Shown piece by piece: positions 1-64,000 of a stretch of DNA of 64,000 nucleotides. The DNA is from Sphingomonas caeni. Lineage in GTDB: Bacteria; Pseudomonadota; Alphaproteobacteria; Sphingomonadales; Sphingomonadaceae. Position numbers and translations under genes: made by a program. Within the stretch, counting starts at the first letter, position 1. Every line of letters starts with the position of its first letter. The notes below the pieces were generated by a model that worked only from the letters and a program-made list of their open reading frames with translations, had not been told where the DNA came from and searched no databases. Where the stretch lies: positions 496,001-560,000 of the forward strand of contig NZ_JAPDOK010000002.1 in the NCBI RefSeq assembly GCF_026013415.1, read 5' to 3'.

Positions 1-971
1 TTGAACAGCGTCTTGACCAGGTCGGCGCCCTTTTCGGCCATGCGGTTGGCGAGTTCCTGGACGGTGATCGTCTCGGGCACCTGGACGTCGCGGACCTGCT
101 TGGCCTGGGGCTCGCGCGGGCCGCCGAGGCGGCGATGCTCCTTCTCGCGAGCGCGCTTGAGCGCGGCGAGGCTGCGGGCACGGGCGCCGTCATTGTCGCC
201 GAGCGCGCGGTTGACCGTGAGCTTGCCCGACTGGCGGCGATCGTCGCCGCCCTTGCGGTCGCGCGACGGGCGCGCGGGCTCGGGCGGGCGCTTGAGGCCT
301 GCGGGACCGCCGCTCGGGGCGGGACGCGCGGCGGGGCTCGACGCCTCCTCGCGCACCGGCTCGGGGGCCGGCGCGGGCTTGGGCGCGGGGCGCGGGATTT
401 CGGGACGCGCGACCGGCGTGAAGCGGCGCGGCGCGGGGCGGTTCGGATCGAGCTGGAGCTCGACCGGCGCGGGGGCGGGGGGCGCGGGCGCCGGAGCGGG
501 CTCGGGCGCAGGCGCTTCGGCCATGGGCGCGGGAGTCGCCGGCGCATTGGCGGCGGCGGCTTCGGCGCGTGCCTTTTCCTCGGCGCGGCGGACTTCGGCC
601 TCGGCAGCCTCGATGCGCTCGCGCTCCTCGCGGCGGCGCGATTCCTCGGCCTGCTGGAGGCGCTGTTCCTCGGCTTCGCGCAGCATGCGGGTCTGACGCT
701 CCTGCGCGGTCTCGCCGGCAGGCGTGGCGGGGCGCGGCGCCGGCGCGGGGGCAGGCGCGGCTGCGGGCACGGGCTCGGGCGCGGCCTCGACCAGTTCCTC
801 GGTCGCGCGGTCTTGCGGCCCAAGGATACGGCGGCGCTTCACTTCGACCACGACGGTGTTCGACCGGCCATGGCTGAAGCTCTGCTTCACCTTGCCCGTC
901 TCGACCGTGCGCTTGAGGCCCAGCGGCGCGCGCATGCCCAGTTTCGGCTTTTCGTTTTCGGTGTCGCTCAT
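1..971 (-). CDS. infB: Translation initiation factor IF-2, N-terminal part (cut by left window edge)
   Basis: IF-2 is the GTPase that brings initiator tRNA to the 30S subunit. About 323 residues are visible from an ATG at 969-971; the reading frame runs off the left edge with no stop. The protein opens with MSDTENEKPKLGMRAPLGLK, typical of alphaproteobacterial IF-2, then a long Ala/Pro-rich and Arg/Glu-rich linker, and reaches an IF2_N-type segment (PETITVQELANRMAEKGAD) at the edge. The GTPase domain lies outside the window. It is the last visible gene of rimP-nusA-ylxR-infB, starting 8 bases after the ylxR stop. The low-complexity linker creates long false ORFs on the other strand. The identification is firm; only the truncation limits it. 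Confidence 0.95.
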   Translation of the reverse strand, partial: MSDTENEKPKLGMRAPLGLKRTVETGKVKQSFSHGRSNTVVVEVKRRRILGPQDRATEELVEAAPEPVPAAAPAPAPAPRPATPAGETAQERQTRMLREAEEQRLQQAEESRRREERERIEAAEAEVRRAEEKARAEAAAANAPATPAPMAEAPAPEPAPAPAPPAPAPVELQLDPNRPAPRRFTPVARPEIPRPAPKPAPAPEPVREEASSPAARPAPSGGPAGLKRPPEPARPSRDRKGGDDRRQSGKLTVNRALGDNDGARARSLAALKRAREKEHRRLGGPREPQAKQVRDVQVPETITVQELANRMAEKGADLVKTLF

Positions 972-979
972 GCGGCTGC

Positions 980-1723
980 TCAAAGTCCTTCGGTCAAAAT
1001 CGTGTCGGTGTGCGACCCGCCAACAGGCGGGAGCGCGGATGCGCCTTGCGAGACAGTTTCGCAAGGTGCGGGATAGGGTTCGGGTCCGATAAAGTGCAGC
1101 CAGCGGTCGAGCGCATCGCTCACCCGCTTCGCCGCCCGGGCGTCGGTAAGTCCGGCATGTACCACATTTTCGCGGCCAAGCGCCAAGGACAATATGGTGC
1201 GTGGGATCGGCAGAACCAAGCCCTTGAGCCCGCTGCCTTCGCGATCGGAGCCGACGCGCCACGCCTGGGCGAGCTTGCCCGCGCCGTCGGCGCCCGCGTC
1301 GCTCGCGTGGAGCAGCAGGTGCAGCTTGCCCGAGCGCGCGGCCTTGTCGAGCTTCTCGCCGCCGGTGACGACCCCGCCCGCCTTGGCTTCGAGGCCCAGC
1401 CGGTCGAGCGCGCCGCGCTGCAGCTGCGCCGCGATCCGCTCGCCGAGATCCTCGGGGATGCGGATGTCGCCGGTCTTGAAGGCGCGCGCGAGCGCGCCCT
1501 TGAGCTTGCCCTTGCCCTGGGCGGTTTCCAGCTCGGCGCGCGTCACGCCGATCCACGCGCCACGGCCGGGAGCCTTGGCGCGGATATCGGGAAGCACTTC
1601 GCCGTCGGGCGACAGGACGAGGCGCACGAGATGCTCGCGCGCCTCCCTGTCACCCGAAAGTATGCACTTCCGGATGGGCCCGTCTTGGGGGGAGCCTAGG
1701 CTATCATTGTTCGGATTCCGCAA
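980..1723 (-). CDS. YlxR-type RNA-binding protein (DUF448) with L7Ae-like C-terminal half
   Basis: Two-part nucleic-acid-binding protein, about 247 aa. Residues about 15-60 carry the YlxR signature (PIRKCILSGD, then RLVLSPDGEVLPD and GRGAWIG). The second half resembles a ribosomal L7Ae fold (GKLHLLLHASDA ... VHAGLTDARAAKR). The family sits between nusA and infB in many bacteria. I chose a TTG start at 1721-1723: it has a perfect GGAGG (complement of 1730-1734) six bases upstream, inside the end of nusA, so the genes overlap by 20 bases. An in-frame ATG further upstream at 1774 would lie deeper in nusA and lacks this site. The last 30 residues (after WLHFIG) look like a non-conserved extension and contain a palindrome at 1041-1069. 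Confidence 0.85.
   Translation of the reverse strand: MRNPNNDSLGSPQDGPIRKCILSGDREAREHLVRLVLSPDGEVLPDIRAKAPGRGAWIGVTRAELETAQGKGKLKGALARAFKTGDIRIPEDLGERIAAQLQRGALDRLGLEAKAGGVVTGGEKLDKAARSGKLHLLLHASDAGADGAGKLAQAWRVGSDREGSGLKGLVLPIPRTILSLALGRENVVHAGLTDARAAKRVSDALDRWLHFIGPEPYPAPCETVSQGASALPPVGGSHTDTILTEGL
1041..1069. repeat. Palindrome inside the 3' end of ylxR
   Basis: Inverted arms GCGCCTTGCGA (1041-1051) and TCGCAAGGTGC (1059-1069) match at 10 of 11 positions around a 7-base loop. A second GC hairpin (CCCGCC / GGCGGG) lies at 1016-1031. Both fall in the poorly conserved C-terminal tail of the YlxR protein (residues about 219-228) just before the stop. They may be a decayed palindromic insertion or an RNA structure ahead of infB. 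Confidence 0.5.
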
Positions 1724-3323
1724 CAGCGTCCTCCGAACTTGCGGCCGCATCCTCGTCCGCGAACCAGTGCGCACGCGCAGCCATGATGATCTCGTTGCCC
1801 TGCTCGTCGCTCAGGCCATATTCGGCAAGCACGCCGCCCTTGTGCTCGGGGCGCTTGGGGGCGTCCTCGTTGCGGCGGCGCGGCTCCTGGCGCTTCTTCT
1901 CGACCAGCTCGTCGGTGGCGAGGTCGGCGAGATCGTCGAGCGTCTTGATCCCCGCCTTGCCGAGCGTGACCAGCATCGCTTCGGTGAGATAGGGCATGGT
2001 TGCCAGATCGTCCTCGACGCCGAGTTCGCGGCGCAGCTGGCGATTGGCTTCCTCGCGGCGCTCGAGCGCTTCGGTCGCGCGGCTCTGCAGCTCCTGGCCG
2101 AGTTCGTCGTCGAAGCCCTCGATCGAGGCGATCTCGTCGAGCTCGACATAGGCGACCTCCTCGAGCGATCCGAAGCCCTCGGCGACCAGCAGCTGGGCCA
2201 GCGTCTCGTCGACGTCGAGCTCGTTCTGGAACATCTCGCTGTTCTGGACGAACTCGCGCTGGCGCTTCTCGCTGGCATCGGCCTCGGTCAGGATGTCGAT
2301 CGCCTTGCCGGTCAGCTGGCTGGCGAGGCGGACATTCTGGCCGCGGCGGCCGATCGCGAGGCTCAGCTGGTCGTCGGGGACGACGACTTCGATGCGGTCA
2401 TCCTCTTCGTCGATCACGACGCGGCTGACATTCGCCGGCTGGAGCGCGTTGACGACGAAGGTCGCGGTGTCGGGCGACCAGGGGATGATGTCGATCTTCT
2501 CGCCCTGCATCTCCTGGACGACCGCCTGGACGCGGCTGCCCTTCATGCCGACGCAGGCGCCGACCGGATCGATGCCGCCGTCATGGCTGATCACGCCGAT
2601 CTTGGCGCGGCTGCCCGGATCGCGCGCCGCGGCCTTGATCTCGATGATGCCGTCGTAAATCTCGGGCACTTCCTGCGCGAACAGCTTCTTCATGAACTCG
2701 GGATGCGCGCGGCTCAGGAATATCTGCGGGCCCCGGTTCTCGCGGCGGACGTTGAGGATGATCGAGCGGACCCGGTCGCCGACGCGGACGATCTCGCGCG
2801 GGATCTGCTGGTCGCGGCGGATCACGCCCTCGGCGCGGCCCAGGTCCACGACGATATGGCCGAACTCGACGCGCTTGACGACGCCGGTGATGATCTCGTT
2901 CTGGCGGTCCTTGAATTCCTCGAACTGGCGCTCGCGCTCGGCGTCGCGGACCTTCTGGAAGATGATCTGCTTCGAGGCCTGGGCCTGGATGCGGCCGAAC
3001 TCGATCGGGGGCAGCGGATCGACGATGAAGTCGCCGACCTTGGCGTCCTTCTGGAGTTTCTGCGCGCCCTTGAGATCGACCTGCTTGAAATAGTCGTCCA
3101 CCGCCTCGACCACCTCGACGACGCGCCACAGGCGGAGGTCGCCGGTATTGGGGTCGAGCTTGGCGCGGATATCGTTCTCGATGCCATAGCGGTTCTTGGC
3201 GGCGCGCTGGATCGCGTCCTCCATCGCCTCGATCACGATGGCGCGGTCGATCAGCTTTTCCTTGGCGACCGAATCGGCGATCGCGATCAGCTCGGCCTTG
3301 TTGGCGGAAATGGCAGTGGCCAT
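1704..3323 (-). CDS. nusA: Transcription termination/antitermination factor NusA
   Basis: NusA binds RNA polymerase and nascent RNA and modulates pausing, termination and rRNA antitermination. The 539-aa protein has an N-terminal polymerase-binding domain (residues about 1-130), an S1 domain beginning near EIITGVVKRVEFGHIVVDLG, two KH domains (including IDPVGACVGMKGSRVQAV and AIGRRGQNVRLASQL), and C-terminal helix-hairpin-helix acidic repeats (about 375-510, e.g. AGIKTLDDLADL). Its ATG overlaps the rimP stop by one base (TGATG), and its 3' end carries the ribosome-binding site and TTG start of ylxR, so the operon is translationally coupled. Length and domain order are normal for alphaproteobacteria. 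Confidence 0.98.
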   Translation of the reverse strand: MATAISANKAELIAIADSVAKEKLIDRAIVIEAMEDAIQRAAKNRYGIENDIRAKLDPNTGDLRLWRVVEVVEAVDDYFKQVDLKGAQKLQKDAKVGDFIVDPLPPIEFGRIQAQASKQIIFQKVRDAERERQFEEFKDRQNEIITGVVKRVEFGHIVVDLGRAEGVIRRDQQIPREIVRVGDRVRSIILNVRRENRGPQIFLSRAHPEFMKKLFAQEVPEIYDGIIEIKAAARDPGSRAKIGVISHDGGIDPVGACVGMKGSRVQAVVQEMQGEKIDIIPWSPDTATFVVNALQPANVSRVVIDEEDDRIEVVVPDDQLSLAIGRRGQNVRLASQLTGKAIDILTEADASEKRQREFVQNSEMFQNELDVDETLAQLLVAEGFGSLEEVAYVELDEIASIEGFDDELGQELQSRATEALERREEANRQLRRELGVEDDLATMPYLTEAMLVTLGKAGIKTLDDLADLATDELVEKKRQEPRRRNEDAPKRPEHKGGVLAEYGLSDEQGNEIIMAARAHWFADEDAAASSEDAVAESEQ

Positions 3324-3871
3324 CAGTCTTGTTCCTCTGTCTCGAATTCTTCGGCGCCCTCGCTGGAAAGGGGCGCGGTTGCGGCAATCAAAGCGTCGGT
3401 CATCACCAGCTTGGCGTCGGCGATCATCGCGAACGGCACGGTGACGAGCTTGTATTTATGGACATCGACGGTGACGTTATCGCCGCCAATCCCCATCAGG
3501 ATTCCGGTGAGCTGCTTGCGGCCATCCTCGGTCGGGCCGGTCAGGTTGAGGCGGGCCTCGAACCCCTTCCAGTCGTCATAATCCTGGAGGCGGGTGAGCG
3601 GGCGGTCGATCCCCGGCGAGCTGACCTCGAGCCGATAGGCATGATCGATCGGATCCTTGCCCTTGGCTTCCAGTTCGTCGAGCACGTCCGAGATGCGGCG
3701 CGAGAGCGCGGCGCAATCCTCGATGGTGAGCTGGCGGGTGTCGGGCCGCTCGGCCATCACCTGCAGCGTCGGATCGCTGGTCCCGCCGAACATCTTGACG
3801 CGCACGAGGTCGAGCCCGAGCGCCTTGGCCTCGGGTTCGATCAGCGTCGTCAGTGCGGCGATGTCCGCCAT
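3323..3871 (-). CDS. rimP: Ribosome maturation factor RimP
   Basis: RimP helps 30S subunit assembly. The 182-aa protein starts MADIAALTTLIEPEAKALGL and holds the family core YRLEVSSPGIDRPL in its middle, followed by a C-terminal Sm-like domain (ILMGIGGDNVTVDV). The tail is Glu/Asp-rich. It is first in the operon with nusA, ylxR and infB, and its stop overlaps the nusA start. Upstream is a 126-base gap with a plausible sigma-70 promoter at 3960-3988. Confidence 0.97.
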   Translation of the reverse strand: MADIAALTTLIEPEAKALGLDLVRVKMFGGTSDPTLQVMAERPDTRQLTIEDCAALSRRISDVLDELEAKGKDPIDHAYRLEVSSPGIDRPLTRLQDYDDWKGFEARLNLTGPTEDGRKQLTGILMGIGGDNVTVDVHKYKLVTVPFAMIADAKLVMTDALIAATAPLSSEGAEEFETEEQD

Positions 3872-3959
3872 GGGGGTCCTTTGAACGAATATGCGTCTTC
3901 GCTACCGGACCCTTGCGGGACCGGCTCGGCATGTTTGACGATGTCGAGAAAGCAGGGGC

Positions 3960-3988
3960 GATATACGCCCGACCGGCTTATTGGGCAA
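3960..3988 (-). promoter_or_regulatory. Candidate sigma-70 promoter of rimP-nusA-ylxR-infB
   Basis: On the minus strand TTGCCC (complement of 3983-3988) is followed after 17 bases by TATATC (complement of 3960-3965). It lies in the gap between the end of the upstream peptidase gene and rimP, leaving a leader of about 80 bases that contains an imperfect hairpin with a GCAA loop. This is a pattern match only. Confidence 0.4.
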
Positions 3989-3997
3989 TAGGGGCGA

Positions 3998-5902
3998 TCA
4001 GGCCGGGTTGAACCTGTCCAGAAACGCCCCGACCCGCGTCAGGAAATCGGCCTCGTTCTTCGGATCGTCGAGCCCGTGCCCCTCGCCCGGATAGACGACG
4101 AATTCGTGCGGGCGGCCCAATTTGGTCAGCGCGTCGTGGAGCTGGACCGACTGGATGACGGGCACATTGTCGTCGTCCGCCCCGTGGGCGATCAGGATCG
4201 GGGTGCGCAGCCGCGCGACCTGGGCGAGCGGTGAGATCGATTCGAGTTCGAACCCGCGATTGCCCCGGATCCGCGTCCGCCAGCCCTTGAAGCTGCGTCC
4301 GCTCTCGAAGCCGGGCCTGTCGTAGCGGAGCTGCCCGGCAATGTCCGAAATGCCCGCGAAGCTGATCGCGCAGCGATAGAGTTCGGGGTTCCTGACCGCC
4401 GCCCACATCGCCGCATAGCCGCCGAACGACGCGCCCATGATGCACACCCGCCCCGGATCGGCGATTCCCTGGCTGGCAAGCCAGCGCACGCCGTCGTCGA
4501 TATCGTTCTGCATCCCCCGGCCCCATTCGCCGTCGCCCTTTTCGACGAAGCCTCGGCCGAAGCCGGTCGAGCCGCGGAAATTGGGCTGGAGCACCGCATA
4601 GCCCTTCGACGCCAGATACTGGACCCAGCTGTCATAGCGCATGTCGTCGCGTGCGAAGGGGCCGCCATGGGGCATCACGATCAGGGGGAGCTTTGCGGGA
4701 TCGCGGCCGACGGGGAGCGTCAGATAGCCGCCGATCTCCAGCCCGTCGCGCGCGGCGTAGCGGACCGATTTGACCGGGGCGAGGCGCTTGCCGGCGAGCG
4801 CGGAGCGCGGGCGGGCGAGCAGCCTGGCCGCGTTCGCGCCGCTGTCGAAGAGATACCAGGCGCCGGGATCATTGGGGGCGCTGCTCCACACGAGCAGGCG
4901 GGCGCGGTCGTCGCTCATCGAGGCGATGCGGTTGACCGTGCCGGGCAGCGCGGCATCGACCCGGTCCTGGAGCGCCTTGAGGCCCGGATCGAGCCACAGC
5001 GTCTCCTCCTGATCCTCGGTCAGGATCACGCCGAGCAGATTGCCCTTCTGGTCGGTCTGGAACCCGTCGATATCGACGCGCGGATTTTCGTAGATCAGCT
5101 CGCCGATCCGGTCGTCCGAGAAATCGTAGCGGTAGAGCGCGTAGCGGCCATCGCCGCCGCCCGCGACGGCATAGCCGCGGTCGCTGCCCTGCACCGGCAC
5201 GACCTGGTCGATCTCGAGAGTCTCGTCCGCGGCATCGCGGCGGCGGGTCCGCGCGAATTCCTGGCCGTCGTTCGCGCGGTAGAGCAGCCAGCGCTTGTTG
5301 CCCTCATAGCCCACGCCCGCGCGGATCACCCCCGCGGTATCGGCATACCAGTTCGACACATGCTCCTGCGGCGCGACGATCCGCACCGTCTCGCCGGTCG
5401 CGAGATCGACGCGGTCGACCGCCGGAAGGCCATGCTTCGCGCCGGTCGTGCTCAGCAGCAGGAAGCGGCCGGCGGGATCGATATGGAGAATCTCGTCGCC
5501 TTCGCCCTGGCTGCGCTGCGAGAGCGGCGTGAGGCCCGACGTGGCGAGATCGAGCGCGAACAGCCGCGTGCCGCGGCCATCGGCAAGGGTGAGGACGAGC
5601 CGGCCCTTGCCCGCCCAGCGGAACGCCTGGACGCTCTGGCCCGCGGGGAGCGCGACCGGCTTGGCGGTGAAATCGGGCGCTGCGGCATCGAGGACCAGCA
5701 GGCGCGGCTTGTCCTGATCGAGCGCGCGCACCGCGATGCGGGTGCCGTCGGGCGAGAGCACCGGATCGGCGAGCGTCGGCGGTGCGGCGAAATCGGCGGC
5801 CGTGGGCGTATCGACGGCAAGCGGCGGATCGGCGGCGAGCGCCAACCCGGACAGTCCCAATATGCACGCGGCAACAGCCGCGCGAACCCAAGTAAAATTC
5901 AT
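3998..5902 (-). CDS. Secreted S9-family peptidase (prolyl oligopeptidase-like), copy 1
   Basis: An alpha/beta-hydrolase peptidase of the S9 group (acylaminoacyl-peptidase/DPP-like), predicted to cleave peptides in the periplasm. From the ATG at 5900-5902 the 634-aa protein begins MNFTWVRAAVAACILGLSGL, a signal peptide ending near ALAAD; a longer start at 5944 would add 14 residues before the signal and is less likely. Residues about 40-370 form the beta-propeller region. The catalytic triad is visible: Ser492 in GASFGG, Asp577 in HGADDDNVP and His609 in GEGHG. The next gene upstream (6011-7939) is a clear paralog with the same 148-residue spacing from nucleophile region to C-terminus, so the pair arose by tandem duplication. 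Substrate unknown. Confidence 0.9.
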   Translation of the reverse strand: MNFTWVRAAVAACILGLSGLALAADPPLAVDTPTAADFAAPPTLADPVLSPDGTRIAVRALDQDKPRLLVLDAAAPDFTAKPVALPAGQSVQAFRWAGKGRLVLTLADGRGTRLFALDLATSGLTPLSQRSQGEGDEILHIDPAGRFLLLSTTGAKHGLPAVDRVDLATGETVRIVAPQEHVSNWYADTAGVIRAGVGYEGNKRWLLYRANDGQEFARTRRRDAADETLEIDQVVPVQGSDRGYAVAGGGDGRYALYRYDFSDDRIGELIYENPRVDIDGFQTDQKGNLLGVILTEDQEETLWLDPGLKALQDRVDAALPGTVNRIASMSDDRARLLVWSSAPNDPGAWYLFDSGANAARLLARPRSALAGKRLAPVKSVRYAARDGLEIGGYLTLPVGRDPAKLPLIVMPHGGPFARDDMRYDSWVQYLASKGYAVLQPNFRGSTGFGRGFVEKGDGEWGRGMQNDIDDGVRWLASQGIADPGRVCIMGASFGGYAAMWAAVRNPELYRCAISFAGISDIAGQLRYDRPGFESGRSFKGWRTRIRGNRGFELESISPLAQVARLRTPILIAHGADDDNVPVIQSVQLHDALTKLGRPHEFVVYPGEGHGLDDPKNEADFLTRVGAFLDRFNPA

Positions 5903-6010
5903 GGATGGCCCCCGCCAAACCCAGCTTCGCACAATGCCAGACAAGTGCTCCTACGAAAAGCGCATTTCGCCTGAAATTCCGCGCGCTTGGCCTGCGCCGA
6001 AACGATTGCC

Positions 6011-7939
6011 TCAGGGCGGGTTATGCTTGTCGAGGAACGCGCCGATGCGGGTGTAGAAATCGGTCGCATTGGCCGGATTGTCGAAGCCGTGACCCTCGCC
6101 CTTATACTCGACATAGTCGTGCGGCCGGCCGAGCTGGGTCAGCGCGCCATGGAGCCGGCGCGACTGGCTGATCGGAACGGTGTCGTCCTCGGTGCCGTGC
6201 GCGATCAGGATCGGCACGGTCATCCGCGCGGCGAGGCGCAGCGGCGAGATCTGGTCGAGATCGAAATCCTTGGTCCCCTGGATGCGCTCGCGCCAGTTGC
6301 GGAAATAGCGCGAGGCAATGAACGAGCCGCGGCTGAACCGCAGCTGCGACGCGAGATCGGAGACCCCTGCGAAGCTGATCGCGCACCGGTAGATCTCGGG
6401 ATTGCGCACCGCCGCCCATTGCGCGGCATAGCCGCCGTACGAGCCGCCCATGATGCACACGCGCTTGGGATCGATCACGCCCTCGCCGGCGAGCCATTTG
6501 ACCCCGTCGTCGAGATCGTCCTGCATCGCGCGGCCCCATTGGCCGGTGCCCTTTTCGACGAAATTGCGCCCGAATCCGGTCGAGCCGCGGAAATTGGGCT
6601 GGAGCACCGCATAGCCGCGGCTCGCCAGATATTGCGCCTGCGGATCGAAGCTCAGTTCGTCGCGGATATAGGGCCCGCCATGCGGCATCACGATCAGCGG
6701 CAGGCCCTTGGGGTCGCGGCCCGCGGGCAAGGTCAGATAGCCGCGGATCTCGAGCCCGTCGCGCGCCTTGTAGCGCACCGGTTTCACGGTCGAGAGGCGC
6801 TTGTCGGTCAACTGGCTATAGGGCTGGGCGAACAACGCCATCTCGCCGGTCTTGCGGTCGAGCAGCAGATAGTCGCCGGGCCGGTCTGCGGCGCCGCTCC
6901 ACACCATCATCCGCATCTTGTCCTCGCTGACCGAGACGATGCGGTTGACGAGCCCCGGCAGCGCGCGGTCGATCCGCTCCTGCTGATGCTTGAGCACCGG
7001 ATCGTACCAGATCGTCTCGGCATGCTCGTCGGTGAGGAAGACGCCCTTCACCGCCCCGGCCTGATCGATGTCGAACGTGTCGATATCGACCGAGGGGTGC
7101 TCGTAGACCAGCTCGCCAAGATCGTCCTTGAGGAAATCATAGCGGAACAGTGCGAGCCGCCCGCTCTTGGCGGTGGCGACGGCATAGCCCTGGTCGCTGC
7201 CCGCCACGAGGAAGAATTCGGAGACGTTGCTGTCTTCGCCGCGATTGCCGTTGATGCTCACGGTCCGCTTGAACATCTCGCCATCCTTCTGGCGATAGAG
7301 CAGCCACCATTCGGCGCCGTCGATCCCCATCCCCGCGCGCACCGCGCCCGTGGAATCGGCATACCAGGCCCAGACATGCTCGCGCGGGGTGACGATGCGC
7401 TCGGACTTGCCCGTGGACAGATCGACGCGGAACACCGCGGGATAATCATAGATGGTCGGTTGGGTGCTCAGCAGCAGGAACGCGCCTGCGCGGTCGACGA
7501 AGATCACATCGTCGCCGTCCACCCCCTGCTGCGAGGGGCCGACGAAGCGGACCTTGCCACTACCCAGATCGAGCTCGACGAGGCGGGTCATGCGCACCTC
7601 GTCGCCCATCAGATCGGCCTTGCGGCTGACGCTGACGAGCAGTCGCTCTGGCCCCGCCCAGCGCATCCATTCGATCTGGTGCCCCTCGGGCAGCGACACC
7701 GGATTGACCCGCCGCTGGGGCCCCGAAATATCGACCAGCAGCACCACGGGCTTGCCCTCGATCAGGCCCTCGGCCGCGACGTGCAGCCCGTCGGGGGCGA
7801 GCTGCGGCGCGAGCAGCACCGGGCGCGCGCCGAAATCGGCGGCGCTGGGCGACACGAGTTCGGGATCGGCGGCGCGCCCCGGGCCGGCGCAGGCGAGCGC
7901 GCACACGGCAAGGCCGAGCCCGAAAAGCTTATGAAGCAT
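6011..7939 (-). CDS. Secreted S9-family peptidase (prolyl oligopeptidase-like), copy 2
   Basis: Paralog of the neighbouring gene, 642 aa, starting MLHKLFGLGLAVCALACAGP, a signal peptide cut near GRAAD. The N-terminal propeller keeps repeats parallel to copy 1 (PQLAPDG; ATAKSGRLALFRYDF). The hydrolase domain carries Ser500 in GGSYGG, Asp585 in HGTEDDTVP and His617 in GEGHG. The two copies are 108 bases apart in the same direction and may be co-transcribed. The propellers have diverged more than the hydrolase domains, suggesting different substrates. Upstream, 85 bases separate it from the divergent tdk. Confidence 0.9.
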   Translation of the reverse strand: MLHKLFGLGLAVCALACAGPGRAADPELVSPSAADFGARPVLLAPQLAPDGLHVAAEGLIEGKPVVLLVDISGPQRRVNPVSLPEGHQIEWMRWAGPERLLVSVSRKADLMGDEVRMTRLVELDLGSGKVRFVGPSQQGVDGDDVIFVDRAGAFLLLSTQPTIYDYPAVFRVDLSTGKSERIVTPREHVWAWYADSTGAVRAGMGIDGAEWWLLYRQKDGEMFKRTVSINGNRGEDSNVSEFFLVAGSDQGYAVATAKSGRLALFRYDFLKDDLGELVYEHPSVDIDTFDIDQAGAVKGVFLTDEHAETIWYDPVLKHQQERIDRALPGLVNRIVSVSEDKMRMMVWSGAADRPGDYLLLDRKTGEMALFAQPYSQLTDKRLSTVKPVRYKARDGLEIRGYLTLPAGRDPKGLPLIVMPHGGPYIRDELSFDPQAQYLASRGYAVLQPNFRGSTGFGRNFVEKGTGQWGRAMQDDLDDGVKWLAGEGVIDPKRVCIMGGSYGGYAAQWAAVRNPEIYRCAISFAGVSDLASQLRFSRGSFIASRYFRNWRERIQGTKDFDLDQISPLRLAARMTVPILIAHGTEDDTVPISQSRRLHGALTQLGRPHDYVEYKGEGHGFDNPANATDFYTRIGAFLDKHNPP

Positions 7940-8024
7940 GATCTTATCCCCAACCCCAACCCGTCATGAGGATGCGGTCGGCGGGCGAGTCGCGCAAGTC
8001 GAAATCAGCGGCTAGGAAAGCGCG

Positions 8025-8609
8025 ATGGCGAAGCTCTATTTCTACTATGCCTCGATGAACGCGGGCAAATCGACGACCCTGCTCCAGGCCGATTTCAACT
8101 ATCGCGAGCGGGGGATGCGGACGTTGCTCTTCACCGCGGGGATCCATGACCGCGGCGGCAAGGGCGTGATCGATTCGCGCATTGGGCTCAAGATGAGCGC
8201 GATCCCCTTCGACGATGCGACCGACCTGCGGCTGATCGCCGAGGAGGAGCATTTCAAGGCGCCGCTCGCCTGCATCCTGGTCGATGAATCGCAATTCCTC
8301 TCGGCCACGCAGGTGCGCCAGCTCGCGCATCTGGCCGATGAGGTGGGGATTCCGGTGCTCTGCTATGGCCTGCGCACCGATTTCCAGGGCCGGCTCTTTC
8401 CCGGCAGTTCGGAGCTGCTCGCGCTCGCGGACGCGCTGATCGAGATCAAATCGGTGTGCGAATGCGGGCGCAAGGCGACGATGAACCTGCGCGTCGACGA
8501 TGCGGGCAATGCGATCCGCGAAGGGGCGCAGAAGGAGATCGGCGGCAATGAACGTTACGTCGCCCTTTGCCGCAAACACTTCATGCAGCGTACAGCTTCG
8601 GCGGTTTAG
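8025..8609 (+). CDS. tdk: Thymidine kinase
   Basis: Phosphorylates thymidine to dTMP with ATP in the pyrimidine salvage pathway. The 194-aa protein has the P-loop ASMNAGKST near residue 9, the Walker B-like LVDESQF in the middle, and the lasso/zinc region with CECG followed by CRKHF near the C-terminus, as in type II (TK1-like) thymidine kinases. Length is normal. It is divergent from the S9 peptidase pair, with an 85-base gap that must hold both promoters. Confidence 0.96.
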   Translation: MAKLYFYYASMNAGKSTTLLQADFNYRERGMRTLLFTAGIHDRGGKGVIDSRIGLKMSAIPFDDATDLRLIAEEEHFKAPLACILVDESQFLSATQVRQLAHLADEVGIPVLCYGLRTDFQGRLFPGSSELLALADALIEIKSVCECGRKATMNLRVDDAGNAIREGAQKEIGGNERYVALCRKHFMQRTASAV

Positions 8610-8685
8610 AGATTGGGCTGGTGCCGCACCTCGGCGAGAGCCGAGCAAAGGATCCCCGCAAAGAGGGGCAGATGAGGAACCCGTG

Positions 8686-9090
8686 ATGCTCAAGACCCTG
8701 ACCCTGGCGATCATCGCTGCCGCCGCCATCCCCGCCGCCGCGCAGGCGCAGGGGGTCGGCCCCACGCCCGGCCCGCGCTCGGGCGAGCGCGCCGACATCC
8801 TCTTCGCGACCAATAACGGCATCCGCACCTTCACCCCCGAGCGGGAGGGGCGCGGCGTCTGGCTCGAGGATAATCACCGGACCTGGTATTATGCCAGCTT
8901 CTACACGCGCTGCCTCGATCTGCCCTATTCGTTCGGCGTCGGCTTCAAGACCTTCGGCGGATCGAGCACGCTCTCGCGCGGCGACACGATCATCGCCGGG
9001 CGCGAGACCTGCCGCATCGCCGATATCGTCCGCAGCGGCCCGCCGCCGGAAAAGCCGCGGCGCGTCCGCAAGCCGCGCGCGCGGCACTGA
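8686..9090 (+). CDS. Small secreted protein, possibly DUF6491-like
   Basis: A 134-aa protein with signal peptide MLKTLTLAIIAAAAIPAAAQ. The mature part contains NGIRTFTPEREGRGVWLEDN, then HRTWYYASF and a pair of cysteines (RCLDLPYS and ETCRIAD) that could form a disulfide, and ends in a basic Pro/Arg tail. The layout resembles the DUF6491 family common in sphingomonads, but I recognise it only loosely. The start at 8686 is preceded by GAGG; a frame open to 8500 lies inside tdk and is discarded. Function unknown. Confidence 0.75.
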   Translation: MLKTLTLAIIAAAAIPAAAQAQGVGPTPGPRSGERADILFATNNGIRTFTPEREGRGVWLEDNHRTWYYASFYTRCLDLPYSFGVGFKTFGGSSTLSRGDTIIAGRETCRIADIVRSGPPPEKPRRVRKPRARH

Positions 9091-9148
9091 TCCCGGCATC
9101 ATTGCGGGAAGGCGCCCGTGCCCCTAAGTCCGGGGTGCGGGCGGAGGA

Positions 9149-9841
9149 GTGCGTGTTCTGGGCGGTCTGATCTACGATATTGCCGTTTGGCTGGTGCCGC
9201 TCGTCATTGCGATCGTGTTCCATGAGGTGGCGCACGGACTGGTCGCCAACATGCTCGGCGATCCGACCGCGGCCGAGCGCGGGCGGCTTAGCTTCAATCC
9301 GATCAAGCATGTCGATCCGGTGGGGACGATCGGGCTGCCGCTGGTGCTCGCGGTGAGCGGCGCGCCGATCTTCGGCTGGGCCAAGCCGGTGCCGGTCGAT
9401 TTCGCCCGGCTGCGCAATCCGCGCGTGGACATGGTGCTGGTGGCGCTTGCCGGTCCGCTGATGAACGTGTTCCTCGGCGCGCTCGCCGCGGCCGCGATCG
9501 GCCTGCTCGCGAGCGTGACGGGCGATGCGGCCTTTACCGGCATGACCCGCTTCCTCGCCGAAAATCTGTTCAACTTCCTGATGATCAACATCTTCCTCGC
9601 AGTGTTCAACCTGATCCCGCTGCCGCCGTTCGACGGCGGGCATGTCGTCGCGGGGCTGATGCCGCGTTCGCTGCTGCCCGCCTATGCCCAGGTCGCGCGC
9701 TTCGGCATTCCGATCATGTTCCTGGTGGTGCTGGTGCTGCCGATGATCTCGCCGCGGCTCAGCATCGTCCAGAATGTCGTCGCGCCGATCGCGACGGGCA
9801 TCGTCAAGCTATTCCTTGGGAGCGCGCTGCCGGGCGTCTAA
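9149..9841 (+). CDS. Site-2 protease family intramembrane metalloprotease (M50)
   Basis: A 230-aa polytopic protein of the M50 group. Zinc ligands HEVAH are residues 25-29 in the first membrane segment, and the third-ligand motif NLIPLPPFDGGH is in a later one, as in short SpoIVFB/Rv-type site-2 proteases without a PDZ domain. About five to six hydrophobic segments are visible. The GTG at 9149 follows GGAGGA directly, an unusually short spacing, so the true start is uncertain by a few residues, but no better in-frame start exists. The 3' end lies 11 bases from truB, suggesting co-transcription. Substrate unknown. Confidence 0.88.
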   Translation: MRVLGGLIYDIAVWLVPLVIAIVFHEVAHGLVANMLGDPTAAERGRLSFNPIKHVDPVGTIGLPLVLAVSGAPIFGWAKPVPVDFARLRNPRVDMVLVALAGPLMNVFLGALAAAAIGLLASVTGDAAFTGMTRFLAENLFNFLMINIFLAVFNLIPLPPFDGGHVVAGLMPRSLLPAYAQVARFGIPIMFLVVLVLPMISPRLSIVQNVVAPIATGIVKLFLGSALPGV

Positions 9842-9852
9842 GGACTCGAGCG

Positions 9853-10800
9853 GTGCATGGCTGGATCATCCTCGACAAGCCCTTGGGGCTGGGCTCGACG
9901 CAGGGCGTGAGCGCGGTCAAGCGCGCGCTGCGGGAAGGCGGGTACGGCAAGTACAAGGTCGGCCATGGCGGGACGCTCGATCCGCTGGCGACGGGAGTGT
10001 TGCCGATCGCGATCGGCGAGGCGACCAAGCTGGCCGGGCGGATGCTCGACGGCGACAAGGTGTATGACTTCACGGTGAGGTTCGGGGTCGAGACCGACAC
10101 GCTCGATCTCGAGGGGAAGCCGATCGCGGAGTCGGACGCGCGTCCGACGCCGGCCGAGATCGACGCGGTCCTTCCGCGCTTCGCTGGCCCGATCGAACAG
10201 GTGCCGCCCGCCTATTCGGCGATCAAGGTGGATGGCGAGCGGGCCTATGATCTGGCGCGGGCGGGGGAAGCGGTCGAGCTGAAGGGCCGGAGCGTAACCG
10301 TTCACTCTCTCTTCCGTCACTCCGGCCTTGAGCCGGGGTCCCGCTATAGCTCCGCGTTGGACAGCGCCACCCCGGCTCAAGGCCGGGGTGGCGGGTTGGA
10401 AGAAGTCACCCTCACCGCCCATGTTTCCAAGGGCACCTATATCCGCAGCCTCGCCCGCGATATCGCCCGCGCTCTCGGCACCGTCGGCCATGTCACCATG
10501 CTCCGCCGCACCAAGGCAGGTCCCTTCACCCTCGATTCCGCGATTTCGCTGGACAAACTGGCGGATGCCGCTAAGGCGCGCACGCTTGAAGACTGCCTCC
10601 TGCCGTTGAGGGCGGGGCTGGACGACATCCCGGCTCTATCCCTCACCCCCGATCAGGCAGGGCTGCTCCGTCAGGGGCGGGTCTTGATCGGGATCGCCGC
10701 TGACGATGGCCAACACTTCGCGCTGCTGGGCGATACGCCAGTCGCGCTGGTCGAGGCCGATGCCGGGGAAGTCCGGGTCGTCCGCGGGTTCAATTTATGA
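9853..10800 (+). CDS. truB: tRNA pseudouridine(55) synthase TruB, carrying an in-frame palindromic insertion
   Basis: Converts U55 of tRNAs to pseudouridine. The 315-aa protein starts at GTG 9853 ([16 protein letters not shown]); the catalytic aspartate is Asp43 in [10 protein letters not shown], and [12 protein letters not shown] is the usual substrate-binding motif. Between the strands RSVTVHSL and [14 protein letters not shown] the family normally has a short turn; here there are about 25 extra residues (about 155-181, e.g. [10 protein letters not shown] and [11 protein letters not shown]) encoded exactly by an inverted repeat at 10314-10395. The frame stays open, so the gene looks functional with an extended loop. 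Followed by rpsO. Confidence 0.96.
10314..10395. repeat. Palindromic element inserted in frame within truB
   Basis: Perfect 18-base inverted arms, CCGGCCTTGAGCCGGGGT at 10322-10339 and its complement at 10369-10386, with a 29-base loop. The stem continues outward with G-U-type and Watson-Crick pairs to about 10314 and 10395. It encodes the extra TruB loop. Its layout matches the intergenic palindromic elements of this window, but the arm sequence is a separate family. Confidence 0.9.
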
Positions 10801-10819
10801 AGATGTCGAAGGAAAACAC

Positions 10820-11089
10820 ATGACGATCACTGCCGAGCGCAAGGAAGCGCTCATCAAGGAACATGGTCTCGCCGCCGGCGACACCGGCAGCCCCGAAGTC
10901 CAGGTCGCGATCCTCACCGAGCGCATCGTCAACCTGACCGAGCACTTCAAGGGCCACGCCAAGGACAATCACTCGCGCCGCGGCCTGCTGACCATGGTCA
11001 ACAAGCGCCGCAGCCTGCTCGCCTATCTCAAGGCGAAGGACACCGAGCGCTACGAAGCACTCATCGCGAAGCTGGGTCTTCGCAAGTAA
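10820..11089 (+). CDS. rpsO: 30S ribosomal protein S15
   Basis: The 89-aa primary rRNA-binding protein of the 30S platform. Starts [20 protein letters not shown] and holds the conserved [16 protein letters not shown] and DNHSRRGLL motifs. Located 20 bases after truB, the usual truB-rpsO-pnp order. A GAAGG ribosome-binding site precedes the ATG. A hairpin with a short T-run follows at 11097-11119. Confidence 0.98.
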
Positions 11090-11096
11090 CACGGGG

Positions 11097-11119
11097 CGGC
11101 CTCCTTCGGGGGGCCGTTT
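11097..11119 (+). terminator. Hairpin after rpsO, weak terminator or attenuator
   Basis: CGGCCTCC pairs with GGGGGCCG (one G-T pair) around a TTCG-type loop, followed by TTTC. It lies 8 bases after the rpsO stop, ahead of pnp. The short T-run suggests partial termination, letting some transcripts continue into pnp. Confidence 0.55.
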
Positions 11120-11154
11120 CACTATCGGCAAGGCGCAATCCGGTGCCCTGCCGA

Positions 11155-11191
11155 GGCGGAAAATTACCGCCACCGGGCCCTACACAGGGCC
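11155..11191 (+). promoter_or_regulatory. Two hairpins in the pnp leader
   Basis: GGCGG/CCGCC (11155-11159 and 11167-11171) and GGCCCT/AGGGCC (11176-11181 and 11186-11191) stand in tandem 50-85 bases before the pnp start. In enterobacteria the pnp leader forms a structure cut by RNase III that allows PNPase to repress itself; a similar role here is inference from position. Confidence 0.35.
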
Positions 11192-11240
11192 TCTCTAAAG
11201 GAACCGGCACGGCATCTGGCCGCCGGACGAAGGAAATCAA

Positions 11241-13598
11241 ATGTTCGACACGAAGAAAGTAGAAATCCAGTGGGGCGGAAAAACCCTCACGCTGGAAACG
11301 GGCAAGGTTGCCCGCCAGGCCGACGGCGCGATCATGGCGACGCTCGGCGAAACCGTGGTGCTGTGCGCGGTCACCGCCGCCAAGTCGGTCAAGGACGGGC
11401 AGGACTTCTTCCCGCTGACCGTGCACTATCAGGAGAAGTATAGCGCGGCCGGCCGCATCCCTGGCGGCTTCTTCAAGCGCGAGCGCGGCGCGACCGAGAA
11501 GGAGACCCTGGTCTCGCGTCTCATCGACCGCCCGATCCGCCCGCTCTTTCCGGAAGGGTTCTACAACGAGATCAACGCGATCGCGCAGGTCCTGTCCTAT
11601 GACGGCGAGAATGAGCCCGACATCCTCGCGATGGTTGCGGCCTCGGCGGCGCTCACCATTTCGGGCGTGCCCTTCATGGGCCCGATCGGCGCCGCGCGCG
11701 TCGGCTATGTCGATGGCGAATATATCCTCAACCCGACCGACAAGCAGGTCGCCGAGGGCGATCTCGACCTGGTCGTCGCCGCGACCTACGACGCGGTGAT
11801 GATGGTCGAATCCGAAGCCAATGAGCTGTCGGAAGAGATCATGCTCGGCGCCGTCCTGTTCGCGCACGACGCGTGCAAGGAAGTCGTCAAGGCGATCATC
11901 AAGCTCGCTGAGCAGGCTGCCAAGGATCCCTGGGAGATGGCGTCGTCGGACGACAATGCCGGCATCAAGGACAAGCTCAAGAAGCTGATCGGCAAGGATA
12001 TCGAGGCAGCCTACAAGCTGACCGACAAGTCGGCCCGCTCGAATGCGCTCAACGAAGCCCGCGCCAAGGCGAAGGCCCAGTTCACCGCCGATGGCCTTGC
12101 TCCGCAGGAAGTCATGGCCGGCATCAAGCTGACCAAGAAGCTCGAAGCCGACATCGTCCGCGGTGCGATCCTCAAGACCGGCAAGCGCATCGACGGCCGC
12201 ACCACCACGCAGATCCGCCCGATCGTGGCGGAGACGCACTTCCTGCCGCGCGCGCACGGTTCGGCGCTGTTCACCCGCGGCGAGACCCAGACCATCGCCA
12301 CCTGCACCCTCGGCACCAAGGACGCCGAGCAGATGATCGATGGGCTCAACGGGCTCAGCTACCAGCACTTCATGCTGCACTATAACTTCCCGCCCTATTC
12401 GGTCGGCGAAGTCGGCCGCTTCGGCGCCCCGGGCCGCCGCGAAGTCGGCCATGGCAAGCTGGCGTGGCGCGCGCTGCACCCGGTGCTGCCGACCAAGGAG
12501 GAGTTCCCCTACACCGTCCGCCTGACCAGCGACATCACCGAGTCGAACGGCTCGTCGTCGATGGCGTCGGTCTGCGGCGGCAGCCTCGCGATGATGGACG
12601 CCGGCGTGCCGATCAAGCGCCCGGTCTCGGGCATCGCGATGGGCCTGATCCTCGAGGGCAAGGAGTTCGCGATCCTGAGCGACATCCTCGGCGACGAGGA
12701 TCATCTCGGCGACATGGACTTCAAGGTCGCGGGCACGTCCGAGGGCATCACCACGATGCAGATGGACATCAAGATCGCCGGCATCACCCGCGAGATCTTC
12801 GAAAAGGCGCTCAATCAGGCCAAGGAAGGCCGCGCGCACATCCTCGGCGAGATGAACAAGGCGCTGGGCGAGACCCGCTCGGAGCTGTCGGCGCACGCGC
12901 CGCGCATCGAGACGATGACGATCGACAAGTCGAAGATCCGCGACGTGATCGGCACCGGCGGCAAGGTGATCCGTGAGATCGTCGCCACCACCGGCGCCAA
13001 GGTCGATATCGACGATGAGGGCGTGATCAAGGTCTCGTCGAGCGATCATGCGCAGATCGAGGCCGCGATCAACTGGATCAAGGGCATCGTCGAGGAGCCC
13101 GAGGTCGGCAAGGTCTATACCGGCAAGGTGGTCAATCTGGTCGATTTCGGCGCGTTCGTGAACTTCATGGGCGGCAAGGACGGCCTCGTCCACGTCTCGG
13201 AGATCAAGAACGAGCGCGTCGAGAAGGTCAGCGATGCCCTCTCGGAAGGCCAGGAAGTCAAGGTCAAGGTCCTCGAGATCGACCAGCGCGGCAAGGTCCG
13301 CCTGTCGATGCGCGTCGTCGATCAGGAGACCGGCGCCGAGCTCGAAGACACCCGCCCGCCCCGCGAGGAGCGTCCGCGCGGTGATCGCGGCGACCGCGGC
13401 CCCCGCGACGGCGACCGCCGCCGCGACGGCGGCCGTGGCGGCGACCGCGACCGTGGCCCGCGCCGCGAGGGTGGCGATCGCGACCGGGGTCCGCGCGGCG
13501 AAGGCCGCGGCGATCGGGGCCCGCGCCGCGAGGGCGGCGAGGACAAGGGCGGCGAGGATATCGGCCTCCCGGCGTTCCTCACCGGCGACCGCGACTAA
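11241..13598 (+). CDS. pnp: Polyribonucleotide nucleotidyltransferase (PNPase) with RGD-rich tail
   Basis: Phosphorolytic 3'-5' exoribonuclease of the degradosome. The 785-aa protein has two RNase PH cores (residues about 1-230 and 310-540, with [15 protein letters not shown] in the second), a KH domain ([20 protein letters not shown]) and an S1 domain ([15 protein letters not shown]). After about residue 700 comes an 80-residue tail of repeated Arg-Gly-Asp-type units ([18 protein letters not shown]) ending in [11 protein letters not shown]. Basic RG repeats commonly bind RNA; a short conserved end suggests a docking peptide. A strong terminator follows 22 bases after the stop. Confidence 0.98.
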
Positions 13599-13619
13599 GC
13601 CGTTCGCAAACCAGCATGA

Positions 13620-13648
13620 AGGGGCCCGGGAAACCGGGCCCCTTTTTG
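13620..13648 (+). terminator. Rho-independent terminator of the truB-rpsO-pnp unit
   Basis: GGGGCCCGG (13621-13629) pairs perfectly with CCGGGCCCC (13634-13642) around a GAAA loop, followed by a run of five T. Strong and well placed, directly after pnp. Confidence 0.92.
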
Positions 13649-13693
13649 TTTGCGCCCGCGCCCGATAGGCTGCCGTCCAACGGGAGGGGCGCC

Positions 13694-15397
13694 ATGAAGA
13701 GCTGGACCAATTTGCTGGCCGCGATCGCGGGGGCGGTGCTGCTGGCGCTGTTCGCGACCACCACGCCCCGGCCGGTCGCGGCCGATGCGCCCGCGGCCGA
13801 CTTCTCCGCCGCGCGCGCCATGGCCGATGTCCGCGAAATCGCCCGCGCACCGCATCCGACCGGGAGCGCCGAGAATGCGCGGGTGCGGGCCTATCTGATG
13901 CAGCGGCTGCAATCGCTGGGCATGACAGTGACCGCGAACGCCGCGCCGCTGGGCGCCGAGGCCCAGGCGCGGCTCGACAAATGGGCGGGCAAGCCCTCGC
14001 CCGCCCAGGCGGTCAATCTGGTCGCGACTCTGCCGGGGCGCGATCCCGCCAGGCCGGCGCTGCTGCTGATGGCGCATCATGATTCGGCGTGGGGATCGCC
14101 CGGCGCGCCCGACGACGGCACGGGCGTCGCAGCGATCCTCGAAGTGGTGCGCGCGATCCGGGCTAGCGGGCAGGCGCCCGAGCGCATGCTGATCGTGCTG
14201 TTCACCGATGCCGAGGAACTGGGGCTCGACGGGGCCGAGCATTTCTTCAACCAGGATCCGGCGCACGCGAAGGTCGGCGTGATCGTCAATCTCGAGGCGC
14301 GCGGCGGCGGCGGGCGCGCTTCGATGTTCGAGACCGGCACCCAGAATGGCGCGATGATCGACCTGTTCGCCCGCTCGGTGCGTCATCCGGTGGGCACCTC
14401 GCTCAGCGTGTTCGTCTATAACAAGCTGCCCAATTACACCGACTATACCGTCGCCAAGAAACAAAGCGTACCGGGGTTCAACTTCGCCTTTATCGGGCGG
14501 CCGGGCCTCTATCATTCGCCGCTGGCGACCCCGGACGCGCTCGACCAGGGATCGCTCCAGGACATCGGCCGCCAGACGCTCGATCTCAGCCGCGCCTTGC
14601 TCGCCGCGCCCGAACTGCCCGGCAAGGCGCCCGACCGCGTCTTCTACGATCTGTTCGGGCTGGTCTTCCTCGCCTATCCCGGCTGGGCCGGGTGGCTGAT
14701 CCTCGCGGCCGCGGCGGGCGCCTATGGCTATGCCGCCTGGGGCAGGACGACGCTGCGCGACCTGGGACGCGGCGCCGGGGCGGTGCTGGCGTTGATCCTG
14801 GTGGACGGGGTATTGCTGTTCGCCGGCAATCTGGTGTCGGGCGCCGACGGCAAGGTCAATTATTACGACCGGCTCGCGGCGATCCCGCGGCTGGAAATCC
14901 AGGCGCTGCTGCTGTGCCTCGCCGCATCGGCCCTGGTCGCGGGGCTTTTGCTCGCTCGCCGCCCGGTCGCGCCGCTGCTGCCCGCGATCGCCGCGCCCTG
15001 GCTGCTGCTGGCGCTGGTGGCGCAGGCGCTGGCGCCGACCGCGGCCTTTCCGCTGCAGATCCCGCTGCTGCTCGGCGGGATTGGCGCGGGCGTCGCACGC
15101 TGGCGCGGCGGCGCGGCGGGCAATTGGGCGATGACGGTCGCGGGTGCGCTGGGGGTCGGCTATATGCTCACGCTCGCCCACCAGCTGTTCCAGGCGATGG
15201 GGCAGGACATGCCCTTCCTGATGGTGGTGCCGCTGGGGCTCGGCGGGCTGCTGCTCCTGCCGCTCTTCCTCCGTATCGAGCGGCCGCGGGCGATGCAGGA
15301 GGCGGCGGTGCTCGGCGTGCTCGCGCTGGCGATCGCGCTATGGGTGCGGCTCGATCCGGTCGCGGCGAGCGCGGCGGTCTATAGCGGCTTTCATTGA
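13694..15397 (+). CDS. Membrane-anchored M28-family zinc peptidase
   Basis: A 567-aa protein with an N-terminal membrane segment or signal (residues 5-22), an M28 peptidase domain and, after about residue 315, seven or so hydrophobic segments to the C-terminus. Candidate metal and catalytic residues are His128 in AHHDS, Asp140/141 in PDDGTG, Glu174/175 in DAEELG, Glu201 in NLEARG and His274 in LYHSP. The peptidase-plus-membrane layout resembles ER aminopeptidases of the FXNA type and sphingomonad relatives; the peptidase should face the periplasm. The start at 13694 follows GGGAGGGG; the longer frame passes through the pnp terminator and is rejected. Monocistronic by context. Confidence 0.88.
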   Translation: MKSWTNLLAAIAGAVLLALFATTTPRPVAADAPAADFSAARAMADVREIARAPHPTGSAENARVRAYLMQRLQSLGMTVTANAAPLGAEAQARLDKWAGKPSPAQAVNLVATLPGRDPARPALLLMAHHDSAWGSPGAPDDGTGVAAILEVVRAIRASGQAPERMLIVLFTDAEELGLDGAEHFFNQDPAHAKVGVIVNLEARGGGGRASMFETGTQNGAMIDLFARSVRHPVGTSLSVFVYNKLPNYTDYTVAKKQSVPGFNFAFIGRPGLYHSPLATPDALDQGSLQDIGRQTLDLSRALLAAPELPGKAPDRVFYDLFGLVFLAYPGWAGWLILAAAAGAYGYAAWGRTTLRDLGRGAGAVLALILVDGVLLFAGNLVSGADGKVNYYDRLAAIPRLEIQALLLCLAASALVAGLLLARRPVAPLLPAIAAPWLLLALVAQALAPTAAFPLQIPLLLGGIGAGVARWRGGAAGNWAMTVAGALGVGYMLTLAHQLFQAMGQDMPFLMVVPLGLGGLLLLPLFLRIERPRAMQEAAVLGVLALAIALWVRLDPVAASAAVYSGFH

Positions 15398-15492
15398 CCG
15401 GCTGGGCCGGGCGCCTGGAAGAAACCCCTTTCCTACAGCCCCCGACCCAGCATATTTGCCTTGCCTCGTTTCATGCAAGCACGAGGCACCGC

Positions 15493-16281
15493 ATGTCCCG
15501 CAAGTTCAGCACCGCCCGCCGCGAGGCCTTTTTTCGCGCGCTCGCCGAGACCGGCAACCAGACGCTCGCGGCCGAACGGGCCAAGGTCTCGCGGAGCTGG
15601 GTGACGCTGCACCGCGCCGCCGATCCCGAATTCCGCGCGCGGATCGCGGCGGCGCGGGCGGAGGCGAAGGCGCGGATCGCGCGGGCCAAGGCCGAGGGCG
15701 GCGGGGTGGCACCACCCTCCGGCTGGGGTTCGCTCGACGGCGCGGAGCTGGTGGTGCGCGGGGGCAATGGGCGGTGGACGCAGATCGCGCGGGCGCGGCT
15801 GAAGCAATGGTCGCCGCGCGTGGAGGCACGCTTCCTGGGGGTGCTGGCGGCGACCTGCAACGTCAAGGCGGCGTGCACGGCGGTGGGGCTGACCGCCGCA
15901 TCGGCCTATGCCCATGCCAAGCGCTGGCAAGGCTTTGCCGAGCGGTGGCGAGAGGCGGTCGAGATCGGCTATCTGCGGATCGAGGCGGGGCTGCTCGCCC
16001 AAGCCGACGGCAATCCTTTTTCGGACCGCGAGGTCGATCCCGAAGTGGCGATGCCGCCGATGACGGTCGCGCAGGCGCTGCAGCTGCTTCACATGCACAA
16101 GCGCGAGGTGCGCGGAATCGGCGGGAGGCCGGGCGTGAGCGGGCCGCCCCCGTCGTTCGAAGCGGTGAAGCCCGGCATCCTGCGCAAGCTCGAGCGGTTT
16201 CAGGCGTCGATCGAGGCGCGCGGGCTGGTCGATCCGGAGACGCAGGCGGCGGACGCGCGCGAATGGGCGCGGCGGCGATGA
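15493..16281 (+). CDS. Orphan protein with two HTH-like repeats (terminase small subunit-like)
   Basis: A 262-aa protein I do not recognise as a named family. It contains two similar segments of about 43 residues: residues 10-52 (FFRALAETGNQTLAAERAKV...) and 110-155 (FLGVLAATCNVKAACTAVGL...), each matching the helix-turn-helix that starts phage terminase small subunits and homeodomain-like proteins (alanine-rich helix, short turn, S-W-V or A-Y-A recognition helix). Between them lies a basic alanine/arginine helix and GSLDGAELVVRGGNG. There is no phage gene nearby, so this may be a domesticated DNA-binding protein. The start at 15493 gives MSRKFSTARREAFF; the upstream frame reaches into the preceding intergenic region. 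Confidence 0.7.
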   Translation: MSRKFSTARREAFFRALAETGNQTLAAERAKVSRSWVTLHRAADPEFRARIAAARAEAKARIARAKAEGGGVAPPSGWGSLDGAELVVRGGNGRWTQIARARLKQWSPRVEARFLGVLAATCNVKAACTAVGLTAASAYAHAKRWQGFAERWREAVEIGYLRIEAGLLAQADGNPFSDREVDPEVAMPPMTVAQALQLLHMHKREVRGIGGRPGVSGPPPSFEAVKPGILRKLERFQASIEARGLVDPETQAADAREWARRR

Positions 16282-16467
16282 CGCGGGCCAAGTGATGGGC
16301 TTGTCTTGAAAAATTGCGCGCCGGCGGGCCGGTCTGATTTGAGGCAGGGCCTTTTTTGTTGCGTGTCCGCCCCGGGCGGATGAAGATGCGCGCGCCGCCC
16401 GTTGTTCGAAGACCGGCGCATCTGGGGCCGCGATGCGCAGGCCAAAGGCGGCAGAGAGCAGGGGTAA

Positions 16468-17496
16468 ATGGGCGAGGCCCGCGAACGGGAAGGCTGGCAC
16501 GAGCGGCTGCCGCTGCGCAAGCTGCCGGTCTGGCAGTCGGCGGCGATCATCGTCGGCGTGGTGGGCCTGGCCTTTCTCGCGCGGCTGGCGCTCAAGCCCG
16601 CGATCCCGGTCGGCTCGCCCTTCGTCACCTTCTTCCCCGCGGTGCTGCTCGTCGCCTTCCTGCTGGGGGTGCGGCGCGGCGCGGTCGCGGCGGCGCTCAG
16701 CACCCTGCTCGGCGTGCTCTTCTTCATGTCGGACCCGATGGCGCCCGGCTATTTCGCGACCGCGGTTCCTTCGGCGGTCGCCTATGCCGTGCTGGTCGGC
16801 GTCAACCTGACCCTCTTCCACTGGATGCAGTCGGCCAACGACAAGCTCCGCGCCGAACGCGCGCGATCGGCGGCGCTGGCGAACACGCGCGAATTGCTGT
16901 TCCGCGAGCTCCAGCACCGCGTCTCGAACAATCTCCAGGTCGCCGCCGGATTGCTCGCGCTCCAGAAGAAGCATGTCGAGGGCGAGCGCGCCCGCGCCGC
17001 GCTCGAGGAGGCATCGCGCCGGATCGGGGTGATCGGGCGGATCAGCCGCCAGCTCTACGAGCATGACGGCGGCACGCGCAGCCTCCACGCGCTGATCGAG
17101 CCGATGTGCCACGATGTGCTCGACGCGGCGGGCACGCCGGGCGTGACGCTGAGGGTGAGCGGCGGCGAGAGCCAGGCGCTCCCGGCCGACTCCGCGATCC
17201 CGGTCGCGCTGATCGTCGCCGAGGCGGTGGCCAACGCGATCGAGCATGGCTTTGCCGGCCGCGAGAAGGGCGTCATCTCGGTCGACTGCATGAGCGGCGG
17301 CAATGGCGGCGGCTTCAAGATCGAGATTCGCGACGACGGGTGCGGTCTGCCCGATGGTTTCGCGATGGAGAACGGCGCGGGGCTGGGCCTTCGCATCGCC
17401 GCGACGCTCGCCGAGCAGCTCGGTGGCCAGTTCGAGCTGGTCGCGCGCCGGGCCGAGGGCGGGGGGGCGACCGCGCGGCTGATGGTGCCGGGCTAG
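16468..17496 (+). CDS. HWE/HisKA_2-type sensor histidine kinase with membrane N-terminus
   Basis: A 342-aa kinase. Residues about 22-118 hold three to four membrane segments in the DUF4118 style, with no large sensor domain. A coiled linker leads to the dimerisation helix RELLFRELQHRVSNNLQVAA, with the phospho-acceptor His150. The ATPase domain has the N box (VAEAVANAIEHGF), the G1 box (IRDDGCGLPDG) and the G2 box (GLGLRIA). Kinases of this type in sphingomonads often feed the PhyR-NepR-EcfG general stress response, but no phyR, nepR or ecfG is in the window, so the partner is unknown. The gene ends on a CTAG shared with the convergent VOC gene. Confidence 0.9.
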   Translation: MGEAREREGWHERLPLRKLPVWQSAAIIVGVVGLAFLARLALKPAIPVGSPFVTFFPAVLLVAFLLGVRRGAVAAALSTLLGVLFFMSDPMAPGYFATAVPSAVAYAVLVGVNLTLFHWMQSANDKLRAERARSAALANTRELLFRELQHRVSNNLQVAAGLLALQKKHVEGERARAALEEASRRIGVIGRISRQLYEHDGGTRSLHALIEPMCHDVLDAAGTPGVTLRVSGGESQALPADSAIPVALIVAEAVANAIEHGFAGREKGVISVDCMSGGNGGGFKIEIRDDGCGLPDGFAMENGAGLGLRIAATLAEQLGGQFELVARRAEGGGATARLMVPG

Positions 17497-17864
17497 AGTC
17501 GCTGGATGAAGCGCAGCGTGTTGCCGCTCGGATCGTCGGCATAGAATTCGCGCGTACCCCAGCTCTGGATCAGCGGCGCCTGATGGACGGGGGAGTCCGG
17601 CTTGGCCGAGATATCGAGCCCGCGCGCGACGAAGCGCTTGAACAGCCCTTCCACGTCATCGGCAAGCACCGCGACCGCCTGGCCATAGACGCCGTCGCCG
17701 CTATGCGATGAGAGATGGAGCTCGTGGCCGTCGCGGGTGACGATCGCGAAGGCGGGGTCGCCGCCCTCCGGCCAGGTCCCCTGATGCTCGAAATCGAGCA
17801 CGCCGGTGTAGAATTGCACCGCCTCGGCGATATCGCGGCATTTGACGGTGGGGATCAGGGTCAT
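17493..17864 (-). CDS. VOC-family (glyoxalase/bleomycin-resistance-like) protein
   Basis: A 123-aa single-module vicinal oxygen chelate protein: beta-alpha-beta-beta-beta units start at IPTVKCRDIAEAVQFYTGVL and at QAVAVLADDVEGLFKRFVAR, and the end FYADDPSGNTLRF carries the usual DPxGN motif. The family includes glyoxalases, dioxygenases and antibiotic-binding proteins; substrate cannot be told. The gene overlaps the convergent kinase gene by four bases and lies just downstream of the ssrA hairpin array in the same direction, so it could be read through from ssrA. Confidence 0.85.
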   Translation of the reverse strand: MTLIPTVKCRDIAEAVQFYTGVLDFEHQGTWPEGGDPAFAIVTRDGHELHLSSHSGDGVYGQAVAVLADDVEGLFKRFVARGLDISAKPDSPVHQAPLIQSWGTREFYADDPSGNTLRFIQRL

Positions 17865-17887
17865 GGCGCGGCCCTCGAATGAAGTGG

Positions 17888-17992
17888 GGGGCTTCTGTTG
17901 CCCGGTGCCCCGCGCTTTTGATTGGGTCCAGGGGATTCTGTTGCCCGGCTCCCCTGGTGGCCGCTGAACTCCACTTCTGTTGCCCGGTGTGG
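17888..17992 (-). repeat. Array of three hairpins with one shared 14-nt loop, downstream of ssrA
   Basis: Three stem-loops at 17971-17992, 17928-17957 and 17888-17911 display the minus-strand loop RCCGGGCAACAGAA (A, G, A at the first position; the other 13 bases identical). Stems differ entirely: CCAC/GTGG (4 bp), CCAGGGGA/TCCCCTGG (8 bp) and GGGGC/GCCCC (5 bp). Hairpins 1 and 3 also share the 5' flank CAAAAGCGCGG. Conserved loops on unrelated stems point to selection on the loop. They could be tmRNA pseudoknots, a separate small RNA, or the leader of the VOC gene. Confidence 0.85.
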
Positions 17993-18007
17993 CTCAACCG
18001 CGCTTTT

Positions 18008-18157
18008 GTCTGTCTAACCTAGACCGTGAGGTCTTGGGTTAGGCCGCAATCGCGAGCTCAACGTTATCGTTGGCATCTATGTTTATGGACCGTCACAGTG
18101 GCCCATGCTGAGAGATAAGCTGCGCTTTTCAACACACGTCGATCCTGGTTCGGCCCC
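18008..18157 (-). ncRNA. ssrA: tmRNA coding RNA segment with proteolysis tag
   Basis: Carries the 5' acceptor strand (GGGGCCGAACCAGGATCGAC), the resume codon GCC at 18072-18074, the 11-codon tag ending AA-stop, and the P5-like hairpin overlapping the stop codon (CTAACC, internal loop, AGACC-TCAC-GGTCT, GGTTAG). The mature 3' end is placed just after P5 as a minimum; it could extend into the hairpin array. Confidence 0.8.
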
Positions 18158-18190
18158 GTCAGAAACGGTGTCCAGATACACCACCACTTG

Positions 18191-18276
18191 TGGTGGAGCC
18201 GCCGGGTACTGCCCCCGGGTCCGCTGCGCCTATTGCACGCCGCCGTTTATCCCCATAGCCGGGCGAACCCGGCAGT
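18191..18276 (-). ncRNA. ssrA: tmRNA acceptor RNA segment
   Basis: First-transcribed half. It begins with a hairpin GCCGGG-TTCG-CCCGGC (18258-18273), continues through a purine-rich region and ends with the T-arm and CCA at 18191. The T-loop is GGCAGTA rather than TTCAAAT, a divergence known in alphaproteobacterial tmRNAs. Maturation must cut out the 33-base spacer 18158-18190. Confidence 0.85.
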
Positions 18277-18407
18277 TCCGATATAGGGACATCGTCGGGA
18301 ATGAAAAGGGCGGCGTTCTCGTGGGTTCAGCTGCGCTGACCCGTGCGGCACATGCCGGGCAAAACGCACTCTTCACAGCGGCGCGAAGAAGTTGCATTGG
18401 CTACGGC

Positions 18408-18839
18408 ATGCTGACGCAGCGTTCCCGTTATGCCCTTCGCGCGATGCTGTTCCTCGCGGTGCAGCCCGAGGGCGGCAAGCCGATTCCGATGAACCGGATC
18501 GCCGCCGAGGCCAATGTGCCGCGCAAATTCCTCGAGCTGATCCTCGCCGATCTGCGCGAGGCGGGCTTTCTCGACAGCCATCGCGGCAAGATGGGCGGAT
18601 ACCGGCTCGCGCGCCCGACCCATCTGATTTCGCTGGGCGAGATCATCCGGGTGATCGAGGGGCCGCTGGCGCTGGTCCCGTGCGTCAGCCGCACCGCCTA
18701 TCGCCCGTGCAACGATTGCAAGGACGAGGCCGCCTGCGCGATCCGCGCGGCGATGGCGCGGGTGCGCGACGAGACCGCGCGCATCCTCGACGGGACGAGC
18801 CTCGCCGATGCGGTGGCCGAGGATCTGGCGGCCGCCTGA
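18408..18839 (+). CDS. Rrf2-family transcriptional regulator
   Basis: A 143-aa winged-helix regulator starting MLTQRSRYALRAMLFLAVQP, with the recognition helix in VPRKFLELILADLREAGFL and the wing HRGKMGGYRLARP. The C-terminal part has four cysteines (CVSRTAYRPCNDCKDEAAC), compatible with an Fe-S cluster as in IscR, NsrR and RirA. Target genes cannot be told; it is not next to isc or suf genes. It is divergent from ssrA with about 130 bases between. The start at 18408 matches the family; the open frame upstream passes through ssrA. Confidence 0.9.
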   Translation: MLTQRSRYALRAMLFLAVQPEGGKPIPMNRIAAEANVPRKFLELILADLREAGFLDSHRGKMGGYRLARPTHLISLGEIIRVIEGPLALVPCVSRTAYRPCNDCKDEAACAIRAAMARVRDETARILDGTSLADAVAEDLAAA

Positions 18840-18989
18840 CCGTTGCGCCGGCGTACCGGATAGGCCGAAGCGCTCCAAATCGTGGCCGAAACGAAGCCGC
18901 GCCGCCGCCGATCGCCCGGACGCCTCTTTTCGCCGCGGGTGACTTCCCCATATAAGACACCGTCCAACAGGGACCGGAGGAATATCCCC

Positions 18990-19580
18990 ATGAAGATTCG
19001 TGTCGTTGTCGCGCTGGTGTCGGCGATGCTGCTGTCGGCCTGCGGGCTCAACAGCGTGCCCACCGCCGAGGAGAATGCCAAGGCGAAATGGGCCGATGTC
19101 CAGGCCGCCTATCAGCGCCGCGCGGACCTGATCCCCAATCTGGTCGCGACCGTGAAGGGCGCGGCGGGTTCCGAGGGCAAGATCCTGACCGACGTCGTCA
19201 ATGCGCGCGCGCGGGCAACCTCGATCCAGCTCGCGCCGGGCGATCTGAACGATCCCGCCAAGATGCAGGCCTATCAGGCGGCGCAGCAGCAGCTGGGCGG
19301 GTCGCTCAGCCGGCTGATGGTGACGGTCGAGGCCTATCCCCAGCTCCAGAGCCAGGGGACCTTCAAGACGCTGATGGACCAGATCGAAGGCAGCGAGAAC
19401 CGGATCAACATCGCGATCCGCGACTATAACGGCGCGGTGCAGGCCTATAATACCCGCATCCGCACCTTCCCCGACGCGATCGGCGCGCGCATCTTCTATG
19501 GCTCGAAGCCGATGGTGCCCTTCCAGGCCAAGCCCGGGGCGGATACCGCGCCGACGGTCGATTTCGGGAACAGCAACTGA
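18990..19580 (+). CDS. LemA-family lipoprotein
   Basis: A 196-aa protein with lipoprotein signal MKIRVVVALVSAMLLSAC (lipid cysteine Cys18) followed by the LemA helical domain (AKWADVQAAYQRRADLIPNLVATV at its start, and NTRIRTFPDAIGARIF at its end). LemA proteins are envelope proteins of unclear role that commonly sit beside TPM-domain genes, as here: four downstream genes overlap each other or this one by 1-4 bases. The start at 18990 follows CCGGAGGAA. Confidence 0.93.
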   Translation: MKIRVVVALVSAMLLSACGLNSVPTAEENAKAKWADVQAAYQRRADLIPNLVATVKGAAGSEGKILTDVVNARARATSIQLAPGDLNDPAKMQAYQAAQQQLGGSLSRLMVTVEAYPQLQSQGTFKTLMDQIEGSENRINIAIRDYNGAVQAYNTRIRTFPDAIGARIFYGSKPMVPFQAKPGADTAPTVDFGNSN

Positions 19581-20104
19581 AACACCAGCTGATCCCGCTG
19601 CTCGCGCTGGCGCCGCTCGCCGCGTGCGGCGGGGCGCCCGAAGCGAAGGCCCCGGAGACGGCGCAGGTGACTAGCCTCGCGCCGTCTCCGGCCCCGTCTC
19701 CGGCCGTGACGCCGGCGGGCCGCATCGCCGATATGGCGGGGCTGCTCTCCGACGCGCAAAAGGCCGAGCTGTCGGCCAAGCTCGGTGCGCTGGAGCGCAG
19801 GACAGGGCAGCAGGTGGTGATCGCGACCACCCCCACGCTGAACGGGCGCGATCTGGACGATGCCGCCGAGGAGCTCGGCAACCGGCTGGGGGTGCATGAC
19901 GGCGTGCTGCTGCTCGTCGCGGTGAAGGAGCGCGAGCTGCGGCTGATGGTCGGGCGCGGCTCGCTCAAGCTGCTCACCAAAAGCGAGGCGGACGCGATCA
20001 TCCACAAGACCATGTATCCCGATCTCCACGCCAATCATTTCGCCGCCGGCATCCTCAAGGGCGCCGACCGGATCATCGCCGAACTATCGGAGACCCGCGC
20101 GTGA
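19577..20104 (+). CDS. TPM-domain lipoprotein, probable CTG start
   Basis: The TPM domain (RIADMAGLLSDAQKAELSAK ... QQVVIATTPTL) is clear from about residue 45. The first standard start is GTG at 19667, which would give a protein without export signal. Reading upstream in frame to a CTG at 19577 adds LKHQLIPLLALAPLAACGG, a textbook lipoprotein signal with lipobox LAAC. The CTG overlaps the lemA stop (CTGA) and has GGGAA six bases upstream. I therefore propose a CTG start and a 175-aa lipoprotein. Its stop overlaps the GTG of the next TPM gene. TPM proteins (TLP18.3/Psb32/MOLO-1) are often involved in membrane protein maintenance; the role here is unknown. Confidence 0.8.
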   Translation: MKHQLIPLLALAPLAACGGAPEAKAPETAQVTSLAPSPAPSPAVTPAGRIADMAGLLSDAQKAELSAKLGALERRTGQQVVIATTPTLNGRDLDDAAEELGNRLGVHDGVLLLVAVKERELRLMVGRGSLKLLTKSEADAIIHKTMYPDLHANHFAAGILKGADRIIAELSETRA

Positions 20105-20928
20105 CTCTGATCCGGACCCTCCTCGCCCTGCTGCTGGTGACGCTGCCCGTCACCGCCCAGGCGCAGAACTTCCCGCCGCTCAGCGGCCGCGTGGTCGATG
20201 CCGCGAACCTGCTCAGCCCCGAGCAGGAGGCGCAGCTCACCCAGCTCTCGCAGGAGATCGAAAAGGCCTCGTCGCGCCAGTTCGTGGTGGCGACGATCCC
20301 CGATCTCCAGGGCTATCCGATCGAGGATTATGGCGTCGGCCTCGGCCGCGCCTGGAAGATCGGCCAGAAGGACGCCAATAACGGCATCATCCTGATCGTC
20401 GCCCCCAACGACCGCAAGGTCCGGATCGAGGTCGGCTACGGGCTCGAACCGATCATGACCGATGCCTATGCGGGGATGATCATCGACAATCTGATCCTGC
20501 CCAAATTCCGCAACAAGGATATGGCGGGCGGGATCATGGCGGGGGCGTCGGCAATCGGCGACCAGATGAAGCTGCCGCTCGAAGCCGCCGAGGCCCGCGC
20601 CAAGGAACAGCTCGCCAAGCAGCACCAGGCCAAGCGCCGGAATGGCGGCGGGATCGGCATCTTTGTCGGCATATTCGTGCTGTTCATGATCTTCGCGGTG
20701 GTGCTGCCGGCGATCTTCGGGCGGCGGCGCGGGCGGCGCTATCGCGGCGTCGGCGGCGATGTCGGCAATATCCTGCTGTGGACCGCGCTCGACGCGGCGA
20801 TGCGCGGCGGGAGATCGGGCGGCAGCAGCTGGGGTGGCGGCGGTGGCGGCTGGGGCGGCGGCGGTGGCGGAGGCTTTTCCGGCGGCGGCGGATCGTTCGG
20901 CGGCGGCGGCGCATCGGGAGGCTGGTGA
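20101..20928 (+). CDS. TPM-domain protein (YgcG type) with glycine-rich tail
   Basis: A 275-aa protein with signal peptide MTLIRTLLALLLVTLPVTAQ, a TPM domain (VVDAANLLSPEQEAQLTQLS ... VEVGYGLEPIMTDAYAG region), a membrane segment at about 185-205 (GIFVGIFVLFMIFAVVLPAI), a basic stretch (GRRRGRRYRG) and a 45-residue Gly/Ser/Trp-rich tail. The GTG start overlaps the upstream stop (GTGA) and the stop overlaps the next ATG (TGATG). This is the classical LemA partner. Confidence 0.92.
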   Translation: MTLIRTLLALLLVTLPVTAQAQNFPPLSGRVVDAANLLSPEQEAQLTQLSQEIEKASSRQFVVATIPDLQGYPIEDYGVGLGRAWKIGQKDANNGIILIVAPNDRKVRIEVGYGLEPIMTDAYAGMIIDNLILPKFRNKDMAGGIMAGASAIGDQMKLPLEAAEARAKEQLAKQHQAKRRNGGGIGIFVGIFVLFMIFAVVLPAIFGRRRGRRYRGVGGDVGNILLWTALDAAMRGGRSGGSSWGGGGGGWGGGGGGGFSGGGGSFGGGGASGGW

Positions 20929-21611
20929 TGGCAGGGTTCAACTTCACGCCCGAACAGCACGCGCTGGTGGGCGCGGCGGTCTCCGAGGCCGAGAAGAACA
21001 CCGATGGCGAGATCGTCACGATCGTCACCGAGCAATCGGACGCCTATCACGATGTCGCGCTCCATTATGCGGTCGCGGCGATGCTGCTGCTGGTCGCGGG
21101 GGCGGCGCTGTGGCCGTGGATCCTCGAGGCCAAGCTCGAATGGCTGCAGGGCGGCTGGGGCGCGGCGGGGCTCAACCTCCACCAGTTGCTGTTCCTGCTG
21201 CTGCTGGGCGAGGCGGCGATCTTCCTGATCGTGCGCTATGCGCTCGCCTGGACGCCGCTGCGGATGCTGGCCACGCCCAGCGCGACCAAGGCGCGCCGGG
21301 TGCAGCGCCGCGCGATGCAGTTCTTCAAGTCGAGCGCCGAGAAACGCACCGTCGGCCGCGTCGGCATCCTCCTCTATGTCAGCATCGCCGAGCACCGCGC
21401 CGAGATCATCGCCGACGAGGCGATCCATTCGAAGGTCGCGCCCGAGCGCTGGGGCGAGGCGATGGCGGCGCTGGTCGGCAAGCTGAAGCGCGGCGATCCG
21501 GCGGGCGGGATGGCCGATGCGGTCGGCCAGATGGCGGCGATCCTCAAGGAGCATTTCCCCAAGACCGATGCCGATGTGAACGAGCTGCCGGACCGGCTGA
21601 TCGAGCTGTGA
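20928..21611 (+). CDS. TPM-domain integral membrane protein
   Basis: A 227-aa protein without signal peptide, starting MAGFNFTPEQHALVGAAVSE. A TPM-like fold is interrupted after GEIVTIVTEQSDAYHDVALH by two membrane helices (residues about 45-66 and 86-107) and resumes at RVGILLYVSIAEHRAEIIAD. This helix-in-domain layout recurs in LemA/TPM clusters. The ATG overlaps the stop of the previous gene, and its stop overlaps the Nudix gene start. Confidence 0.88.
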   Translation: MAGFNFTPEQHALVGAAVSEAEKNTDGEIVTIVTEQSDAYHDVALHYAVAAMLLLVAGAALWPWILEAKLEWLQGGWGAAGLNLHQLLFLLLLGEAAIFLIVRYALAWTPLRMLATPSATKARRVQRRAMQFFKSSAEKRTVGRVGILLYVSIAEHRAEIIADEAIHSKVAPERWGEAMAALVGKLKRGDPAGGMADAVGQMAAILKEHFPKTDADVNELPDRLIEL

Positions 21612-22126
21612 GCGAGTCCGTCATCGCCTGGCAGGGCAAGTGGATCGCGGTGAAGACCGAAGGGCCGTGGGAATATGTCTCGCGCGCCCGCGGCATCCGG
21701 GCGGTGGTGATCGTCGCGATCGACGATGACGGCCATGTCCTGCTGATCGATCAGTATCGCGTGCCGCTGGGCCGCCGCTGCCTCGAGCTGCCCGCCGGGC
21801 TGGTCGGCGACGATCGTGCCGACGACACGCCCGAAAGCGCCGCGGTGCGCGAGCTGGAGGAAGAGACCGGCTACACCGCGTCGGACATCGAGGTGCTCGG
21901 CGAGTTCTACTCCTCGCCCGGACTGGTGACCGAGGGCTTCACGCTCGTCCGGCTGCGCGGGCTCTCGCGGATCGGCGCGGGCGGCGGGATTGCGGGCGAG
22001 GAGGATATCACCGTCCACCATGTGCCGCTCGCCGATGTCCCCGGCTTCGTGGCGGCGAAGCGCGGCGAGGGAATGGCGATCGACGTCAAGCTGTTGTTGC
22101 TGCTCTCCGGGAGCTTGCTGGGTTAG
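21608..22126 (+). CDS. Nudix hydrolase (ADP-ribose pyrophosphatase-like)
   Basis: A 172-aa Nudix protein; the box runs from Gly64 (GLVGDDRADD) to RELEEETGY near residue 89 with the catalytic REXXEE glutamates present. The preceding DQYRVPLGRRCLELPAG and following FYSSPGLVTEGFTL match ADP-ribose diphosphatases (NUDT5/NudF type). GTG start overlaps the upstream stop. Ends head to head with the NDUFS4-like gene, overlapping by four bases. Coupled to the LemA/TPM genes but no functional link is evident. Confidence 0.9.
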   Translation: MSESVIAWQGKWIAVKTEGPWEYVSRARGIRAVVIVAIDDDGHVLLIDQYRVPLGRRCLELPAGLVGDDRADDTPESAAVRELEEETGYTASDIEVLGEFYSSPGLVTEGFTLVRLRGLSRIGAGGGIAGEEDITVHHVPLADVPGFVAAKRGEGMAIDVKLLLLLSGSLLG

Positions 22127-22404
22127 CGGAAATTGTCGGCATAGGCCTGCAGCTTGAGCTTGCGCTCGGGCGCCGCGATCACGTGATACGCGATCCCCTC
22201 GCGCTCGGCATAGTCGCGCGCGGCCTCCATCGTCGGGAAGCCGAGGCGGAGCTGACCCTGCGTATCGCCCGAACCCGCCCAGCCGGTGAGCGGATCGGGG
22301 GTCTGCTTCTCGCCGGGCTCGAAGTCGAGGATCCAGCGATCGGTGCGGGCGCGGCCCGACTGCATGGCGTTCTTGGGGCGCTGATAGATGCGGGCGGTCT
22401 TCAT
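22123..22404 (-). CDS. NADH dehydrogenase accessory subunit, NDUFS4-like (ETC complex I subunit)
   Basis: A 93-aa protein: MKTARIYQRPKNAMQSGRAR, then WILDFEP, then PLTGWAGSGDTQGQLRLGF and AARDYAEREGIAYHV, the conserved pattern of the alphaproteobacterial homologue of the mitochondrial 18-kDa (NDUFS4) Complex I subunit. It stabilises the peripheral arm near the N module. It is encoded away from any nuo operon, as is usual. Convergent with the Nudix gene. Confidence 0.93.
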   Translation of the reverse strand: MKTARIYQRPKNAMQSGRARTDRWILDFEPGEKQTPDPLTGWAGSGDTQGQLRLGFPTMEAARDYAEREGIAYHVIAAPERKLKLQAYADNFR

Positions 22405-22447
22405 GCACGTTTCCTTAGTGCGAGATGGTTCCGGGTTGAACCACCTC

Positions 22448-22529
22448 CGTCATCCCGGCGAAAGCCGGGACCCAGAGCCACGCACGATATCGCCTGTTAC
22501 TCTGGGTCCCGGCTTTCGCCGGGATGACG
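22448..22529. repeat. Palindromic element family A, copy 1
   Basis: Perfect 30-base inverted arms (22448-22477 and 22500-22529; core CATCCCGGCGAAAGCCGGGA) with a 22-base loop. Two more copies are at 43539-43620 and 55758-55838. It sits between two genes transcribed on the minus strand, just downstream of hrpB. Confidence 0.95.
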
Positions 22530-22542
22530 ATTCAATTTGGCT

Positions 22543-25029
22543 CTAGCGCCTGCCCTCCGCCCTTGCATCCGCATTTTTGGTGCGCAGCGTGGCCGATGCG
22601 CTGGCGGGATCGTCGGGCCAGGGGTGGCGCGGATAGCGGCCGCGCATCTCCTTGGCGACCGCCGCCCAGCTGCCTGCCCAGAAGCCGGGCAGATCGCGCG
22701 TGGTCTGGATCGGGCGGCCCGCGGGGGAGGTGAGGCTGAGGACCAGCGGGGTGCTGCCCACCATCGGATGCGTGGCGAGGCCGAACAGCGCCTGCGGGCG
22801 CAGCTCGACCGTGGGGCCGGCTTCGGCGGCATAGTCGATTTCGTGGGTCGATCCGGCGGGGCTGGCGAAGCGCGCGGGGGCGATGCGGTCGAGCGTCTGC
22901 TGCCCGTCCCAGCCGAGAATGTTGTTGAGCGCGGTGGTGAGGCCTTCGACGGCGTCGAGGCGGCGCTTTCCGGCGAGGAGCGGGGGGAGCCAGTCGTCGA
23001 GACCGGCGATCAGCGCTTCGTCGGAGAGGCTGTCGATCCCGGCATAACGGGCGCGGGTCCGGAGCGCCTGCGCGGTTTCGGACCAGGGGAGGAGGGCCAG
23101 GCCGTGGGTCCGGACCGCCTCCAACAGCGCCTTCTCGATCTCTTGCGGGTCGGCATTCGAATCGGGGCCGGAGGAGAGGCGGATGCTGCCCAAACGGCGT
23201 TCGCGCAGCGCTTCGATGCGGCCGGTGGCGGGATCGAAGCGGACGGTGCGGCGGGTTTCGATGCGGTGGGCGAACAGGGCCTCGACCGTCGCCGCGCCGA
23301 TCTCCACGGCGGAGAGGATGCGCGCGCCAGCGGCCATGCCCTGCGTCTCGGCCACCGCGAGCCATTCGGCGCGGGCGAGCGACGAGGTCGGGTCGAGCCT
23401 GAAACCGCGCCCGCCCACCGAGGCCCAGGTCTCGCCAGTCGCGTCGCGGCGCCGGGCGATGCGGTCGGGAAAGGCGAGCGCGATGGAGACCGCCACCCCG
23501 TTCGTGTCGAGCGAAGTCGAGACACCTTGGCCAGGCACAGGCTTCTCGACTTCGCTCGAAGCGAACGGTGGGGCCAGGCGTGCCCATCGCTCCGCCAGTT
23601 TCCGCGCATTCTCCGCCCTCGGCCCACGTTCGGTCTTCCAGCGGCGCAGGCGCAGGTCGAGATCGGCGTCCTGCCCGCCAAGGCCGCGTTCGCCGAGCAG
23701 GACGGCGACCTGAGCGGCGGTGTGGGCGAGGCCGATCTCGCCCGCCCGGACGAGCATATGGCCAAGGCGCGGCGGCAGCGGCAGGCGCGCGATGGCCTTG
23801 CCGTGATCGGTGGGGCGGCCATTCGCGTCGAGGGCTTCGAGCGCGGTGAGGCGGGTGCGGGCTTCGGCGATGGCGGCATCGGGGGGCGGATCGAGCCAGC
23901 GCAGGCTGCGCGGATCGGCAACGCCCCATAGCGCGCAATCGAGGGTGAGCGCCGAGAGATCGGCCTCGAGGATTTCGGGCGGATCGAAGCGCGGCAGGCC
24001 CGCGGTCGCGGCGGCTTCCCAGAGCCGGTAAGCAACGCCCGGCCCCTGCCGCGCGGCGCGGCCCGCGCGCTGGGTGACCGACGCCTGGCTGGCGCGCTCG
24101 GTGACCAGCCGGGTCATGCCCGCCGCGCGGTCGTAGCGGGGGCGGCGGGCCAGCCCCGAATCGACCACGATGCGGATTCCGTCGAGCGTCAGGCTGGTCT
24201 CGGCGATCGAGGTGGCGAGGACGAGCTTGCGGCGCCCCTGCGGATCGGGCGCTATCGCGGCGCGCTGGGCGGCGGGGTCGAGGCTGCCATGGAGCTTGTG
24301 GAGGATGATTCCCGGCAGATCCGCGAGGCGATCGGCGGTGCGCTCGATCTCGGCGACACCGGGAAGGAAGGCGAGGACACCGGCTCCCTCGTCCTTGGCG
24401 GCTTCCCGCAGTGCGGTCCGCACCGCGGCGGCGACCGACTCCTCGATCCTGGCCTCGGCGGCGCGGCCGAGATGGCGGAGTTCGAGCGGGTGCATCCGGC
24501 CCTCGCTCTCGATCACCCGTGCGTCGAGCAGGTCGGCGAAGCGGCCGCCATCGAGCGTGGCGGACATCGCCACCAGCCGCAGATCCGGGCGCAACGCGGC
24601 CTGCGCGTCGAGCGCGAGCGCGAGGCCGAAATCGCTGTCGAGGCTGCGCTCATGCACTTCGTCGAACAGCACCGCCGAGACCCCGGCCAATTCGGGATCG
24701 GACTGGATTCGCGCGACAAATATGCCCTCGGTGACCACGGTCACCCGCGTCGCCGCCGAGCGCTTGCTGTCCATGCGCGTGGCATAGCCATAGGTCTGGC
24801 CCACGCTTTGTCCGGCAAGCGCCGCCATCCGCTCGGCAGCCGCCCGCGCGGCGAGGCGGCGCGGCGAGAGGAGCAGGATCTCGCCCGCGCACCAGGGCTC
24901 GCCGAGCAAGACGGGCGCGACCGCCGTCGTCTTGCCCGCGCCCGGCGGCGCGACGAGCACGGCGTTGCTTGCCTCGCGCAGCAGGGCGAGCAGATCGGGC
25001 AGAACCGCGTGGATCGGAAGCGCGTCCAT
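22543..25029 (-). CDS. hrpB: ATP-dependent helicase HrpB, carrying an in-frame palindromic insertion
   Basis: DEAH-box helicase of the HrpA/HrpB group, 828 aa from the ATG at 25027-25029 (MDALPIHAVLPDLLALL). Motifs: Walker A APPGAGKTT (residues 27-35), DEVHERSLD, SAT (VAMSATLDGG), and motif VI QRAGRAARQGPG; the HrpB-specific C-terminal region ends at about residue 815. Residues about 488-511 (FASSEVEKPVPGQG, VSTSLDTNG) are extra and encoded by an inverted repeat at 23499-23567 placed before the conserved FPDRIARRR motif. The frame is kept. The role of HrpB is poorly known (RNA/DNA helicase). A longer start at 25059 is possible but lacks support. Confidence 0.95.
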   Translation of the reverse strand: MDALPIHAVLPDLLALLREASNAVLVAPPGAGKTTAVAPVLLGEPWCAGEILLLSPRRLAARAAAERMAALAGQSVGQTYGYATRMDSKRSAATRVTVVTEGIFVARIQSDPELAGVSAVLFDEVHERSLDSDFGLALALDAQAALRPDLRLVAMSATLDGGRFADLLDARVIESEGRMHPLELRHLGRAAEARIEESVAAAVRTALREAAKDEGAGVLAFLPGVAEIERTADRLADLPGIILHKLHGSLDPAAQRAAIAPDPQGRRKLVLATSIAETSLTLDGIRIVVDSGLARRPRYDRAAGMTRLVTERASQASVTQRAGRAARQGPGVAYRLWEAAATAGLPRFDPPEILEADLSALTLDCALWGVADPRSLRWLDPPPDAAIAEARTRLTALEALDANGRPTDHGKAIARLPLPPRLGHMLVRAGEIGLAHTAAQVAVLLGERGLGGQDADLDLRLRRWKTERGPRAENARKLAERWARLAPPFASSEVEKPVPGQGVSTSLDTNGVAVSIALAFPDRIARRRDATGETWASVGGRGFRLDPTSSLARAEWLAVAETQGMAAGARILSAVEIGAATVEALFAHRIETRRTVRFDPATGRIEALRERRLGSIRLSSGPDSNADPQEIEKALLEAVRTHGLALLPWSETAQALRTRARYAGIDSLSDEALIAGLDDWLPPLLAGKRRLDAVEGLTTALNNILGWDGQQTLDRIAPARFASPAGSTHEIDYAAEAGPTVELRPQALFGLATHPMVGSTPLVLSLTSPAGRPIQTTRDLPGFWAGSWAAVAKEMRGRYPRHPWPDDPASASATLRTKNADARAEGRR
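23499..23567. repeat. Palindromic element inserted in frame within hrpB
   Basis: Inverted arms at 23499-23522 and 23544-23567, matching at 22 of 24 positions (core TCGAGCGAAGTCGAGA), with a 21-base loop. It encodes about 23 extra residues in HrpB. Similar elements (CGTTCG at the outer end, TCGA-rich arms) occur between genes at 46624-46713 and, more remotely, 56775-56932. Confidence 0.88.
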
Positions 25030-25129
25030 TCCGCCCCCATGGCATAGCGGGTGCGTCATCGAAAATAGCTAGGCGTGGCTGCGCCCTTTTCGCGAATCAT
25101 GCGTTGGCGGGCGCAAAGGAGATCGACCG

Positions 25130-25342
25130 ATGGCACGCACGCTTTCCCAATTCACCATCACCCCCGACGGCAATGGCGATTATGTGCTGAGCCTCGAGGA
25201 TGATGACGGCGAGACGATCGATTTCACCGCGAGCTTCGACCAGCTCGATCTGATCACCGAGGCGATCGACGACGCGCTCGAAGCGGATGAGGACGATCTG
25301 GTCGCCGATGACGAGGACGAGGAAGAACCCGCCGGGGAGTAA
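25130..25342 (+). CDS. Small acidic protein of unknown function
   Basis: A 70-aa protein: MARTLSQFTITPDGNGDYVL, then DGETIDFTASFDQLDLITEA and an almost purely Asp/Glu end (DEDDLVADDEDEEEPAGE). The start follows AAGGAGATCGACCG, a good ribosome-binding site, and codon use matches its neighbours, so it appears real. I do not recognise a family. It is divergent from hrpB by about 100 bases. Confidence 0.75.
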   Translation: MARTLSQFTITPDGNGDYVLSLEDDDGETIDFTASFDQLDLITEAIDDALEADEDDLVADDEDEEEPAGE

Positions 25343-25447
25343 AAGGCCACGCTTTGGTCGCACTCTCGCCCGATAGGCCATGCTCAAGAGCGCCGGCGGC
25401 GGGGATAGGCCTGTTCGCGGCGTAGGTCCGGGGTTCAGGCCGTTTCC

Positions 25448-26236
25448 GTGCAGCGTGCGATTATTTCCTTATGGGACTGGGTCCGCGAAACCCCCTCGCG
25501 CCGCGCCGCCGGCGTGGTGTTCGCACTGGTGCTCGAAGCGCTGGTGGTGCTGCTGTTCCTGGCGCTGCCCGGGCCCGGCGATCTCCAGAAGAAACAGCCC
25601 CGGCTCGACGTGTTCGACGTGCCCGATCCCGGCGCGGGCAAGGCCAAGCCCAAGCCCGATACCGCGGCCAAGGCGCGTCCCCGGGGCGGTCAGGTCGCGC
25701 ATGCCAGGCTCAACGAGCCCGAGATCGTCCCGCCGCCCCCGCCCCCCGTCGAGCCGCCGCCCAACGCCAACATCCTGTGGCTGACCAAGCCCGAATATGC
25801 CGGAAGCGATATCGGTAGGAACCGGCCGCAGGGGCCGCAGAACAACGCCAACCAGTCGGGCGCCGAGAATGGCAGCGGCGACGCTCCGGGCGACAGCCAG
25901 CTTGCCGAGGGCCATGGGCCGAACGGCGAGCCGCTCTTTGTCGCCGAATGGTATCGCCGGCCGACCCATGCCGAGCTGAACCCCTATATTCCGGAGCGAG
26001 CGCGCGGGCGCGCGGGCTGGGGCCTGATCATCTGCCGCACGATCGCGCAGTACCGCGTCGACGATTGCCGCGAGCTGGGGGATGCGCCGCGCGGGTCGGG
26101 CTATGCCGGCGCGGTGCGGCAGGCGGCGTTCCAGTTCCGGGTGCGGCCGCCGCGCAAGGGCGGCAAGTCGCTGGTCGGCGCCTGGGTGGCGATCCGGATC
26201 GACTATATCATCACCCGCGAGAAGGACGACGATTAG
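25448..26236 (+). CDS. TonB-like membrane protein with proline-rich spacer
   Basis: A 262-aa protein with a cytoplasmic start, a membrane helix (about 20-42, AGVVFALVLEALVVLLFLAL), a periplasmic Pro/Lys-rich region including PPPPPPVEPPPNA, and a C-terminal globular part (about 175-262) ending AAFQFRVRPPRKGGK... WVAIRIDYI, the beta pattern of TonB/TolA C-termini. It is probably an energy-transducer-like or TolA-like protein, but no exbBD or receptor genes are adjacent and the usual TonB YP motif is missing. The ORF starts at GTG 25448. Confidence 0.7.
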   Translation: MQRAIISLWDWVRETPSRRAAGVVFALVLEALVVLLFLALPGPGDLQKKQPRLDVFDVPDPGAGKAKPKPDTAAKARPRGGQVAHARLNEPEIVPPPPPPVEPPPNANILWLTKPEYAGSDIGRNRPQGPQNNANQSGAENGSGDAPGDSQLAEGHGPNGEPLFVAEWYRRPTHAELNPYIPERARGRAGWGLIICRTIAQYRVDDCRELGDAPRGSGYAGAVRQAAFQFRVRPPRKGGKSLVGAWVAIRIDYIITREKDDD

Positions 26237-26265
26237 GACGGATCGCCGATTCGTTTAGGAGCGCC

Positions 26266-27276
26266 TCAGTAAGCGCGCGCGACCGCGAATTCGACGGCTT
26301 CGACCATCGCGTCCTTGGCGCCGCCGGGCGCGAAGCCGCCGAGCGCGTCGATCGCGCGCTGGCCGTAGTGGCGGGCGCGGGCGAGCGTGTCCTCGACCGC
26401 GCGGCTGGCCTGGACCAGGCGGACCGCCTCGGCGAAATCCTCGTCGGCGACGCGGCGGCCGGCGACGGCCTCCTTCCAGAAGGCGCGGTCGCCCTCGCTG
26501 CCGCGCGCATAGGCGAGGATGACGGGCAGCGTCATCTTGCCCTCGCGGAAATCGTCGCCCGCATCCTTGCCCATCGCCTCGGCGGTCGAGATATAGTCGA
26601 TTGCGTCATCGACGAGCTGGAAGGCGATGCCGAGGTTGCGGCCATAGGCGTCGAGCGCCGATTCCTCGCGCTCGCCGCGCTCGGCGACCACCGCGGCGAT
26701 CTTGCACGCCGCCGCGAACAGCGTGGCGGTCTTGGCGTCGATGATGTCGAGATAGCGTTCCTCGCTGAGATCGATCCGGCGCACCGCGGTGAGCTGGTTG
26801 ACCTCGCCTTCCGCGATCGTCGCGCTGGCGCCCGACAGGATCTTGAGCACCTTGAGGCTGCCATCCTCGACCATCAGCTCGAAGCTGCGCGAGAAGAGGA
26901 AGTCGCCGACCAGCACGCTCGCCGGATTGCCCCAGATGATGTTCGCGGTGCGGCGGCCGCGGCGCAGGTCCGACGAATCGACGACATCGTCGTGGAGCAG
27001 GGTCGCGGTGTGGATGAACTCGACGGCTGCTGCCAGTTTATGGTGCCGCGTGCCCGAATATTCGAGCAGCCGCGCGCTCGCGAGGGTGAGCATCGGCCGC
27101 ATCCGCTTGCCGCCGCCGGCGATCAGGTGCCCGGCGAGCTCCGGGATCAGCGGAATGTCCGAGTTCATCCGGTCGAGGATGACTGCATTGACCAGGTTGA
27201 GATCGGGGGCGACCAGCGACAGCATCGGTTCGAGCGAAGGCTCACGGCCGCCGATGCGATGGATGGTAGCGCTCAT
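26266..27276 (-). CDS. ispB: Polyprenyl (octaprenyl-type) diphosphate synthase
   Basis: Makes the long prenyl chain for ubiquinone from IPP. The 336-aa enzyme has both Asp-rich motifs: first HDDVVDSSDLRRG and second FQLVDDAIDY, plus GGGKRMRPMLTLASA at the IPP site. The ATG at 27274-27276 (MSATIHRIGGREPSLEPMLS) is chosen; the frame stays open 360 bases upstream but crosses the divergent chorismate mutase gene. The chain length cannot be read from sequence by eye (sphingomonads usually make Q10), so the gene symbol is tentative. Confidence 0.92.
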   Translation of the reverse strand: MSATIHRIGGREPSLEPMLSLVAPDLNLVNAVILDRMNSDIPLIPELAGHLIAGGGKRMRPMLTLASARLLEYSGTRHHKLAAAVEFIHTATLLHDDVVDSSDLRRGRRTANIIWGNPASVLVGDFLFSRSFELMVEDGSLKVLKILSGASATIAEGEVNQLTAVRRIDLSEERYLDIIDAKTATLFAAACKIAAVVAERGEREESALDAYGRNLGIAFQLVDDAIDYISTAEAMGKDAGDDFREGKMTLPVILAYARGSEGDRAFWKEAVAGRRVADEDFAEAVRLVQASRAVEDTLARARHYGQRAIDALGGFAPGGAKDAMVEAVEFAVARAY

Positions 27277-27372
27277 CGTGGCCGCGCTCTGGCGCGTTGG
27301 GGCGCTAAAGGCAAGGGGTAGGGCTTGCGCGAGGCCGTCGAGACGGCAAAAGGGGCGATAGGGAGGGCCGCC

Positions 27373-27654
27373 ATGCCGGACGAGACGCTCAAACGCTATC
27401 GCCAGAGCATCGACAATATCGATGCGGCTTTGGTCCATATCCTCGCCGAACGCTTCAAGATCACGCAGGCGGTGGGAACCTACAAGGCCGAGCACGGCCT
27501 TCCCCCCGCCGATCCCGGCCGCGAGGAAGCCCAGATCGCCCGGCTGCGCGCGCTGGCGAAGGACGCCGATCTCGATCCCGAGTTCAGCGAGGCCTTCCTG
27601 CGCTTCATCATCAACGAGGTGATCCGCCACCACGAGCATGCGCGGGGCGGGTGA
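27373..27654 (+). CDS. Chorismate mutase, AroQ class
   Basis: Converts chorismate to prephenate. A 93-aa all-helical monofunctional enzyme starting MPDETLKRYRQSIDNIDAAL; the AroQ residues are visible in RQSIDNIDA, LAERFKITQAVGTYKAEHGLP, RLRALAK and FLRFIINEVIRHH. The ATG at 27373 follows AGGGAGG; the frame upstream to 27325 is not needed. Its product is the substrate of the prephenate dehydratase encoded at 38230-39120. Confidence 0.92.
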   Translation: MPDETLKRYRQSIDNIDAALVHILAERFKITQAVGTYKAEHGLPPADPGREEAQIARLRALAKDADLDPEFSEAFLRFIINEVIRHHEHARGG

Positions 27655-27674
27655 GGGCGTAGAAGAAGGGAGAT

Positions 27675-27806
27675 TTCGCGCGGAGACGCGAAGAGGGCGT
27701 CCTGCGCTGGGAGCCGATGCGCCGCGTTAGCGGCAGGATTTGCTGGACCGTCGAGATTGAGAGCCGCCGGCGCGGCGGGCGGGACATCTCCGCGCCTCCG
27801 CGCGAA
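27675..27806. repeat. Imperfect inverted repeat between chorismate mutase and smc genes
   Basis: Arms TTCGCGCGGAGACGCGAAG (27675-27693) and its near complement at 27788-27806 (two mismatches in 19) enclose 94 bases with further GC hairpins. It fills the convergent gap between the two genes. Confidence 0.65.
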
Positions 27807-27821
27807 CCTCTTTCCTCCTGC

Positions 27822-30800
27822 TTACTCCGCCGCCAGCAGCGTCTCCGCCCCGCCCAGATCGACGCTCACCAGCCGGCTCACCCCCTGCTCGACCATCGTC
27901 ACGCCGAACAGGCGGTGCATGCGGCTCATCGTCGCGGCATTGTGGGTGACGATCAGGTAGCGGGTGGCGGTTTCCTCGGTCATGCGGTCGAGCAGGTCGC
28001 AGAAACGCTCGATATTGGCGTCGTCGAGCGGCGCATCGACTTCGTCGAGCACGCAGATCGGGGCGGGATTCGTCAGGAACAGCGCGAAGATCAGCGCGAC
28101 CGCGGTCAGCGCCTGCTCGCCGCCCGACAGGAGCGTGAGCGACTGGAGCTTCTTGCCGGGCGGCTGGGCCATGATCTCGAGCCCGGCCTCGAGCGGATCG
28201 TCCGAATCGATCAGTTCGAGATGCGCCTGGCCGCCGTTGAACAAGGTCGTGAAGAGGCGCCGGAAATGCTGGTCGACCGCCTCGAACGCGGCGAGCAGGC
28301 GCTGGCGGCCCTCGCGGTTGAGCGTGCCGATCGAATAGCGCAGGCGATGGACCGCCTGGATCAGCTCGTCGCGCTCCTTCGCGCTGTTCTGCGCCGATTC
28401 GGTGAGTTCGGCGAGTTCGCTCTCGGCGACCAGGTTGACCGGACCGATGCGTTCGCGCTCGGCAATGAGCCGGTCGTGCGCCGATGATTCGTCCTGCGGA
28501 TCGCGGACCGTGTCTTCCTTGAACCCCGCGCGTTCGGGGAGGAGCGGCGGCGGGCATTCGAAGCGCTCGCCCGAAAGGCGGCCCATTTCGATGCGGCGCA
28601 TCTCCTGATTCTCGGCGCGGGCGAGCGCGCCGGCGCGTTCCTCGCGGGCTTGGCTCAGCGCTTCGTTGGCGGCACGGACATGGTGTTCGGTGTCGCGGAC
28701 GATGGTCTCGGCCTCGCGCTCGGCGGCCTGGGCGGCGGCAGAAGCGGCGCGGGTCTCTTCGGTCTGGGCTTCGGCCTCGGTAATGCGGGCGTCGAGCTGA
28801 GCCGGACGATCCGCGAGCGCCGCGCTTTCCTCGGCAAGCTCGGCGGCGCGCTTGTCCATCTCGGCGCTGCGGCGCGCGGCCTCGCCGGCGCGCGATTTCC
28901 AGCTGCGGCTTTCGGCCCCTGCGGCGGCGAGGCGTTCGCGGCTGGAGGCGATCTCGCGTTCGAGCGTGCCGCGTTCGGCGCGGGCCTGGGCGGTGGCGGC
29001 GCGGCGGGTTTCGGCTTCGGCCGAGAGTTTGGATACCTGTTCGCGCGTGGCGCTGCCGTCGGGGAGCGCGGCCTTGGCGGCTTCGGCGCGGGCGAGCTCC
29101 CCCGCGGCCTCGTCGCTCTCGGCCGAGATGCGGGCGCGGCGCGAGTTGAGATCGGCGCGCTGCGAATCGAGCCGCTCGATCTGGCCGGCGGCGCGGTCCT
29201 CGGCGCGCGCGGCGTCGCGGCCGGCATTCTCGCTATGGTCGAGCAGGCGGCGGCAGTCGGCGGCGTTGCGGCGTGCCTCGGCGATCGTCTCGTCGACCCG
29301 CGCCAGCTCGGCATCGGCGGCATCGACCGCGCGCACCGCGGCGGGACGCGCCTTTTCGATCGCGCGCAGCCGGTTGACGCGCTCGAGCCGCTCGGCGGCG
29401 GCGGCGCCGCCCGACTTGGCGACATAGCCGTCCCAGCGGCGCAGCACGCCCGTGAGCGTGACGAGGCGCTGGCCGACCGCGAGCGGCTGGCCGGTGTCGC
29501 TCTCGGCGACCAGCACCTGCGCGAGGCGCCGGGCGAGCGCCTCGGGTGCCTGGACGTGCGATCCGAGCGGGGTGGTGTCCGCCGCGGCCTTGGGATCGCC
29601 CGGCTGGCTCTCGGCGCCCGCCCAATAGCGGTCCGCTGAGGTATCGAGCCCCGCTTCAAGGTCATCGCCCAGCGCCGCGGCGAGCGCGCGTTCGTACCCC
29701 GCATCGACGCGGAGCTTGTCGAGCAGCCGGTCCTTGTCGCTCGCGCGCGTCGCCTTGGTGAGCGCGGCGGCCTCGCTGTCGAGTTGCGACAGTTCGGCAT
29801 GGGCAGCGGCGCGAGCGGATTGGGCGCGGTCGCGGCCCTCGATCGCGCCGCGCTCGGCGGCGTCGGCGCGAGCAAGCCCGGTGCGCGCGGTTTCGGCCTG
29901 GGCGGCGGCCTTGGCGCGCGCCTCAGCGGCGCGGGCCTTTTCGGCCTTGAGCGGCCCGGGGTCGGCGAGTGCGCGGCCCTCAGCGTCGATCCGGGCGGCA
30001 TCCCGCGCGGCGCGCTCGACCCGGGTGCGCGCGGCGGCGAGCGCGGCCTCGGCGACGCGTGCATCGGCGGTCTCGGCGGCCTGCGCGGCGAGCGCCTGTG
30101 CCAGCGCGACCTCGGCATCGCGCGCGGCGCGCTCGGCTTCGGCGAGCGCGGCATCGAGATGCGGCATGCGCGCGGCCGCGGCGGCGATCCGCTCGTCGAG
30201 CGTCTTCGCCTCCTCGTCAAGCCGGGCGAGCGCCTCGGCGGCGTCGCGGGCAAGCGCGCCCTCGCGCCCCTTGTCCTCGGCGAGGCGGAGCTCGGAATCC
30301 CTGAGGTCGGCGATCCGGCGCTCGACCGTGGCGCGTTCGCTGCGCAAGGTCGCCAGCCGGTGCATCGCCTCGGTCGCGCGGTCGCGCACGGCCAGCGCAT
30401 CGGCGCGGACGGTGGCGAGCGCCTCTGCAGCCGCCTGCTGGACGGCGGCGGCCTTGTCGTGCGCCTGGGCGGCCTCGGCGACGCGCGCTTCGGCCGATTG
30501 CGCCTCGGCCTTGGCGGCATCGGCGGCGGCAGCGGCATCGCGCCAGCGCGCGAAGATCATCCGCGCCTCGGCCACGCGGATCTTATCCGAAAGCTCGCGA
30601 TAGCGCTCGGCCTGGCGCGCCTGACGCTTGAGCGCAGCGGCCCGCGTTTCCTGATCGGTGATGACCTCGTCGAGCCGGGTCAGGTTGGCCTCGGTCGCGC
30701 GCAGTTTCTGCTCGGCATCCTTGCGGCGGACATGGAGGCCGGCGATCCCGGCGGCCTCTTCGAGCATCGCGCGGCGCTCGGCGGGCTTGGCCGAGATGAT

Positions 30801-31229
30801 CGAGCCGATCCGGCCCTGGCTGACCAATGCCGGCGAATGCGCGCCGGTCGCGGCGTCGGCGAAGACAAGGCTGACATCCTTGGCGCGGACGTCGCGGCCA
30901 TTGACGCGATAGGCTGAGCCCGCGCCGCGCTCGATCCGGCGGACCACCTCGAGCTCGTCATCCGCGCCGACACCGTCGGCGAGGATCGAGACCTCGGCGA
31001 AGTCGCGCTGGGGGCGGGTCGCCGTTCCCGCGAAGATCACATCCTCCATGCCCGCGCCGCGCATCGACTTGGGGCTATTCTCGCCCATCGCCCAGCGCAG
31101 CGCCTCGAGCAGATTGGATTTGCCGCAGCCGTTCGGGCCGACAATCCCCGTCAGCCCGGGCTCGATCCGAAGATCGGCCGGGTCGACGAAGCTCTTGAAC
31201 CCGGTGAGCCGCAGCCGCTTGATCTGCAT
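27822..31229 (-). CDS. smc: Chromosome segregation protein SMC
   Basis: Condensin ATPase that organises and segregates chromosomes. The 1135-aa protein has an N-terminal ATPase half with Walker A GPNGCGKSN (about residues 32-40), a long Ala/Arg/Glu-rich coiled coil, a hinge near the middle (about 490-600, GYERALAAALGDDLEAGLDT), the return coil, and a C-terminal half with signature LLSGGEQALTAVAL (1033 on) and Walker B PICVLDEVDAPLDDAN. Length is typical for alphaproteobacteria. It is the last gene of dciA-dsbA-dsbA-smc. scpA and scpB are not in the window. Confidence 0.97.
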   Translation of the reverse strand: MQIKRLRLTGFKSFVDPADLRIEPGLTGIVGPNGCGKSNLLEALRWAMGENSPKSMRGAGMEDVIFAGTATRPQRDFAEVSILADGVGADDELEVVRRIERGAGSAYRVNGRDVRAKDVSLVFADAATGAHSPALVSQGRIGSIISAKPAERRAMLEEAAGIAGLHVRRKDAEQKLRATEANLTRLDEVITDQETRAAALKRQARQAERYRELSDKIRVAEARMIFARWRDAAAAADAAKAEAQSAEARVAEAAQAHDKAAAVQQAAAEALATVRADALAVRDRATEAMHRLATLRSERATVERRIADLRDSELRLAEDKGREGALARDAAEALARLDEEAKTLDERIAAAAARMPHLDAALAEAERAARDAEVALAQALAAQAAETADARVAEAALAAARTRVERAARDAARIDAEGRALADPGPLKAEKARAAEARAKAAAQAETARTGLARADAAERGAIEGRDRAQSARAAAHAELSQLDSEAAALTKATRASDKDRLLDKLRVDAGYERALAAALGDDLEAGLDTSADRYWAGAESQPGDPKAAADTTPLGSHVQAPEALARRLAQVLVAESDTGQPLAVGQRLVTLTGVLRRWDGYVAKSGGAAAAERLERVNRLRAIEKARPAAVRAVDAADAELARVDETIAEARRNAADCRRLLDHSENAGRDAARAEDRAAGQIERLDSQRADLNSRRARISAESDEAAGELARAEAAKAALPDGSATREQVSKLSAEAETRRAATAQARAERGTLEREIASSRERLAAAGAESRSWKSRAGEAARRSAEMDKRAAELAEESAALADRPAQLDARITEAEAQTEETRAASAAAQAAEREAETIVRDTEHHVRAANEALSQAREERAGALARAENQEMRRIEMGRLSGERFECPPPLLPERAGFKEDTVRDPQDESSAHDRLIAERERIGPVNLVAESELAELTESAQNSAKERDELIQAVHRLRYSIGTLNREGRQRLLAAFEAVDQHFRRLFTTLFNGGQAHLELIDSDDPLEAGLEIMAQPPGKKLQSLTLLSGGEQALTAVALIFALFLTNPAPICVLDEVDAPLDDANIERFCDLLDRMTEETATRYLIVTHNAATMSRMHRLFGVTMVEQGVSRLVSVDLGGAETLLAAE

Positions 31230-31253
31230 GGTGCGGCTCCGCGCGCCTTCAGC

Positions 31254-32003
31254 TCAGTGCGCGCCGGCGGCGCGGAGCGCGGGCTCGAGCTGGGCCCAGC
31301 CCACCGCATTCTCCACCTTGCGGTCGTTGATGAAGAAGGTCGGGGTACCGTCGACGCCCTTGGCGACGCCTTCCTCGAGCTGCTTCGAGAGCACGGCGAC
31401 CGCATTCGTATCGGCGAGGCACGCCTTCACCTTGTCCGCGGGCATGCCGTTCTGCTGCATGAACTGCGGATAGCCGAGCATCTCGGTCAGGGTGAACGCG
31501 ACCTCGTTGCGGTTCATCTGCGCGAGCTGCGCCTGGATCTCGGGCGAGATATTCTCGGTCTTGGCGTTGAACTCGTTCTGGCGGGCATACATCGCATCGA
31601 GCACCGGGAAGAAGGCCTCGGTCGAGACGCACCGGCCGAGCAAGGCGATGCCCAGATCCTGCGGGTGGATCAGGAAGTCGCGGAATTCGTAGCTGACCTG
31701 GCCGGTCTTGACGTATTTCTCGCGCATCGGCTCGACCCCAGTCAGCGCGAAGGCGCCGCACACGGGGCAGCTGCGCGAGCCATATTCGACCAGCTTGATC
31801 GGCGCGTCGGGATTGCCCTGCTTCACCCAGCCTTCGCCGGTCTTGGTATAGACGTCGGTCCATTGCTTGCCCGCGGGGGGCTTGGCGGTGGCGACGGGCG
31901 CGGCGTCGGCGCTGTTGTTGGCTCCGTCGCCGCCACAGGCAGTGAGCGCGAGCGGCGCGGCCAGCAGGGTCAGCCAGACGGCGATGGACTTGATCAGGCG
32001 CAT
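31254..32003 (-). CDS. DsbA-family thioredoxin-fold lipoprotein
   Basis: A 249-aa lipoprotein: MRLIKSIAVWLTLLAAPLAL then lipid cysteine Cys23 (LALTACGG). The thioredoxin-like domain has the redox motif CPVC (Cys79, Cys82) after EYGSRS and the cis-proline loop GTPTFFIN near the end. It belongs to the DsbA_4/DSBA-like group found upstream of smc in alphaproteobacteria. Paralog of the next gene, with the same EYGSRSCPVCG core. The start at 32003 has GGAGA upstream. Likely oxidises or isomerises envelope proteins, anchored to a membrane. Confidence 0.9.
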   Translation of the reverse strand: MRLIKSIAVWLTLLAAPLALTACGGDGANNSADAAPVATAKPPAGKQWTDVYTKTGEGWVKQGNPDAPIKLVEYGSRSCPVCGAFALTGVEPMREKYVKTGQVSYEFRDFLIHPQDLGIALLGRCVSTEAFFPVLDAMYARQNEFNAKTENISPEIQAQLAQMNRNEVAFTLTEMLGYPQFMQQNGMPADKVKACLADTNAVAVLSKQLEEGVAKGVDGTPTFFINDRKVENAVGWAQLEPALRAAGAH

Positions 32004-32037
32004 TTCAATCGTCTCCATTCGGAATATCGGCGCGGGT

Positions 32038-32718
32038 TCAGCCGCCCGCGGCTCGTAACAAGGGTTCGAGTTGCGACCACAGCACGGCGTTCGCCTTGCG
32101 GCCGTTGATGAAGAAGTTCGGGGTGCCGTCGACGCCCATCTTGACCCCGGCCTGGAGCCGGGCACCGAGCTGCGGGATCGCTTGCGGGTTCGAGAAACAG
32201 GCCTTGATCCGCGCCTCGGGCATGCCGGCCTGGCGAACGAGATCGGTATAGCCGAGATCGTCGGACCATGCCCGCGCCGCGTCGAGCGGCTTCATCGCCA
32301 TGATCTGGTCGACGCGTGAGATGCGCAGCGTATCGGCGCGCTCATTGAACACCGCCTGGTTGGCGTACATCGCATCGAGGACGACGAAGAAGTTGCGGTC
32401 GCTCACGCATTTGCCGATCACGCTCGCGCCGATATCCTGCGGATGGATCAGGAATTCGCGAAACTCGTAGCTGACCTTGCCGCTGGCGACATAGGTCTCG
32501 CGCAGATGGCCCGCCGATTCGTGCGCAAACCGCCCGCACACCGGGCAGCTGCGCGAGCCATATTCGACCAGCTTCACCTTGGCCGCGGGATTGCCCATGC
32601 GGACGCCGCCCTCGGGCGTGCTGGCGATCACCGTCAGCCAGTCGGGCGCGGGTGCCTTGGACAGAGCGGGCGCGGAGGCGCCGAGGATGAAGAGGAGCGC
32701 GAGGGCGAGAAACCGCAT
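32038..32718 (-). CDS. DsbA-family thioredoxin-fold periplasmic protein
   Basis: A 226-aa protein with a cleavable signal (MRFLALALLFILGASAPALS, no lipobox), redox motif CPVC (Cys58, Cys61) in EYGSRSCPVCGRF, and cis-Pro loop GTPNFFINGRKAN. It is a soluble paralog of the neighbouring lipoprotein. Its ATG overlaps the dciA stop (TGATG), so it is translated together with dciA. Confidence 0.9.
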   Translation of the reverse strand: MRFLALALLFILGASAPALSKAPAPDWLTVIASTPEGGVRMGNPAAKVKLVEYGSRSCPVCGRFAHESAGHLRETYVASGKVSYEFREFLIHPQDIGASVIGKCVSDRNFFVVLDAMYANQAVFNERADTLRISRVDQIMAMKPLDAARAWSDDLGYTDLVRQAGMPEARIKACFSNPQAIPQLGARLQAGVKMGVDGTPNFFINGRKANAVLWSQLEPLLRAAGG

Positions 32719-33248
32719 CAATCGATCCTGCCGATCTTGGGAATGGCGTTGCCCGCGACGCCCGAGGCGAGCGCTTCGAGCACCGCCTTGAGCTCGGGGT
32801 CCATGATCCCGCGCAGGCTCTCGCCCATCTCCGCGGTGATCGGCGCCAATTCGGGCAGGGGTGCGGCGGCTTCGCGGCGGTCGATCTGGCCGTGGCGGAT
32901 CTGGAGCCGGGCGACCGCGGCATAGCCGAAGAAGCGGTTGACCCGCTCGACGATCTCGGGGGCGATATGCTGCATCATCGGCGCGTGGGCGCCCGAGACG
33001 ACCAGGTGCAGCACGCCCTCGGCGCGCTGGCCCGGCGGGAAGCGGATCGATTCGGGGGCGGAGACCTCGGCATAGCGCTCGCCGACGATCTCGGCCCAGC
33101 GGCTGACCACCGAATGCTGGACGAAGCCGAAGCGGCGAAATGCGGCGCGGCCGACATCGGGCAACAGCTCGGAAACCGGGCGCGCGCGCATGCTGCGCTG
33201 GGGCTCGGGCCTGGGCTGGCGGGTGGTGGTACGCGGGGACTTCTTCAT
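32718..33248 (-). CDS. dciA: DciA-family protein (DUF721), replicative helicase loader
   Basis: A 176-aa protein from the ATG at 33246-33248 (MKKSPRTTTRQPRPEPQRSM). A basic N-terminal arm is followed by the DUF721 fold: FRRFGFVQHSVVSRWAEIVG, ESIRFPPGQRAEGVLHLVV, and APEIVERVNRFFGYAAVARL. DciA loads the DnaB helicase in bacteria that lack DnaC/DnaI. Its start codon is only 28 bases from the divergent mutY start. A longer frame (33290) would overlap mutY. Confidence 0.88.
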   Translation of the reverse strand: MKKSPRTTTRQPRPEPQRSMRARPVSELLPDVGRAAFRRFGFVQHSVVSRWAEIVGERYAEVSAPESIRFPPGQRAEGVLHLVVSGAHAPMMQHIAPEIVERVNRFFGYAAVARLQIRHGQIDRREAAAPLPELAPITAEMGESLRGIMDPELKAVLEALASGVAGNAIPKIGRID

Positions 33249-33276
33249 TGGGGACAGTCCATGCCATAGCCGGGGC

Positions 33277-34299
33277 GTGCCCGACAACATCGCAGCGAAG
33301 CTTCTCCACTGGTATGATGCGAGCGCGCGTGTTTTGCCGTGGCGCGCGCGGCCGGGAGCGAATGCGCCCGAGCCGTACCGTGTGTGGCTGAGCGAGGTGA
33401 TGCTCCAGCAGACCCAGGTCGCGACCGTGATCCCCTATTTCGAGAAGTTCGTCGGCGCCTGGCCCGATTTCGTTTCGATGGCGGCGGCCGAGGACGCCGA
33501 TGTGATGAGCGCCTGGGCGGGGCTCGGCTACTACGCCCGGGCGCGGAACATGCTGGCCTGCGCGCGCGAGGTGGCGGCCAACGGCCTGCCGACGGACGAG
33601 GCCGGGCTGCGCGCCTTGCCGGGGGTGGGCGGCTATACCGCCGCCGCAATCGCGGCGATCGCGTTCGGGCAGCGTGCGGTGGTGGTCGACGGCAATGTCG
33701 AGCGCGTGGTGGCGCGCCTGTTTGCGGTGCGCGATCCGCTGCCGGGGGCCAAGCCGCGGATCAAGGCCCTGGCGGACTCGATCACACCCGAAGTCCGTGC
33801 GGGCGATTTCGCCCAAGCGATGATGGATCTGGGCAGCGGCATCTGCACCCCCAGGGCGCCCAAATGCCTGCTCTGCCCGCTGCGCGAGGATTGCGCGGGG
33901 TTCGCGGGCGGCGCGCCGGAGGCGTTCCCGGTCAAGGCCAGGAAGCCGGCCTCGCCGCAGCGCTATGGCACGATCTTCTGGGCGGAGCGCGACGGCAAGC
34001 TGCTACTGGTGCGCCGGCCGGGCAAGGGATTGCTCGGTGGCATGCGCGCCCTGCCGACCGGCCCCTGGACCGATTCGCCGCCGGGCCTCACGGGCGCGCC
34101 GGCCGCGGCGGACTGGCGGATGCTTGATCGCGGTGTCAGCCATGTCTTCACCCATTTCCGGCTCGAATGTGCGCTTGCCGTCGCCACAATCGGAGCGCAG
34201 GAAGCGCCGCAGGGCGAATGGTGGCCTCTGGACGAAATCGAGTCGGCGGGACTGCCGACGCTCTTCGCCAAGGCCGTGAGAGCGTTTGGGAGAAGATGA
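33277..34299 (+). CDS. mutY: A/G-specific adenine glycosylase MutY
   Basis: Removes adenine mispaired with 8-oxoguanine. The 340-aa enzyme starts at GTG 33277 (PDNIAAKLLHWYDASARVLP) and shows EVMLQQTQV, the helix-hairpin-helix LPGVGGYTAAAIAAIAFG, catalytic Asp in VVVDGNVERVVAR, the Fe-S loop CTPRAPKCLLCPLREDC (C-x6-C-x2-C-x5-C) and a C-terminal Nudix-like MutT domain (KLLLVRRPGKGLLGGM). Upstream ATG at 33190 lies inside dciA on the other strand and adds no conserved residues. The stop overlaps the next gene by ATGA. Confidence 0.96.
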   Translation: MPDNIAAKLLHWYDASARVLPWRARPGANAPEPYRVWLSEVMLQQTQVATVIPYFEKFVGAWPDFVSMAAAEDADVMSAWAGLGYYARARNMLACAREVAANGLPTDEAGLRALPGVGGYTAAAIAAIAFGQRAVVVDGNVERVVARLFAVRDPLPGAKPRIKALADSITPEVRAGDFAQAMMDLGSGICTPRAPKCLLCPLREDCAGFAGGAPEAFPVKARKPASPQRYGTIFWAERDGKLLLVRRPGKGLLGGMRALPTGPWTDSPPGLTGAPAAADWRMLDRGVSHVFTHFRLECALAVATIGAQEAPQGEWWPLDEIESAGLPTLFAKAVRAFGRR

Positions 34300-35606
34300 T
34301 GCGGGTTCGGGTCCTTGTCGGTGCGGTGCTGCTCGCGAGCGCGGGCGTTACGGGTCTGGTGCAGGCGCGGAGCGTGCCGGCCTTGCCGGCGACGCCGGTT
34401 GCGGCCCCGGCGACCCAGGCGCTGGTCAACCGCTATGTCGCCGAGAACAAGGTGCCGGGCCTGGTGGTCGGGATCGGGCGCGGCGATGCGCCGACCGAAT
34501 ATTACAAGGCCGGGCGGATCGCGGCGGAGGCCGATGCGCCGCTCGCCGACGAGAACAGCCTGTGGCGCGTCTATTCGATGACCAAGCCGATCACCGGCAT
34601 CGCCGCGATGATCCTGGTCGAGGAGGGCAAGCTCAAGCTCGACCAGCCGATCAGCGATTTCATCCCCGCCTTCAAGAATATGCGCGTGCTCAACGATCCC
34701 GCCGGGCCCGTCACCGCGACCCACCCGGCGGCGCACCCGATCACGGTGCGCATGCTGCTCACTCACACCGCGGGGCTCGGCTATGACCTCGGCCAGAACC
34801 CGGTACCGGGGACCTTGCTCGACCAGTATCGCCAGCAGGGCATCAATCCGGCCCAGATCAGCAATCAGCTCGAGCCCAACCAACGCGCGATTCGCCCCGC
34901 CTCGCTCGAGGCGTTCGCGAACAAGCTGGCGACCTTCCCGCTGGTCTACGAGCCGGGCACCAAATGGAGCTATTCGATCGGGCTCGACCTGATGGGGCGC
35001 GTGATCGAGGTTGCCTCGGGCATGACCTTCGATGCCTTCCTCCAGAAGCGCCTCTTCGATCCGCTCAAGATGAAGTCGACCTTCTTCACCGTGCCGGGCA
35101 GCGAGGCCGGGCGGCTCGCGACCAACTATTTCTATGCCGGCGAGAATCGGCTGCCGGTCGATCCGGGGAAGGGCTCGCTGTGGCTCAAGCCGCCGAGCTT
35201 CCCCTATGGCGGCGCCGGGCTGGTCTCCTCGGCCCATGATTATGACCGCTTCCTCCACATGCTCCAGAATGGCGGCACGCTCGATGGCGTGCGCGTGCTC
35301 AAGCCCGAGACGGCCAGGCTTGCCATGTCGAACCTGCTGCCCGCGGGCGCCGACACGACGCTGCTCGGCACGCTGACCAGCGTCGGCAAGCTCGGCTTCG
35401 GCGCGGGCGGATCGGTCTATCTGGCCGATGTGCCGGGCGCCGCGAGCAAGGGCACCTATGGCTGGGGCGGTGCGGCGAGCACGCTTGCCTGGGTCGATCC
35501 GGCCAAGAATGTGCGCGGCGTGGTGATGGTCAACTATATGCCGACCGAGAAATGGCCGCTCAGGGCAGATCTCAACCAGGCGCTGGTTGCCGATCTGCTC
35601 AAGTGA
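34296..35606 (+). CDS. Secreted serine hydrolase (class C beta-lactamase-like)
   Basis: A 436-aa protein with signal peptide MMRVRVLVGAVLLASAGVTG, then the serine hydrolase fold: nucleophile Ser94-x-x-Lys97 in VYSMTKPI, a YSI tyrosine motif (KWSYSIGLDLMG), and a WGG triad in TYGWGGAAST. This group includes esterases, D-aminopeptidases and penicillin-binding-like proteins; true AmpC activity is not implied. It overlaps mutY and nudC (GTGA), so the three genes are translationally coupled. Confidence 0.9.
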   Translation: MMRVRVLVGAVLLASAGVTGLVQARSVPALPATPVAAPATQALVNRYVAENKVPGLVVGIGRGDAPTEYYKAGRIAAEADAPLADENSLWRVYSMTKPITGIAAMILVEEGKLKLDQPISDFIPAFKNMRVLNDPAGPVTATHPAAHPITVRMLLTHTAGLGYDLGQNPVPGTLLDQYRQQGINPAQISNQLEPNQRAIRPASLEAFANKLATFPLVYEPGTKWSYSIGLDLMGRVIEVASGMTFDAFLQKRLFDPLKMKSTFFTVPGSEAGRLATNYFYAGENRLPVDPGKGSLWLKPPSFPYGGAGLVSSAHDYDRFLHMLQNGGTLDGVRVLKPETARLAMSNLLPAGADTTLLGTLTSVGKLGFGAGGSVYLADVPGAASKGTYGWGGAASTLAWVDPAKNVRGVVMVNYMPTEKWPLRADLNQALVADLLK

Positions 35607-36484
35607 GGCCGGGCTTCACCGGCGGCACGCTCGACCGGGCCGATCCGCTGCGGACCGATGTGGAGAAGCTCGCGGCGGCGATGGCCGATCCGCGCGCGCG
35701 GTTGTTGCGGTTGCGCGAGCTGGTGCCCGAACTGGGCGACGATGGGCGGTTGATCTGGGATTCGATCGCCGAGGCGCCGGTGGGCGGCGAGATCGTGCTG
35801 CTGGGGTTCGATCCGGACGGGGTCCCGCACTTCGCGGCCGCCAATCCGGCCGAAACGCCTGTGGCGCGCCCCGCCTTCACCATGTTCCGCCTGCTCGACC
35901 AGCTGACCTATGAAGACGCCGCCCATTTCGCCGCGGCGCGGAGCACCGTCGACTGGCATATGCGGCACCGCTTCTGCGCGGTGTGCGGGACCGGCACCGA
36001 GCTGTTCCGTGCGGGCTGGGGTCGCAAATGCCCCCATTGCAACGCCGAGCATTTCCCGCGGGTCGATCCGGTGGTGATCATGCTGGCCGAATATGGGGCC
36101 AAAGGCGAAAGGCGCGTGCTGCTCGGGCGCGGACCCGGCTGGCCGCCGGGACGCTATTCGGCGCTGGCCGGGTTCGTCGAGCCCGGCGAATCGCTCGAAG
36201 AGGCCGTGGCGCGCGAGATTTTCGAGGAGGCGGGCGTGCGCGTCCGCAACGTGCGCTATGTCGCCAGCCAGCCCTGGCCCTTCCCCTCCTCGCTGATGGT
36301 CGCGGCGATCGGCGAGGCCGATGACGATCGGCTCACCATCGACACGAACGAGCTCGAGGATGCGATCTGGGTGACCCGCGACGAAGCCCGCGCGGTGATG
36401 TCCGGCGGCGAGGGTCCGTTCGTGGCGCCCCCGCACTATGCCCTTGCGCACACGCTGCTCAGCGCCTGGATCGCGGAAGCCTAG
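35603..36484 (+). CDS. nudC: NAD(+) diphosphatase NudC-type Nudix hydrolase
   Basis: Hydrolyses NADH/NAD and can remove NAD caps from RNA. The 293-aa protein starts at GTG 35603, overlapping the previous stop. It has a zinc ribbon (CAVCGTG ... CPHCNAEHFPR), the Nudix box GFVEPGESLEEAVAREIFEEAG and the NudC tail motif SQPWPFPSSLM that sets nicotinamide specificity. An upstream start at 35552 would overlap the hydrolase gene by 55 bases. Convergent with the 36481-36936 gene, sharing CTAG. Confidence 0.94.
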   Translation: MRPGFTGGTLDRADPLRTDVEKLAAAMADPRARLLRLRELVPELGDDGRLIWDSIAEAPVGGEIVLLGFDPDGVPHFAAANPAETPVARPAFTMFRLLDQLTYEDAAHFAAARSTVDWHMRHRFCAVCGTGTELFRAGWGRKCPHCNAEHFPRVDPVVIMLAEYGAKGERRVLLGRGPGWPPGRYSALAGFVEPGESLEEAVAREIFEEAGVRVRNVRYVASQPWPFPSSLMVAAIGEADDDRLTIDTNELEDAIWVTRDEARAVMSGGEGPFVAPPHYALAHTLLSAWIAEA

Positions 36485-36936
36485 TCGTCCTCGTCGGCGG
36501 ATGCGCCGCTCGTGATGACGAGGCACGGCACCGCCGACAGGAGCACGATAAGGTAGCTGAGCAGCGAGCGCAGCGCGAGCAGCAGCGTCAGCCGCTCCCA
36601 ATTGCCTGCCATCGCGAGCCCGAGCAGCAGCAATAGGCCCATAACCGCCGCGAAGCTTGCCGCTGCGCAACCCGCCAGCCAGGCGCGCGTCTGGATCATC
36701 CGGTCGAACTCGTCGGCGATGCGCGTGCCGCCGAGCCTGAGCGGTCCGATCAGCGGCAGCCAGACTGCGAGCGCAAGACCTCCGGCCACCAGCGCAAAGC
36801 CGATCTCCGAAAATTGGGGCCAGCCGATCGCGATCACGATCCCGGCGGTGGCGGGCAGCAGGGCGAGGATGGCGGCCCAGCGAAACAAAATGGGGCTTTG
36901 GGCAAATCGGGGCATGGCGGATTCCGGCTGCATCAT
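36481..36936 (-). CDS. Four-helix membrane protein coupled to an XRE regulator
   Basis: A 151-aa protein with four hydrophobic segments (WAAILALLPATAGIVIAIGW; GFALVAGGLALAVWLPLI; AGCAAASFAAVMGLLLLLGL; LLSYLIVLLSAVPCLVITS) and a central DEFDRMIQTRAW. Such proteins often pair with small XRE regulators, as here (ATGA overlap at 36933-36936). Function unknown. Convergent with nudC. Confidence 0.75.
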   Translation of the reverse strand: MMQPESAMPRFAQSPILFRWAAILALLPATAGIVIAIGWPQFSEIGFALVAGGLALAVWLPLIGPLRLGGTRIADEFDRMIQTRAWLAGCAAASFAAVMGLLLLLGLAMAGNWERLTLLLALRSLLSYLIVLLSAVPCLVITSGASADEDD

Positions 36937-37175
36937 TCGCCCGGCCCTGCGCGCATCATCGTGCGCGAGACCGGTTCGAAGCGTTGAAAGGAGAAGACGA
37001 GTTCGACGGGGACCTCGAACACCAGCGCGATCTTCATCCCCAGCTCGAGGCTGGGGGCATAATCGCCGCGTTCGAGATAGCCGATCGTCTGCGGGTTCAC
37101 CCCCACCGCCTCGGCCAGCTCGCGCCGACTCATCCCGCGCTCGGCGCGAAACAGGGCGATACGGTTGTGGAGCAT
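36933..37175 (-). CDS. Small XRE-family transcriptional regulator
   Basis: An 80-aa Cro/CI-type HTH protein starting MLHNRIALFRAERGMSRREL, with AEAVGVNPQTIGYLERGDYA as the helix-turn-helix and the tail LGMKIALVFEVPVELVFSFQ. It belongs to the YozG-like group that controls an adjacent membrane protein gene. A longer start at 37196 or 37223 is possible. A perfect palindrome at 37210-37223 lies in its upstream region. Confidence 0.88.
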   Translation of the reverse strand: MLHNRIALFRAERGMSRRELAEAVGVNPQTIGYLERGDYAPSLELGMKIALVFEVPVELVFSFQRFEPVSRTMMRAGPGE

Positions 37176-37209
37176 GGGCACAGAACGACTCGGCATGGAT
37201 GACGATATG

Positions 37210-37223
37210 TTGTGTTTACACAA
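37210..37223. promoter_or_regulatory. Candidate operator of the XRE gene
   Basis: TTGTGTTTACACAA: arms TTGTGT and ACACAA around a 2-base centre, AT-rich in an otherwise GC-rich region, 35 bases upstream of the chosen XRE start and 125 bases before the divergent gene at 37348. Size and position suit a dimeric XRE repressor. Inference from position. Confidence 0.5.
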
Positions 37224-37347
37224 TAGATCGTCGCACCGTCAAGGCGGCTATCGCTGCCAATCTCTGCGGTTGCGCTTTATGAATGCGGCGATAACCTTGC
37301 CTCGGAGTCCGTCCGCTCCGGGCGGGCATGTCGAAAGGGGGATCGGC

Positions 37348-37992
37348 ATGTTCTTCATTTCATGGGGTTCGCGCGGGGGCTGGGCAGAGGTGGGCCCGGC
37401 GGGGCTGCGGCACTGCGCCTATTGCGACAAGGACAGCTATTTCACGCGGATGGTCGCCTATACGGTGCGGCACATCTACTGGATCTTTCGCTGGGTCACC
37501 GGCAAGACGCCCTATCTGGTCTGCGGCAATTGCGGCGCCGAGCATGCCGATGACGCGGCGGATGAAGCGCACAAGGACGTGACCAAGGCGATTCCGGCAT
37601 GGGACCGCCGCGGCTGGCTGGTCGGGCTGGGCGGGATCGGCGCGCTGGTCGCGACCGGATCGATCGCCGCCGCCGCCGATCGGCAGAGCGATACGGTCTC
37701 GCTCGCCGCGCCGCATGTCGGCGACATTTACGAGGCCGATCTCGCCCGGCTCATGACGCATCCCGACGCGCCGGTGATGTACAGCACGCTGCGCGTCACC
37801 AAGGTCGAGGGCGCCATGGTCGAACTCGAATTCGGCCGCACATATTATAATGATTGGCGCGGGGTCGATCGCGACGTGAATGCGGGCGAGGCGAATTCCG
37901 AAGCCTATTATGGCCCGGAGCGCGAGAAGGTGCCGGTCTCGGCCCTGCAGAAGATGTTCGAGGACGGCACGCTCCACGACGTCCGCCGCTGA
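37348..37992 (+). CDS. Membrane protein with two CxxC motifs, unknown function
   Basis: A 214-aa protein starting MFFISWGSRGGWAEVGPAGL. The N-terminal part has CAYCDKDSYF and, 40 residues later, CGNCGAEHAD, together a possible zinc ribbon, separated by an aromatic, membrane-seeking stretch (AYTVRHIYWIFRWVTG). A membrane helix follows (WLVGLGGIGALVATGSIAAA) and a C-terminal domain with ELEFGRTYYNDWRGVDRDV. The layout resembles eukaryote-like zinc-ribbon membrane proteins but I know no name for it. The start has a GGGGGAT ribosome-binding site. It is divergent from the XRE pair and shares its operator region. Confidence 0.7.
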   Translation: MFFISWGSRGGWAEVGPAGLRHCAYCDKDSYFTRMVAYTVRHIYWIFRWVTGKTPYLVCGNCGAEHADDAADEAHKDVTKAIPAWDRRGWLVGLGGIGALVATGSIAAAADRQSDTVSLAAPHVGDIYEADLARLMTHPDAPVMYSTLRVTKVEGAMVELEFGRTYYNDWRGVDRDVNAGEANSEAYYGPEREKVPVSALQKMFEDGTLHDVRR

Positions 37993-38229
37993 CGGTCGCG
38001 TCGCTCGCTCGGTTGCCGGCGGGTTGCCGAGCGGGCGGACGCGCTGGACAGAAATCGCTTTCCTAATTGGATTTGATCCGCTCCAAGCTGTGCGATGACG
38101 CAGTCTTGGGCCACCGGATCACGCGCTCGCATGGCGCCCCGTCTTTCCGACAGGACGCGCATTTTCCCTCGGGCAAAGGTCACCAATGAAGCCGATATGC
38201 GGGACCTTATCGCGCCCCGCCGCCGGGGT

Positions 38230-39120
38230 TCACCCCCGCTCGCGCGCCTGCTTGTAGGTGCCGAGCAGCCGGACGCGCTTCGAATGGTGCGTCAGATCCT
38301 CGATCGCATTGTCGAAGTTCGGGTCGCCGGGGCGGCCGACGACATCGGCATAGAATTCGGTCGCGGCGAAGCTGCCGCCTTGCTGATAGCTTTCGAGCTT
38401 GGTCATGTTGACGCCGTTGGTGGCGAAGCCGGTGAGCGCCTTGTAGAGCGCTGCGGGCACATTCTTCACCTCGAAGATGAAGGTCGTCATGAACGGCCCT
38501 TCGCCCGCGAGCGGCGGTGCCTGCCGCGCCAGGATCACGAAGCGCGTCATGTTATGGTCGGCGTCGGCGATATTCTCGACGAGCAGGTTGAGCCCGTAGA
38601 GTTCGGCCGCGCCCGGCGGGGCGAGCGCGGCGATCGCGGGATCGCCCCGCTCGGCGACCAGGGCGGCGGCGCCGGCGGTGTCGGGATAGGAAGCGGGGGT
38701 GATGCCGTGCGCCTTGAGCCACAGCCGGCACTGGCCGAGCGCCTGCGGATGGCTGGTCGCTTCCCTGACCTGGTCGAGGCTGCCGGTGCCCATCAGGCCG
38801 TAATGGATGGGCAGGAAATGCTCGCCGGTGATCACCAGCCCCGATTCGGGCAGCAGGAAATGGATGTCGGCGACGCGGCCGTGGAGCGAATTCTCGATCG
38901 GGATGATCGCGCAGTCCGCGGTCCCGTCGCGCACCGCGTCGATCGCATCCTCGAAGCTGAAGCAGGGGAGCGGCAGGCAATCGGGAAAAGCCTGGAGCGC
39001 CGCGACATGCGAATTGGCGCCCGGCGCGCCCTGGAAGGCGACCGCGCGCCTGGGCTCGGCGGCGGCGGCTTCGATCATCCGGGCGACGATGGGACGGGCG
39101 GGGGCGGCGAAATTGTCCAT
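38230..39120 (-). CDS. pheA: Prephenate dehydratase with ACT domain
   Basis: Converts prephenate to phenylpyruvate for phenylalanine synthesis. The 296-aa monofunctional enzyme has the PDT domain (RAVAFQGAPGANSHVAAL; IPIENSLHGRVADIHFLL; catalytic NMTRFVIL) and a C-terminal ACT domain (GPFMTTFIFEVKNVPAALYK and GVNMTKLESYQ) for feedback by phenylalanine. The chorismate mutase is a separate gene at 27373-27654. It is divergent from the cytochrome c gene. Confidence 0.96.
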   Translation of the reverse strand: MDNFAAPARPIVARMIEAAAAEPRRAVAFQGAPGANSHVAALQAFPDCLPLPCFSFEDAIDAVRDGTADCAIIPIENSLHGRVADIHFLLPESGLVITGEHFLPIHYGLMGTGSLDQVREATSHPQALGQCRLWLKAHGITPASYPDTAGAAALVAERGDPAIAALAPPGAAELYGLNLLVENIADADHNMTRFVILARQAPPLAGEGPFMTTFIFEVKNVPAALYKALTGFATNGVNMTKLESYQQGGSFAATEFYADVVGRPGDPNFDNAIEDLTHHSKRVRLLGTYKQARERG

Positions 39121-39247
39121 AGGCCGGGCGGGCTAGCGGCGTCGCGCCGCGCCCGCAAGCGCGGGTTGCTATGCGGGCCGCAAGCGCCGCTTGCGATGCT
39201 CAAAGTGCGGCTCTAGAGGGAGCACGGTTTTAAACAGGGTGTCGAAG

Positions 39248-39874
39248 ATGGACGATCGCACGAATACGATTGCGGGCTGGGCTCTGGCGGGCGGAATCCT
39301 GGCCCTCGGCCTGTCGATCGCGACCGGCATGATCTTCCACAGCGAGCATCCGGAAAAGCCCGGCTATCCGGTCGAGGGCGCCGAGGAAGCGGCTACCGGC
39401 GCGGCCGAAGTGCCGATCGCGACGCTGCTCGCCACCGCCGATCCGGTCCACGGCGCCGAGCTCTTCAAGAAGTGCGCGAGCTGCCACACCATCACCCAGG
39501 GCGGCGCCAACGGCATCGGCCCGAACCTGTGGGGCACGATGGGCGAGGAGATCGGCAAGGGGAAGGGCGGCTTCGCCTTCTCCGCCGCGCTTTCGGGCCA
39601 TGGCGGCAAGTGGGACTTCGAGACGATGAATGCCTGGCTGACCAAGCCGAGCAAGTTCGCGCCGGGCACGCTGATGACCTTCGCCGGCCTGCCCAACCCC
39701 AAGGACCGCGCCGACATCATGGTCTATATCAACCAGCAGGGCAGCCCGATCCCGCTGCCCGCGGCTCCCGCCGCGGCGCCGGCTGCCGCGGGCAACGAGG
39801 CCGAGGCGAACGCCGCCGCGCCGGAAAATGGCGCGGTCGAGGGCAATGCCGCGGAGCCCAAGGCGGCGCACTAA
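39248..39874 (+). CDS. Membrane-anchored class I cytochrome c (CycM/c552-like)
   Basis: A 208-aa protein with an uncleaved N-terminal anchor (AGWALAGGILALGLSIATGM), the heme site Cys76-Ala-Ser-Cys79-His80, distal Met143 in GTLMTFAGLP, and a long Ala/Pro/Glu tail. This is the membrane-bound cytochrome c that carries electrons from the bc1 complex to aa3 oxidase in alphaproteobacteria. The ATG at 39248 is chosen; the frame is open to 39191 but without good sites. Confidence 0.94.
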   Translation: MDDRTNTIAGWALAGGILALGLSIATGMIFHSEHPEKPGYPVEGAEEAATGAAEVPIATLLATADPVHGAELFKKCASCHTITQGGANGIGPNLWGTMGEEIGKGKGGFAFSAALSGHGGKWDFETMNAWLTKPSKFAPGTLMTFAGLPNPKDRADIMVYINQQGSPIPLPAAPAAAPAAAGNEAEANAAAPENGAVEGNAAEPKAAH

Positions 39875-39880
39875 GGGCCT

Positions 39881-40570
39881 CTATTCCGGCGGCTTGAACT
39901 CGGCGTCGATCTGCAGCCGCCGCAGGAAGGCCCGGAACCTCGGCACATCGCGGTCGAAACGGTCGAAACGGTCGGGGCGCGTCCCGAGCGTGGCCCGATA
40001 GAAATAGGTCAACCCTTTGAGGGTGTCGCCCTCGACCCGCCTGCCCGCTGTGGTGTGGACGGTGACCACCACCCATCCATCCGGCTGGATCTCCTCGCAC
40101 GCCCGCGAGGGATGGCCGGGAAAGGCCGGGGGCTTGCCGCCGAATCGCTTGAGCAGGGCGGCGCTCAAGGGCCGGCAGTCTCGTGTCGCATCGGCGAGCG
40201 ACCACTCCATCGCGTTGAACGAGGAACTGATTCCGATGAACGCGCGCGGCGTTCCGGGCTCGGAGCAAGGACGTTCGGTCAGATCATATTCGGCGTAGAA
40301 ACCCCGTGCCGCATCGCCCGAGCGCGACATGCAGACCCGGTCACCCTTCGGGAACCAGGCGCGGATGGCCATGTCGTCATTCTCGAACGGACGGACGCCG
40401 TCCGAGACCACCGGCTTCTGCTTGCCGCAGCTAAGCTGTTCCTCGGGGCAATCGGCGATGGGCAGGGCGATGTTGACCGGTTCCGGCGCTGCGGCGTTGT
40501 CCGCTTGGGGCGCGGGCGAGCAGGCGATGAGCGCCAAGGGGCCGATCAGACAGGCCGGCAATCCCCGCAT
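39881..40570 (-). CDS. Lipoprotein of unknown function
   Basis: A 229-aa protein with lipoprotein signal MRGLPACLIGPLALIACSPA (lipid cysteine at LIAC, residue 17) and a mature part with paired cysteines (DCPEEQLSCGKQ; RPCSEPGTP; RDCRPLS; RACEEI). No catalytic motif is visible and I recognise no family. It ends six bases from the convergent cytochrome c stop. Confidence 0.75.
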   Translation of the reverse strand: MRGLPACLIGPLALIACSPAPQADNAAAPEPVNIALPIADCPEEQLSCGKQKPVVSDGVRPFENDDMAIRAWFPKGDRVCMSRSGDAARGFYAEYDLTERPCSEPGTPRAFIGISSSFNAMEWSLADATRDCRPLSAALLKRFGGKPPAFPGHPSRACEEIQPDGWVVVTVHTTAGRRVEGDTLKGLTYFYRATLGTRPDRFDRFDRDVPRFRAFLRRLQIDAEFKPPE

Positions 40571-40589
40571 CGCATCGCTCCCGCTCGCG

Positions 40590-41507
40590 TTATGACCCGT
40601 CGCTGCTGCCCATGCCGGCGCGGGGACGGTGGATGCGGGTGTGGTCCTTGCCGCGCCAGAAATCCATGACGATCTCCCAGCCCTCTTCGGCGGTCTCGCA
40701 GAAGTGGAACAGGTCGAGGTCGCGCGGGGAAATCACGCCCTCCTCGCACAGCGCCTCGAAATTGACGACGCGGTTCCAGAAGTCCTTGCCGTAGAAGAGC
40801 ACCGGGATCGGCGCGATCTTGCCGGTCTGGATCAGCGTCAGCAGCTCGAACGATTCGTCGAACGTGCCGAAGCCGCCCGGGAACACCGCCACCGCGCGCG
40901 CATGGAGGAGGAAGTGCATCTTCCTCAGCGCGAAATAGTGGAACTGCATGCTGAGGCCGGGCGTGACATAGGGGTTGGGCGCCTGCTCGTGCGGCAGGAC
41001 GATGTTGAGCCCGATCGTGTCCGCGCCGACATCGCGCGCGCCGCGGTTCGCCGCCTCCATGATCGAGGGGCCGCCGCCCGAGGTGACGACGAAATGCTGG
41101 TTGCCCGCCTCGTCGCGCGGGAAATGGCTCGCGAGCTGGGCGAGTTCGCGGGCGACGTCGTAATATTTCGATTTCTCGATCAGCCGCTCGGCGATCAGCC
41201 TGGCCTGATCGGTGTCGGCAAGATCGCGCAGCGCCAGCGCCTTGCTCGGCTCGGGGATGCGCGCCGAGCCATAGACGACGAAGGTCGAGGCGATATGCGC
41301 CTCGTCGAGCAGCAGCTGGGGCTTGAGCAGCTCGAGCTGGAAGCGGACCGGCCTCAGATCGTCGCGCAACAGGAAATCGAGATCCTGGAAGGCGAGCCGG
41401 TAGGCGGGATGCTCGGTCTGGGGCGAGATGCCGTGCTCGGCGGCGGACTCGGCCTCCTGCTTCGCGGGGCGGAAGACCCGGGAGGGGACGCGTGTTTCTT
41501 CGGTCAT
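40590..41507 (-). CDS. LOG-family protein (TIGR00730-like nucleotide phosphoribohydrolase)
   Basis: A 305-aa protein. The core has SGGGPSIMEAANRGARD and PGGFGTFDESFELL, the two LOG motifs (GGGxxGxM-like and PGGxGTxxE) that bind and cleave nucleoside 5'-monophosphates at the N-glycosidic bond (cytokinin-activating in plants and their pathogens). The N-terminal 70 residues (EHPAYRLAFQDLDFLLRDDL) mark the long bacterial type. The substrate in a sphingomonad is unknown. Confidence 0.9.
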   Translation of the reverse strand: MTEETRVPSRVFRPAKQEAESAAEHGISPQTEHPAYRLAFQDLDFLLRDDLRPVRFQLELLKPQLLLDEAHIASTFVVYGSARIPEPSKALALRDLADTDQARLIAERLIEKSKYYDVARELAQLASHFPRDEAGNQHFVVTSGGGPSIMEAANRGARDVGADTIGLNIVLPHEQAPNPYVTPGLSMQFHYFALRKMHFLLHARAVAVFPGGFGTFDESFELLTLIQTGKIAPIPVLFYGKDFWNRVVNFEALCEEGVISPRDLDLFHFCETAEEGWEIVMDFWRGKDHTRIHRPRAGMGSSDGS

Positions 41508-41544
41508 TTGGTCGCGCTTAGCCCATCTGCGGCCTCACGCAAAC

Positions 41545-42231
41545 CTAGGCGCAGAACGGCCCCTTGCCCATGTCGAGATGCAGGTGATTGTGGTGCGCGG
41601 CGTTGTAGTCCGGGCTGAGCACCGTGTGGAAGCGCTTGCACGCCGAGGCGTGGATCACCTCGAGAAAGCGGCGCACATCCGGATCGCGCGAGTGCCAGCC
41701 TTCCTCCACGGTGATGCGGCGGTCGTCGCGGAGCACGAAGCCGGAGATGTCGACCGCGTTGGCGAGGCCGTGCTCGGAGATTTTCTGCGCCGCCGCCTCG
41801 CCATTGCCGACGATGCCGCGGCACGAATAGGTGCCGAAGCTCTCGACCTTGACCAGCTCGCTGCCGAGGATCTGGTACGCCGCCGGCGCGACCGCATTCC
41901 GGACCCAGCCGATGAAGGTGCGCGCGAGCCCGCAGCGCATGCCCTTGAGGTTGGTGACCGGCACGCCGATGTCGAGCAATTCGACCGCGCCCTGAACGAC
42001 GCAGCCGCCGCCATAATCGCGGTCGGGCAGCGGGCTGAAGCGAACATCCTCGCGCTGGAGATCGGTGAAGCATTGCTGGGTCTCGCGCGGCGTGGGGCCG
42101 ATCAGCGTGACCGGGCCTGAGGCGTTGGGACGAATCGGCCGGGGTGCCGGGCGGTAGCCGTCATCGCCGCCGCCGAAGACGCAGGCGGAAAGCAGCAGCG
42201 GGAACAGGGCCAGGACAAGCCGGATACGCAT
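41545..42231 (-). CDS. Extensin-like family lipoprotein
   Basis: A 228-aa lipoprotein from the ATG at 42229-42231 (MRIRLVLALFPLLLSACVFG). The C-terminal extensin-like domain shows NLKGMRCGLARTF, SYSC-type FGTYSCRGIVGN, SEHGLANAVDISGF and HHNHLHLDMG, matching the D-Ala-D-Ala peptidase-like (M15-related) fold with its His/Asp metal pattern. It probably acts on the cell wall, but activity is not established for the family. Upstream ATG at 42252 is possible. Confidence 0.88.
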   Translation of the reverse strand: MRIRLVLALFPLLLSACVFGGGDDGYRPAPRPIRPNASGPVTLIGPTPRETQQCFTDLQREDVRFSPLPDRDYGGGCVVQGAVELLDIGVPVTNLKGMRCGLARTFIGWVRNAVAPAAYQILGSELVKVESFGTYSCRGIVGNGEAAAQKISEHGLANAVDISGFVLRDDRRITVEEGWHSRDPDVRRFLEVIHASACKRFHTVLSPDYNAAHHNHLHLDMGKGPFCA

Positions 42232-42333
42232 GGCCCCCGGATAGCGCTTCATGGTTAACGTGCGTCTAATCGGGACCGCGCGGCCGCTCCCGGATTGACA
42301 TGGGCGCCGCCGCCGCTAGGGCCGTCAGCGGGC

Positions 42334-42373
42334 CACGCGGTCCCAACGCCGCGCGTGCTCTCTGCAAGGAGAG
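42334..42373 (+). promoter_or_regulatory. serC leader RNA motif, two hairpins over the ribosome-binding site
   Basis: Hairpin 1 is CACGCG/CGCGTG (42334-42339 and 42352-42357), hairpin 2 is CTCTC/GAGAG (42358-42362 and 42369-42373) and includes the AAGGAG ribosome-binding site, 6 bases before the serC ATG. This agrees with the serC RNA motif described upstream of serC in alphaproteobacteria (two short stems, the second near the start codon). Likely controls translation; the effector is not known. Confidence 0.6.
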
Positions 42374-42379
42374 ACTGAC

Positions 42380-43537
42380 ATGACTGACCTCGTTACGGCG
42401 CCCGCCACGGGTGCGCCGACTCTGCCGAACACCAAGCCGGCACGCCCCTTCTTCTCTTCGGGACCCTGCGCCAAGCCCCCGGGCTGGGATGCGTCGAAGC
42501 TCGTGACCGAGGTTCTTGGGCGCTCGCACCGCTCGAAGCTGGGCAAGGCCCGCCTCCAATATTGCATCGACCTGATGCGCGAGATGCTTGCGCTGCCCGA
42601 CACCCACCGGATCGGTATCGTGCCGGGCTCGGACACCGGCGCCTTCGAGATGGCGATGTGGACGATGCTGGGCGCGCGCGGCGTGACGACGCTCGCCTGG
42701 GAGAGCTTCGGTGAAGGTTGGGTCACCGATGCGGTCAAGCAGCTCAAGCTCGAACCCACAGTGATCCGCGCCGATTATGGCCAGCTGCCCGATCTGGGCG
42801 CGGTCGATTGGTCCGACGATGTGCTGTTCACCTGGAACGGCACCACCTCGGGTGTGCGCGTGCCGAATGGCGACTGGATTCCGGACGACCGCGAGGGGCT
42901 GTGCTTCGCCGATTCGACCAGCGCGGTGTTCGCTTACGACCTGCCCTGGGACAAGATCGATGTCGCGACCTTCAGCTGGCAGAAGGTGCTGGGCGGCGAG
43001 GGCGGGCACGGTGTGCTGATTCTGGGCCCCCGCGCGGTCGAGCGGCTCGAGAATTACACCCCGGCCTGGCCGCTGCCGAAGGTCTTCCGGCTCGTGTCGA
43101 AGGGCGCGCTCGCCGAGGGCGTGTTCAAGGGCGAGACGATCAACACCCCGTCGATGCTCGCTGTCGAGGATGCGATCTTCGCGCTCGAATGGGCGAAGGG
43201 GCTGGGCGGGTTGAAGGGCCTGATCGCGCGGTCGGATGCCAATGCGGCGGCGCTCGACAAGATTGTGGCGGAGCGGGACTGGCTCGGCCATCTCGCCGCG
43301 GACGAAGCGAACCGTTCGAAGACGTCGGTCTGCCTGACCGTCGAAGGTGCGGACGAGGCGTTCATCAAGAAGTTCGCTTCGCTGCTCGAGAAGGAGGGTG
43401 CCGCGTACGACGTCGCCGGATATCGCGATGCCCCGCCGGGCTTGCGCATCTGGTGCGGCGCGACCGTCGATACCGCCGATATCGAGGCGCTCGGGCCCTG
43501 GCTCGACTGGGCCTATGCGGCGGCGAAGGCCTCCTGA
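42380..43537 (+). CDS. serC: Phosphoserine aminotransferase
   Basis: PLP enzyme of serine (and vitamin B6) synthesis, converting 3-phosphohydroxypyruvate to phosphoserine. The 385-aa protein belongs to the methanosarcina/alphaproteobacterial SerC type: ARPFFSSGPCAKPPGW, GRSHRSKLGK, PLP lysine Lys202 in TFSWQKVLGGEGGHG. It is preceded by a candidate serC leader and followed by serA, separated by a palindromic element. Confidence 0.96.
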   Translation: MTDLVTAPATGAPTLPNTKPARPFFSSGPCAKPPGWDASKLVTEVLGRSHRSKLGKARLQYCIDLMREMLALPDTHRIGIVPGSDTGAFEMAMWTMLGARGVTTLAWESFGEGWVTDAVKQLKLEPTVIRADYGQLPDLGAVDWSDDVLFTWNGTTSGVRVPNGDWIPDDREGLCFADSTSAVFAYDLPWDKIDVATFSWQKVLGGEGGHGVLILGPRAVERLENYTPAWPLPKVFRLVSKGALAEGVFKGETINTPSMLAVEDAIFALEWAKGLGGLKGLIARSDANAAALDKIVAERDWLGHLAADEANRSKTSVCLTVEGADEAFIKKFASLLEKEGAAYDVAGYRDAPPGLRIWCGATVDTADIEALGPWLDWAYAAAKAS

Positions 43538-43538
43538 T

Positions 43539-43620
43539 CGTCATCCCGGCGAAAGCCGGGACCCAGAGCCACATACGACATCGCTTGTAATCCTGGGTCC
43601 CGGCTTTCGCCGGGATGACG
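43539..43620. repeat. Palindromic element family A, copy 2
   Basis: Arms at 43539-43568 and 43591-43620, the outer 28 bases perfectly paired and the same as copy 1. It starts two bases after the serC stop and ends 15 bases before the serA start, so it lies on the serC-serA transcript and may fold there, adjusting the ratio of the two products. Confidence 0.95.
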
Positions 43621-43635
43621 GGTGGAGGAAACGAA

Positions 43636-45213
43636 ATGCCGAAAGTACTTATTTCCGACAAAATGGACCCCAAGGCCGCCCAGATCTTCCGCGAGCGCGG
43701 GGTCGAGGTGGACGAGATCACCGGGAAGACGCCCGACGAGCTCGCCGCGATCATCGGCCAATATGATGGCCTTGCGATCCGCAGCTCGACCAAGGCGACC
43801 AAGGCGATCCTCGACGCCGCGACCAACCTCAAGGTGATCGGCCGCGCGGGCATCGGCGTGGACAATGTCGATATCCCCTATGCCTCGTCCAAGGGCGTGG
43901 TCGTCATGAACACCCCGTTCGGCAACTCGATCACCACCGCCGAGCATGCCATCGCGTTGATGTTCGCGCTCGCCCGCCAGCTGCCCGAGGCCGACGCCTC
44001 GACCCAGCAGGGCAAGTGGGAGAAGAACCGCTTCATGGGGGTCGAGCTGACCAGCAAGACGCTCGGCCTGATCGGCGCGGGCAATATCGGGTCGATCGTC
44101 GCTGACCGGGCGTTGGGGCTCAGGATGAAGGTGATCGCCTATGATCCCTTCCTCACCCCCGAGCGCGCGGTGGAGATGGGGGTCGAGAAGGTCGAGCTCG
44201 ACGGGCTGCTCGCCCGCGCCGATTTCATCACGCTCCACACCCCGCTGACCGACCAGACGCGCAACATCCTGAGCCGCGAGAACCTCGCCAAGACCAAGAA
44301 GGGCGTGCGGATCATCAACTGCGCGCGCGGCGGGCTGATCGACGAGGCGGCGCTCAAGGAGGCGCTCGATTCGGGGCATGTCGCGGGCGCGGCGCTCGAC
44401 GTGTTCGTGACCGAGCCGGCGACCGAATCGCCCCTGTTCGGCACCGCCAACTTCATCTCGACCCCGCATCTCGGCGCGTCGACCAGCGAGGCGCAGGTCA
44501 ATGTCGCGATCCAGGTGGCCGAGCAGATGGCCGATTTCCTCATCTCGGGCGGGGTGACCAATGCGCTCAACATGCCGAGCCTGAGCGCCGAGGAAGCGCC
44601 GCGGCTCAGGCCGTACATGGCGCTGGCCGAGAAGCTCGGCTCGCTGGTCGGGCAGCTGGCGCACGGCGCGCTCGACGGCATTTCGATCGAGACCGAGGGC
44701 GCGGCGGCCGAGCTCAACCAGAAGCCGATCACCGGCGCGGTGCTCGCGGGGCTGATGCGGGTCCATTCGGACACGGTCAACATGGTCAACGCGCCGTTCC
44801 TCGCCAAGGAGCGGGGGCTCGACGTGCGCGAGGTGCGGCACGAGCGCGAGGGCGTGTACCACACGCTGGTCCGCGTGACGGTGAGCACCCAGGCGGGCGA
44901 CCGATCGGTGGCGGGGACGCTGTTCGGCGACGCCGCGCCGCGGCTGGTCGAGCTGTTCGGGATCAAGGTCGAGGCCGATCTGGCCGGGCACATGCTCTAT
45001 ATCGTCAACGAGGACGCGCCGGGGTTCATCGGGCGGCTGGGGACGACTTTGGGTACGGCGGGGGTCAATATCGGCACCTTCCATCTCGGCCGCCGCGAGG
45101 CCGGGGGCGAGGCGGTGCTGCTGCTCTCGCTCGACGAGCCCGTGACCGCCGAGCTGCTGGCGAACGTCAAGGCGCTTCCGGGCGTCAAGACGGCGATGGC
45201 GCTCAAGTTCTAG
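43636..45213 (+). CDS. serA: D-3-phosphoglycerate dehydrogenase
   Basis: First step of serine synthesis. The 525-aa long form has the catalytic domain (PKVLISDKMDPKAAQIF), the NAD-binding motif GLIGAGNIGSIVADRAL, catalytic Arg/Glu/His in NCARGGLIDEAALKEA and HLGASTSEAQ, an intervening domain, and a C-terminal ACT domain (HMLYIVNEDAPGFIGRLGTT). The ATG at 43636 follows GGAGGAAACG. Same operon as serC. Confidence 0.97.
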   Translation: MPKVLISDKMDPKAAQIFRERGVEVDEITGKTPDELAAIIGQYDGLAIRSSTKATKAILDAATNLKVIGRAGIGVDNVDIPYASSKGVVVMNTPFGNSITTAEHAIALMFALARQLPEADASTQQGKWEKNRFMGVELTSKTLGLIGAGNIGSIVADRALGLRMKVIAYDPFLTPERAVEMGVEKVELDGLLARADFITLHTPLTDQTRNILSRENLAKTKKGVRIINCARGGLIDEAALKEALDSGHVAGAALDVFVTEPATESPLFGTANFISTPHLGASTSEAQVNVAIQVAEQMADFLISGGVTNALNMPSLSAEEAPRLRPYMALAEKLGSLVGQLAHGALDGISIETEGAAAELNQKPITGAVLAGLMRVHSDTVNMVNAPFLAKERGLDVREVRHEREGVYHTLVRVTVSTQAGDRSVAGTLFGDAAPRLVELFGIKVEADLAGHMLYIVNEDAPGFIGRLGTTLGTAGVNIGTFHLGRREAGGEAVLLLSLDEPVTAELLANVKALPGVKTAMALKF

Positions 45214-45355
45214 GCTGTATCGCCATTCCGCCCATGCCGGCCTGCAAATGGCGGTTTCATCCGCTTCCGGTGCTCACGTGCCTTAAGCACGCTGCGCTCC
45301 GGGTCGAATAAAACCACCATTTTCGGCTCGGCCTGAACAGAATGGCGACACAGCC
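45213..45355. repeat. Palindromic element family G, imperfect long inverted repeat
   Basis: Outer arms GGCTGTATCGCCATTC (45213-45228) and its complement at 45340-45355 (one mismatch in 16); the inner parts (AAATGGCGGTTT / AAACCACCATTT) pair again. The first base is shared with the serA stop codon. It fills the serA-hisZ gap. Confidence 0.8.
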
Positions 45356-45379
45356 TTCCTTCCAAACTAAGAGGCGCGC

Positions 45380-46471
45380 ATGACCGGGCTCCTCCCCGAA
45401 GGGTTTCACGACCGTCTTCCTCCGCTCGCCGATGCGGCGGGGCGGCTGGAGGCGTGCGTGCTCGGAGTGGCGCATGGCTATGGCTATGAGCGCGCCGATC
45501 CGCCGATGGCCGAGTTCGCCGATGCGCTCAGCTCGCGACTGAAGGCCGGGGGCATGCGCGACGCGGTGCGCTTCGTCGATCCGGTGTCGCAGCGCACGCT
45601 GGCGATCCGGCCCGACATGACCGCGCAGATCGGGCGGATTGCCGCCACGCGGATGGCGCATCATCCACGCCCGGTTCGGCTCAGCTATGCCGGACCGGTG
45701 ATGAAGCTGCGGGCGAGCGAGCTTCGGCCTGAGCGCGCGATGCGGCAGATCGGGTGCGAGCTGATCGGGCTCGATTCGGTCGCGGCGGCGGGCGAGATCG
45801 TGCGCGTCGCGGTCGAGGCGCTGCGCGCGGCGGGGGTCGAAGGCCTGGCGGTCGATTTCACCCTCCCCGATCTGGTCGATACGCTGGCGGGGAACAGCGT
45901 GGCGGCGGACAAGCTGGACGCCCTTCGCGAACGCCTCGACGCCAAGGATGCGGGCGGGGTCGCGGCGATCGATCCGGCTTATCTGCCGCTGATCGAGGCG
46001 GCCGGGCCGTTCGATGCGGCGATGCACCGGCTGAGCGGGATCGACGCGCTCAAGTCGCGGCTCGCCGGGCTGGCGCAGGTGGCGGCGAGCATCGGGCCCG
46101 GTGTCGCGCTGACGCTCGATCCGACCGAGCGGCACGGGTTCGAATATCAGAGCTGGCTGGGCTTCTCGATCTTCGCTGCGGGCGTTCGCGGCGAGATCGG
46201 GCGCGGGGGCACTTACAGCATCATCCATGAGGATGGGCACGAGGAGGCGGCGGTGGGCTTTTCGCTCTATGCCGATCCGATCCTCGACGCCGGGCTGGGC
46301 GGCGGCGAGCGGCGGCGGCTGTTCCTGCCGCTTGGCACCGATCCCGCGCATGGCGCGGCGCTCAGGGCCGATGGCTGGGTGACGGTCGCGGCGCTGGAGG
46401 AAGGCGATACGCCCGCGGCGCAGCTGTGCAGCCATGTGCTGGGTACGGGCGGGCCCGAAAAGGTCGCGTAA
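45380..46471 (+). CDS. hisZ: ATP phosphoribosyltransferase regulatory subunit HisZ
   Basis: A 363-aa HisRS-like protein that activates short-form HisG in histidine synthesis. It keeps the class II aaRS fold without tRNA function: LLPEGFHDRLPPLADAAGRL, TLAIRPDMTAQIGRIAA, RPVRLSYAGPVMK, and QIGCELIGLDSVAAAGEIV. hisG is not in this window. Same strand as serC-serA but after a 166-base gap mostly filled by a repeat. Confidence 0.9.
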   Translation: MTGLLPEGFHDRLPPLADAAGRLEACVLGVAHGYGYERADPPMAEFADALSSRLKAGGMRDAVRFVDPVSQRTLAIRPDMTAQIGRIAATRMAHHPRPVRLSYAGPVMKLRASELRPERAMRQIGCELIGLDSVAAAGEIVRVAVEALRAAGVEGLAVDFTLPDLVDTLAGNSVAADKLDALRERLDAKDAGGVAAIDPAYLPLIEAAGPFDAAMHRLSGIDALKSRLAGLAQVAASIGPGVALTLDPTERHGFEYQSWLGFSIFAAGVRGEIGRGGTYSIIHEDGHEEAAVGFSLYADPILDAGLGGGERRRLFLPLGTDPAHGAALRADGWVTVAALEEGDTPAAQLCSHVLGTGGPEKVA

Positions 46472-46623
46472 CACCGCTTCATTGGTGACCTTATCCCGAG
46501 GGGAAACGGCGCTTTTGTTGGACTTGAGGGGCGCCAGGGCTGCGACGGTTCAAAGAGCGGCCGCCGGGTGACGGCGCGCCCGGTTGAGCAGGCGAAATCC
46601 TACATTGCAAGCAGGGAACTCTC

Positions 46624-46713
46624 CCCCGTTCGCCCTGAGCTTGTCGAAGGGCTGTACCTCTTACGACCGTCGCAAAGAAGAATAGTGCTTCGACAAGCTC
46701 AGCACGAACGGGG
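46624..46713. repeat. Palindromic element family C
   Basis: Arms 46624-46649 and 46688-46713 match at 24 of 26 positions (core CTGAGCTTGTCGAAG), with a 38-base loop. It lies in the 247-base convergent gap between hisZ and the next gene. The rest of the gap (46472-46623) shows nothing I can name. Confidence 0.88.
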
Positions 46714-46718
46714 TTGGT

Positions 46719-48146
46719 TTAGCGCGTGAGCAACTGGGCAGGCTTCCCCGCATCGAACGCCGCCAGCGCCTTCGCTACCGCATCGCGGAAACGCGGGTCG
46801 GCGGCGATGCGCTCGGGGAAGACCTGGCGGATCGCCAGCATTGCATCCACGCTGGATGAGGCGGCGACCAAGGTATCGGCCAGCGGATCGGTGATCGTCT
46901 CGCCCGCTTGGGCCTTGCGGCGGATGAAGGCGATCCAGGCGGCCACGGGCACGGCGAGGCGATCGATCGGGCGGCCCGCGTCGAGGGCCTCGCGGACGGT
47001 GTCGAGCAGGCGATAGGGAAGCTTTTGCGAACCGTCCCAGGCGATCTGGCTGAGCAGATGCCGGATCGCGGGGTTGCGGAAACGGTCGAGCACCGCGTTC
47101 GCATAAGCCTCGGTATCGAGGCCATCGACCGGGGGGAGTGAGGCGCGGATGTCGTGATGGACGAGGCTTGTGACGAAGCCCGCGAGCGCCGGATCGGACA
47201 TCGCCTCGAACACCGTCTCATGCCCGAGCGCGAGGCCGGTATACGCCAGCGTCGAATGCGCGCCGTTGAGGATGCGCAGCTTGGCCTGTTCGTAGCCGCG
47301 CACGTCGCTGGTGAGCGTGACGCCCGCCGTGGCGAGATCGGGGCCGTCCGTCAGGTCGAAGCGCTGGAGCACCCATTGGGTGAAGGCCTCGCGCTGGACG
47401 GCGGCGCGATCCTCGACGCCGAGTTCCGCCGCGACCTTGGCGAGGAAGGCCGGATCGCTTGCGGGGGTGATCGAATCGACCATCGAATCGGGGAAGGCGA
47501 CCTCGCCCTCGATCCAGTCGGCAAGACCGGGGTCGTAGGTGCGGGCGAGTGCAGCGCATGCGGCGCGGAGCTTGGCGCCATTGCCGGTCATATTGTCGCA
47601 GCACAGCATCGCGAAGGGCGGCGTGCCCGCGGCGTGGCGGTCGGCAAGGCCGGCGACGATCCAGCCGATCACGCTGGCCGGCTCGGCGGGGCGGGCGAGG
47701 TCGTGGACGATGTCGGGATGGCCGATGTCGAGACTGCCGTCGGGGCCGAGGCAATAGCCTTTCTCGGTAACGGTACTGGTCGCGAGGCGGACCTTGGGGT
47801 CGGCGAGCAGCGCACGGAGGCGCTTGCCTTCGCCGGGGCCTACGCCCTCGCTATGCGCCGCGATGATGCGGGTCGAGGGTTCGCGGTCGATCACCGCGAG
47901 CGTGTAGAGCCCGTCCTGGGCTTTCAGGGCATCGACGGTGCCGGGGGTGCGCAGCGACACCGCGGCGATTCCCCAGCGCGAGTCTGTGTCGAGCACGCGG
48001 TCGATGACGTCCGCCTGATGCGCGCGGTGGAAGGCGCCGGGGCCGAAATGGACGATCCCGGTGGTGACCGATGCGATGTCATGGCCGGGGCGCCGGGCGG
48101 TGCCGGGGAGGGTGGCGAGGGCGGCGCGGGAGAGCTGGGTCATCAT
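46719..48146 (-). CDS. Mannitol dehydrogenase-family oxidoreductase (fructuronate reductase-like)
   Basis: A 475-aa NAD-dependent polyol/sugar-acid dehydrogenase. The N-terminal Rossmann part has GIVHFGPGAFHRAHQADVID; the catalytic Lys-x5-Asn-x2-His pattern is KLRILNGAHS, and DNMTGNGAKLR and FPDSMVDSITPAS are family motifs. Members act on mannitol, fructuronate, altronate or tagaturonate; neighbours give no hint of substrate, so no symbol is given. Isolated between two repeat-filled gaps. Confidence 0.9.
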   Translation of the reverse strand: MMTQLSRAALATLPGTARRPGHDIASVTTGIVHFGPGAFHRAHQADVIDRVLDTDSRWGIAAVSLRTPGTVDALKAQDGLYTLAVIDREPSTRIIAAHSEGVGPGEGKRLRALLADPKVRLATSTVTEKGYCLGPDGSLDIGHPDIVHDLARPAEPASVIGWIVAGLADRHAAGTPPFAMLCCDNMTGNGAKLRAACAALARTYDPGLADWIEGEVAFPDSMVDSITPASDPAFLAKVAAELGVEDRAAVQREAFTQWVLQRFDLTDGPDLATAGVTLTSDVRGYEQAKLRILNGAHSTLAYTGLALGHETVFEAMSDPALAGFVTSLVHHDIRASLPPVDGLDTEAYANAVLDRFRNPAIRHLLSQIAWDGSQKLPYRLLDTVREALDAGRPIDRLAVPVAAWIAFIRRKAQAGETITDPLADTLVAASSSVDAMLAIRQVFPERIAADPRFRDAVAKALAAFDAGKPAQLLTR

Positions 48147-48185
48147 GGGTGCCCAAGCAGGGGCGGGTGAGGAAAGTCAATCGGT

Positions 48186-48401
48186 CCGTTTTCTTCCCTC
48201 TCCCCTTGATAGGGGAGAGGATAGCGAAGCTTACGAGCTTGCTCGTTGGCGCAGCTTGGAGAGGGGTAGGGCGGAGCGCAGCTCCGCGCGGCGGCAAGTG
48301 CCGCCGCACCCCCTCACCCAGCTCCGACTAGGGCCCGCTGAAGAAGCGGACCCAAGTCTGCGCAACCCTCTCCCCCTTGCAGGGGGCGAGGGAAGAAAAG
48401 G
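48186..48401. repeat. Multi-hairpin repetitive element family F
   Basis: A chain of small hairpins: CTCCCC-ttgata-GGGGAG, GCGGAG/CTCCGC, GCGGCGGCA/TGCCGCCGC, GGGCCCGCT/AGCGGACCC and a C-run/G-run pair, with outer ends CCCTCTCCCC and GGGGGCGAGGG. It fills the 271-base gap between two minus-strand genes. Confidence 0.7.
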
Positions 48402-48417
48402 GTGAGGGTGATCTAGG

Positions 48418-49428
48418 TCAGTGCCGTGAAGGCGCCGGTCCCGCCCCACGCTGCGGAGCGGCCGAGCTGCCCTGCGGTCCTTCCTGCATGTGCCGCGCGC
48501 CGCGGGGCATCAGGAAGCGGACCTGGCGGTTGGGGAAATCGATATCGACGCGGCGGAAGCTGCGCAGCGCGTCCATGCCGAGCAGCAGTGCCGGGCGGCG
48601 GCTGAGACCGAAGCGCTTGAACGGCACGACCTCGGCAAAGGCGACCGGCAGCGTATCGAAGACGACGTCGCCGATGCGGACCTTGGGCACCAGGGTATAG
48701 TCCGCGGTGGTCCTGCCGCCGGTGACGCTGGTCAGCTCGACCGTCTGCATCGGGCCCTTGGTCCGCTGGCCGACGAGGCGGCGCAGCGCTGTATTGCCCA
48801 TGCTCACCGCCGAGCCGGTGTCGAGCACGACCTGGATCCGGGTGCCGCCGAAAAAGGCATCGGTGACGATCAGCTGGCCGAACTTGCTCTTGGCGGTGAC
48901 GACGATCTCGTCGCTCGATTCGGGCGTGGCCTTGCGGCGCGGCTCGGAGGGGCGGACGGTCATCACGCCGGTCTCGAAATCGATCGAAACCTGGTGCTTG
49001 CTGAGCGTATCGATCCCGAGCAGCCCGGCGGCGCCGAGATTGCGCGCGTCGAGCGAGGGCGCGATGATCGTGTGGCGGATGCCGATCGACTCGATCGAGA
49101 GCTCGGGCACGATCACCGTATCGACCATCGAATTCTCGGTCATCGAGGTCATGCTGATCGGCGCGCCGGGGGCGAGCTGGAGCTGGCCGGCCAGCTGGCT
49201 CGACACGACGGTGCGCTCGGCGCCGGTATCGATGATGAAATTATAGGGGCCCTTGTTGCCCACCGCGACCTGGACGGTCAGCCGCGAATCGGCGTCCCTC
49301 AGATTGAGCATCGTGCCGTCGACCGCGGCATTGACCGCGTCGGGATCCTGATGGGGTGAGGAGGGTCCGTTTGCGACCGCACCAAGCGGCAGCAGGAGGA
49401 ACATGAGCGGGCGTGCGAGACCGAACAT
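48418..49428 (-). CDS. Retroviral-type aspartic protease family protein, secreted
   Basis: A 336-aa protein with a hydrophobic signal (MFGLARPLMFLLLPLGAVAN). It contains two pepsin-like halves, each with the active-site motif: NFIIDTGAERTVVS (first) and IQVVLDTGSAVSMGN (second), each followed by a hydrophobic-Gly motif (AAGLLGID; PALLLGMD). Two full motifs in one chain would allow a monomeric pepsin-like enzyme. The start at 49428 is the first after the upstream repeat. Confidence 0.85.
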   Translation of the reverse strand: MFGLARPLMFLLLPLGAVANGPSSPHQDPDAVNAAVDGTMLNLRDADSRLTVQVAVGNKGPYNFIIDTGAERTVVSSQLAGQLQLAPGAPISMTSMTENSMVDTVIVPELSIESIGIRHTIIAPSLDARNLGAAGLLGIDTLSKHQVSIDFETGVMTVRPSEPRRKATPESSDEIVVTAKSKFGQLIVTDAFFGGTRIQVVLDTGSAVSMGNTALRRLVGQRTKGPMQTVELTSVTGGRTTADYTLVPKVRIGDVVFDTLPVAFAEVVPFKRFGLSRRPALLLGMDALRSFRRVDIDFPNRQVRFLMPRGARHMQEGPQGSSAAPQRGAGPAPSRH

Positions 49429-49504
49429 AAGTGTAACAATATACCCTTCCGTGCTGCGCAGCAATGGACGGGAAATATTTGGTTGGGGCGGGATGCGTCG
49501 GTGT

Positions 49505-49630
49505 AATCCTCCCCCGCCAGGGGGAGGTGGCGCCGAAGGCGTCGGAGGGGGAGGACACGAAACAGACGTGACCGCCGCCCTCCCCCTCCGTCGCGCTGCG
49601 CGCGCCACCTCCCCCTGGCGGGGGAGGATT
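49505..49630. repeat. Palindromic element family E
   Basis: Long inverted repeat: the outer 29 bases (core CCTCCCCCGCCAGGGGGAGG, itself a hairpin) pair perfectly between about 49505-49533 and 49602-49630, and the inner 14 bases pair again. It ends four bases before the stop codon of the helicase gene. Confidence 0.9.
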
Positions 49631-49634
49631 GGGG

Positions 49635-52061
49635 CTAATCCAGCCGCATCGCCTCCGCGGCGATCGCCTCGGCTTCCATCAGCAGCGTGTCCTCGGCCAT
49701 GCCCTGGGGCAGGCTCTCGCGGCCGATCATGATGAGGACGGGGACGGCGAGCGGGGTGACGCGGGGGAGGTCGATGTGCAGCATCGCGTCCGCGGCGGTG
49801 TCGAGCAGGTGCGCGAGGCGGCCGACATCGGTCATGCGCGCGCGGGCATCGGCCCAGGCGGCGCGCAGCAGCAGATGGTCGGGCTCGTATTTGCGCAGCA
49901 CGTCGTAGATCAGGTCGGTCGAAAACGTCACCTGGCGCCCGGTCTTCTTCTTGCCCGGATGCTGGCGCTCGACCAGCCCGCCGATGATCGCGACCTCGCG
50001 AAAGGCGCGCTTGAGCAAGGCCGAGCCCTGGACCCAATCGACGAACTCATGCTCGAGGATGTCGGGCGAAAAGAGCGCGGCGGGATCGGCGATGCGTTCG
50101 AGGCCGTAGACGGCGAGGGCATAATCGTTGGCGACGAAGCCGAGCGGCTTGAGGCCCAGCGCCTCCATGCGGCGCGTGATCAGCATGCCGAGCGACTGGT
50201 GCGCGTTCCAGCCCTCGAAGCTGTAGGCGACCATATGGTGGCGCCCCTCGTGCGGGAAGGTCTCGACGAGGAGCTGGTCGGGCCTGGGGAGGGCGGAGCG
50301 CTGTTGCTGCACCTCGAGCCATTCGCGGACATCGTCGGGGAAGCGCGGCCATTCGCGGCGATCATGGAGGAAGGCGCGGACACGGGTCGCGAGGTTGGCG
50401 GTAATGGCGAGGCGGGCGCCCATATAGGACGGGATGCGCGCCTGCTTGGCGGTGGCGCGGACGATCAGATCGGTCGTGTCGATCCGCTCCACTTCGAGCG
50501 CGGTGCCGGCGAAGAAGAAGGTGTCGCCCGGCGAGAGCGAGGCGGCGAAAGCTTCCTCGACCTTGCCGAGGCGGCGTCCGTTCTTGAAGCGCACCTCGAG
50601 CATCGGGGCTTCGACGATGATACCGGCGTTGAGGCGATGCTGCGCAACAAAGCTGGGATGGCTGACGCGCCACAGGCCGTCCTTGCCCTTGGTCAGGCGT
50701 TTGAACTTGTCGTACGCGCGCAGGGCATAGCCGCCGTCGGCGATGAAATCGAGGACGCGCCCGAACGCCTCATCGGTGAGCGCCGAATAGGGGAGGGCCG
50801 AGCGGATCTCGTGCAGCATTTCCTTGGGCTCGAAGGGCGCGGCGCAGGCGCAGGCCATGATGTGCTGGGCGAGCACGTCGAGCGCGCCGGGGCGGAAGAT
50901 GTCGGTATCGAGCTGTCCTTCCTCGACCGCGTCGAGCGCAGCGCGGGCCTCGAGATATTCGAAGCGGTTGCCGGGGACGAGGATCGCCTCGCTCGCCTCG
51001 TCGAGCCGATGGTTGGCGCGGCCGATGCGCTGGAGCAGGCGTGAGCTGCCCTTGGGCGCGCCCATCTGGATCACGCAATCGACATCGCCCCAATCGACTC
51101 CGAGATCGAGGCTGGCGGTGGCGACGAGCGCGCGCAGCTTGCCGTCGGCCATCGCGGCCTCGGCCTTGCGGCGGGCCTCGAGGCTGAGACTGCCGTGATG
51201 GACGCCGATGGGGAGCTTGAGCTCGTTGACCTTCCAGAGTTGCTGGAAGACCAGTTCGGCAAGGCCTCTGGTGTTGCAGAAGACGATGGTGGTGCGGTGG
51301 GTCTCGATCTCCGCCATCACCTGTTTGATCGCATAGATGCCCGAGTGTCCTGACCAGGGGACGCGATCCTCGGGGAGCAGGATCGCGATATTGGGATCGG
51401 CGCCCTTCTCGCCCTCGACCAGCGTCACCGCGCCGATATCGCCGTGCGGGGCGAGCCAGGCGCGGTAGCCGTCCGGGTCGGCGACGGTGGCCGAGAGTGC
51501 GACGCGGCGGAAGCCGGGGGCGAGCGCCTGGAGCCGGGCGAGGGCGAGCGAAAGCAGGTCGCCGCGCTTGCCCGTGGCGAAGGCGTGAACCTCGTCGATC
51601 ACCACGGTCTTGAGGTCGGCGAAGAGGGTCAGGCTGTCCTCATAGGAGAGGAGCAGGCTGAGCGACTCGGGGGTGGTGAGCAGGATTTCGGGCGGGCGGG
51701 CGCGCTGACGGGCCTTGCGGTCGCTGGGCGTGTCGCCGGTGCGGGTCTCGACGCGGATGGGCAGGCCCATCTCCGCGATCGGGGTGAGCAGGTTGCGCTG
51801 GACATCGACCGCGAGCGCCTTGAGCGGGGAGATGTAGAGCGTGTGGAGCCGGTCGGTGGGGTGCTCGATCAGCTCGGCGAGGGTGGGCAGGAAGCCTGCG
51901 AGCGTCTTGCCCGCCCCGGTGGGAGCGACGAGCAGCGCATGGTTCCCCGCGCGCGCGGCGGCGAGCATCTCGATCTGGTGGCGGCGCGGCGACCAGCCGC
52001 GGGCGGCGAACCAGTCGGTCAAAGGCTGGGGGAGCTGGGAACCGCCGGGCATCCGGACCAT
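49635..52061 (-). CDS. Ligase-associated DNA damage response DEXH-box helicase (Lhr-like)
   Basis: An 808-aa Lhr-Core helicase. Walker A is APTGAGKT (residues 46-53), then TPESLSLLLS, VVIDEVHAFA, SATVADP, VATASLDLGVDWGDVD and QRIGRANHR; the C-terminal half has the Lhr-specific domain. It belongs to the module of helicase, MBL exonuclease, ATP-dependent ligase and phosphoesterase predicted to act in DNA repair. The start at 52061 (MVRMPGGSQLPQPL) or 52052 is supported by the divergent exonuclease starting at 52071, leaving only nine bases between start codons. The 1121-residue frame extends into that gene and is rejected. Confidence 0.94.
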   Translation of the reverse strand: MVRMPGGSQLPQPLTDWFAARGWSPRRHQIEMLAAARAGNHALLVAPTGAGKTLAGFLPTLAELIEHPTDRLHTLYISPLKALAVDVQRNLLTPIAEMGLPIRVETRTGDTPSDRKARQRARPPEILLTTPESLSLLLSYEDSLTLFADLKTVVIDEVHAFATGKRGDLLSLALARLQALAPGFRRVALSATVADPDGYRAWLAPHGDIGAVTLVEGEKGADPNIAILLPEDRVPWSGHSGIYAIKQVMAEIETHRTTIVFCNTRGLAELVFQQLWKVNELKLPIGVHHGSLSLEARRKAEAAMADGKLRALVATASLDLGVDWGDVDCVIQMGAPKGSSRLLQRIGRANHRLDEASEAILVPGNRFEYLEARAALDAVEEGQLDTDIFRPGALDVLAQHIMACACAAPFEPKEMLHEIRSALPYSALTDEAFGRVLDFIADGGYALRAYDKFKRLTKGKDGLWRVSHPSFVAQHRLNAGIIVEAPMLEVRFKNGRRLGKVEEAFAASLSPGDTFFFAGTALEVERIDTTDLIVRATAKQARIPSYMGARLAITANLATRVRAFLHDRREWPRFPDDVREWLEVQQQRSALPRPDQLLVETFPHEGRHHMVAYSFEGWNAHQSLGMLITRRMEALGLKPLGFVANDYALAVYGLERIADPAALFSPDILEHEFVDWVQGSALLKRAFREVAIIGGLVERQHPGKKKTGRQVTFSTDLIYDVLRKYEPDHLLLRAAWADARARMTDVGRLAHLLDTAADAMLHIDLPRVTPLAVPVLIMIGRESLPQGMAEDTLLMEAEAIAAEAMRLD

Positions 52062-52070
52062 ATAGGCAGG

Positions 52071-53069
52071 ATGGCGACACTCGGCGACTGGATCGATCCG
52101 CGGCCCGAAGGCATCTATATCCCCGCGGCCGACGCGTGGGTGGACCCGTCGCGCCCCGTTCCGCGCGCGCTGGTGACGCATGGGCATGCCGATCATGCGC
52201 GCGGCGGGCATGGCGCGGTCTGGGCGACGCCGGGGACGCTGGCGATCATGGACGCGCGCTATGGCGAGCAGGCCGCGCATCCGGCCGGCTATGGCGAGAC
52301 GGTGATGCTGGGCGAGGTCCGCGCGCGGTTCGTGCCGGCGGGGCATGTGCTCGGATCGGCGCAGATCGTGCTGGAGCATCGCGGCGAGCGGATCGTGGTT
52401 TCGGGCGACTATAAACGCCGCGAGGATCCGACCTGCGCGCCGTTCGAAGTCACGCCGTGCGACATCTTCATCACCGAGGCGACGTTCGGCCTGCCGGTAT
52501 TCCGCCATCCCGAGACGCATGACGAGATCGACAAATTGCTGAGCAGCCTGCGCGCCAATCCAGACCGCTGCGTGCTGGTCGGCGCCTATGCGCTCGGCAA
52601 GGCGCAGCGGGTGATCGCGGAGCTGCGCGCGATGGGTTTCGACGATCCGATCTACATCCATGGCGCGCTCCAGCGGCTCTGCGATCTCTATGTCGAGCAG
52701 GGCGTCGATCTGGGCGAGCTGCGGCCCGCGACCGGGGTGGCGAAGGCCGAGCTGGCGGGGCGGATCATCCTGTGTCCGCCCGGCGCGCTCAACGACCGCT
52801 GGTCGCGGCGGCTGCCCGATCCGATCACCGCTATGGCGTCGGGGTGGATGCGCGTCCGGCAGCGCGCGCGGCAGCGCAATGTCGAGCTGCCGCTGATCCT
52901 TTCGGATCATGCCGATTGGGACGAGCTGACCCGCACCATCCTGGAAATCGCGCCGAAACAGGTCTGGGTCACCCATGGCCGCGAGGATGCGCTGGTGCAT
53001 TGGTGCCGCCAGCGCCAGATCAAGGCGCGCGCGCTCGAACTCGCCGGCTACGAAGACGAAGACGACTGA
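52071..53069 (+). CDS. Ligase-associated DNA damage response exonuclease (metallo-beta-lactamase fold)
   Basis: A 332-aa MBL-fold nuclease of the SNM1/YSH1-like group. Metal motifs are THGHADHARGGH, AGHVLGSAQ, SGDYKRREDP and the C-terminal SDHADWDEL and VTHGRED. It is the standard partner of the Lhr-like helicase and of the ligase whose end appears at 63455. The start at 52071 follows GGCAGG and is nine bases from the divergent helicase start. Confidence 0.94.
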   Translation: MATLGDWIDPRPEGIYIPAADAWVDPSRPVPRALVTHGHADHARGGHGAVWATPGTLAIMDARYGEQAAHPAGYGETVMLGEVRARFVPAGHVLGSAQIVLEHRGERIVVSGDYKRREDPTCAPFEVTPCDIFITEATFGLPVFRHPETHDEIDKLLSSLRANPDRCVLVGAYALGKAQRVIAELRAMGFDDPIYIHGALQRLCDLYVEQGVDLGELRPATGVAKAELAGRIILCPPGALNDRWSRRLPDPITAMASGWMRVRQRARQRNVELPLILSDHADWDELTRTILEIAPKQVWVTHGREDALVHWCRQRQIKARALELAGYEDEDD

Positions 53070-53078
53070 AGTTATTTG

Positions 53079-53180
53079 CTCGCCTCACGGCGAGGTTGCG
53101 GCACCGGCCCGCTCCCCCACCCGGCCTCCCTTACTATAGTAGCCTATGGGAGGCCAGGTGGGGGAGCGGGCCGGTGCCGC
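53079..53180. repeat. Palindromic element family D, copy 1, with an adjoining hairpin
   Basis: Arms of 33 bases at 53098-53130 and 53148-53180 (core CCCGCTCCCCCACC) with one mismatch and a 17-base loop. It is preceded by a small perfect hairpin CTCGCC-tcac-GGCGAG at 53079-53094. Copy 2 is at 59643-59725, and a partial copy at 53749-53776. Confidence 0.95.
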
Positions 53181-53258
53181 CCACAAATGCAGGACCAGTT
53201 CTCAATTGCCTGACAGCGTTGGCGCGCCTAATCTCGCCCGCAAATTGGAGGCCTACCG

Positions 53259-53735
53259 ATGAAGCTCATGCTCAAGCTTGCCGCGATCGTCTGCGCGGGG
53301 ATGCTCGCCACCGGAACCGCCTATGCCCAGGCCGGGCCGCCTTCGGGTGGCGGCGCCCCGGCGGGGCCGGGCTATACGGCCGAAAACTATACGGTGCGCA
53401 ACGGCGGTGACGAGGCGCAGCGCGATGCCGAGGCGGCGCGCACCAAGGCGATCGAGGAGCAACGCGCCAAGGAGCGTCCGGGCGCCGCGCGTACCGCACG
53501 CAGCGGCCCGGCGAGCCCCGACGATATCGTCGCCGGCGCCGAGGTGCGCGATCCCAAGGGCCAGGTGGTCGGCAAGGTCGAATCGGTCAGCATGGCCGCG
53601 GCGGTGGTCGTCACCGAAGTCGGCAAGGTCGAGGTGCCGCTCGAAGCGTTCGGGAAGAACAGCAAGGGGCTGCTGATCTCGATGAGCAAGAATGATTTCC
53701 TCGACGCCGTCGCCGAGGCGAACAAGCCGAAATAG
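53259..53735 (+). CDS. Secreted protein with PRC-barrel-like end, unknown function
   Basis: A 158-aa protein with signal peptide MKLMLKLAAIVCAGMLATGT, a Gly/Pro-rich stretch, a charged helix (DEAQRDAEAARTKAIEEQRA) and a C-terminal part SPDDIVAGAEVRDPKGQVVG then VESVSMAAAVVVTEVGKVEV, resembling a PRC barrel. No named family. The gene lies between a family D element and a partial inverted copy of it. Confidence 0.75.
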   Translation: MKLMLKLAAIVCAGMLATGTAYAQAGPPSGGGAPAGPGYTAENYTVRNGGDEAQRDAEAARTKAIEEQRAKERPGAARTARSGPASPDDIVAGAEVRDPKGQVVGKVESVSMAAAVVVTEVGKVEVPLEAFGKNSKGLLISMSKNDFLDAVAEANKPK

Positions 53736-53748
53736 CGGTTGATTCGTT

Positions 53749-53776
53749 GCCGGTGCCGCCCTCGCCGTGAGGCGAT
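53749..53776. repeat. Partial family D element
   Basis: GCCGGTGCCGC followed by CTCGCCGTGAGGCGA, the inverse of the 5' flank and first bases of the element at 53079-53108 (CTCGCCTCACGGCGAG, GCGGCACCGG). Only one arm is present. It ends before the stop of the minus-strand gene at 53781. Confidence 0.75.
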
Positions 53777-53780
53777 CAAA

Positions 53781-54170
53781 TTACGCGGCTTCGGCTTCCT
53801 CGGCGGGACCGAACAGCCAACTCTCGGCCGACCAGAAATCCTCGAAGATGCGCGCCTGGCGATTGGCGAGTGCGCGGACGACCTGGGTGCGCGCAAGCGT
53901 CGGGCTGACGACGAAGGCGAGGCGCCGCGAGCGATAGGCGGGGTCGGCGAGCAGCTCGCGGAACGCATCGACGATTTCCTGCGACTGGATCTTCATGTCG
54001 CGGATGTCGTTGATCGTCAGATGCTCGTTGCGGCCGCAGGTCAGTTCGCGGTGCGCGATCCGGCGCACCTCGTAGAATCCCTCGATATCCTCGAGGGTGA
54101 AGAACCCTCCCATCCGAATCCGGACGAGATTGCGCTGAGGCTCCACTTCGATCGAATATTCCGCGCTCAT
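53781..54170 (-). CDS. STAS/SpoIIAA-like small protein
   Basis: A 129-aa protein starting MSAEYSIEVEPQRNLVRIRM. The pattern of strands and helices (VRIRMGGFFTLEDIEGFYEV; HLTINDIRDMKIQSQEIVDA; RRLAFVVSPTLARTQVVRAL) resembles SpoIIAA/STAS-like domains found as single proteins in alphaproteobacteria. It lies 62 bases after rpoN in the same direction, in the place where hpf/ptsN genes usually stand. Function unknown. Confidence 0.75.
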   Translation of the reverse strand: MSAEYSIEVEPQRNLVRIRMGGFFTLEDIEGFYEVRRIAHRELTCGRNEHLTINDIRDMKIQSQEIVDAFRELLADPAYRSRRLAFVVSPTLARTQVVRALANRQARIFEDFWSAESWLFGPAEEAEAA

Positions 54171-54232
54171 GGGGCGATTCGTAGCTGAAACGGCCCTACC
54201 AATTTCTAAAAATGCTGCGCGGAAAAATCGCG

Positions 54233-55741
54233 TCAGCCCACACCCTCGAGCGCCTTTTGCCGGCGGCGCTGGACCGAGCTGCCGATTCCCATCGCCTCGC
54301 GATATTTGGCGACGGTGCGCCGCGCGATGTCGAAGCCCTTGGCGTTGAGCATCTCGACGAGCGTATCGTCGGAGAGGATCGCCTTGGGGCTCTCCGTGGC
54401 GATCAGTGTCTTGATCGCGTCCTTGACCGCATTGGCCGAGACCGCGTCGCCGCCGTCGGAGGACTGGATCGCGCTGGTGAAGAAATATTTGAGCTCGAAC
54501 AGGCCGCGCGCGCAGCTGAGATATTTGTTGCTGGTCACGCGGCTGACGGTCGATTCGTGCATCTCGATCGCCTCGGCGACCTGGCGGAGCGTCATCGGCT
54601 TCAGCTGCGCGACGCCGTGGAGGAAGAAGGCCTCCTGCTGCTTCACGATCTCCGACGCCACCTTGATGATGGTGCGCTGGCGCTGGTCGAGCGCTTTCAC
54701 GAGCCAGTTTGCGCTGGCGAGCATGTCCGACAGCCAAGCCTTCGAGGCCTTGTCCTGCGGGCCGGTGCTGATCTCGGCATAATAGGCCCGGTTGACGAGC
54801 AGGCGGGGGAGGGTGGCGGCGTTGATCTCGACCGCCCAGCCGGCGCCGCGCTTCGCCACGAAGATGTCGGGCGTCACCGACTGGGTCGCCTCGCCGCCGA
54901 AGCGCAGCCCGGGCTTGGGGTCGTATGCGCGCAGCTCGCGGATCATGTCGGCCATGTCCTCGTCGTCGACGTCGCAGATGCGCTTGAGCCGCTGGATCTC
55001 GCCGCGCGCGAGCAGATCGAGATTGTCGATCAGCCGCGCCATGCACGGATCGTAGCGGTCGGCCTCCTTGGCCTGCAGCGCGAGGCATTCGGCGAGGCTG
55101 CGCGCGCCGACGCCGGTGGGGTCGAAGGTCTGGATCGTCGCGAGCACGCCCTCGACGCGGGCGAGGGGGACATTGAGGCGGTTGGCGATGTCGAGCAAAG
55201 CGGCGGTCAGGTACCCCGTCTCGTCGATCTGATCGATCAGGTGCGCGGCGACGAACAGATCGGCGCCGTCGATGCTCGCGCCCGCCTGCGCCATCAGATG
55301 ATCGGCGAGGCTGAGATCGGGGTTGGCGAAGCTGTCGAAATCGAGGCCGTCGTCGCTCAGCCCGCCGCCGCCCGTACCGCCCATGCCGAGGCTGCCGTCG
55401 AGGCCGCCGATCGAATCCGACGCGCTGTCATGATGAAAGGTCTCGGCGGTGAAATCGACGTCGAGCGCGGCCTCGCCATTGGCCTCGCCGCCGCCCGCGA
55501 GCAGTTCGCTGGCGTCGGCGGGGCCGTCGCGCGGTTCGAGCGGTTCGGGCAGGTCGCGGTCGGGCGTGTCGTCGCCATCGCCGCCGCCCGCGTCGAGCAG
55601 CGGGTTCTTCTCGATCTCCTCGGCGATGAAGGTCTCGATCTCGAGGTTCGAGAGCGCCAGCAGCTTGATCGCCTGCTGGAGCTGCGGCGTCATCACCAGC
55701 GACTGTGATTGCCTGAGATCGAGGCGGGGGGCGAGGCTCAT
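54233..55741 (-). CDS. rpoN: RNA polymerase sigma-54 factor
   Basis: Alternative sigma factor needing AAA+ activators. The 502-aa protein starts at 55741 (MSLAPRLDLRQSQSLVMTPQ; QLQQAIKLLALSNLEIE is the activator-interacting region I), then an acidic region II (about 50-135), the core-binding domain (QTFDPTGVGARSLAECLALQ), the HTH (ESTVSRVTSNKYLSC) and the RpoN box ARRTVAKYRE (473-482). A start 15 bases upstream is less likely. It follows lptB across a family A element. Confidence 0.97.
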   Translation of the reverse strand: MSLAPRLDLRQSQSLVMTPQLQQAIKLLALSNLEIETFIAEEIEKNPLLDAGGGDGDDTPDRDLPEPLEPRDGPADASELLAGGGEANGEAALDVDFTAETFHHDSASDSIGGLDGSLGMGGTGGGGLSDDGLDFDSFANPDLSLADHLMAQAGASIDGADLFVAAHLIDQIDETGYLTAALLDIANRLNVPLARVEGVLATIQTFDPTGVGARSLAECLALQAKEADRYDPCMARLIDNLDLLARGEIQRLKRICDVDDEDMADMIRELRAYDPKPGLRFGGEATQSVTPDIFVAKRGAGWAVEINAATLPRLLVNRAYYAEISTGPQDKASKAWLSDMLASANWLVKALDQRQRTIIKVASEIVKQQEAFFLHGVAQLKPMTLRQVAEAIEMHESTVSRVTSNKYLSCARGLFELKYFFTSAIQSSDGGDAVSANAVKDAIKTLIATESPKAILSDDTLVEMLNAKGFDIARRTVAKYREAMGIGSSVQRRRQKALEGVG

Positions 55742-55757
55742 GGCCGCCTTCCCCATC

Positions 55758-55838
55758 CGTCATCCCGGCGAAAGCCGGGACCCAGAGTCACGGGCGATTC
55801 GCTTGGGGCCCTGGGTTCCGGCTTTCGCCGGGATGACG
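55758..55838. repeat. Palindromic element family A, copy 3
   Basis: Left arm 55758-55787 is identical to copy 1; the right arm (to 55838) differs by one base in the paired region (GGGTTCC for GGGTCCC). It lies between lptB and rpoN, 25 bases after lptB on the transcript. Confidence 0.95.
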
Positions 55839-55863
55839 AGGAAGGGAGGGCCGCGTTCATGCC

Positions 55864-56640
55864 TTAAAGCGAGAAACTCTCGCCGAGGTAGAGCCGGCGG
55901 ACATTCTCGTCCTTGACCAGATCGTCGGGCGAGCCCGCGAAGAGGACGCGGCCGTCATAGATGATGTAGCCGCGATCGACGATGTCGAGCGTCTCGCGGA
56001 CATTGTGATCGGTGATGAGCACGCCGATGCCGCGTTTCTTGAGCTCGCAGATCAGGTCGCGAATGTCGCTGATCGAGAGCGGGTCGATGCCCGCAAAGGG
56101 CTCGTCGAGCAGCATGATCGTGGGATCGGCCGCGAGCGCGCGGGCGATTTCGGCGCGGCGGCGCTCGCCGCCCGAGAGCGCCATGGCGGGCGAGTCGCGC
56201 AGCCGGGTGAGGCCGAATTCGTCGAGCAACTTGTCGAGCCGGGCCATGCGCGCGGCCTTGTCCGGCTCGGCGAGCTCGAGCACCGCGAGGATGTTCTTTT
56301 CGACCGTGAGGCCGCGGAAGATCGAGGTTTCCTGGGGGAGGTAGCCGAGGCCCAGGATCGCGCGCCGGTACATGGGGAGCGCGGTGATATCCTCGCCGTC
56401 GAGCATGATGCGGCCCGAATCGGGCTTCACCAGGCCCATCACCGAATAGAAGCTGGTGGTCTTGCCCGCGCCGTTGGGGCCGAGCAGGCCCACGACCTCG
56501 CCGCGCGCGACCGACATCGAGACGTCGGTGAGCACGACGCGCTTGTCGTACGACTTGGCGATCGAGACGACCGCGAGCCCCTTGTCGGGGATCGGCGCGG
56601 GGTCCGCGACCGGATGTTCGAGGATGTCGGCGTCGCTCAT
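55864..56640 (-). CDS. lptB: LPS export ABC transporter ATPase LptB
   Basis: ATPase that drives LPS extraction with LptF/LptG. The 258-aa protein has Walker A GPNGAGKTT (residues 54-62), Q-loop LPQETSIFRGLTV, signature LSGGERRRAEIARAL, Walker B TIMLLDEPFAGID and switch histidine ITDHNVRETL. A 20-residue N-terminal extension precedes the domain, common in sphingomonads. It is 302 bases downstream of lptA, with a repeat between. Confidence 0.96.
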   Translation of the reverse strand: MSDADILEHPVADPAPIPDKGLAVVSIAKSYDKRVVLTDVSMSVARGEVVGLLGPNGAGKTTSFYSVMGLVKPDSGRIMLDGEDITALPMYRRAILGLGYLPQETSIFRGLTVEKNILAVLELAEPDKAARMARLDKLLDEFGLTRLRDSPAMALSGGERRRAEIARALAADPTIMLLDEPFAGIDPLSISDIRDLICELKKRGIGVLITDHNVRETLDIVDRGYIIYDGRVLFAGSPDDLVKDENVRRLYLGESFSL

Positions 56641-56942
56641 GCTGCCCCTGATGGCCCTCAGTTGGTTACCGGATTCCTACTCGAATCCGATTTGGCAGGA
56701 TTCCTGCATGGAAATGGTGGCCAAGGGAAGGCCCGACAAGCCGGAGCGTTGAAGAATCGAGGTGTTTCTCTTCACCGTTCGTCCTGAATAGCCGTCGAGT
56801 AGCCCGAAGGGCGTATCGAGACGGCGTATCGAAGGACGGTTGGGAGCGCCGCGTTCCGCCGCGAGCGATGCTTCGATACGAGCCCTCGATACGCCGGGTT
56901 GCGGCTACTCGGTCTCTACTCAGCACGAACGGGTGGGGCCGC
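56641..56942. repeat. Gap between lptA and lptB: palindromic element family H and a leader hairpin
   Basis: Arms of about 60 bases at 56775-56833 and 56871-56932 pair imperfectly (CCGTTCGT outer ends, GGCGTATCGA inner cores). Closer to lptB a perfect hairpin CGGATTC-ctactc-GAATCCG (56670-56689) lies 30-49 bases before its start. No gene is visible in this gap. Confidence 0.75.
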
Positions 56943-57503
56943 TTATTGCTTGGGCGTGGCCGCCGGAGCAGGGGTGGTCGCGCGCTGGGGCACCGAGAAG
57001 CGCCCGGTGACGCGGCCGCCCTGGGTGGTGGTGCCCGGGGCACCCCCGCTGACGCCCGAACCGTCGATCGTCGCGCGGCCGGTGTCGAGGTTGATCGTCA
57101 GGCGCGAACCCTGGATGACATTGGGCCCCTGGCGCAGCGTGACGCCGCCGAGCAGGGTCACGATGCGGGTGTTGAGATCATAGACCGCATATTGCGACGA
57201 GGCGCTCTGATCGGGGCGGACGATCGTCACCCCGCCCGAGGCGTCGATGCGGTTGACCTGCGGATTGGTGATCTCGCCGGTATAGGTGAGCGTCATCCGC
57301 GCCGAATTGAGCGTCATCTCGGCCTGGGTGATCTTGACCGCGCCGGTCAGCAGCACGCGGTTCGCACGCTCCTGGATCTCGATATGCTCGGCGCCGAAAT
57401 CGATCGGCGCGCTCGAATCATGACTCTGCTGCGCCGATGCGGGAACCGAGGCGGAGATCGCCAGGGTGAGGCCGAGCGGCAAAAGGGCGAGGGCGCGGAG
57501 CAT
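56943..57503 (-). CDS. lptA: LPS transport periplasmic protein LptA
   Basis: Periplasmic bridge protein that carries LPS between membranes. A 186-aa OstA-type beta-jellyroll with signal peptide MLRALALLPLGLTLAISASV; core FGAEHIEIQERANRVLLTGA, AEMTLNSARMTLTY, NRIDASGGVTIVRPDQSASS, and TLLGGVTLRQGPNVIQGSRL. The Ala/Pro/Thr tail is not conserved. Its start abuts the lptC stop (shared base at 57503). Confidence 0.95.
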   Translation of the reverse strand: MLRALALLPLGLTLAISASVPASAQQSHDSSAPIDFGAEHIEIQERANRVLLTGAVKITQAEMTLNSARMTLTYTGEITNPQVNRIDASGGVTIVRPDQSASSQYAVYDLNTRIVTLLGGVTLRQGPNVIQGSRLTINLDTGRATIDGSGVSGGAPGTTTQGGRVTGRFSVPQRATTPAPAATPKQ

Positions 57504-58147
57504 CAGCGCCTATTCGCCCGCTTGGGCCAGATGCGCAAGCGGGCATTGCCGTCGAGGCTGACGATGCGCTTCTCCAGATCGGCGTGCATCCGGTTTCCGC
57601 TGAAGACCCCCATGGGCGTGCGGCCCGAGACCGCGCCGGCGCTCTGCATCTGGCGCGTCTTGAGATCGACGGTCGCGTCATGGGTGTCGAGCGTATAGCC
57701 GTCCGAGGTCTGGAAGCGAATCGGCCCGTCGACCGAGACGCGCTGGGTGTCGAGTTCGTAGCGCCCGGTATCGGCGCGGAGCGTCGCCGGCCCCTCGGGC
57801 AGGCCGATCTCCGCGGAGAGATCATTGAGGCGGACGATCGGCTCGGACGAACTCTTCTGCACCGCCGATCCCGCCTTGAGGCTGAAGGGCTGGCCCTTGG
57901 CATCCTCGCCGCGATACTCGGCCGATCGGATGAACAGACGCTCGCTCGCGACATCGACCTGGTTCTTGTCGAGCACGAAGCTGACATCGCCGCCGGTGAA
58001 GAGCGGCGCAAGCACCAGCCAGGCGGAGAGGATGCCGATCCCCACGGGGAGGATATAGAGCGCCCAGCGGACCACCCGGTCGTGGCTGCTGCCCGGATGC
58101 GCCCAGGCCCGTCTTTGGGACTGAAGGCGATCCGCGATTTCAGACAT
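57503..58147 (-). CDS. lptC: LPS export ABC transporter periplasmic protein LptC
   Basis: Inner-membrane-anchored jellyroll that receives LPS from LptBFG and passes it to LptA. The 214-aa protein has one N-terminal membrane helix (VVRWALYILPVGIGILSAWL) and a beta domain (KNQVDVASERLFIRSAEYRG; IRFQTSDGYTLDTHDATVDL; MGVFSGNRMHADLEKRIVSL). The start at 58147 overlaps the rnd end by eight bases. Confidence 0.93.
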   Translation of the reverse strand: MSEIADRLQSQRRAWAHPGSSHDRVVRWALYILPVGIGILSAWLVLAPLFTGGDVSFVLDKNQVDVASERLFIRSAEYRGEDAKGQPFSLKAGSAVQKSSSEPIVRLNDLSAEIGLPEGPATLRADTGRYELDTQRVSVDGPIRFQTSDGYTLDTHDATVDLKTRQMQSAGAVSGRTPMGVFSGNRMHADLEKRIVSLDGNARLRIWPKRANRR

Positions 58148-58760
58148 GCGCGAAGATATCCACCTCGGGCCAGCCTGCCAGATCAAGCTCGGCGCGCCAA
58201 GGGAGGAAATCGAAGCACGCCTGCGCGATCGCGGTGCGGCCTTCGCGGGCGAGGCGCTTGTCGAGTTCGGTTCGCATGGCGTGGAGGTAACGCACGTCGG
58301 AGGCTGCGTATTCACGCTGGGCGTCGGAAAGTTCGGGACCGCCCCAGTCCGACGATTGCTGCGCCTTGGAAAGCTCCTGCCCGAGCAGCTCGCGGACCAG
58401 GTCCTTGAGGCCGTGGCGGTCGGTATAGGTGCGCACCATGCGGCTCGCGATCTTGGTGCAATAGACCGGCGCCGCGGTGACGCCAAGATAATGCTTGATC
58501 GCGGCGAGATCGAAGCGCGCGAAATGATAGAGCTTCACCCGGGCGGGATCGGCGAGGATCGCGCGCAGATTGGGCGCGGCATAGTCGCTGTCCGGGCCGA
58601 AGCGGACGAGATGCTCGTCGCCCGACCCGTCGGAGAGCTGGACCACGCAGAGGCGGTCGCGCGGGGTGATCAGCCCCATCGTCTCGGTATCGACGGCGAT
58701 GTCCGTGGCCGGAGCGAATACGCCGGCGGGCAGGTCTTCTTCGTGGAAGTAAACGGTCAT
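58140..58760 (-). CDS. rnd: Ribonuclease D-like 3'-5' exonuclease (DEDDy)
   Basis: A 206-aa exonuclease domain without the HRDC domain of full RNase D. DEDDy residues: Asp24 and Glu26 in AVDTETMG, Asp in HFARFDLAAIKHYL, and Tyr/Asp in YAASDVRYLHAM. It is the usual gene before lptC in alphaproteobacteria (short Rnd, tRNA 3' processing). Overlaps lptC by eight bases. Confidence 0.92.
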   Translation of the reverse strand: MTVYFHEEDLPAGVFAPATDIAVDTETMGLITPRDRLCVVQLSDGSGDEHLVRFGPDSDYAAPNLRAILADPARVKLYHFARFDLAAIKHYLGVTAAPVYCTKIASRMVRTYTDRHGLKDLVRELLGQELSKAQQSSDWGGPELSDAQREYAASDVRYLHAMRTELDKRLAREGRTAIAQACFDFLPWRAELDLAGWPEVDIFAHV

Positions 58761-58791
58761 GGCCTGCGCCTAGTCCTGTTCAGCGTCGGGC

Positions 58792-59592
58792 TCAATGGCC
58801 GTCGCCGGCCGCCGCCTTCTTCTCCTTGGCCCTGCGCGACCAGATGTTGAGGCATTCGACCGCGGCGGAGAAGCCCATCGCGGTGTAGATATAGCCCTTG
58901 GGAATATGCGCGCCGAAGCCTTCGGCGATCAGCACCATGCCGATCATCAGCAGGAAGCCCAATGCGAGCATCACCACCGTGGGGTTGTTGTTGATGAAGT
59001 TCGCCAGCGGATCGGAGGCAAGCAGCATCACGCCGACAGCGACGATCACCGCGACATACATGATCTGCACATGCTCGGTCATTCCGACCGCGGTGAGGAT
59101 CGAATCGATCGAGAAGACGATGTCGAGCAGCAGGATCTGGACGATCGCCGAGGCGAAGGTGAGCTGGACGACCTTCTTCTTGTCGAGCAGCGCATCGGTA
59201 TCCTCGGCGTGCGAATCGACACTATGGTGGATTTCGGTGGTCGCCTTCCACATCAGGAAGATGCCGCCCGCGATCAGGATCAGGTCGCGCCAGGAGAAGG
59301 CGGTCTCGAAGCTGGGCTCGCCGTGCGAGAGCGGGCCGGCGATGCCGAGATCGAACACCGGATGCACCAGCCCGACGATCCAGGCAATCATGGTGAGCAG
59401 GGCGAGCCGCATGATCAGCGCCAGGCCGATGCCCAGCCGCCGCGCCTTTTGCCGCGTTTCGGCGGGCAATTTGTTCGACAGGATCGAGATGAAGATGAGG
59501 TTGTCGATGCCGAGCACCACCTCCATCACGATCAGCGTGAGCAGGGCGGCCCAGGCGGCGGGGCTGGCGATCAGGGCGAGAATGGCGTCCAT
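58792..59592 (-). CDS. TerC-family integral membrane protein
   Basis: A 266-aa protein with seven to eight hydrophobic segments and the TerC signature acidic residues ([19 protein letters not shown] and [17 protein letters not shown]), which bind metal. The family is linked to metal (Mn) export and tellurite resistance. The start at 59592 ([20 protein letters not shown]) is chosen; the upstream frame crosses the family D repeat. Confidence 0.9.
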
Positions 59593-59907
59593 GAAGCGCC
59601 TCTGCCGCGAGCCTGTTGTTTGGGTCAAGCTGAAGCTTGACAGCGGCACCAGCCCGCTCCCCCACCCGGCCTCCCACAGGCTACTAAAGTAAGGGGGGCC
59701 GGGTGGGGGAGCGGGCTGGTGCCGCAATTCTGCGAAAGCAGAATCACATAGGCGCCGTAATCAAGACGAATTTCGTTCGCGCCCTGTCCAGTTTTGGGCT
59801 ATGCCCCGATTCTAGTGGCGCGCTTTTCTGTGCCCGAGAACCTGCGCTTTTCGCTCGGCGCGCTGGTTTTATTGGATTTCAGGGCGAACCGGGAAGACGA
59901 ACAGGGC
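59593..59907. repeat. Divergent gap terC/csp: family D element copy 2 and cold-shock gene leader
   Basis: Family D copy 2: arms 59643-59675 and 59693-59725 (33 bases, one mismatch), 17-base loop that is the reverse complement of the copy 1 loop at 15 of 17 positions. It is flanked by hairpins TCAAGCT-ga-AGCTTGA (59624-59639) and ATTCTGC-GAAA-GCAGAAT (59727-59744). From 59745 to 59907 is the leader of the cold-shock gene, less GC-rich, without a clear promoter. Confidence 0.88.
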
Positions 59908-60708
<801 letters not shown>

Positions 60709-60731
60709 TCTTTCGGCTGACACGCCAAGTG

Positions 60732-60763
60732 AAGGGGCCGGGGGGAAACCTCCGGCCCTTTTC
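60732..60763 (+). terminator. Rho-independent terminator after the cold-shock gene, possibly bidirectional
   Basis: AAGGGGCCGG and CCGGCCCTT pair around GGGG-AAA-CCT, followed by TTTTC. It lies 24 bases after the stop and 10 bases before the end of the convergent gene at 60773, so it could serve both. Confidence 0.85.
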
Positions 60764-60772
60764 GATTCGGGG

Positions 60773-61549
60773 CTATTCCCCGGTTCGAGGGAATGGGATC
60801 ACGCCGTCGTGCTTCAATCGCGCGCAAAGCGCGTCTGCATAGCGGTGCGCGAATCCTTCGCGCTCGGTTTTCGGACGGGCGAAGTATCTTTGGACGAGCG
60901 TGACATAGTCGTCGCCGCGCGCGAGGGGCGCTTTCACCTTTTGCAACCAATCGAACCAATGCCCGATCTCGTGCGGCAGGGTTCGATAGAGCAGCGTAAC
61001 ACGCGCCGAATCGAGATTCGGCGTAACGATATGGCGACTGCCCGCCCGCTCGACGCGGTGGCCGTCGGTCCGGAGCCTTTCCAGCTCCTCCGCATCCGCC
61101 GGATCGAGCGCGGCGGACCATTTGATCGGTGCGTCGACTTGCATGGCTTCGAGGAAGATCGCCGGCCCGCTGGCGATGATCCGGCCGCGGAATTGCAGAT
61201 CGGTGAAATACCACAGGCGGCCCCATGCCGGGTTCAGAATCCGGGTCTTTCGGGTGGATTGGCGGAGCACGAAGGTGTTCAGCCCGGCCCAGTCGGATCG
61301 CGGAATATGCGACAGAAGATGCTCGATATCGGCGATCGTGCAGGCGTGCACGCAGCCGCCGCTCGTCTTCTCGACGATGAAGGCCACTTGCTTGCCCTGG
61401 ATATCGCGCGTCTCGATCCTGTGAGTGCCCAGTGGCTCGGCGCCCGAGATTGCCGTGCCTGGAATGGACATGCGGTTGTTCTGGCTGTGCCCCTGCTTCG
61501 CCGTGCCGATATTGCGATTGCGGCGGGCCGGATTGAATGGGGCAGGCAT
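60773..61549 (-). CDS. Zincin-like protein with HEIGH motif, unknown function
   Basis: A 258-aa protein, no signal peptide or membrane segment. The centre has WGRLWYFTDLQFRGRIIASG; the C-terminal part has the metalloprotease motif LPHEIGHWFDWL and, about 30 residues later, REGFAHRYADAL, which would supply the third (Glu) ligand as in IrrE/ImmA-type zincins. Cysteines occur in GGCVHACTIAD. I know no named family. The start is uncertain (61549, or 61471 at MSIPGTAISGAEPLG). Confidence 0.7.
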   Translation of the reverse strand: MPAPFNPARRNRNIGTAKQGHSQNNRMSIPGTAISGAEPLGTHRIETRDIQGKQVAFIVEKTSGGCVHACTIADIEHLLSHIPRSDWAGLNTFVLRQSTRKTRILNPAWGRLWYFTDLQFRGRIIASGPAIFLEAMQVDAPIKWSAALDPADAEELERLRTDGHRVERAGSRHIVTPNLDSARVTLLYRTLPHEIGHWFDWLQKVKAPLARGDDYVTLVQRYFARPKTEREGFAHRYADALCARLKHDGVIPFPRTGE

Positions 61550-61589
61550 CCGGCGACGATGCCCGGCGCCACTGTCGACCGCAACCGTG

Positions 61590-62423
61590 CTAGCGCGTCA
61601 GGATCAGCACTGCCCCCGCGAAAATGCCGAGCACGCTCGCGGCGCGCAGCCGCGTCACGCGCTCGTGCAGGAAGATCGCCGAGATCAGCAGCGCGGTGAT
61701 CATGCCCGTCTCGCGCAGCGCCGCGAGCGGGGCGGTGGGGCCAAGCGCGAAGGCCTGGAGCGCGAGGCCATAGGTCAGGATCGACAGCGCCCCCGCGACC
61801 ACGCCCGGACGCCATTGCCCGCGCGCGGCGGCGAAGATCGCGCCCTTCGACAGCAAGCCGAAGCACGTCACCACGCACACGCCCATCACCACGAACAGCC
61901 AGGCGATATAGCTTGCAGGTTCGGGCGCGGCGCGGACGCCCTGCGCGTCGATCACCGTATAGGCCGAGATGCTGACCGCCGTGGCGAGCGACCAGCCCAG
62001 GCCGCCCCAGCCGATATGCTTGCCCGCAACCATCGCCAGCACCGCGCCGCCGATCAGCGCGATCCCCGCGAGTTCGCGCGCGCTGGCGGGCTCGGCAAAG
62101 ACCCCGATCGCGAGCGCGGCGGTGAGCAGGGGCGCGGTGCCGCGTAGCACCGGATAGGCGGCGGAAAGGTCGCTCGCCTGTAGAGCCCGGACGAGGGCGT
62201 AGAGATAGAAGCAATGGAGCAGCGCGCTCGCGGCCAGCCAGCCCCAGGCGCCTTGCGGCAGCGGCAGGAAGAAGAGGGTGGGGAGCAGGATGACCGCGCT
62301 CGACCCGTCGATCACGCTGCGCCCGGCGAGCTTGTCCTTCCCGCCCTTGAGGATCGCGTTGACCACGGCGTGGATCGAGCCCGAGAGGATCATCATCGCC
62401 GGGGCGAGCCATTCGGCGGTCAT
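61590..62423 (-). CDS. EamA/DMT-superfamily transporter
   Basis: A 277-aa protein with ten hydrophobic segments in two EamA halves (first ending about 135 with GIALIGGAVLAMVAG, second GVVAGALSILTYGLALQAFA to the C-terminus FAGAVLILTR). Drug/metabolite transporters of this group move amino acids, nucleosides or metabolites; the substrate cannot be told. Only three bases separate it from the upstream gene, so they are co-transcribed. Confidence 0.88.
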   Translation of the reverse strand: MTAEWLAPAMMILSGSIHAVVNAILKGGKDKLAGRSVIDGSSAVILLPTLFFLPLPQGAWGWLAASALLHCFYLYALVRALQASDLSAAYPVLRGTAPLLTAALAIGVFAEPASARELAGIALIGGAVLAMVAGKHIGWGGLGWSLATAVSISAYTVIDAQGVRAAPEPASYIAWLFVVMGVCVVTCFGLLSKGAIFAAARGQWRPGVVAGALSILTYGLALQAFALGPTAPLAALRETGMITALLISAIFLHERVTRLRAASVLGIFAGAVLILTR

Positions 62424-62426
62424 GGG

Positions 62427-62903
62427 TCAGCCCGGGCGGCGATGGTGGAGATCGACGGCGATGACCCGTGCGAGGGCGCCGACCGCGGCACCCGCCAGGC
62501 TGCAGGTGATGAAGATCGAAAGGATGCCGATGCCCAGCGAATAATCGCCCGATTCGGGCCCAAAACCGCCGAGGAAAACCGGCACGAGGATCAGCAGGCT
62601 CGCCAGCAGCGCGGCGAGCACCCCGCCGAGCACCCCGCCGAGCAGCCCGGTCGCGGCCCAGTCGCGGTGGCGCAGCCGCGGATCGCGCAGCCGCTTGAGC
62701 GCGAGCGGCATGCCGAAGGCCAGTGCGATCGCGACCGACCCGCCGATGCTCGCAGCCATCACGAGCAACGGATCATGTTTCGCCTGATCGAAGGCGCCGA
62801 GTTCCTTGAGCACGAGCATTGCCGCGAACGATTCCACCAGCGCCGCAAAGCTGATTCCCGCCGCGATCTTGTTCGACGATAGCCGCCGAAATTCTTCTTC
62901 CAT
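62427..62903 (-). CDS. Four-helix membrane protein, unknown function (paralog A)
   Basis: A 158-aa protein with four hydrophobic segments; a basic loop LKRLRDPRLRHRDWAATGLL lies in the middle. It resembles the neighbour at 62966-63424 in this loop (LRDP, then W, then TG-L-G) and in helix order, so the two are probably an old tandem duplication. Upstream of the EamA gene by three bases. No known family. Confidence 0.72.
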   Translation of the reverse strand: MEEEFRRLSSNKIAAGISFAALVESFAAMLVLKELGAFDQAKHDPLLVMAASIGGSVAIALAFGMPLALKRLRDPRLRHRDWAATGLLGGVLGGVLAALLASLLILVPVFLGGFGPESGDYSLGIGILSIFITCSLAGAAVGALARVIAVDLHHRRPG

Positions 62904-62965
62904 GGCGTTGCTCCCCCCGCGGCGATCCTAGGTCGGCTGCGCCACGCCGGGCAAGGGCCGCGGTG

Positions 62966-63424
62966 TCAGCGCAGGCGGCGGTAGCGATACAGGGTGATCG
63001 CCCGGATCGGCAGCGCGGCGATCGCGCCCATCATGCCGAACAGGCCGATTCCGAAGATCCACCGGCCGACCAGATCGGGCGGGAAACCGACGATCATCAC
63101 CAGGTCCCAGACCATGAGGACGATCATGGCCAATCCGACGATCAGGCCGGTAAGGAAGCCGGTGAAGCCCCATTCGACCGGGCTCGCTTCAGGATCGCGC
63201 AGCCACAGCGCGGCGAGGGGGATTCCGGCGAGCAGGGCACCGGCGGCGAGTGCGCCCATGAATTCGGCGCGAAACAGGATCTGCCGCGCGCCATGGACGC
63301 TGTCGCCGACGCCCCAGCTGCCGATCAGCGAGACGAAGAAGATGAGGGCGGCGGCGGGGACCGTCACCAGCGCCATCGTCTCGGCGATCAGCTGCAGCGG
63401 GACCCGATCGGCTTCGTCATCCAT
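62966..63424 (-). CDS. Four-helix membrane protein, unknown function (paralog B)
   Basis: A 152-aa protein with four hydrophobic segments and the loop LWLRDPEASPVEWGFTGFLT, parallel to that of the next gene. Starts MDDEADRVPLQLIAETMALV. It lies between the ligase gene and the paralog in one direction, and may be in a common transcript. Confidence 0.72.
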   Translation of the reverse strand: MDDEADRVPLQLIAETMALVTVPAAALIFFVSLIGSWGVGDSVHGARQILFRAEFMGALAAGALLAGIPLAALWLRDPEASPVEWGFTGFLTGLIVGLAMIVLMVWDLVMIVGFPPDLVGRWIFGIGLFGMMGAIAALPIRAITLYRYRRLR

Positions 63425-63454
63425 CCCGGCAGCCTAGGCCCGGCCGATGGCCGA

Positions 63455-64000
63455 TCAAGTGGAGAGATTGTGCAGGGTAGCGATCGTGTCCGCCTCGCTC
63501 GCAGGCTTGTCGGTGCGGACGCGGGCGATGCGGGGGAAGCGCATCGCGAGGCCCGATTTGTGGCGCTTCGACAGGTGGACCGAATCGAACGCGACTTCGA
63601 GGACGAGGCTCTTCTCGACCTCGCGCACCGGGCCGAAACGCGCGATCGTGTGGTTGCGGACGAACCGGTCGAGCCATTTCAGCTCTTCGTCGGTGAAACC
63701 GAAATAGGCCTTGCCGACGGGGAGGAGCTCTGCCCCAAGAGCGGGGTCGCCGGTCCAGGCGCCGAAGGTGTAGTCGGAATAGAAGCTGCTGCGTTTGCCC
63801 GAGCCGCGCTGGGCATACATCAGCACGCAATCGGCGGTGAGCGGATCGCGCTTCCATTTGTACCACAGGCCCGCGCGGCGGCCCGCGACATAGGGCGAAT
63901 CGCGGCGCTTGAGCATCACGCCTTCGATCGCGGCATCGCGGGCGCCGGCGCGGATTTCCTCGAGCGCGGCAAAGGTTTCGGCGTCGATGAGAGCGGAGAG
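63455..64000 (-). CDS. ATP-dependent DNA ligase, C-terminal part (cut by right window edge)
   Basis: The frame enters from the right edge and ends at 63455, giving about 181 residues. Motif IV-like EGVMLKRRDSPYVAGRR and motif V WYKWKRDPLTADCVLM mark an ATP-dependent ligase, followed by the OB fold (FYSDYTFGAWTG; FGPVREVEKSLVLEVAFDSV; MRFPRIARVRTDKPASEADT). This type (cisplatin-related LigC/ligase-associated) is the namesake of the helicase/exonuclease pair at 49.6-53.1 kb, about 10 kb away. The adenylation lysine is outside the window. Confidence 0.94.
   Translation of the reverse strand, partial: LSALIDAETFAALEEIRAGARDAAIEGVMLKRRDSPYVAGRRAGLWYKWKRDPLTADCVLMYAQRGSGKRSSFYSDYTFGAWTGDPALGAELLPVGKAYFGFTDEELKWLDRFVRNHTIARFGPVREVEKSLVLEVAFDSVHLSKRHKSGLAMRFPRIARVRTDKPASEADTIATLHNLST

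Follow-up and report, generated by a model that had tools for sequence, protein, structure and literature searches.

The truB gene of the window (the whole 64,000-nucleotide stretch of Sphingomonas caeni DNA that was analysed) carries a head-to-head dimer of CGTC-tagged REP units, in frame, in a hairpin turn of its product. It is probably one case of a wider pattern, in which unrelated palindromes would have been inserted repeatedly, filtered into tolerant loops and lost again by internal deletion. Palindromic repeats of several unrelated kinds would insert widely and repeatedly in sphingomonads, and because the copies in genes would survive only in frame, without a stop and where the loop can take 20-60 additional residues, they would accumulate in a few constant “docking loops” of housekeeping genes. 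Elements there could be lost by internal deletion, leaving in-frame scars, or be replaced by others. Three points are our inference: movement of the repeats as DNA, tolerance filtering as the main reason why sites are shared, and continued activity of TruB with the insert.

The truB Gene and Its Variable Turn

The gene, its turn and its neighbor are as follows.

9853 to 10800, plus strand: truB, tRNA pseudouridine(55) synthase of 315 residues, carrier of the insert (open reading frame list; TIGR00431, PF01509, PF16198; model match to 1k8w)
10309 to 10407, plus strand: variable turn of TruB between the VTVHS strand and the next strand, site of other palindromes in relatives (alignments, relatives' inserts, AlphaFold2)
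10820 to 11089, plus strand: ordinary neighbor downstream of truB, which we take to be rpsO from its S15 sequence (open reading frame list)

The truB frame runs from a GTG start at 9853 to a stop at 10800 and stays open across the palindrome. A profile search matched the product to TIGR00431 with an E value of 4e-65, and an NCBIfam scan of the protein listed only TruB/Cbf5 models. The AlphaFold2 model (26-row alignment, mean pLDDT 85.7) aligned with Escherichia coli TruB 1k8w over 285 residues (Z 28.8, rmsd 2.3). In this model pLDDT falls below 50 at residues 160-162 and 166-176, and the flanking strands are predicted at 146-155 and 184-191, which is consistent with a flexible loop between two strands. 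An earlier note on this DNA had placed the palindrome in frame between two conserved TruB strands, and that placement held. The same note had the insert adding about 25 residues; the gain is rather ~13-23, because the turn has 33 residues in the window and 10-20 in the insert-less ingroup rows described below (10-17 in 34/35 of them and 20 in the remaining one).

A switch in third-position G/C at the insert, striking at first sight in the window, was considered and rejected, being general to that position of the gene with or without an insert: the means go from 0.21 to -0.44 with an insert and from 0.10 to -0.34 without one (p 0.052 for the 25 codons on the 5' side and 0.035 for the 25 on the 3' side).

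Anatomy of the Palindrome

Three features make up the element.

10322 to 10386, no strand: perfect 18-nt inverted arms, 10322-10339 and 10369-10386, around a 29-nt spacer (sequence)
10315 to 10341, plus strand: first CGTC-REP unit, with CGTC tag, 8-bp stem including one G-T pair, CTTGA loop and CC tail (unit scan; model R1, 43.4 bits, E 9.0e-7)
10367 to 10393, minus strand: second CGTC-REP unit, inverted (head-to-head), with the tag decayed to CGCC and the tail to GG (sequence; model R1, 26.9 bits over positions 5-25)

The arms are fully complementary, as first described, and can be extended to 32 nt each (10314-10345 and 10363-10394) at 88% complementarity. Folding of the 111-nt RNA stretch 10300-10410 gave -70.7 kcal/mol (z -7.33), a value that none of 200 shuffles equaled.

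CGTC REPs are multicopy palindromes found mostly in alpha-proteobacteria, with some copies in genes (Di Nocera, De Gregorio and Rocco 2013, PMC3733652). They are described as having a CGTC tag, an 8-9 bp stem, a 4-5 nt loop and in most cases a CCA tail, and as occurring mainly as head-to-head dimers, and are reported to have no link to a transposase (PMC3733652). The first unit in truB is 27 nt long, has its CGTC tag at 10315-10318 and has a loop within this range, while the second unit reads CGCC at the tag. In the 8-bp stem the first pair is A-T and the second C-G, where CGTC REPs almost always have A-T in both. The tail reads CCC in the first unit, so that CC fits and the third base differs, and GG in the second. 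The head-to-head arrangement and the multicopy occurrence both agree with the published format. The ends of the element, CGTC and CGCC, do not carry the GTAG tag of RAYT-linked REPs. An Rfam scan gave four matches at E <= 1, none of them at the gathering score, and a scan for promoters and terminators gave no signal above chance.

Palindromes Elsewhere in the Same Genome

The absence of any other copy of the arm from the genome would, according to the earlier note, have spoken against its reading. Such copies exist: exact 19-nt copies of the arm were found at three other places, at one of which a copy with a single mismatch completes the pair, and a covariance model of the single unit (R1, built from 20 units) gave 37 matches at E <= 1 in the 4.10-Mb genome, including 14 inverted pairs with plus and minus starts ~54-80 nt apart. 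R1 models the type with a 5-nt loop and missed copies with a 4-nt loop in glyS and ligD; since its units were selected for pairing, the covariation of the CGTC unit is partly by construction. We inspected 17 element loci and scored 16 by codon likelihood on both flanks, C20:102 being too near a contig end. Among these 16, truB alone had both flanks coding in a single open frame. For RadC and NusB, Pfam searches of seven frames over six loci put the element close to the domain, on its upstream side; the other frames gave no domain.

Further in-frame palindromes of this genome (G000; kinds as defined below) lie in glyS (C), gluQRS (F), ligD (C) and hrpB (H), and the RNase R gene holds half an element. 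At the linker of ligD, the CGTC type C of this genome has a counterpart of type B in genome G017. The hrpB element is the second palindrome of the window in a coding frame:

23499 to 23568, minus strand: TCGAG-type palindrome (H) inside hrpB (22546-25068, minus strand) (inverted-repeat scan; HrpB TIGR01970, E 1e-260)

The HrpB protein and the TIGR01970 profile are about equal in length, and a gain of residues at the palindrome is not evident from this comparison. Among the 49 inverted-repeat elements in a scan of 464 kb, nine were flagged as in frame and three accepted as repeat elements (truB, ligD, hrpB); by our judgment the other six look like chance arms in coding sequence. Seven more palindromes were seen in the window, at 22448-22529, 43539-43620, 55758-55838, 49505-49630, 53098-53180, 59643-59725 and 46635-46702; the kinds among them are CGTC with a CGAA-like loop (three), CCTCCCC, GCGGCACCGGCCCGCTCCCCCACCCGGCC (two) and CTGAGCTTGTCGAAG.

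Recurrence in the TruB Turn of Relatives

TruB rows were gathered from 30 loci, the best 80 loci of a further search and 15 of the 30 loci of a third (window-family loci with the whole turn, plus four outgroups). After removal of the truncated L059 and eight duplicates from these 125, the tree held 116 rows, 110 of them ingroup (L and G numbers are our handles for loci and genomes). In the alignment of many sphingomonad TruB proteins that the earlier note proposed, a recognized palindrome sits in the same turn in 66/110 distinct ingroup rows, which are the closest to the query and not a random sample. The other rows comprise four scars, five unclassified inserts and 35 short turns. The kinds, labeled by pattern and by eye, were distributed over the ingroup rows as follows.

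Kind A (CGTC, CTTG-like loop): 8 rows
Kind C (CGTC, CGAA-like loop): 9 rows
Kind B (CCTCCCC type): 41 rows
Kind F (CTCTCCC-like): 6 rows
Kind H (TCGAG type): 1 row
C then B in tandem: 1 row, L112

Long inserts fitting no kind were found in L057, L123, L157, L159 and L173. The best stem exceeded all 30 codon shuffles in 65/75 insert-bearing rows (10/75 failed) versus 0/35 short-turn rows. When 14 representative inserts were compared by blastn, nine pairs matched at 1e-3, all within a kind, and no match between kinds was found at that threshold, short inserts giving blastn little power. Neither the C insert of L120 nor the F insert of GlyS L353 matched any representative, and since the latter matched no other F, F is a loose class. 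The CGTC, B and H kinds are clearly unrelated, with F as a looser fourth. These three types also occur as repeats outside the shared sites. A scan of truB and its surroundings in 104 distinct loci for inverted arms of 12 nt gave 57 clusters in the turn (48 loci), five elsewhere in truB and 35 outside it.

Two side observations concern single loci. The contig of L175 (G252) breaks off within the truB turn, right after the first bases of an insert. The TruB of L142, titled Microvirga sp. SRT01, groups inside Sphingomonas, so this label may be wrong.

Turnover on the TruB Tree

The TruB tree is a quick one, with 50/112 inner branches weak, and on it the presence or absence of a palindrome needs at least 18 changes. 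The minimum is 17 changes for CGTC/B/F/H, 13 for CGTC/B/H and 12 for CGTC/B alone. Five well-supported (starred) groups, with short branches, mix CGTC and B: L129 with L131/L134; L067 with L040/L042; L060 with L037/L071; L039, L095 and L103 with L091, L098, L100, L101 and L105; and L156 with L161. Single loci illustrate scars and gains, L052 having an in-frame scar versus the intact B element of its sister L053, and L066 having gained a palindrome beside L064 and L106, in a clade otherwise free of them. L039, a CGTC carrier, has a 3' linker similar to those of L098 and L100, two relatives with B elements. As a separate observation, the inserts of L066 and of the window truB are both of the CGTC type and have an identically decayed second tag (GGCG) despite their distance on the tree, which may reflect recombination or coincidence.

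TruB outside the Sphingomonads

Extra residues shared with distant TruB families would have spoken against an insertion, as the earlier note pointed out. In the family of G149, of the same phylum, none of 140 genomes exceeded 11 extra residues in the TIGR00431 region. Three of the 68 matching genomes (80 searched) in the order of G340, a different order of alphaproteobacteria, had a TruB 13-24 residues longer. Two of these three have palindromes in exactly this turn, L195 (G499) a CGTC dimer and L191 (G539) a CAGGTGACAGG palindrome; the third has no obvious palindrome in its extra stretch. The earlier proposal of a lineage whose protein-coding palindromic repeats were taken up, with the frame kept, by a loop of a housekeeping enzyme is supported, the predicted strands and low-pLDDT loop being consistent with it. 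Its picture of a single similar repeat was too narrow, as several unrelated kinds, other genes and another order are involved.

The Same Junctions in Other Housekeeping Genes

B elements were surveyed in four genomes chosen for the kind B insert of their truB: G029, G017, G004 and, in part, G025. A frame open from stop to stop across the element was uninformative in this GC-rich DNA (54/64 were open), so codon likelihood on both flanks was used instead. Pieces within ~156 nt of the end of a stretch went unscored (61/64 were scored in the first batch). Seven of the 87 B elements scored lie in frame inside genes other than truB, namely those for DnaE2, RNase R, biotin carboxylase, GlyS, LigD, LeuS and GluQRS, none of them from the G025 part.

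For six of these genes, LigD being the exception, the flanks, with the insert removed, were joined as one query and searched in 17 genomes of the genus. Among the matches listed, a palindrome was present at the same junction in 31/83 resolved gene-genome cases, the source genome being left out and only resolvable sites counted. The frequencies here and in TruB are unlike those of a random sample, because the six sites were chosen for an in-frame palindrome in one genome, the census genomes were picked for inserts in their truB and the TruB rows are those nearest to the query. The counts for each gene, all among the matches listed, were as follows.

LeuS: 11 without large gap, 5 fetched, 3 palindromes (3/16)
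GlyS: 4 without large gap, 10 fetched, 10 palindromes (10/14; G011 and G018 outside the matches listed)
RNase R: 3 without large gap, 13 fetched, 9 palindromes (9/16; own-genome half element uncounted)
Biotin carboxylase: 6 without large gap, 10 fetched, 6 palindromes (6/16)
GluQRS: 14 without large gap, 2 fetched, 2 palindromes (2/16)
DnaE2: 3 without large gap, 2 fetched, 1 palindrome (1/5; rows <60% identical or incomplete omitted)

A palindrome here means, in 30/31 cases, a stem above all 30 codon shuffles; the RNase R element of G001 was recognized as B by its sequence. A set of 40 fetched stretches all (40/40) had a length divisible by three, as working genes should show. The kinds at one junction, assigned by eye, were B, C and F in GlyS, A, B, F and H in RNase R, and B, C and H in biotin carboxylase. 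Biotin carboxylase L379 has two H elements in succession in one site, RNase R L369 has a long composite insert, and the RNase R junction of G013 holds a 10-residue spacer without a palindrome.

Eight of the nine carrier genes (8/9) act on RNA or DNA (TruB, LeuS, GlyS, GluQRS, RNase R, HrpB, DnaE2 and LigD), a bias noticed post hoc and without a background count. Much of the published lists of in-gene repeats from other bacteria consists of similar RNA/DNA enzymes (PMC3733652, PMC3767692).

Origin of the Shared Sites

Tolerance may not be the whole cause of the recurrence seen at 31/83 junctions among the matches listed, which may need a target preference as well. Hundreds of equally tolerant loops would give little sharing, so either tolerant loops are few or palindromes attract palindromes. 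A more far-reaching reading, which we regard as possible though rather doubtful, is that the site is conserved and not the element: a limited number of fixed housekeeping positions would attract unrelated palindromes through a shared insertion process that recognizes a target structure or an existing palindrome, with constant in-frame turnover. Equally tentative is the idea that target preference, not tolerance, accounts for the sites, an existing palindrome (a hairpin at the replication fork) attracting a newcomer that lands next to or within it and takes its place. Recurrence above that expected from many equally tolerant loops would fit, and the double elements of truB L112 and biotin carboxylase L379, the long composite of RNase R L369 and the linker of L039, like that of L098 and L100, point to palindromes attracting palindromes without proving it. 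Against it, no clean nested intermediate with both outer arms has been demonstrated, and L066 gained its palindrome in a clade otherwise without any (L064, L106). Attraction of this sort is compatible with repeated insertion filtered by tolerance and does not exclude it.

The use of one site by many species could also reflect a single ancient insertion per site that has diverged past recognition, and in Rickettsia the orthologs all have inserts at shared sites (PMC3767692). We consider this highly unlikely for the sphingomonads, where unrelated kinds occur within short-branched starred sister groups, blastn detected no similarity between kinds, the CGTC, B and H types are also repeats elsewhere, and 35/110 ingroup rows have a short turn. 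Since most inserts are strong hairpins (z -7.33 in the window), and a role of REPs in mRNA stabilization has been hypothesized (PMC3733652), the hairpin might instead be kept as an RNA element, for example for processing or stabilizing a truB-rpsO-pnp transcript, with any strong hairpin sufficing. A conserved role of this kind is unlikely because the 35 short-turn truB genes show no excess of structure at the site (on average, a fraction of 0.56 of the remaining places in the gene equals or exceeds it in stability), and other genes show the same behavior. As a general need, a conserved mRNA hairpin is ruled out by these short-turn genes. That the extra peptide itself serves TruB, in RNA binding or regulation, would agree with the predominance of RNA/DNA enzymes among the carriers and with the similar published lists (PMC3733652, PMC3767692); it is very improbable given that the inserts share no common peptide sequence, that kind B is read in more than one frame and that the loop is of low confidence in the model, as if disordered. 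Contigs can end at such repeats, as in the truB of G252, and yet an artefact of assembly or annotation is next to inconceivable, with the insert in frame and the same site filled in many separately sequenced genomes.

Relation to Known Elements

The presence of REPs inside truB has already been published (PMC3733652), as has that of RPEs at shared sites in Rickettsia (PMC3767692). The former paper gives S. maltophilia, E. litoralis and S. alaskensis as species in which the gene for tRNA pseudouridine synthase B contains REPs, and also mentions R. conorii (PMC3733652). The truB element shares with CGTC REPs the tag, 5-nt loop, head-to-head dimer, multiple copies and copies in genes, agrees with them in the 8-bp length of the stem and in the CC of its first tail, and differs in the decayed tag and tail of its second unit. 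A further difference lies in the sites: sphingomonads use one site for unrelated kinds in many species, whereas REPs in genes of one functional category are reported at differing sites, except in recB of Xanthomonas (PMC3733652).

The earlier note had compared the insert with Rickettsia palindromic elements. The link is more than analogy, because the element fits the CGTC REP format to which two R. conorii elements are assigned, RPE-4 as CGTC-4 and RPE-6 as CGTC-1 (PMC3733652). Like RPE-4, RPE-6 and RPE-7, which are described in frame in conserved genes and at the same sites in orthologs, where the groups replace each other (PMC3767692), the truB element lies in frame in a conserved gene. The Rickettsia elements occupy solvent-exposed positions (PMC3767692), and the truB insert is predicted as a low-confidence loop between strands. 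For the shared Rickettsia sites, a hotspot and one diverged origin were weighed and the question left open, the authors leaning to a diverged origin (PMC3767692). The sphingomonad kinds differ from these groups in being unrelated and in differing between sisters; because unrelated kinds share sites in sister species, hotspots are supported in sphingomonads. In a limited search of open-access full text, no previous description was found of sphingomonad in-gene sites shared by palindromes of unrelated kinds. Counts and experiments on free-living bacteria that can be cultivated offer a test of the choice between hotspot and diverged insertion, and the shared sites offer a natural map of permissive loops for inserts of 20-60 residues in housekeeping enzymes. 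The truB element differs from the REPs of RAYT transposases in lacking the GTAG tag, and resembles them in that these too are short palindromes, often dimers, found also in genes (PMC3733652).
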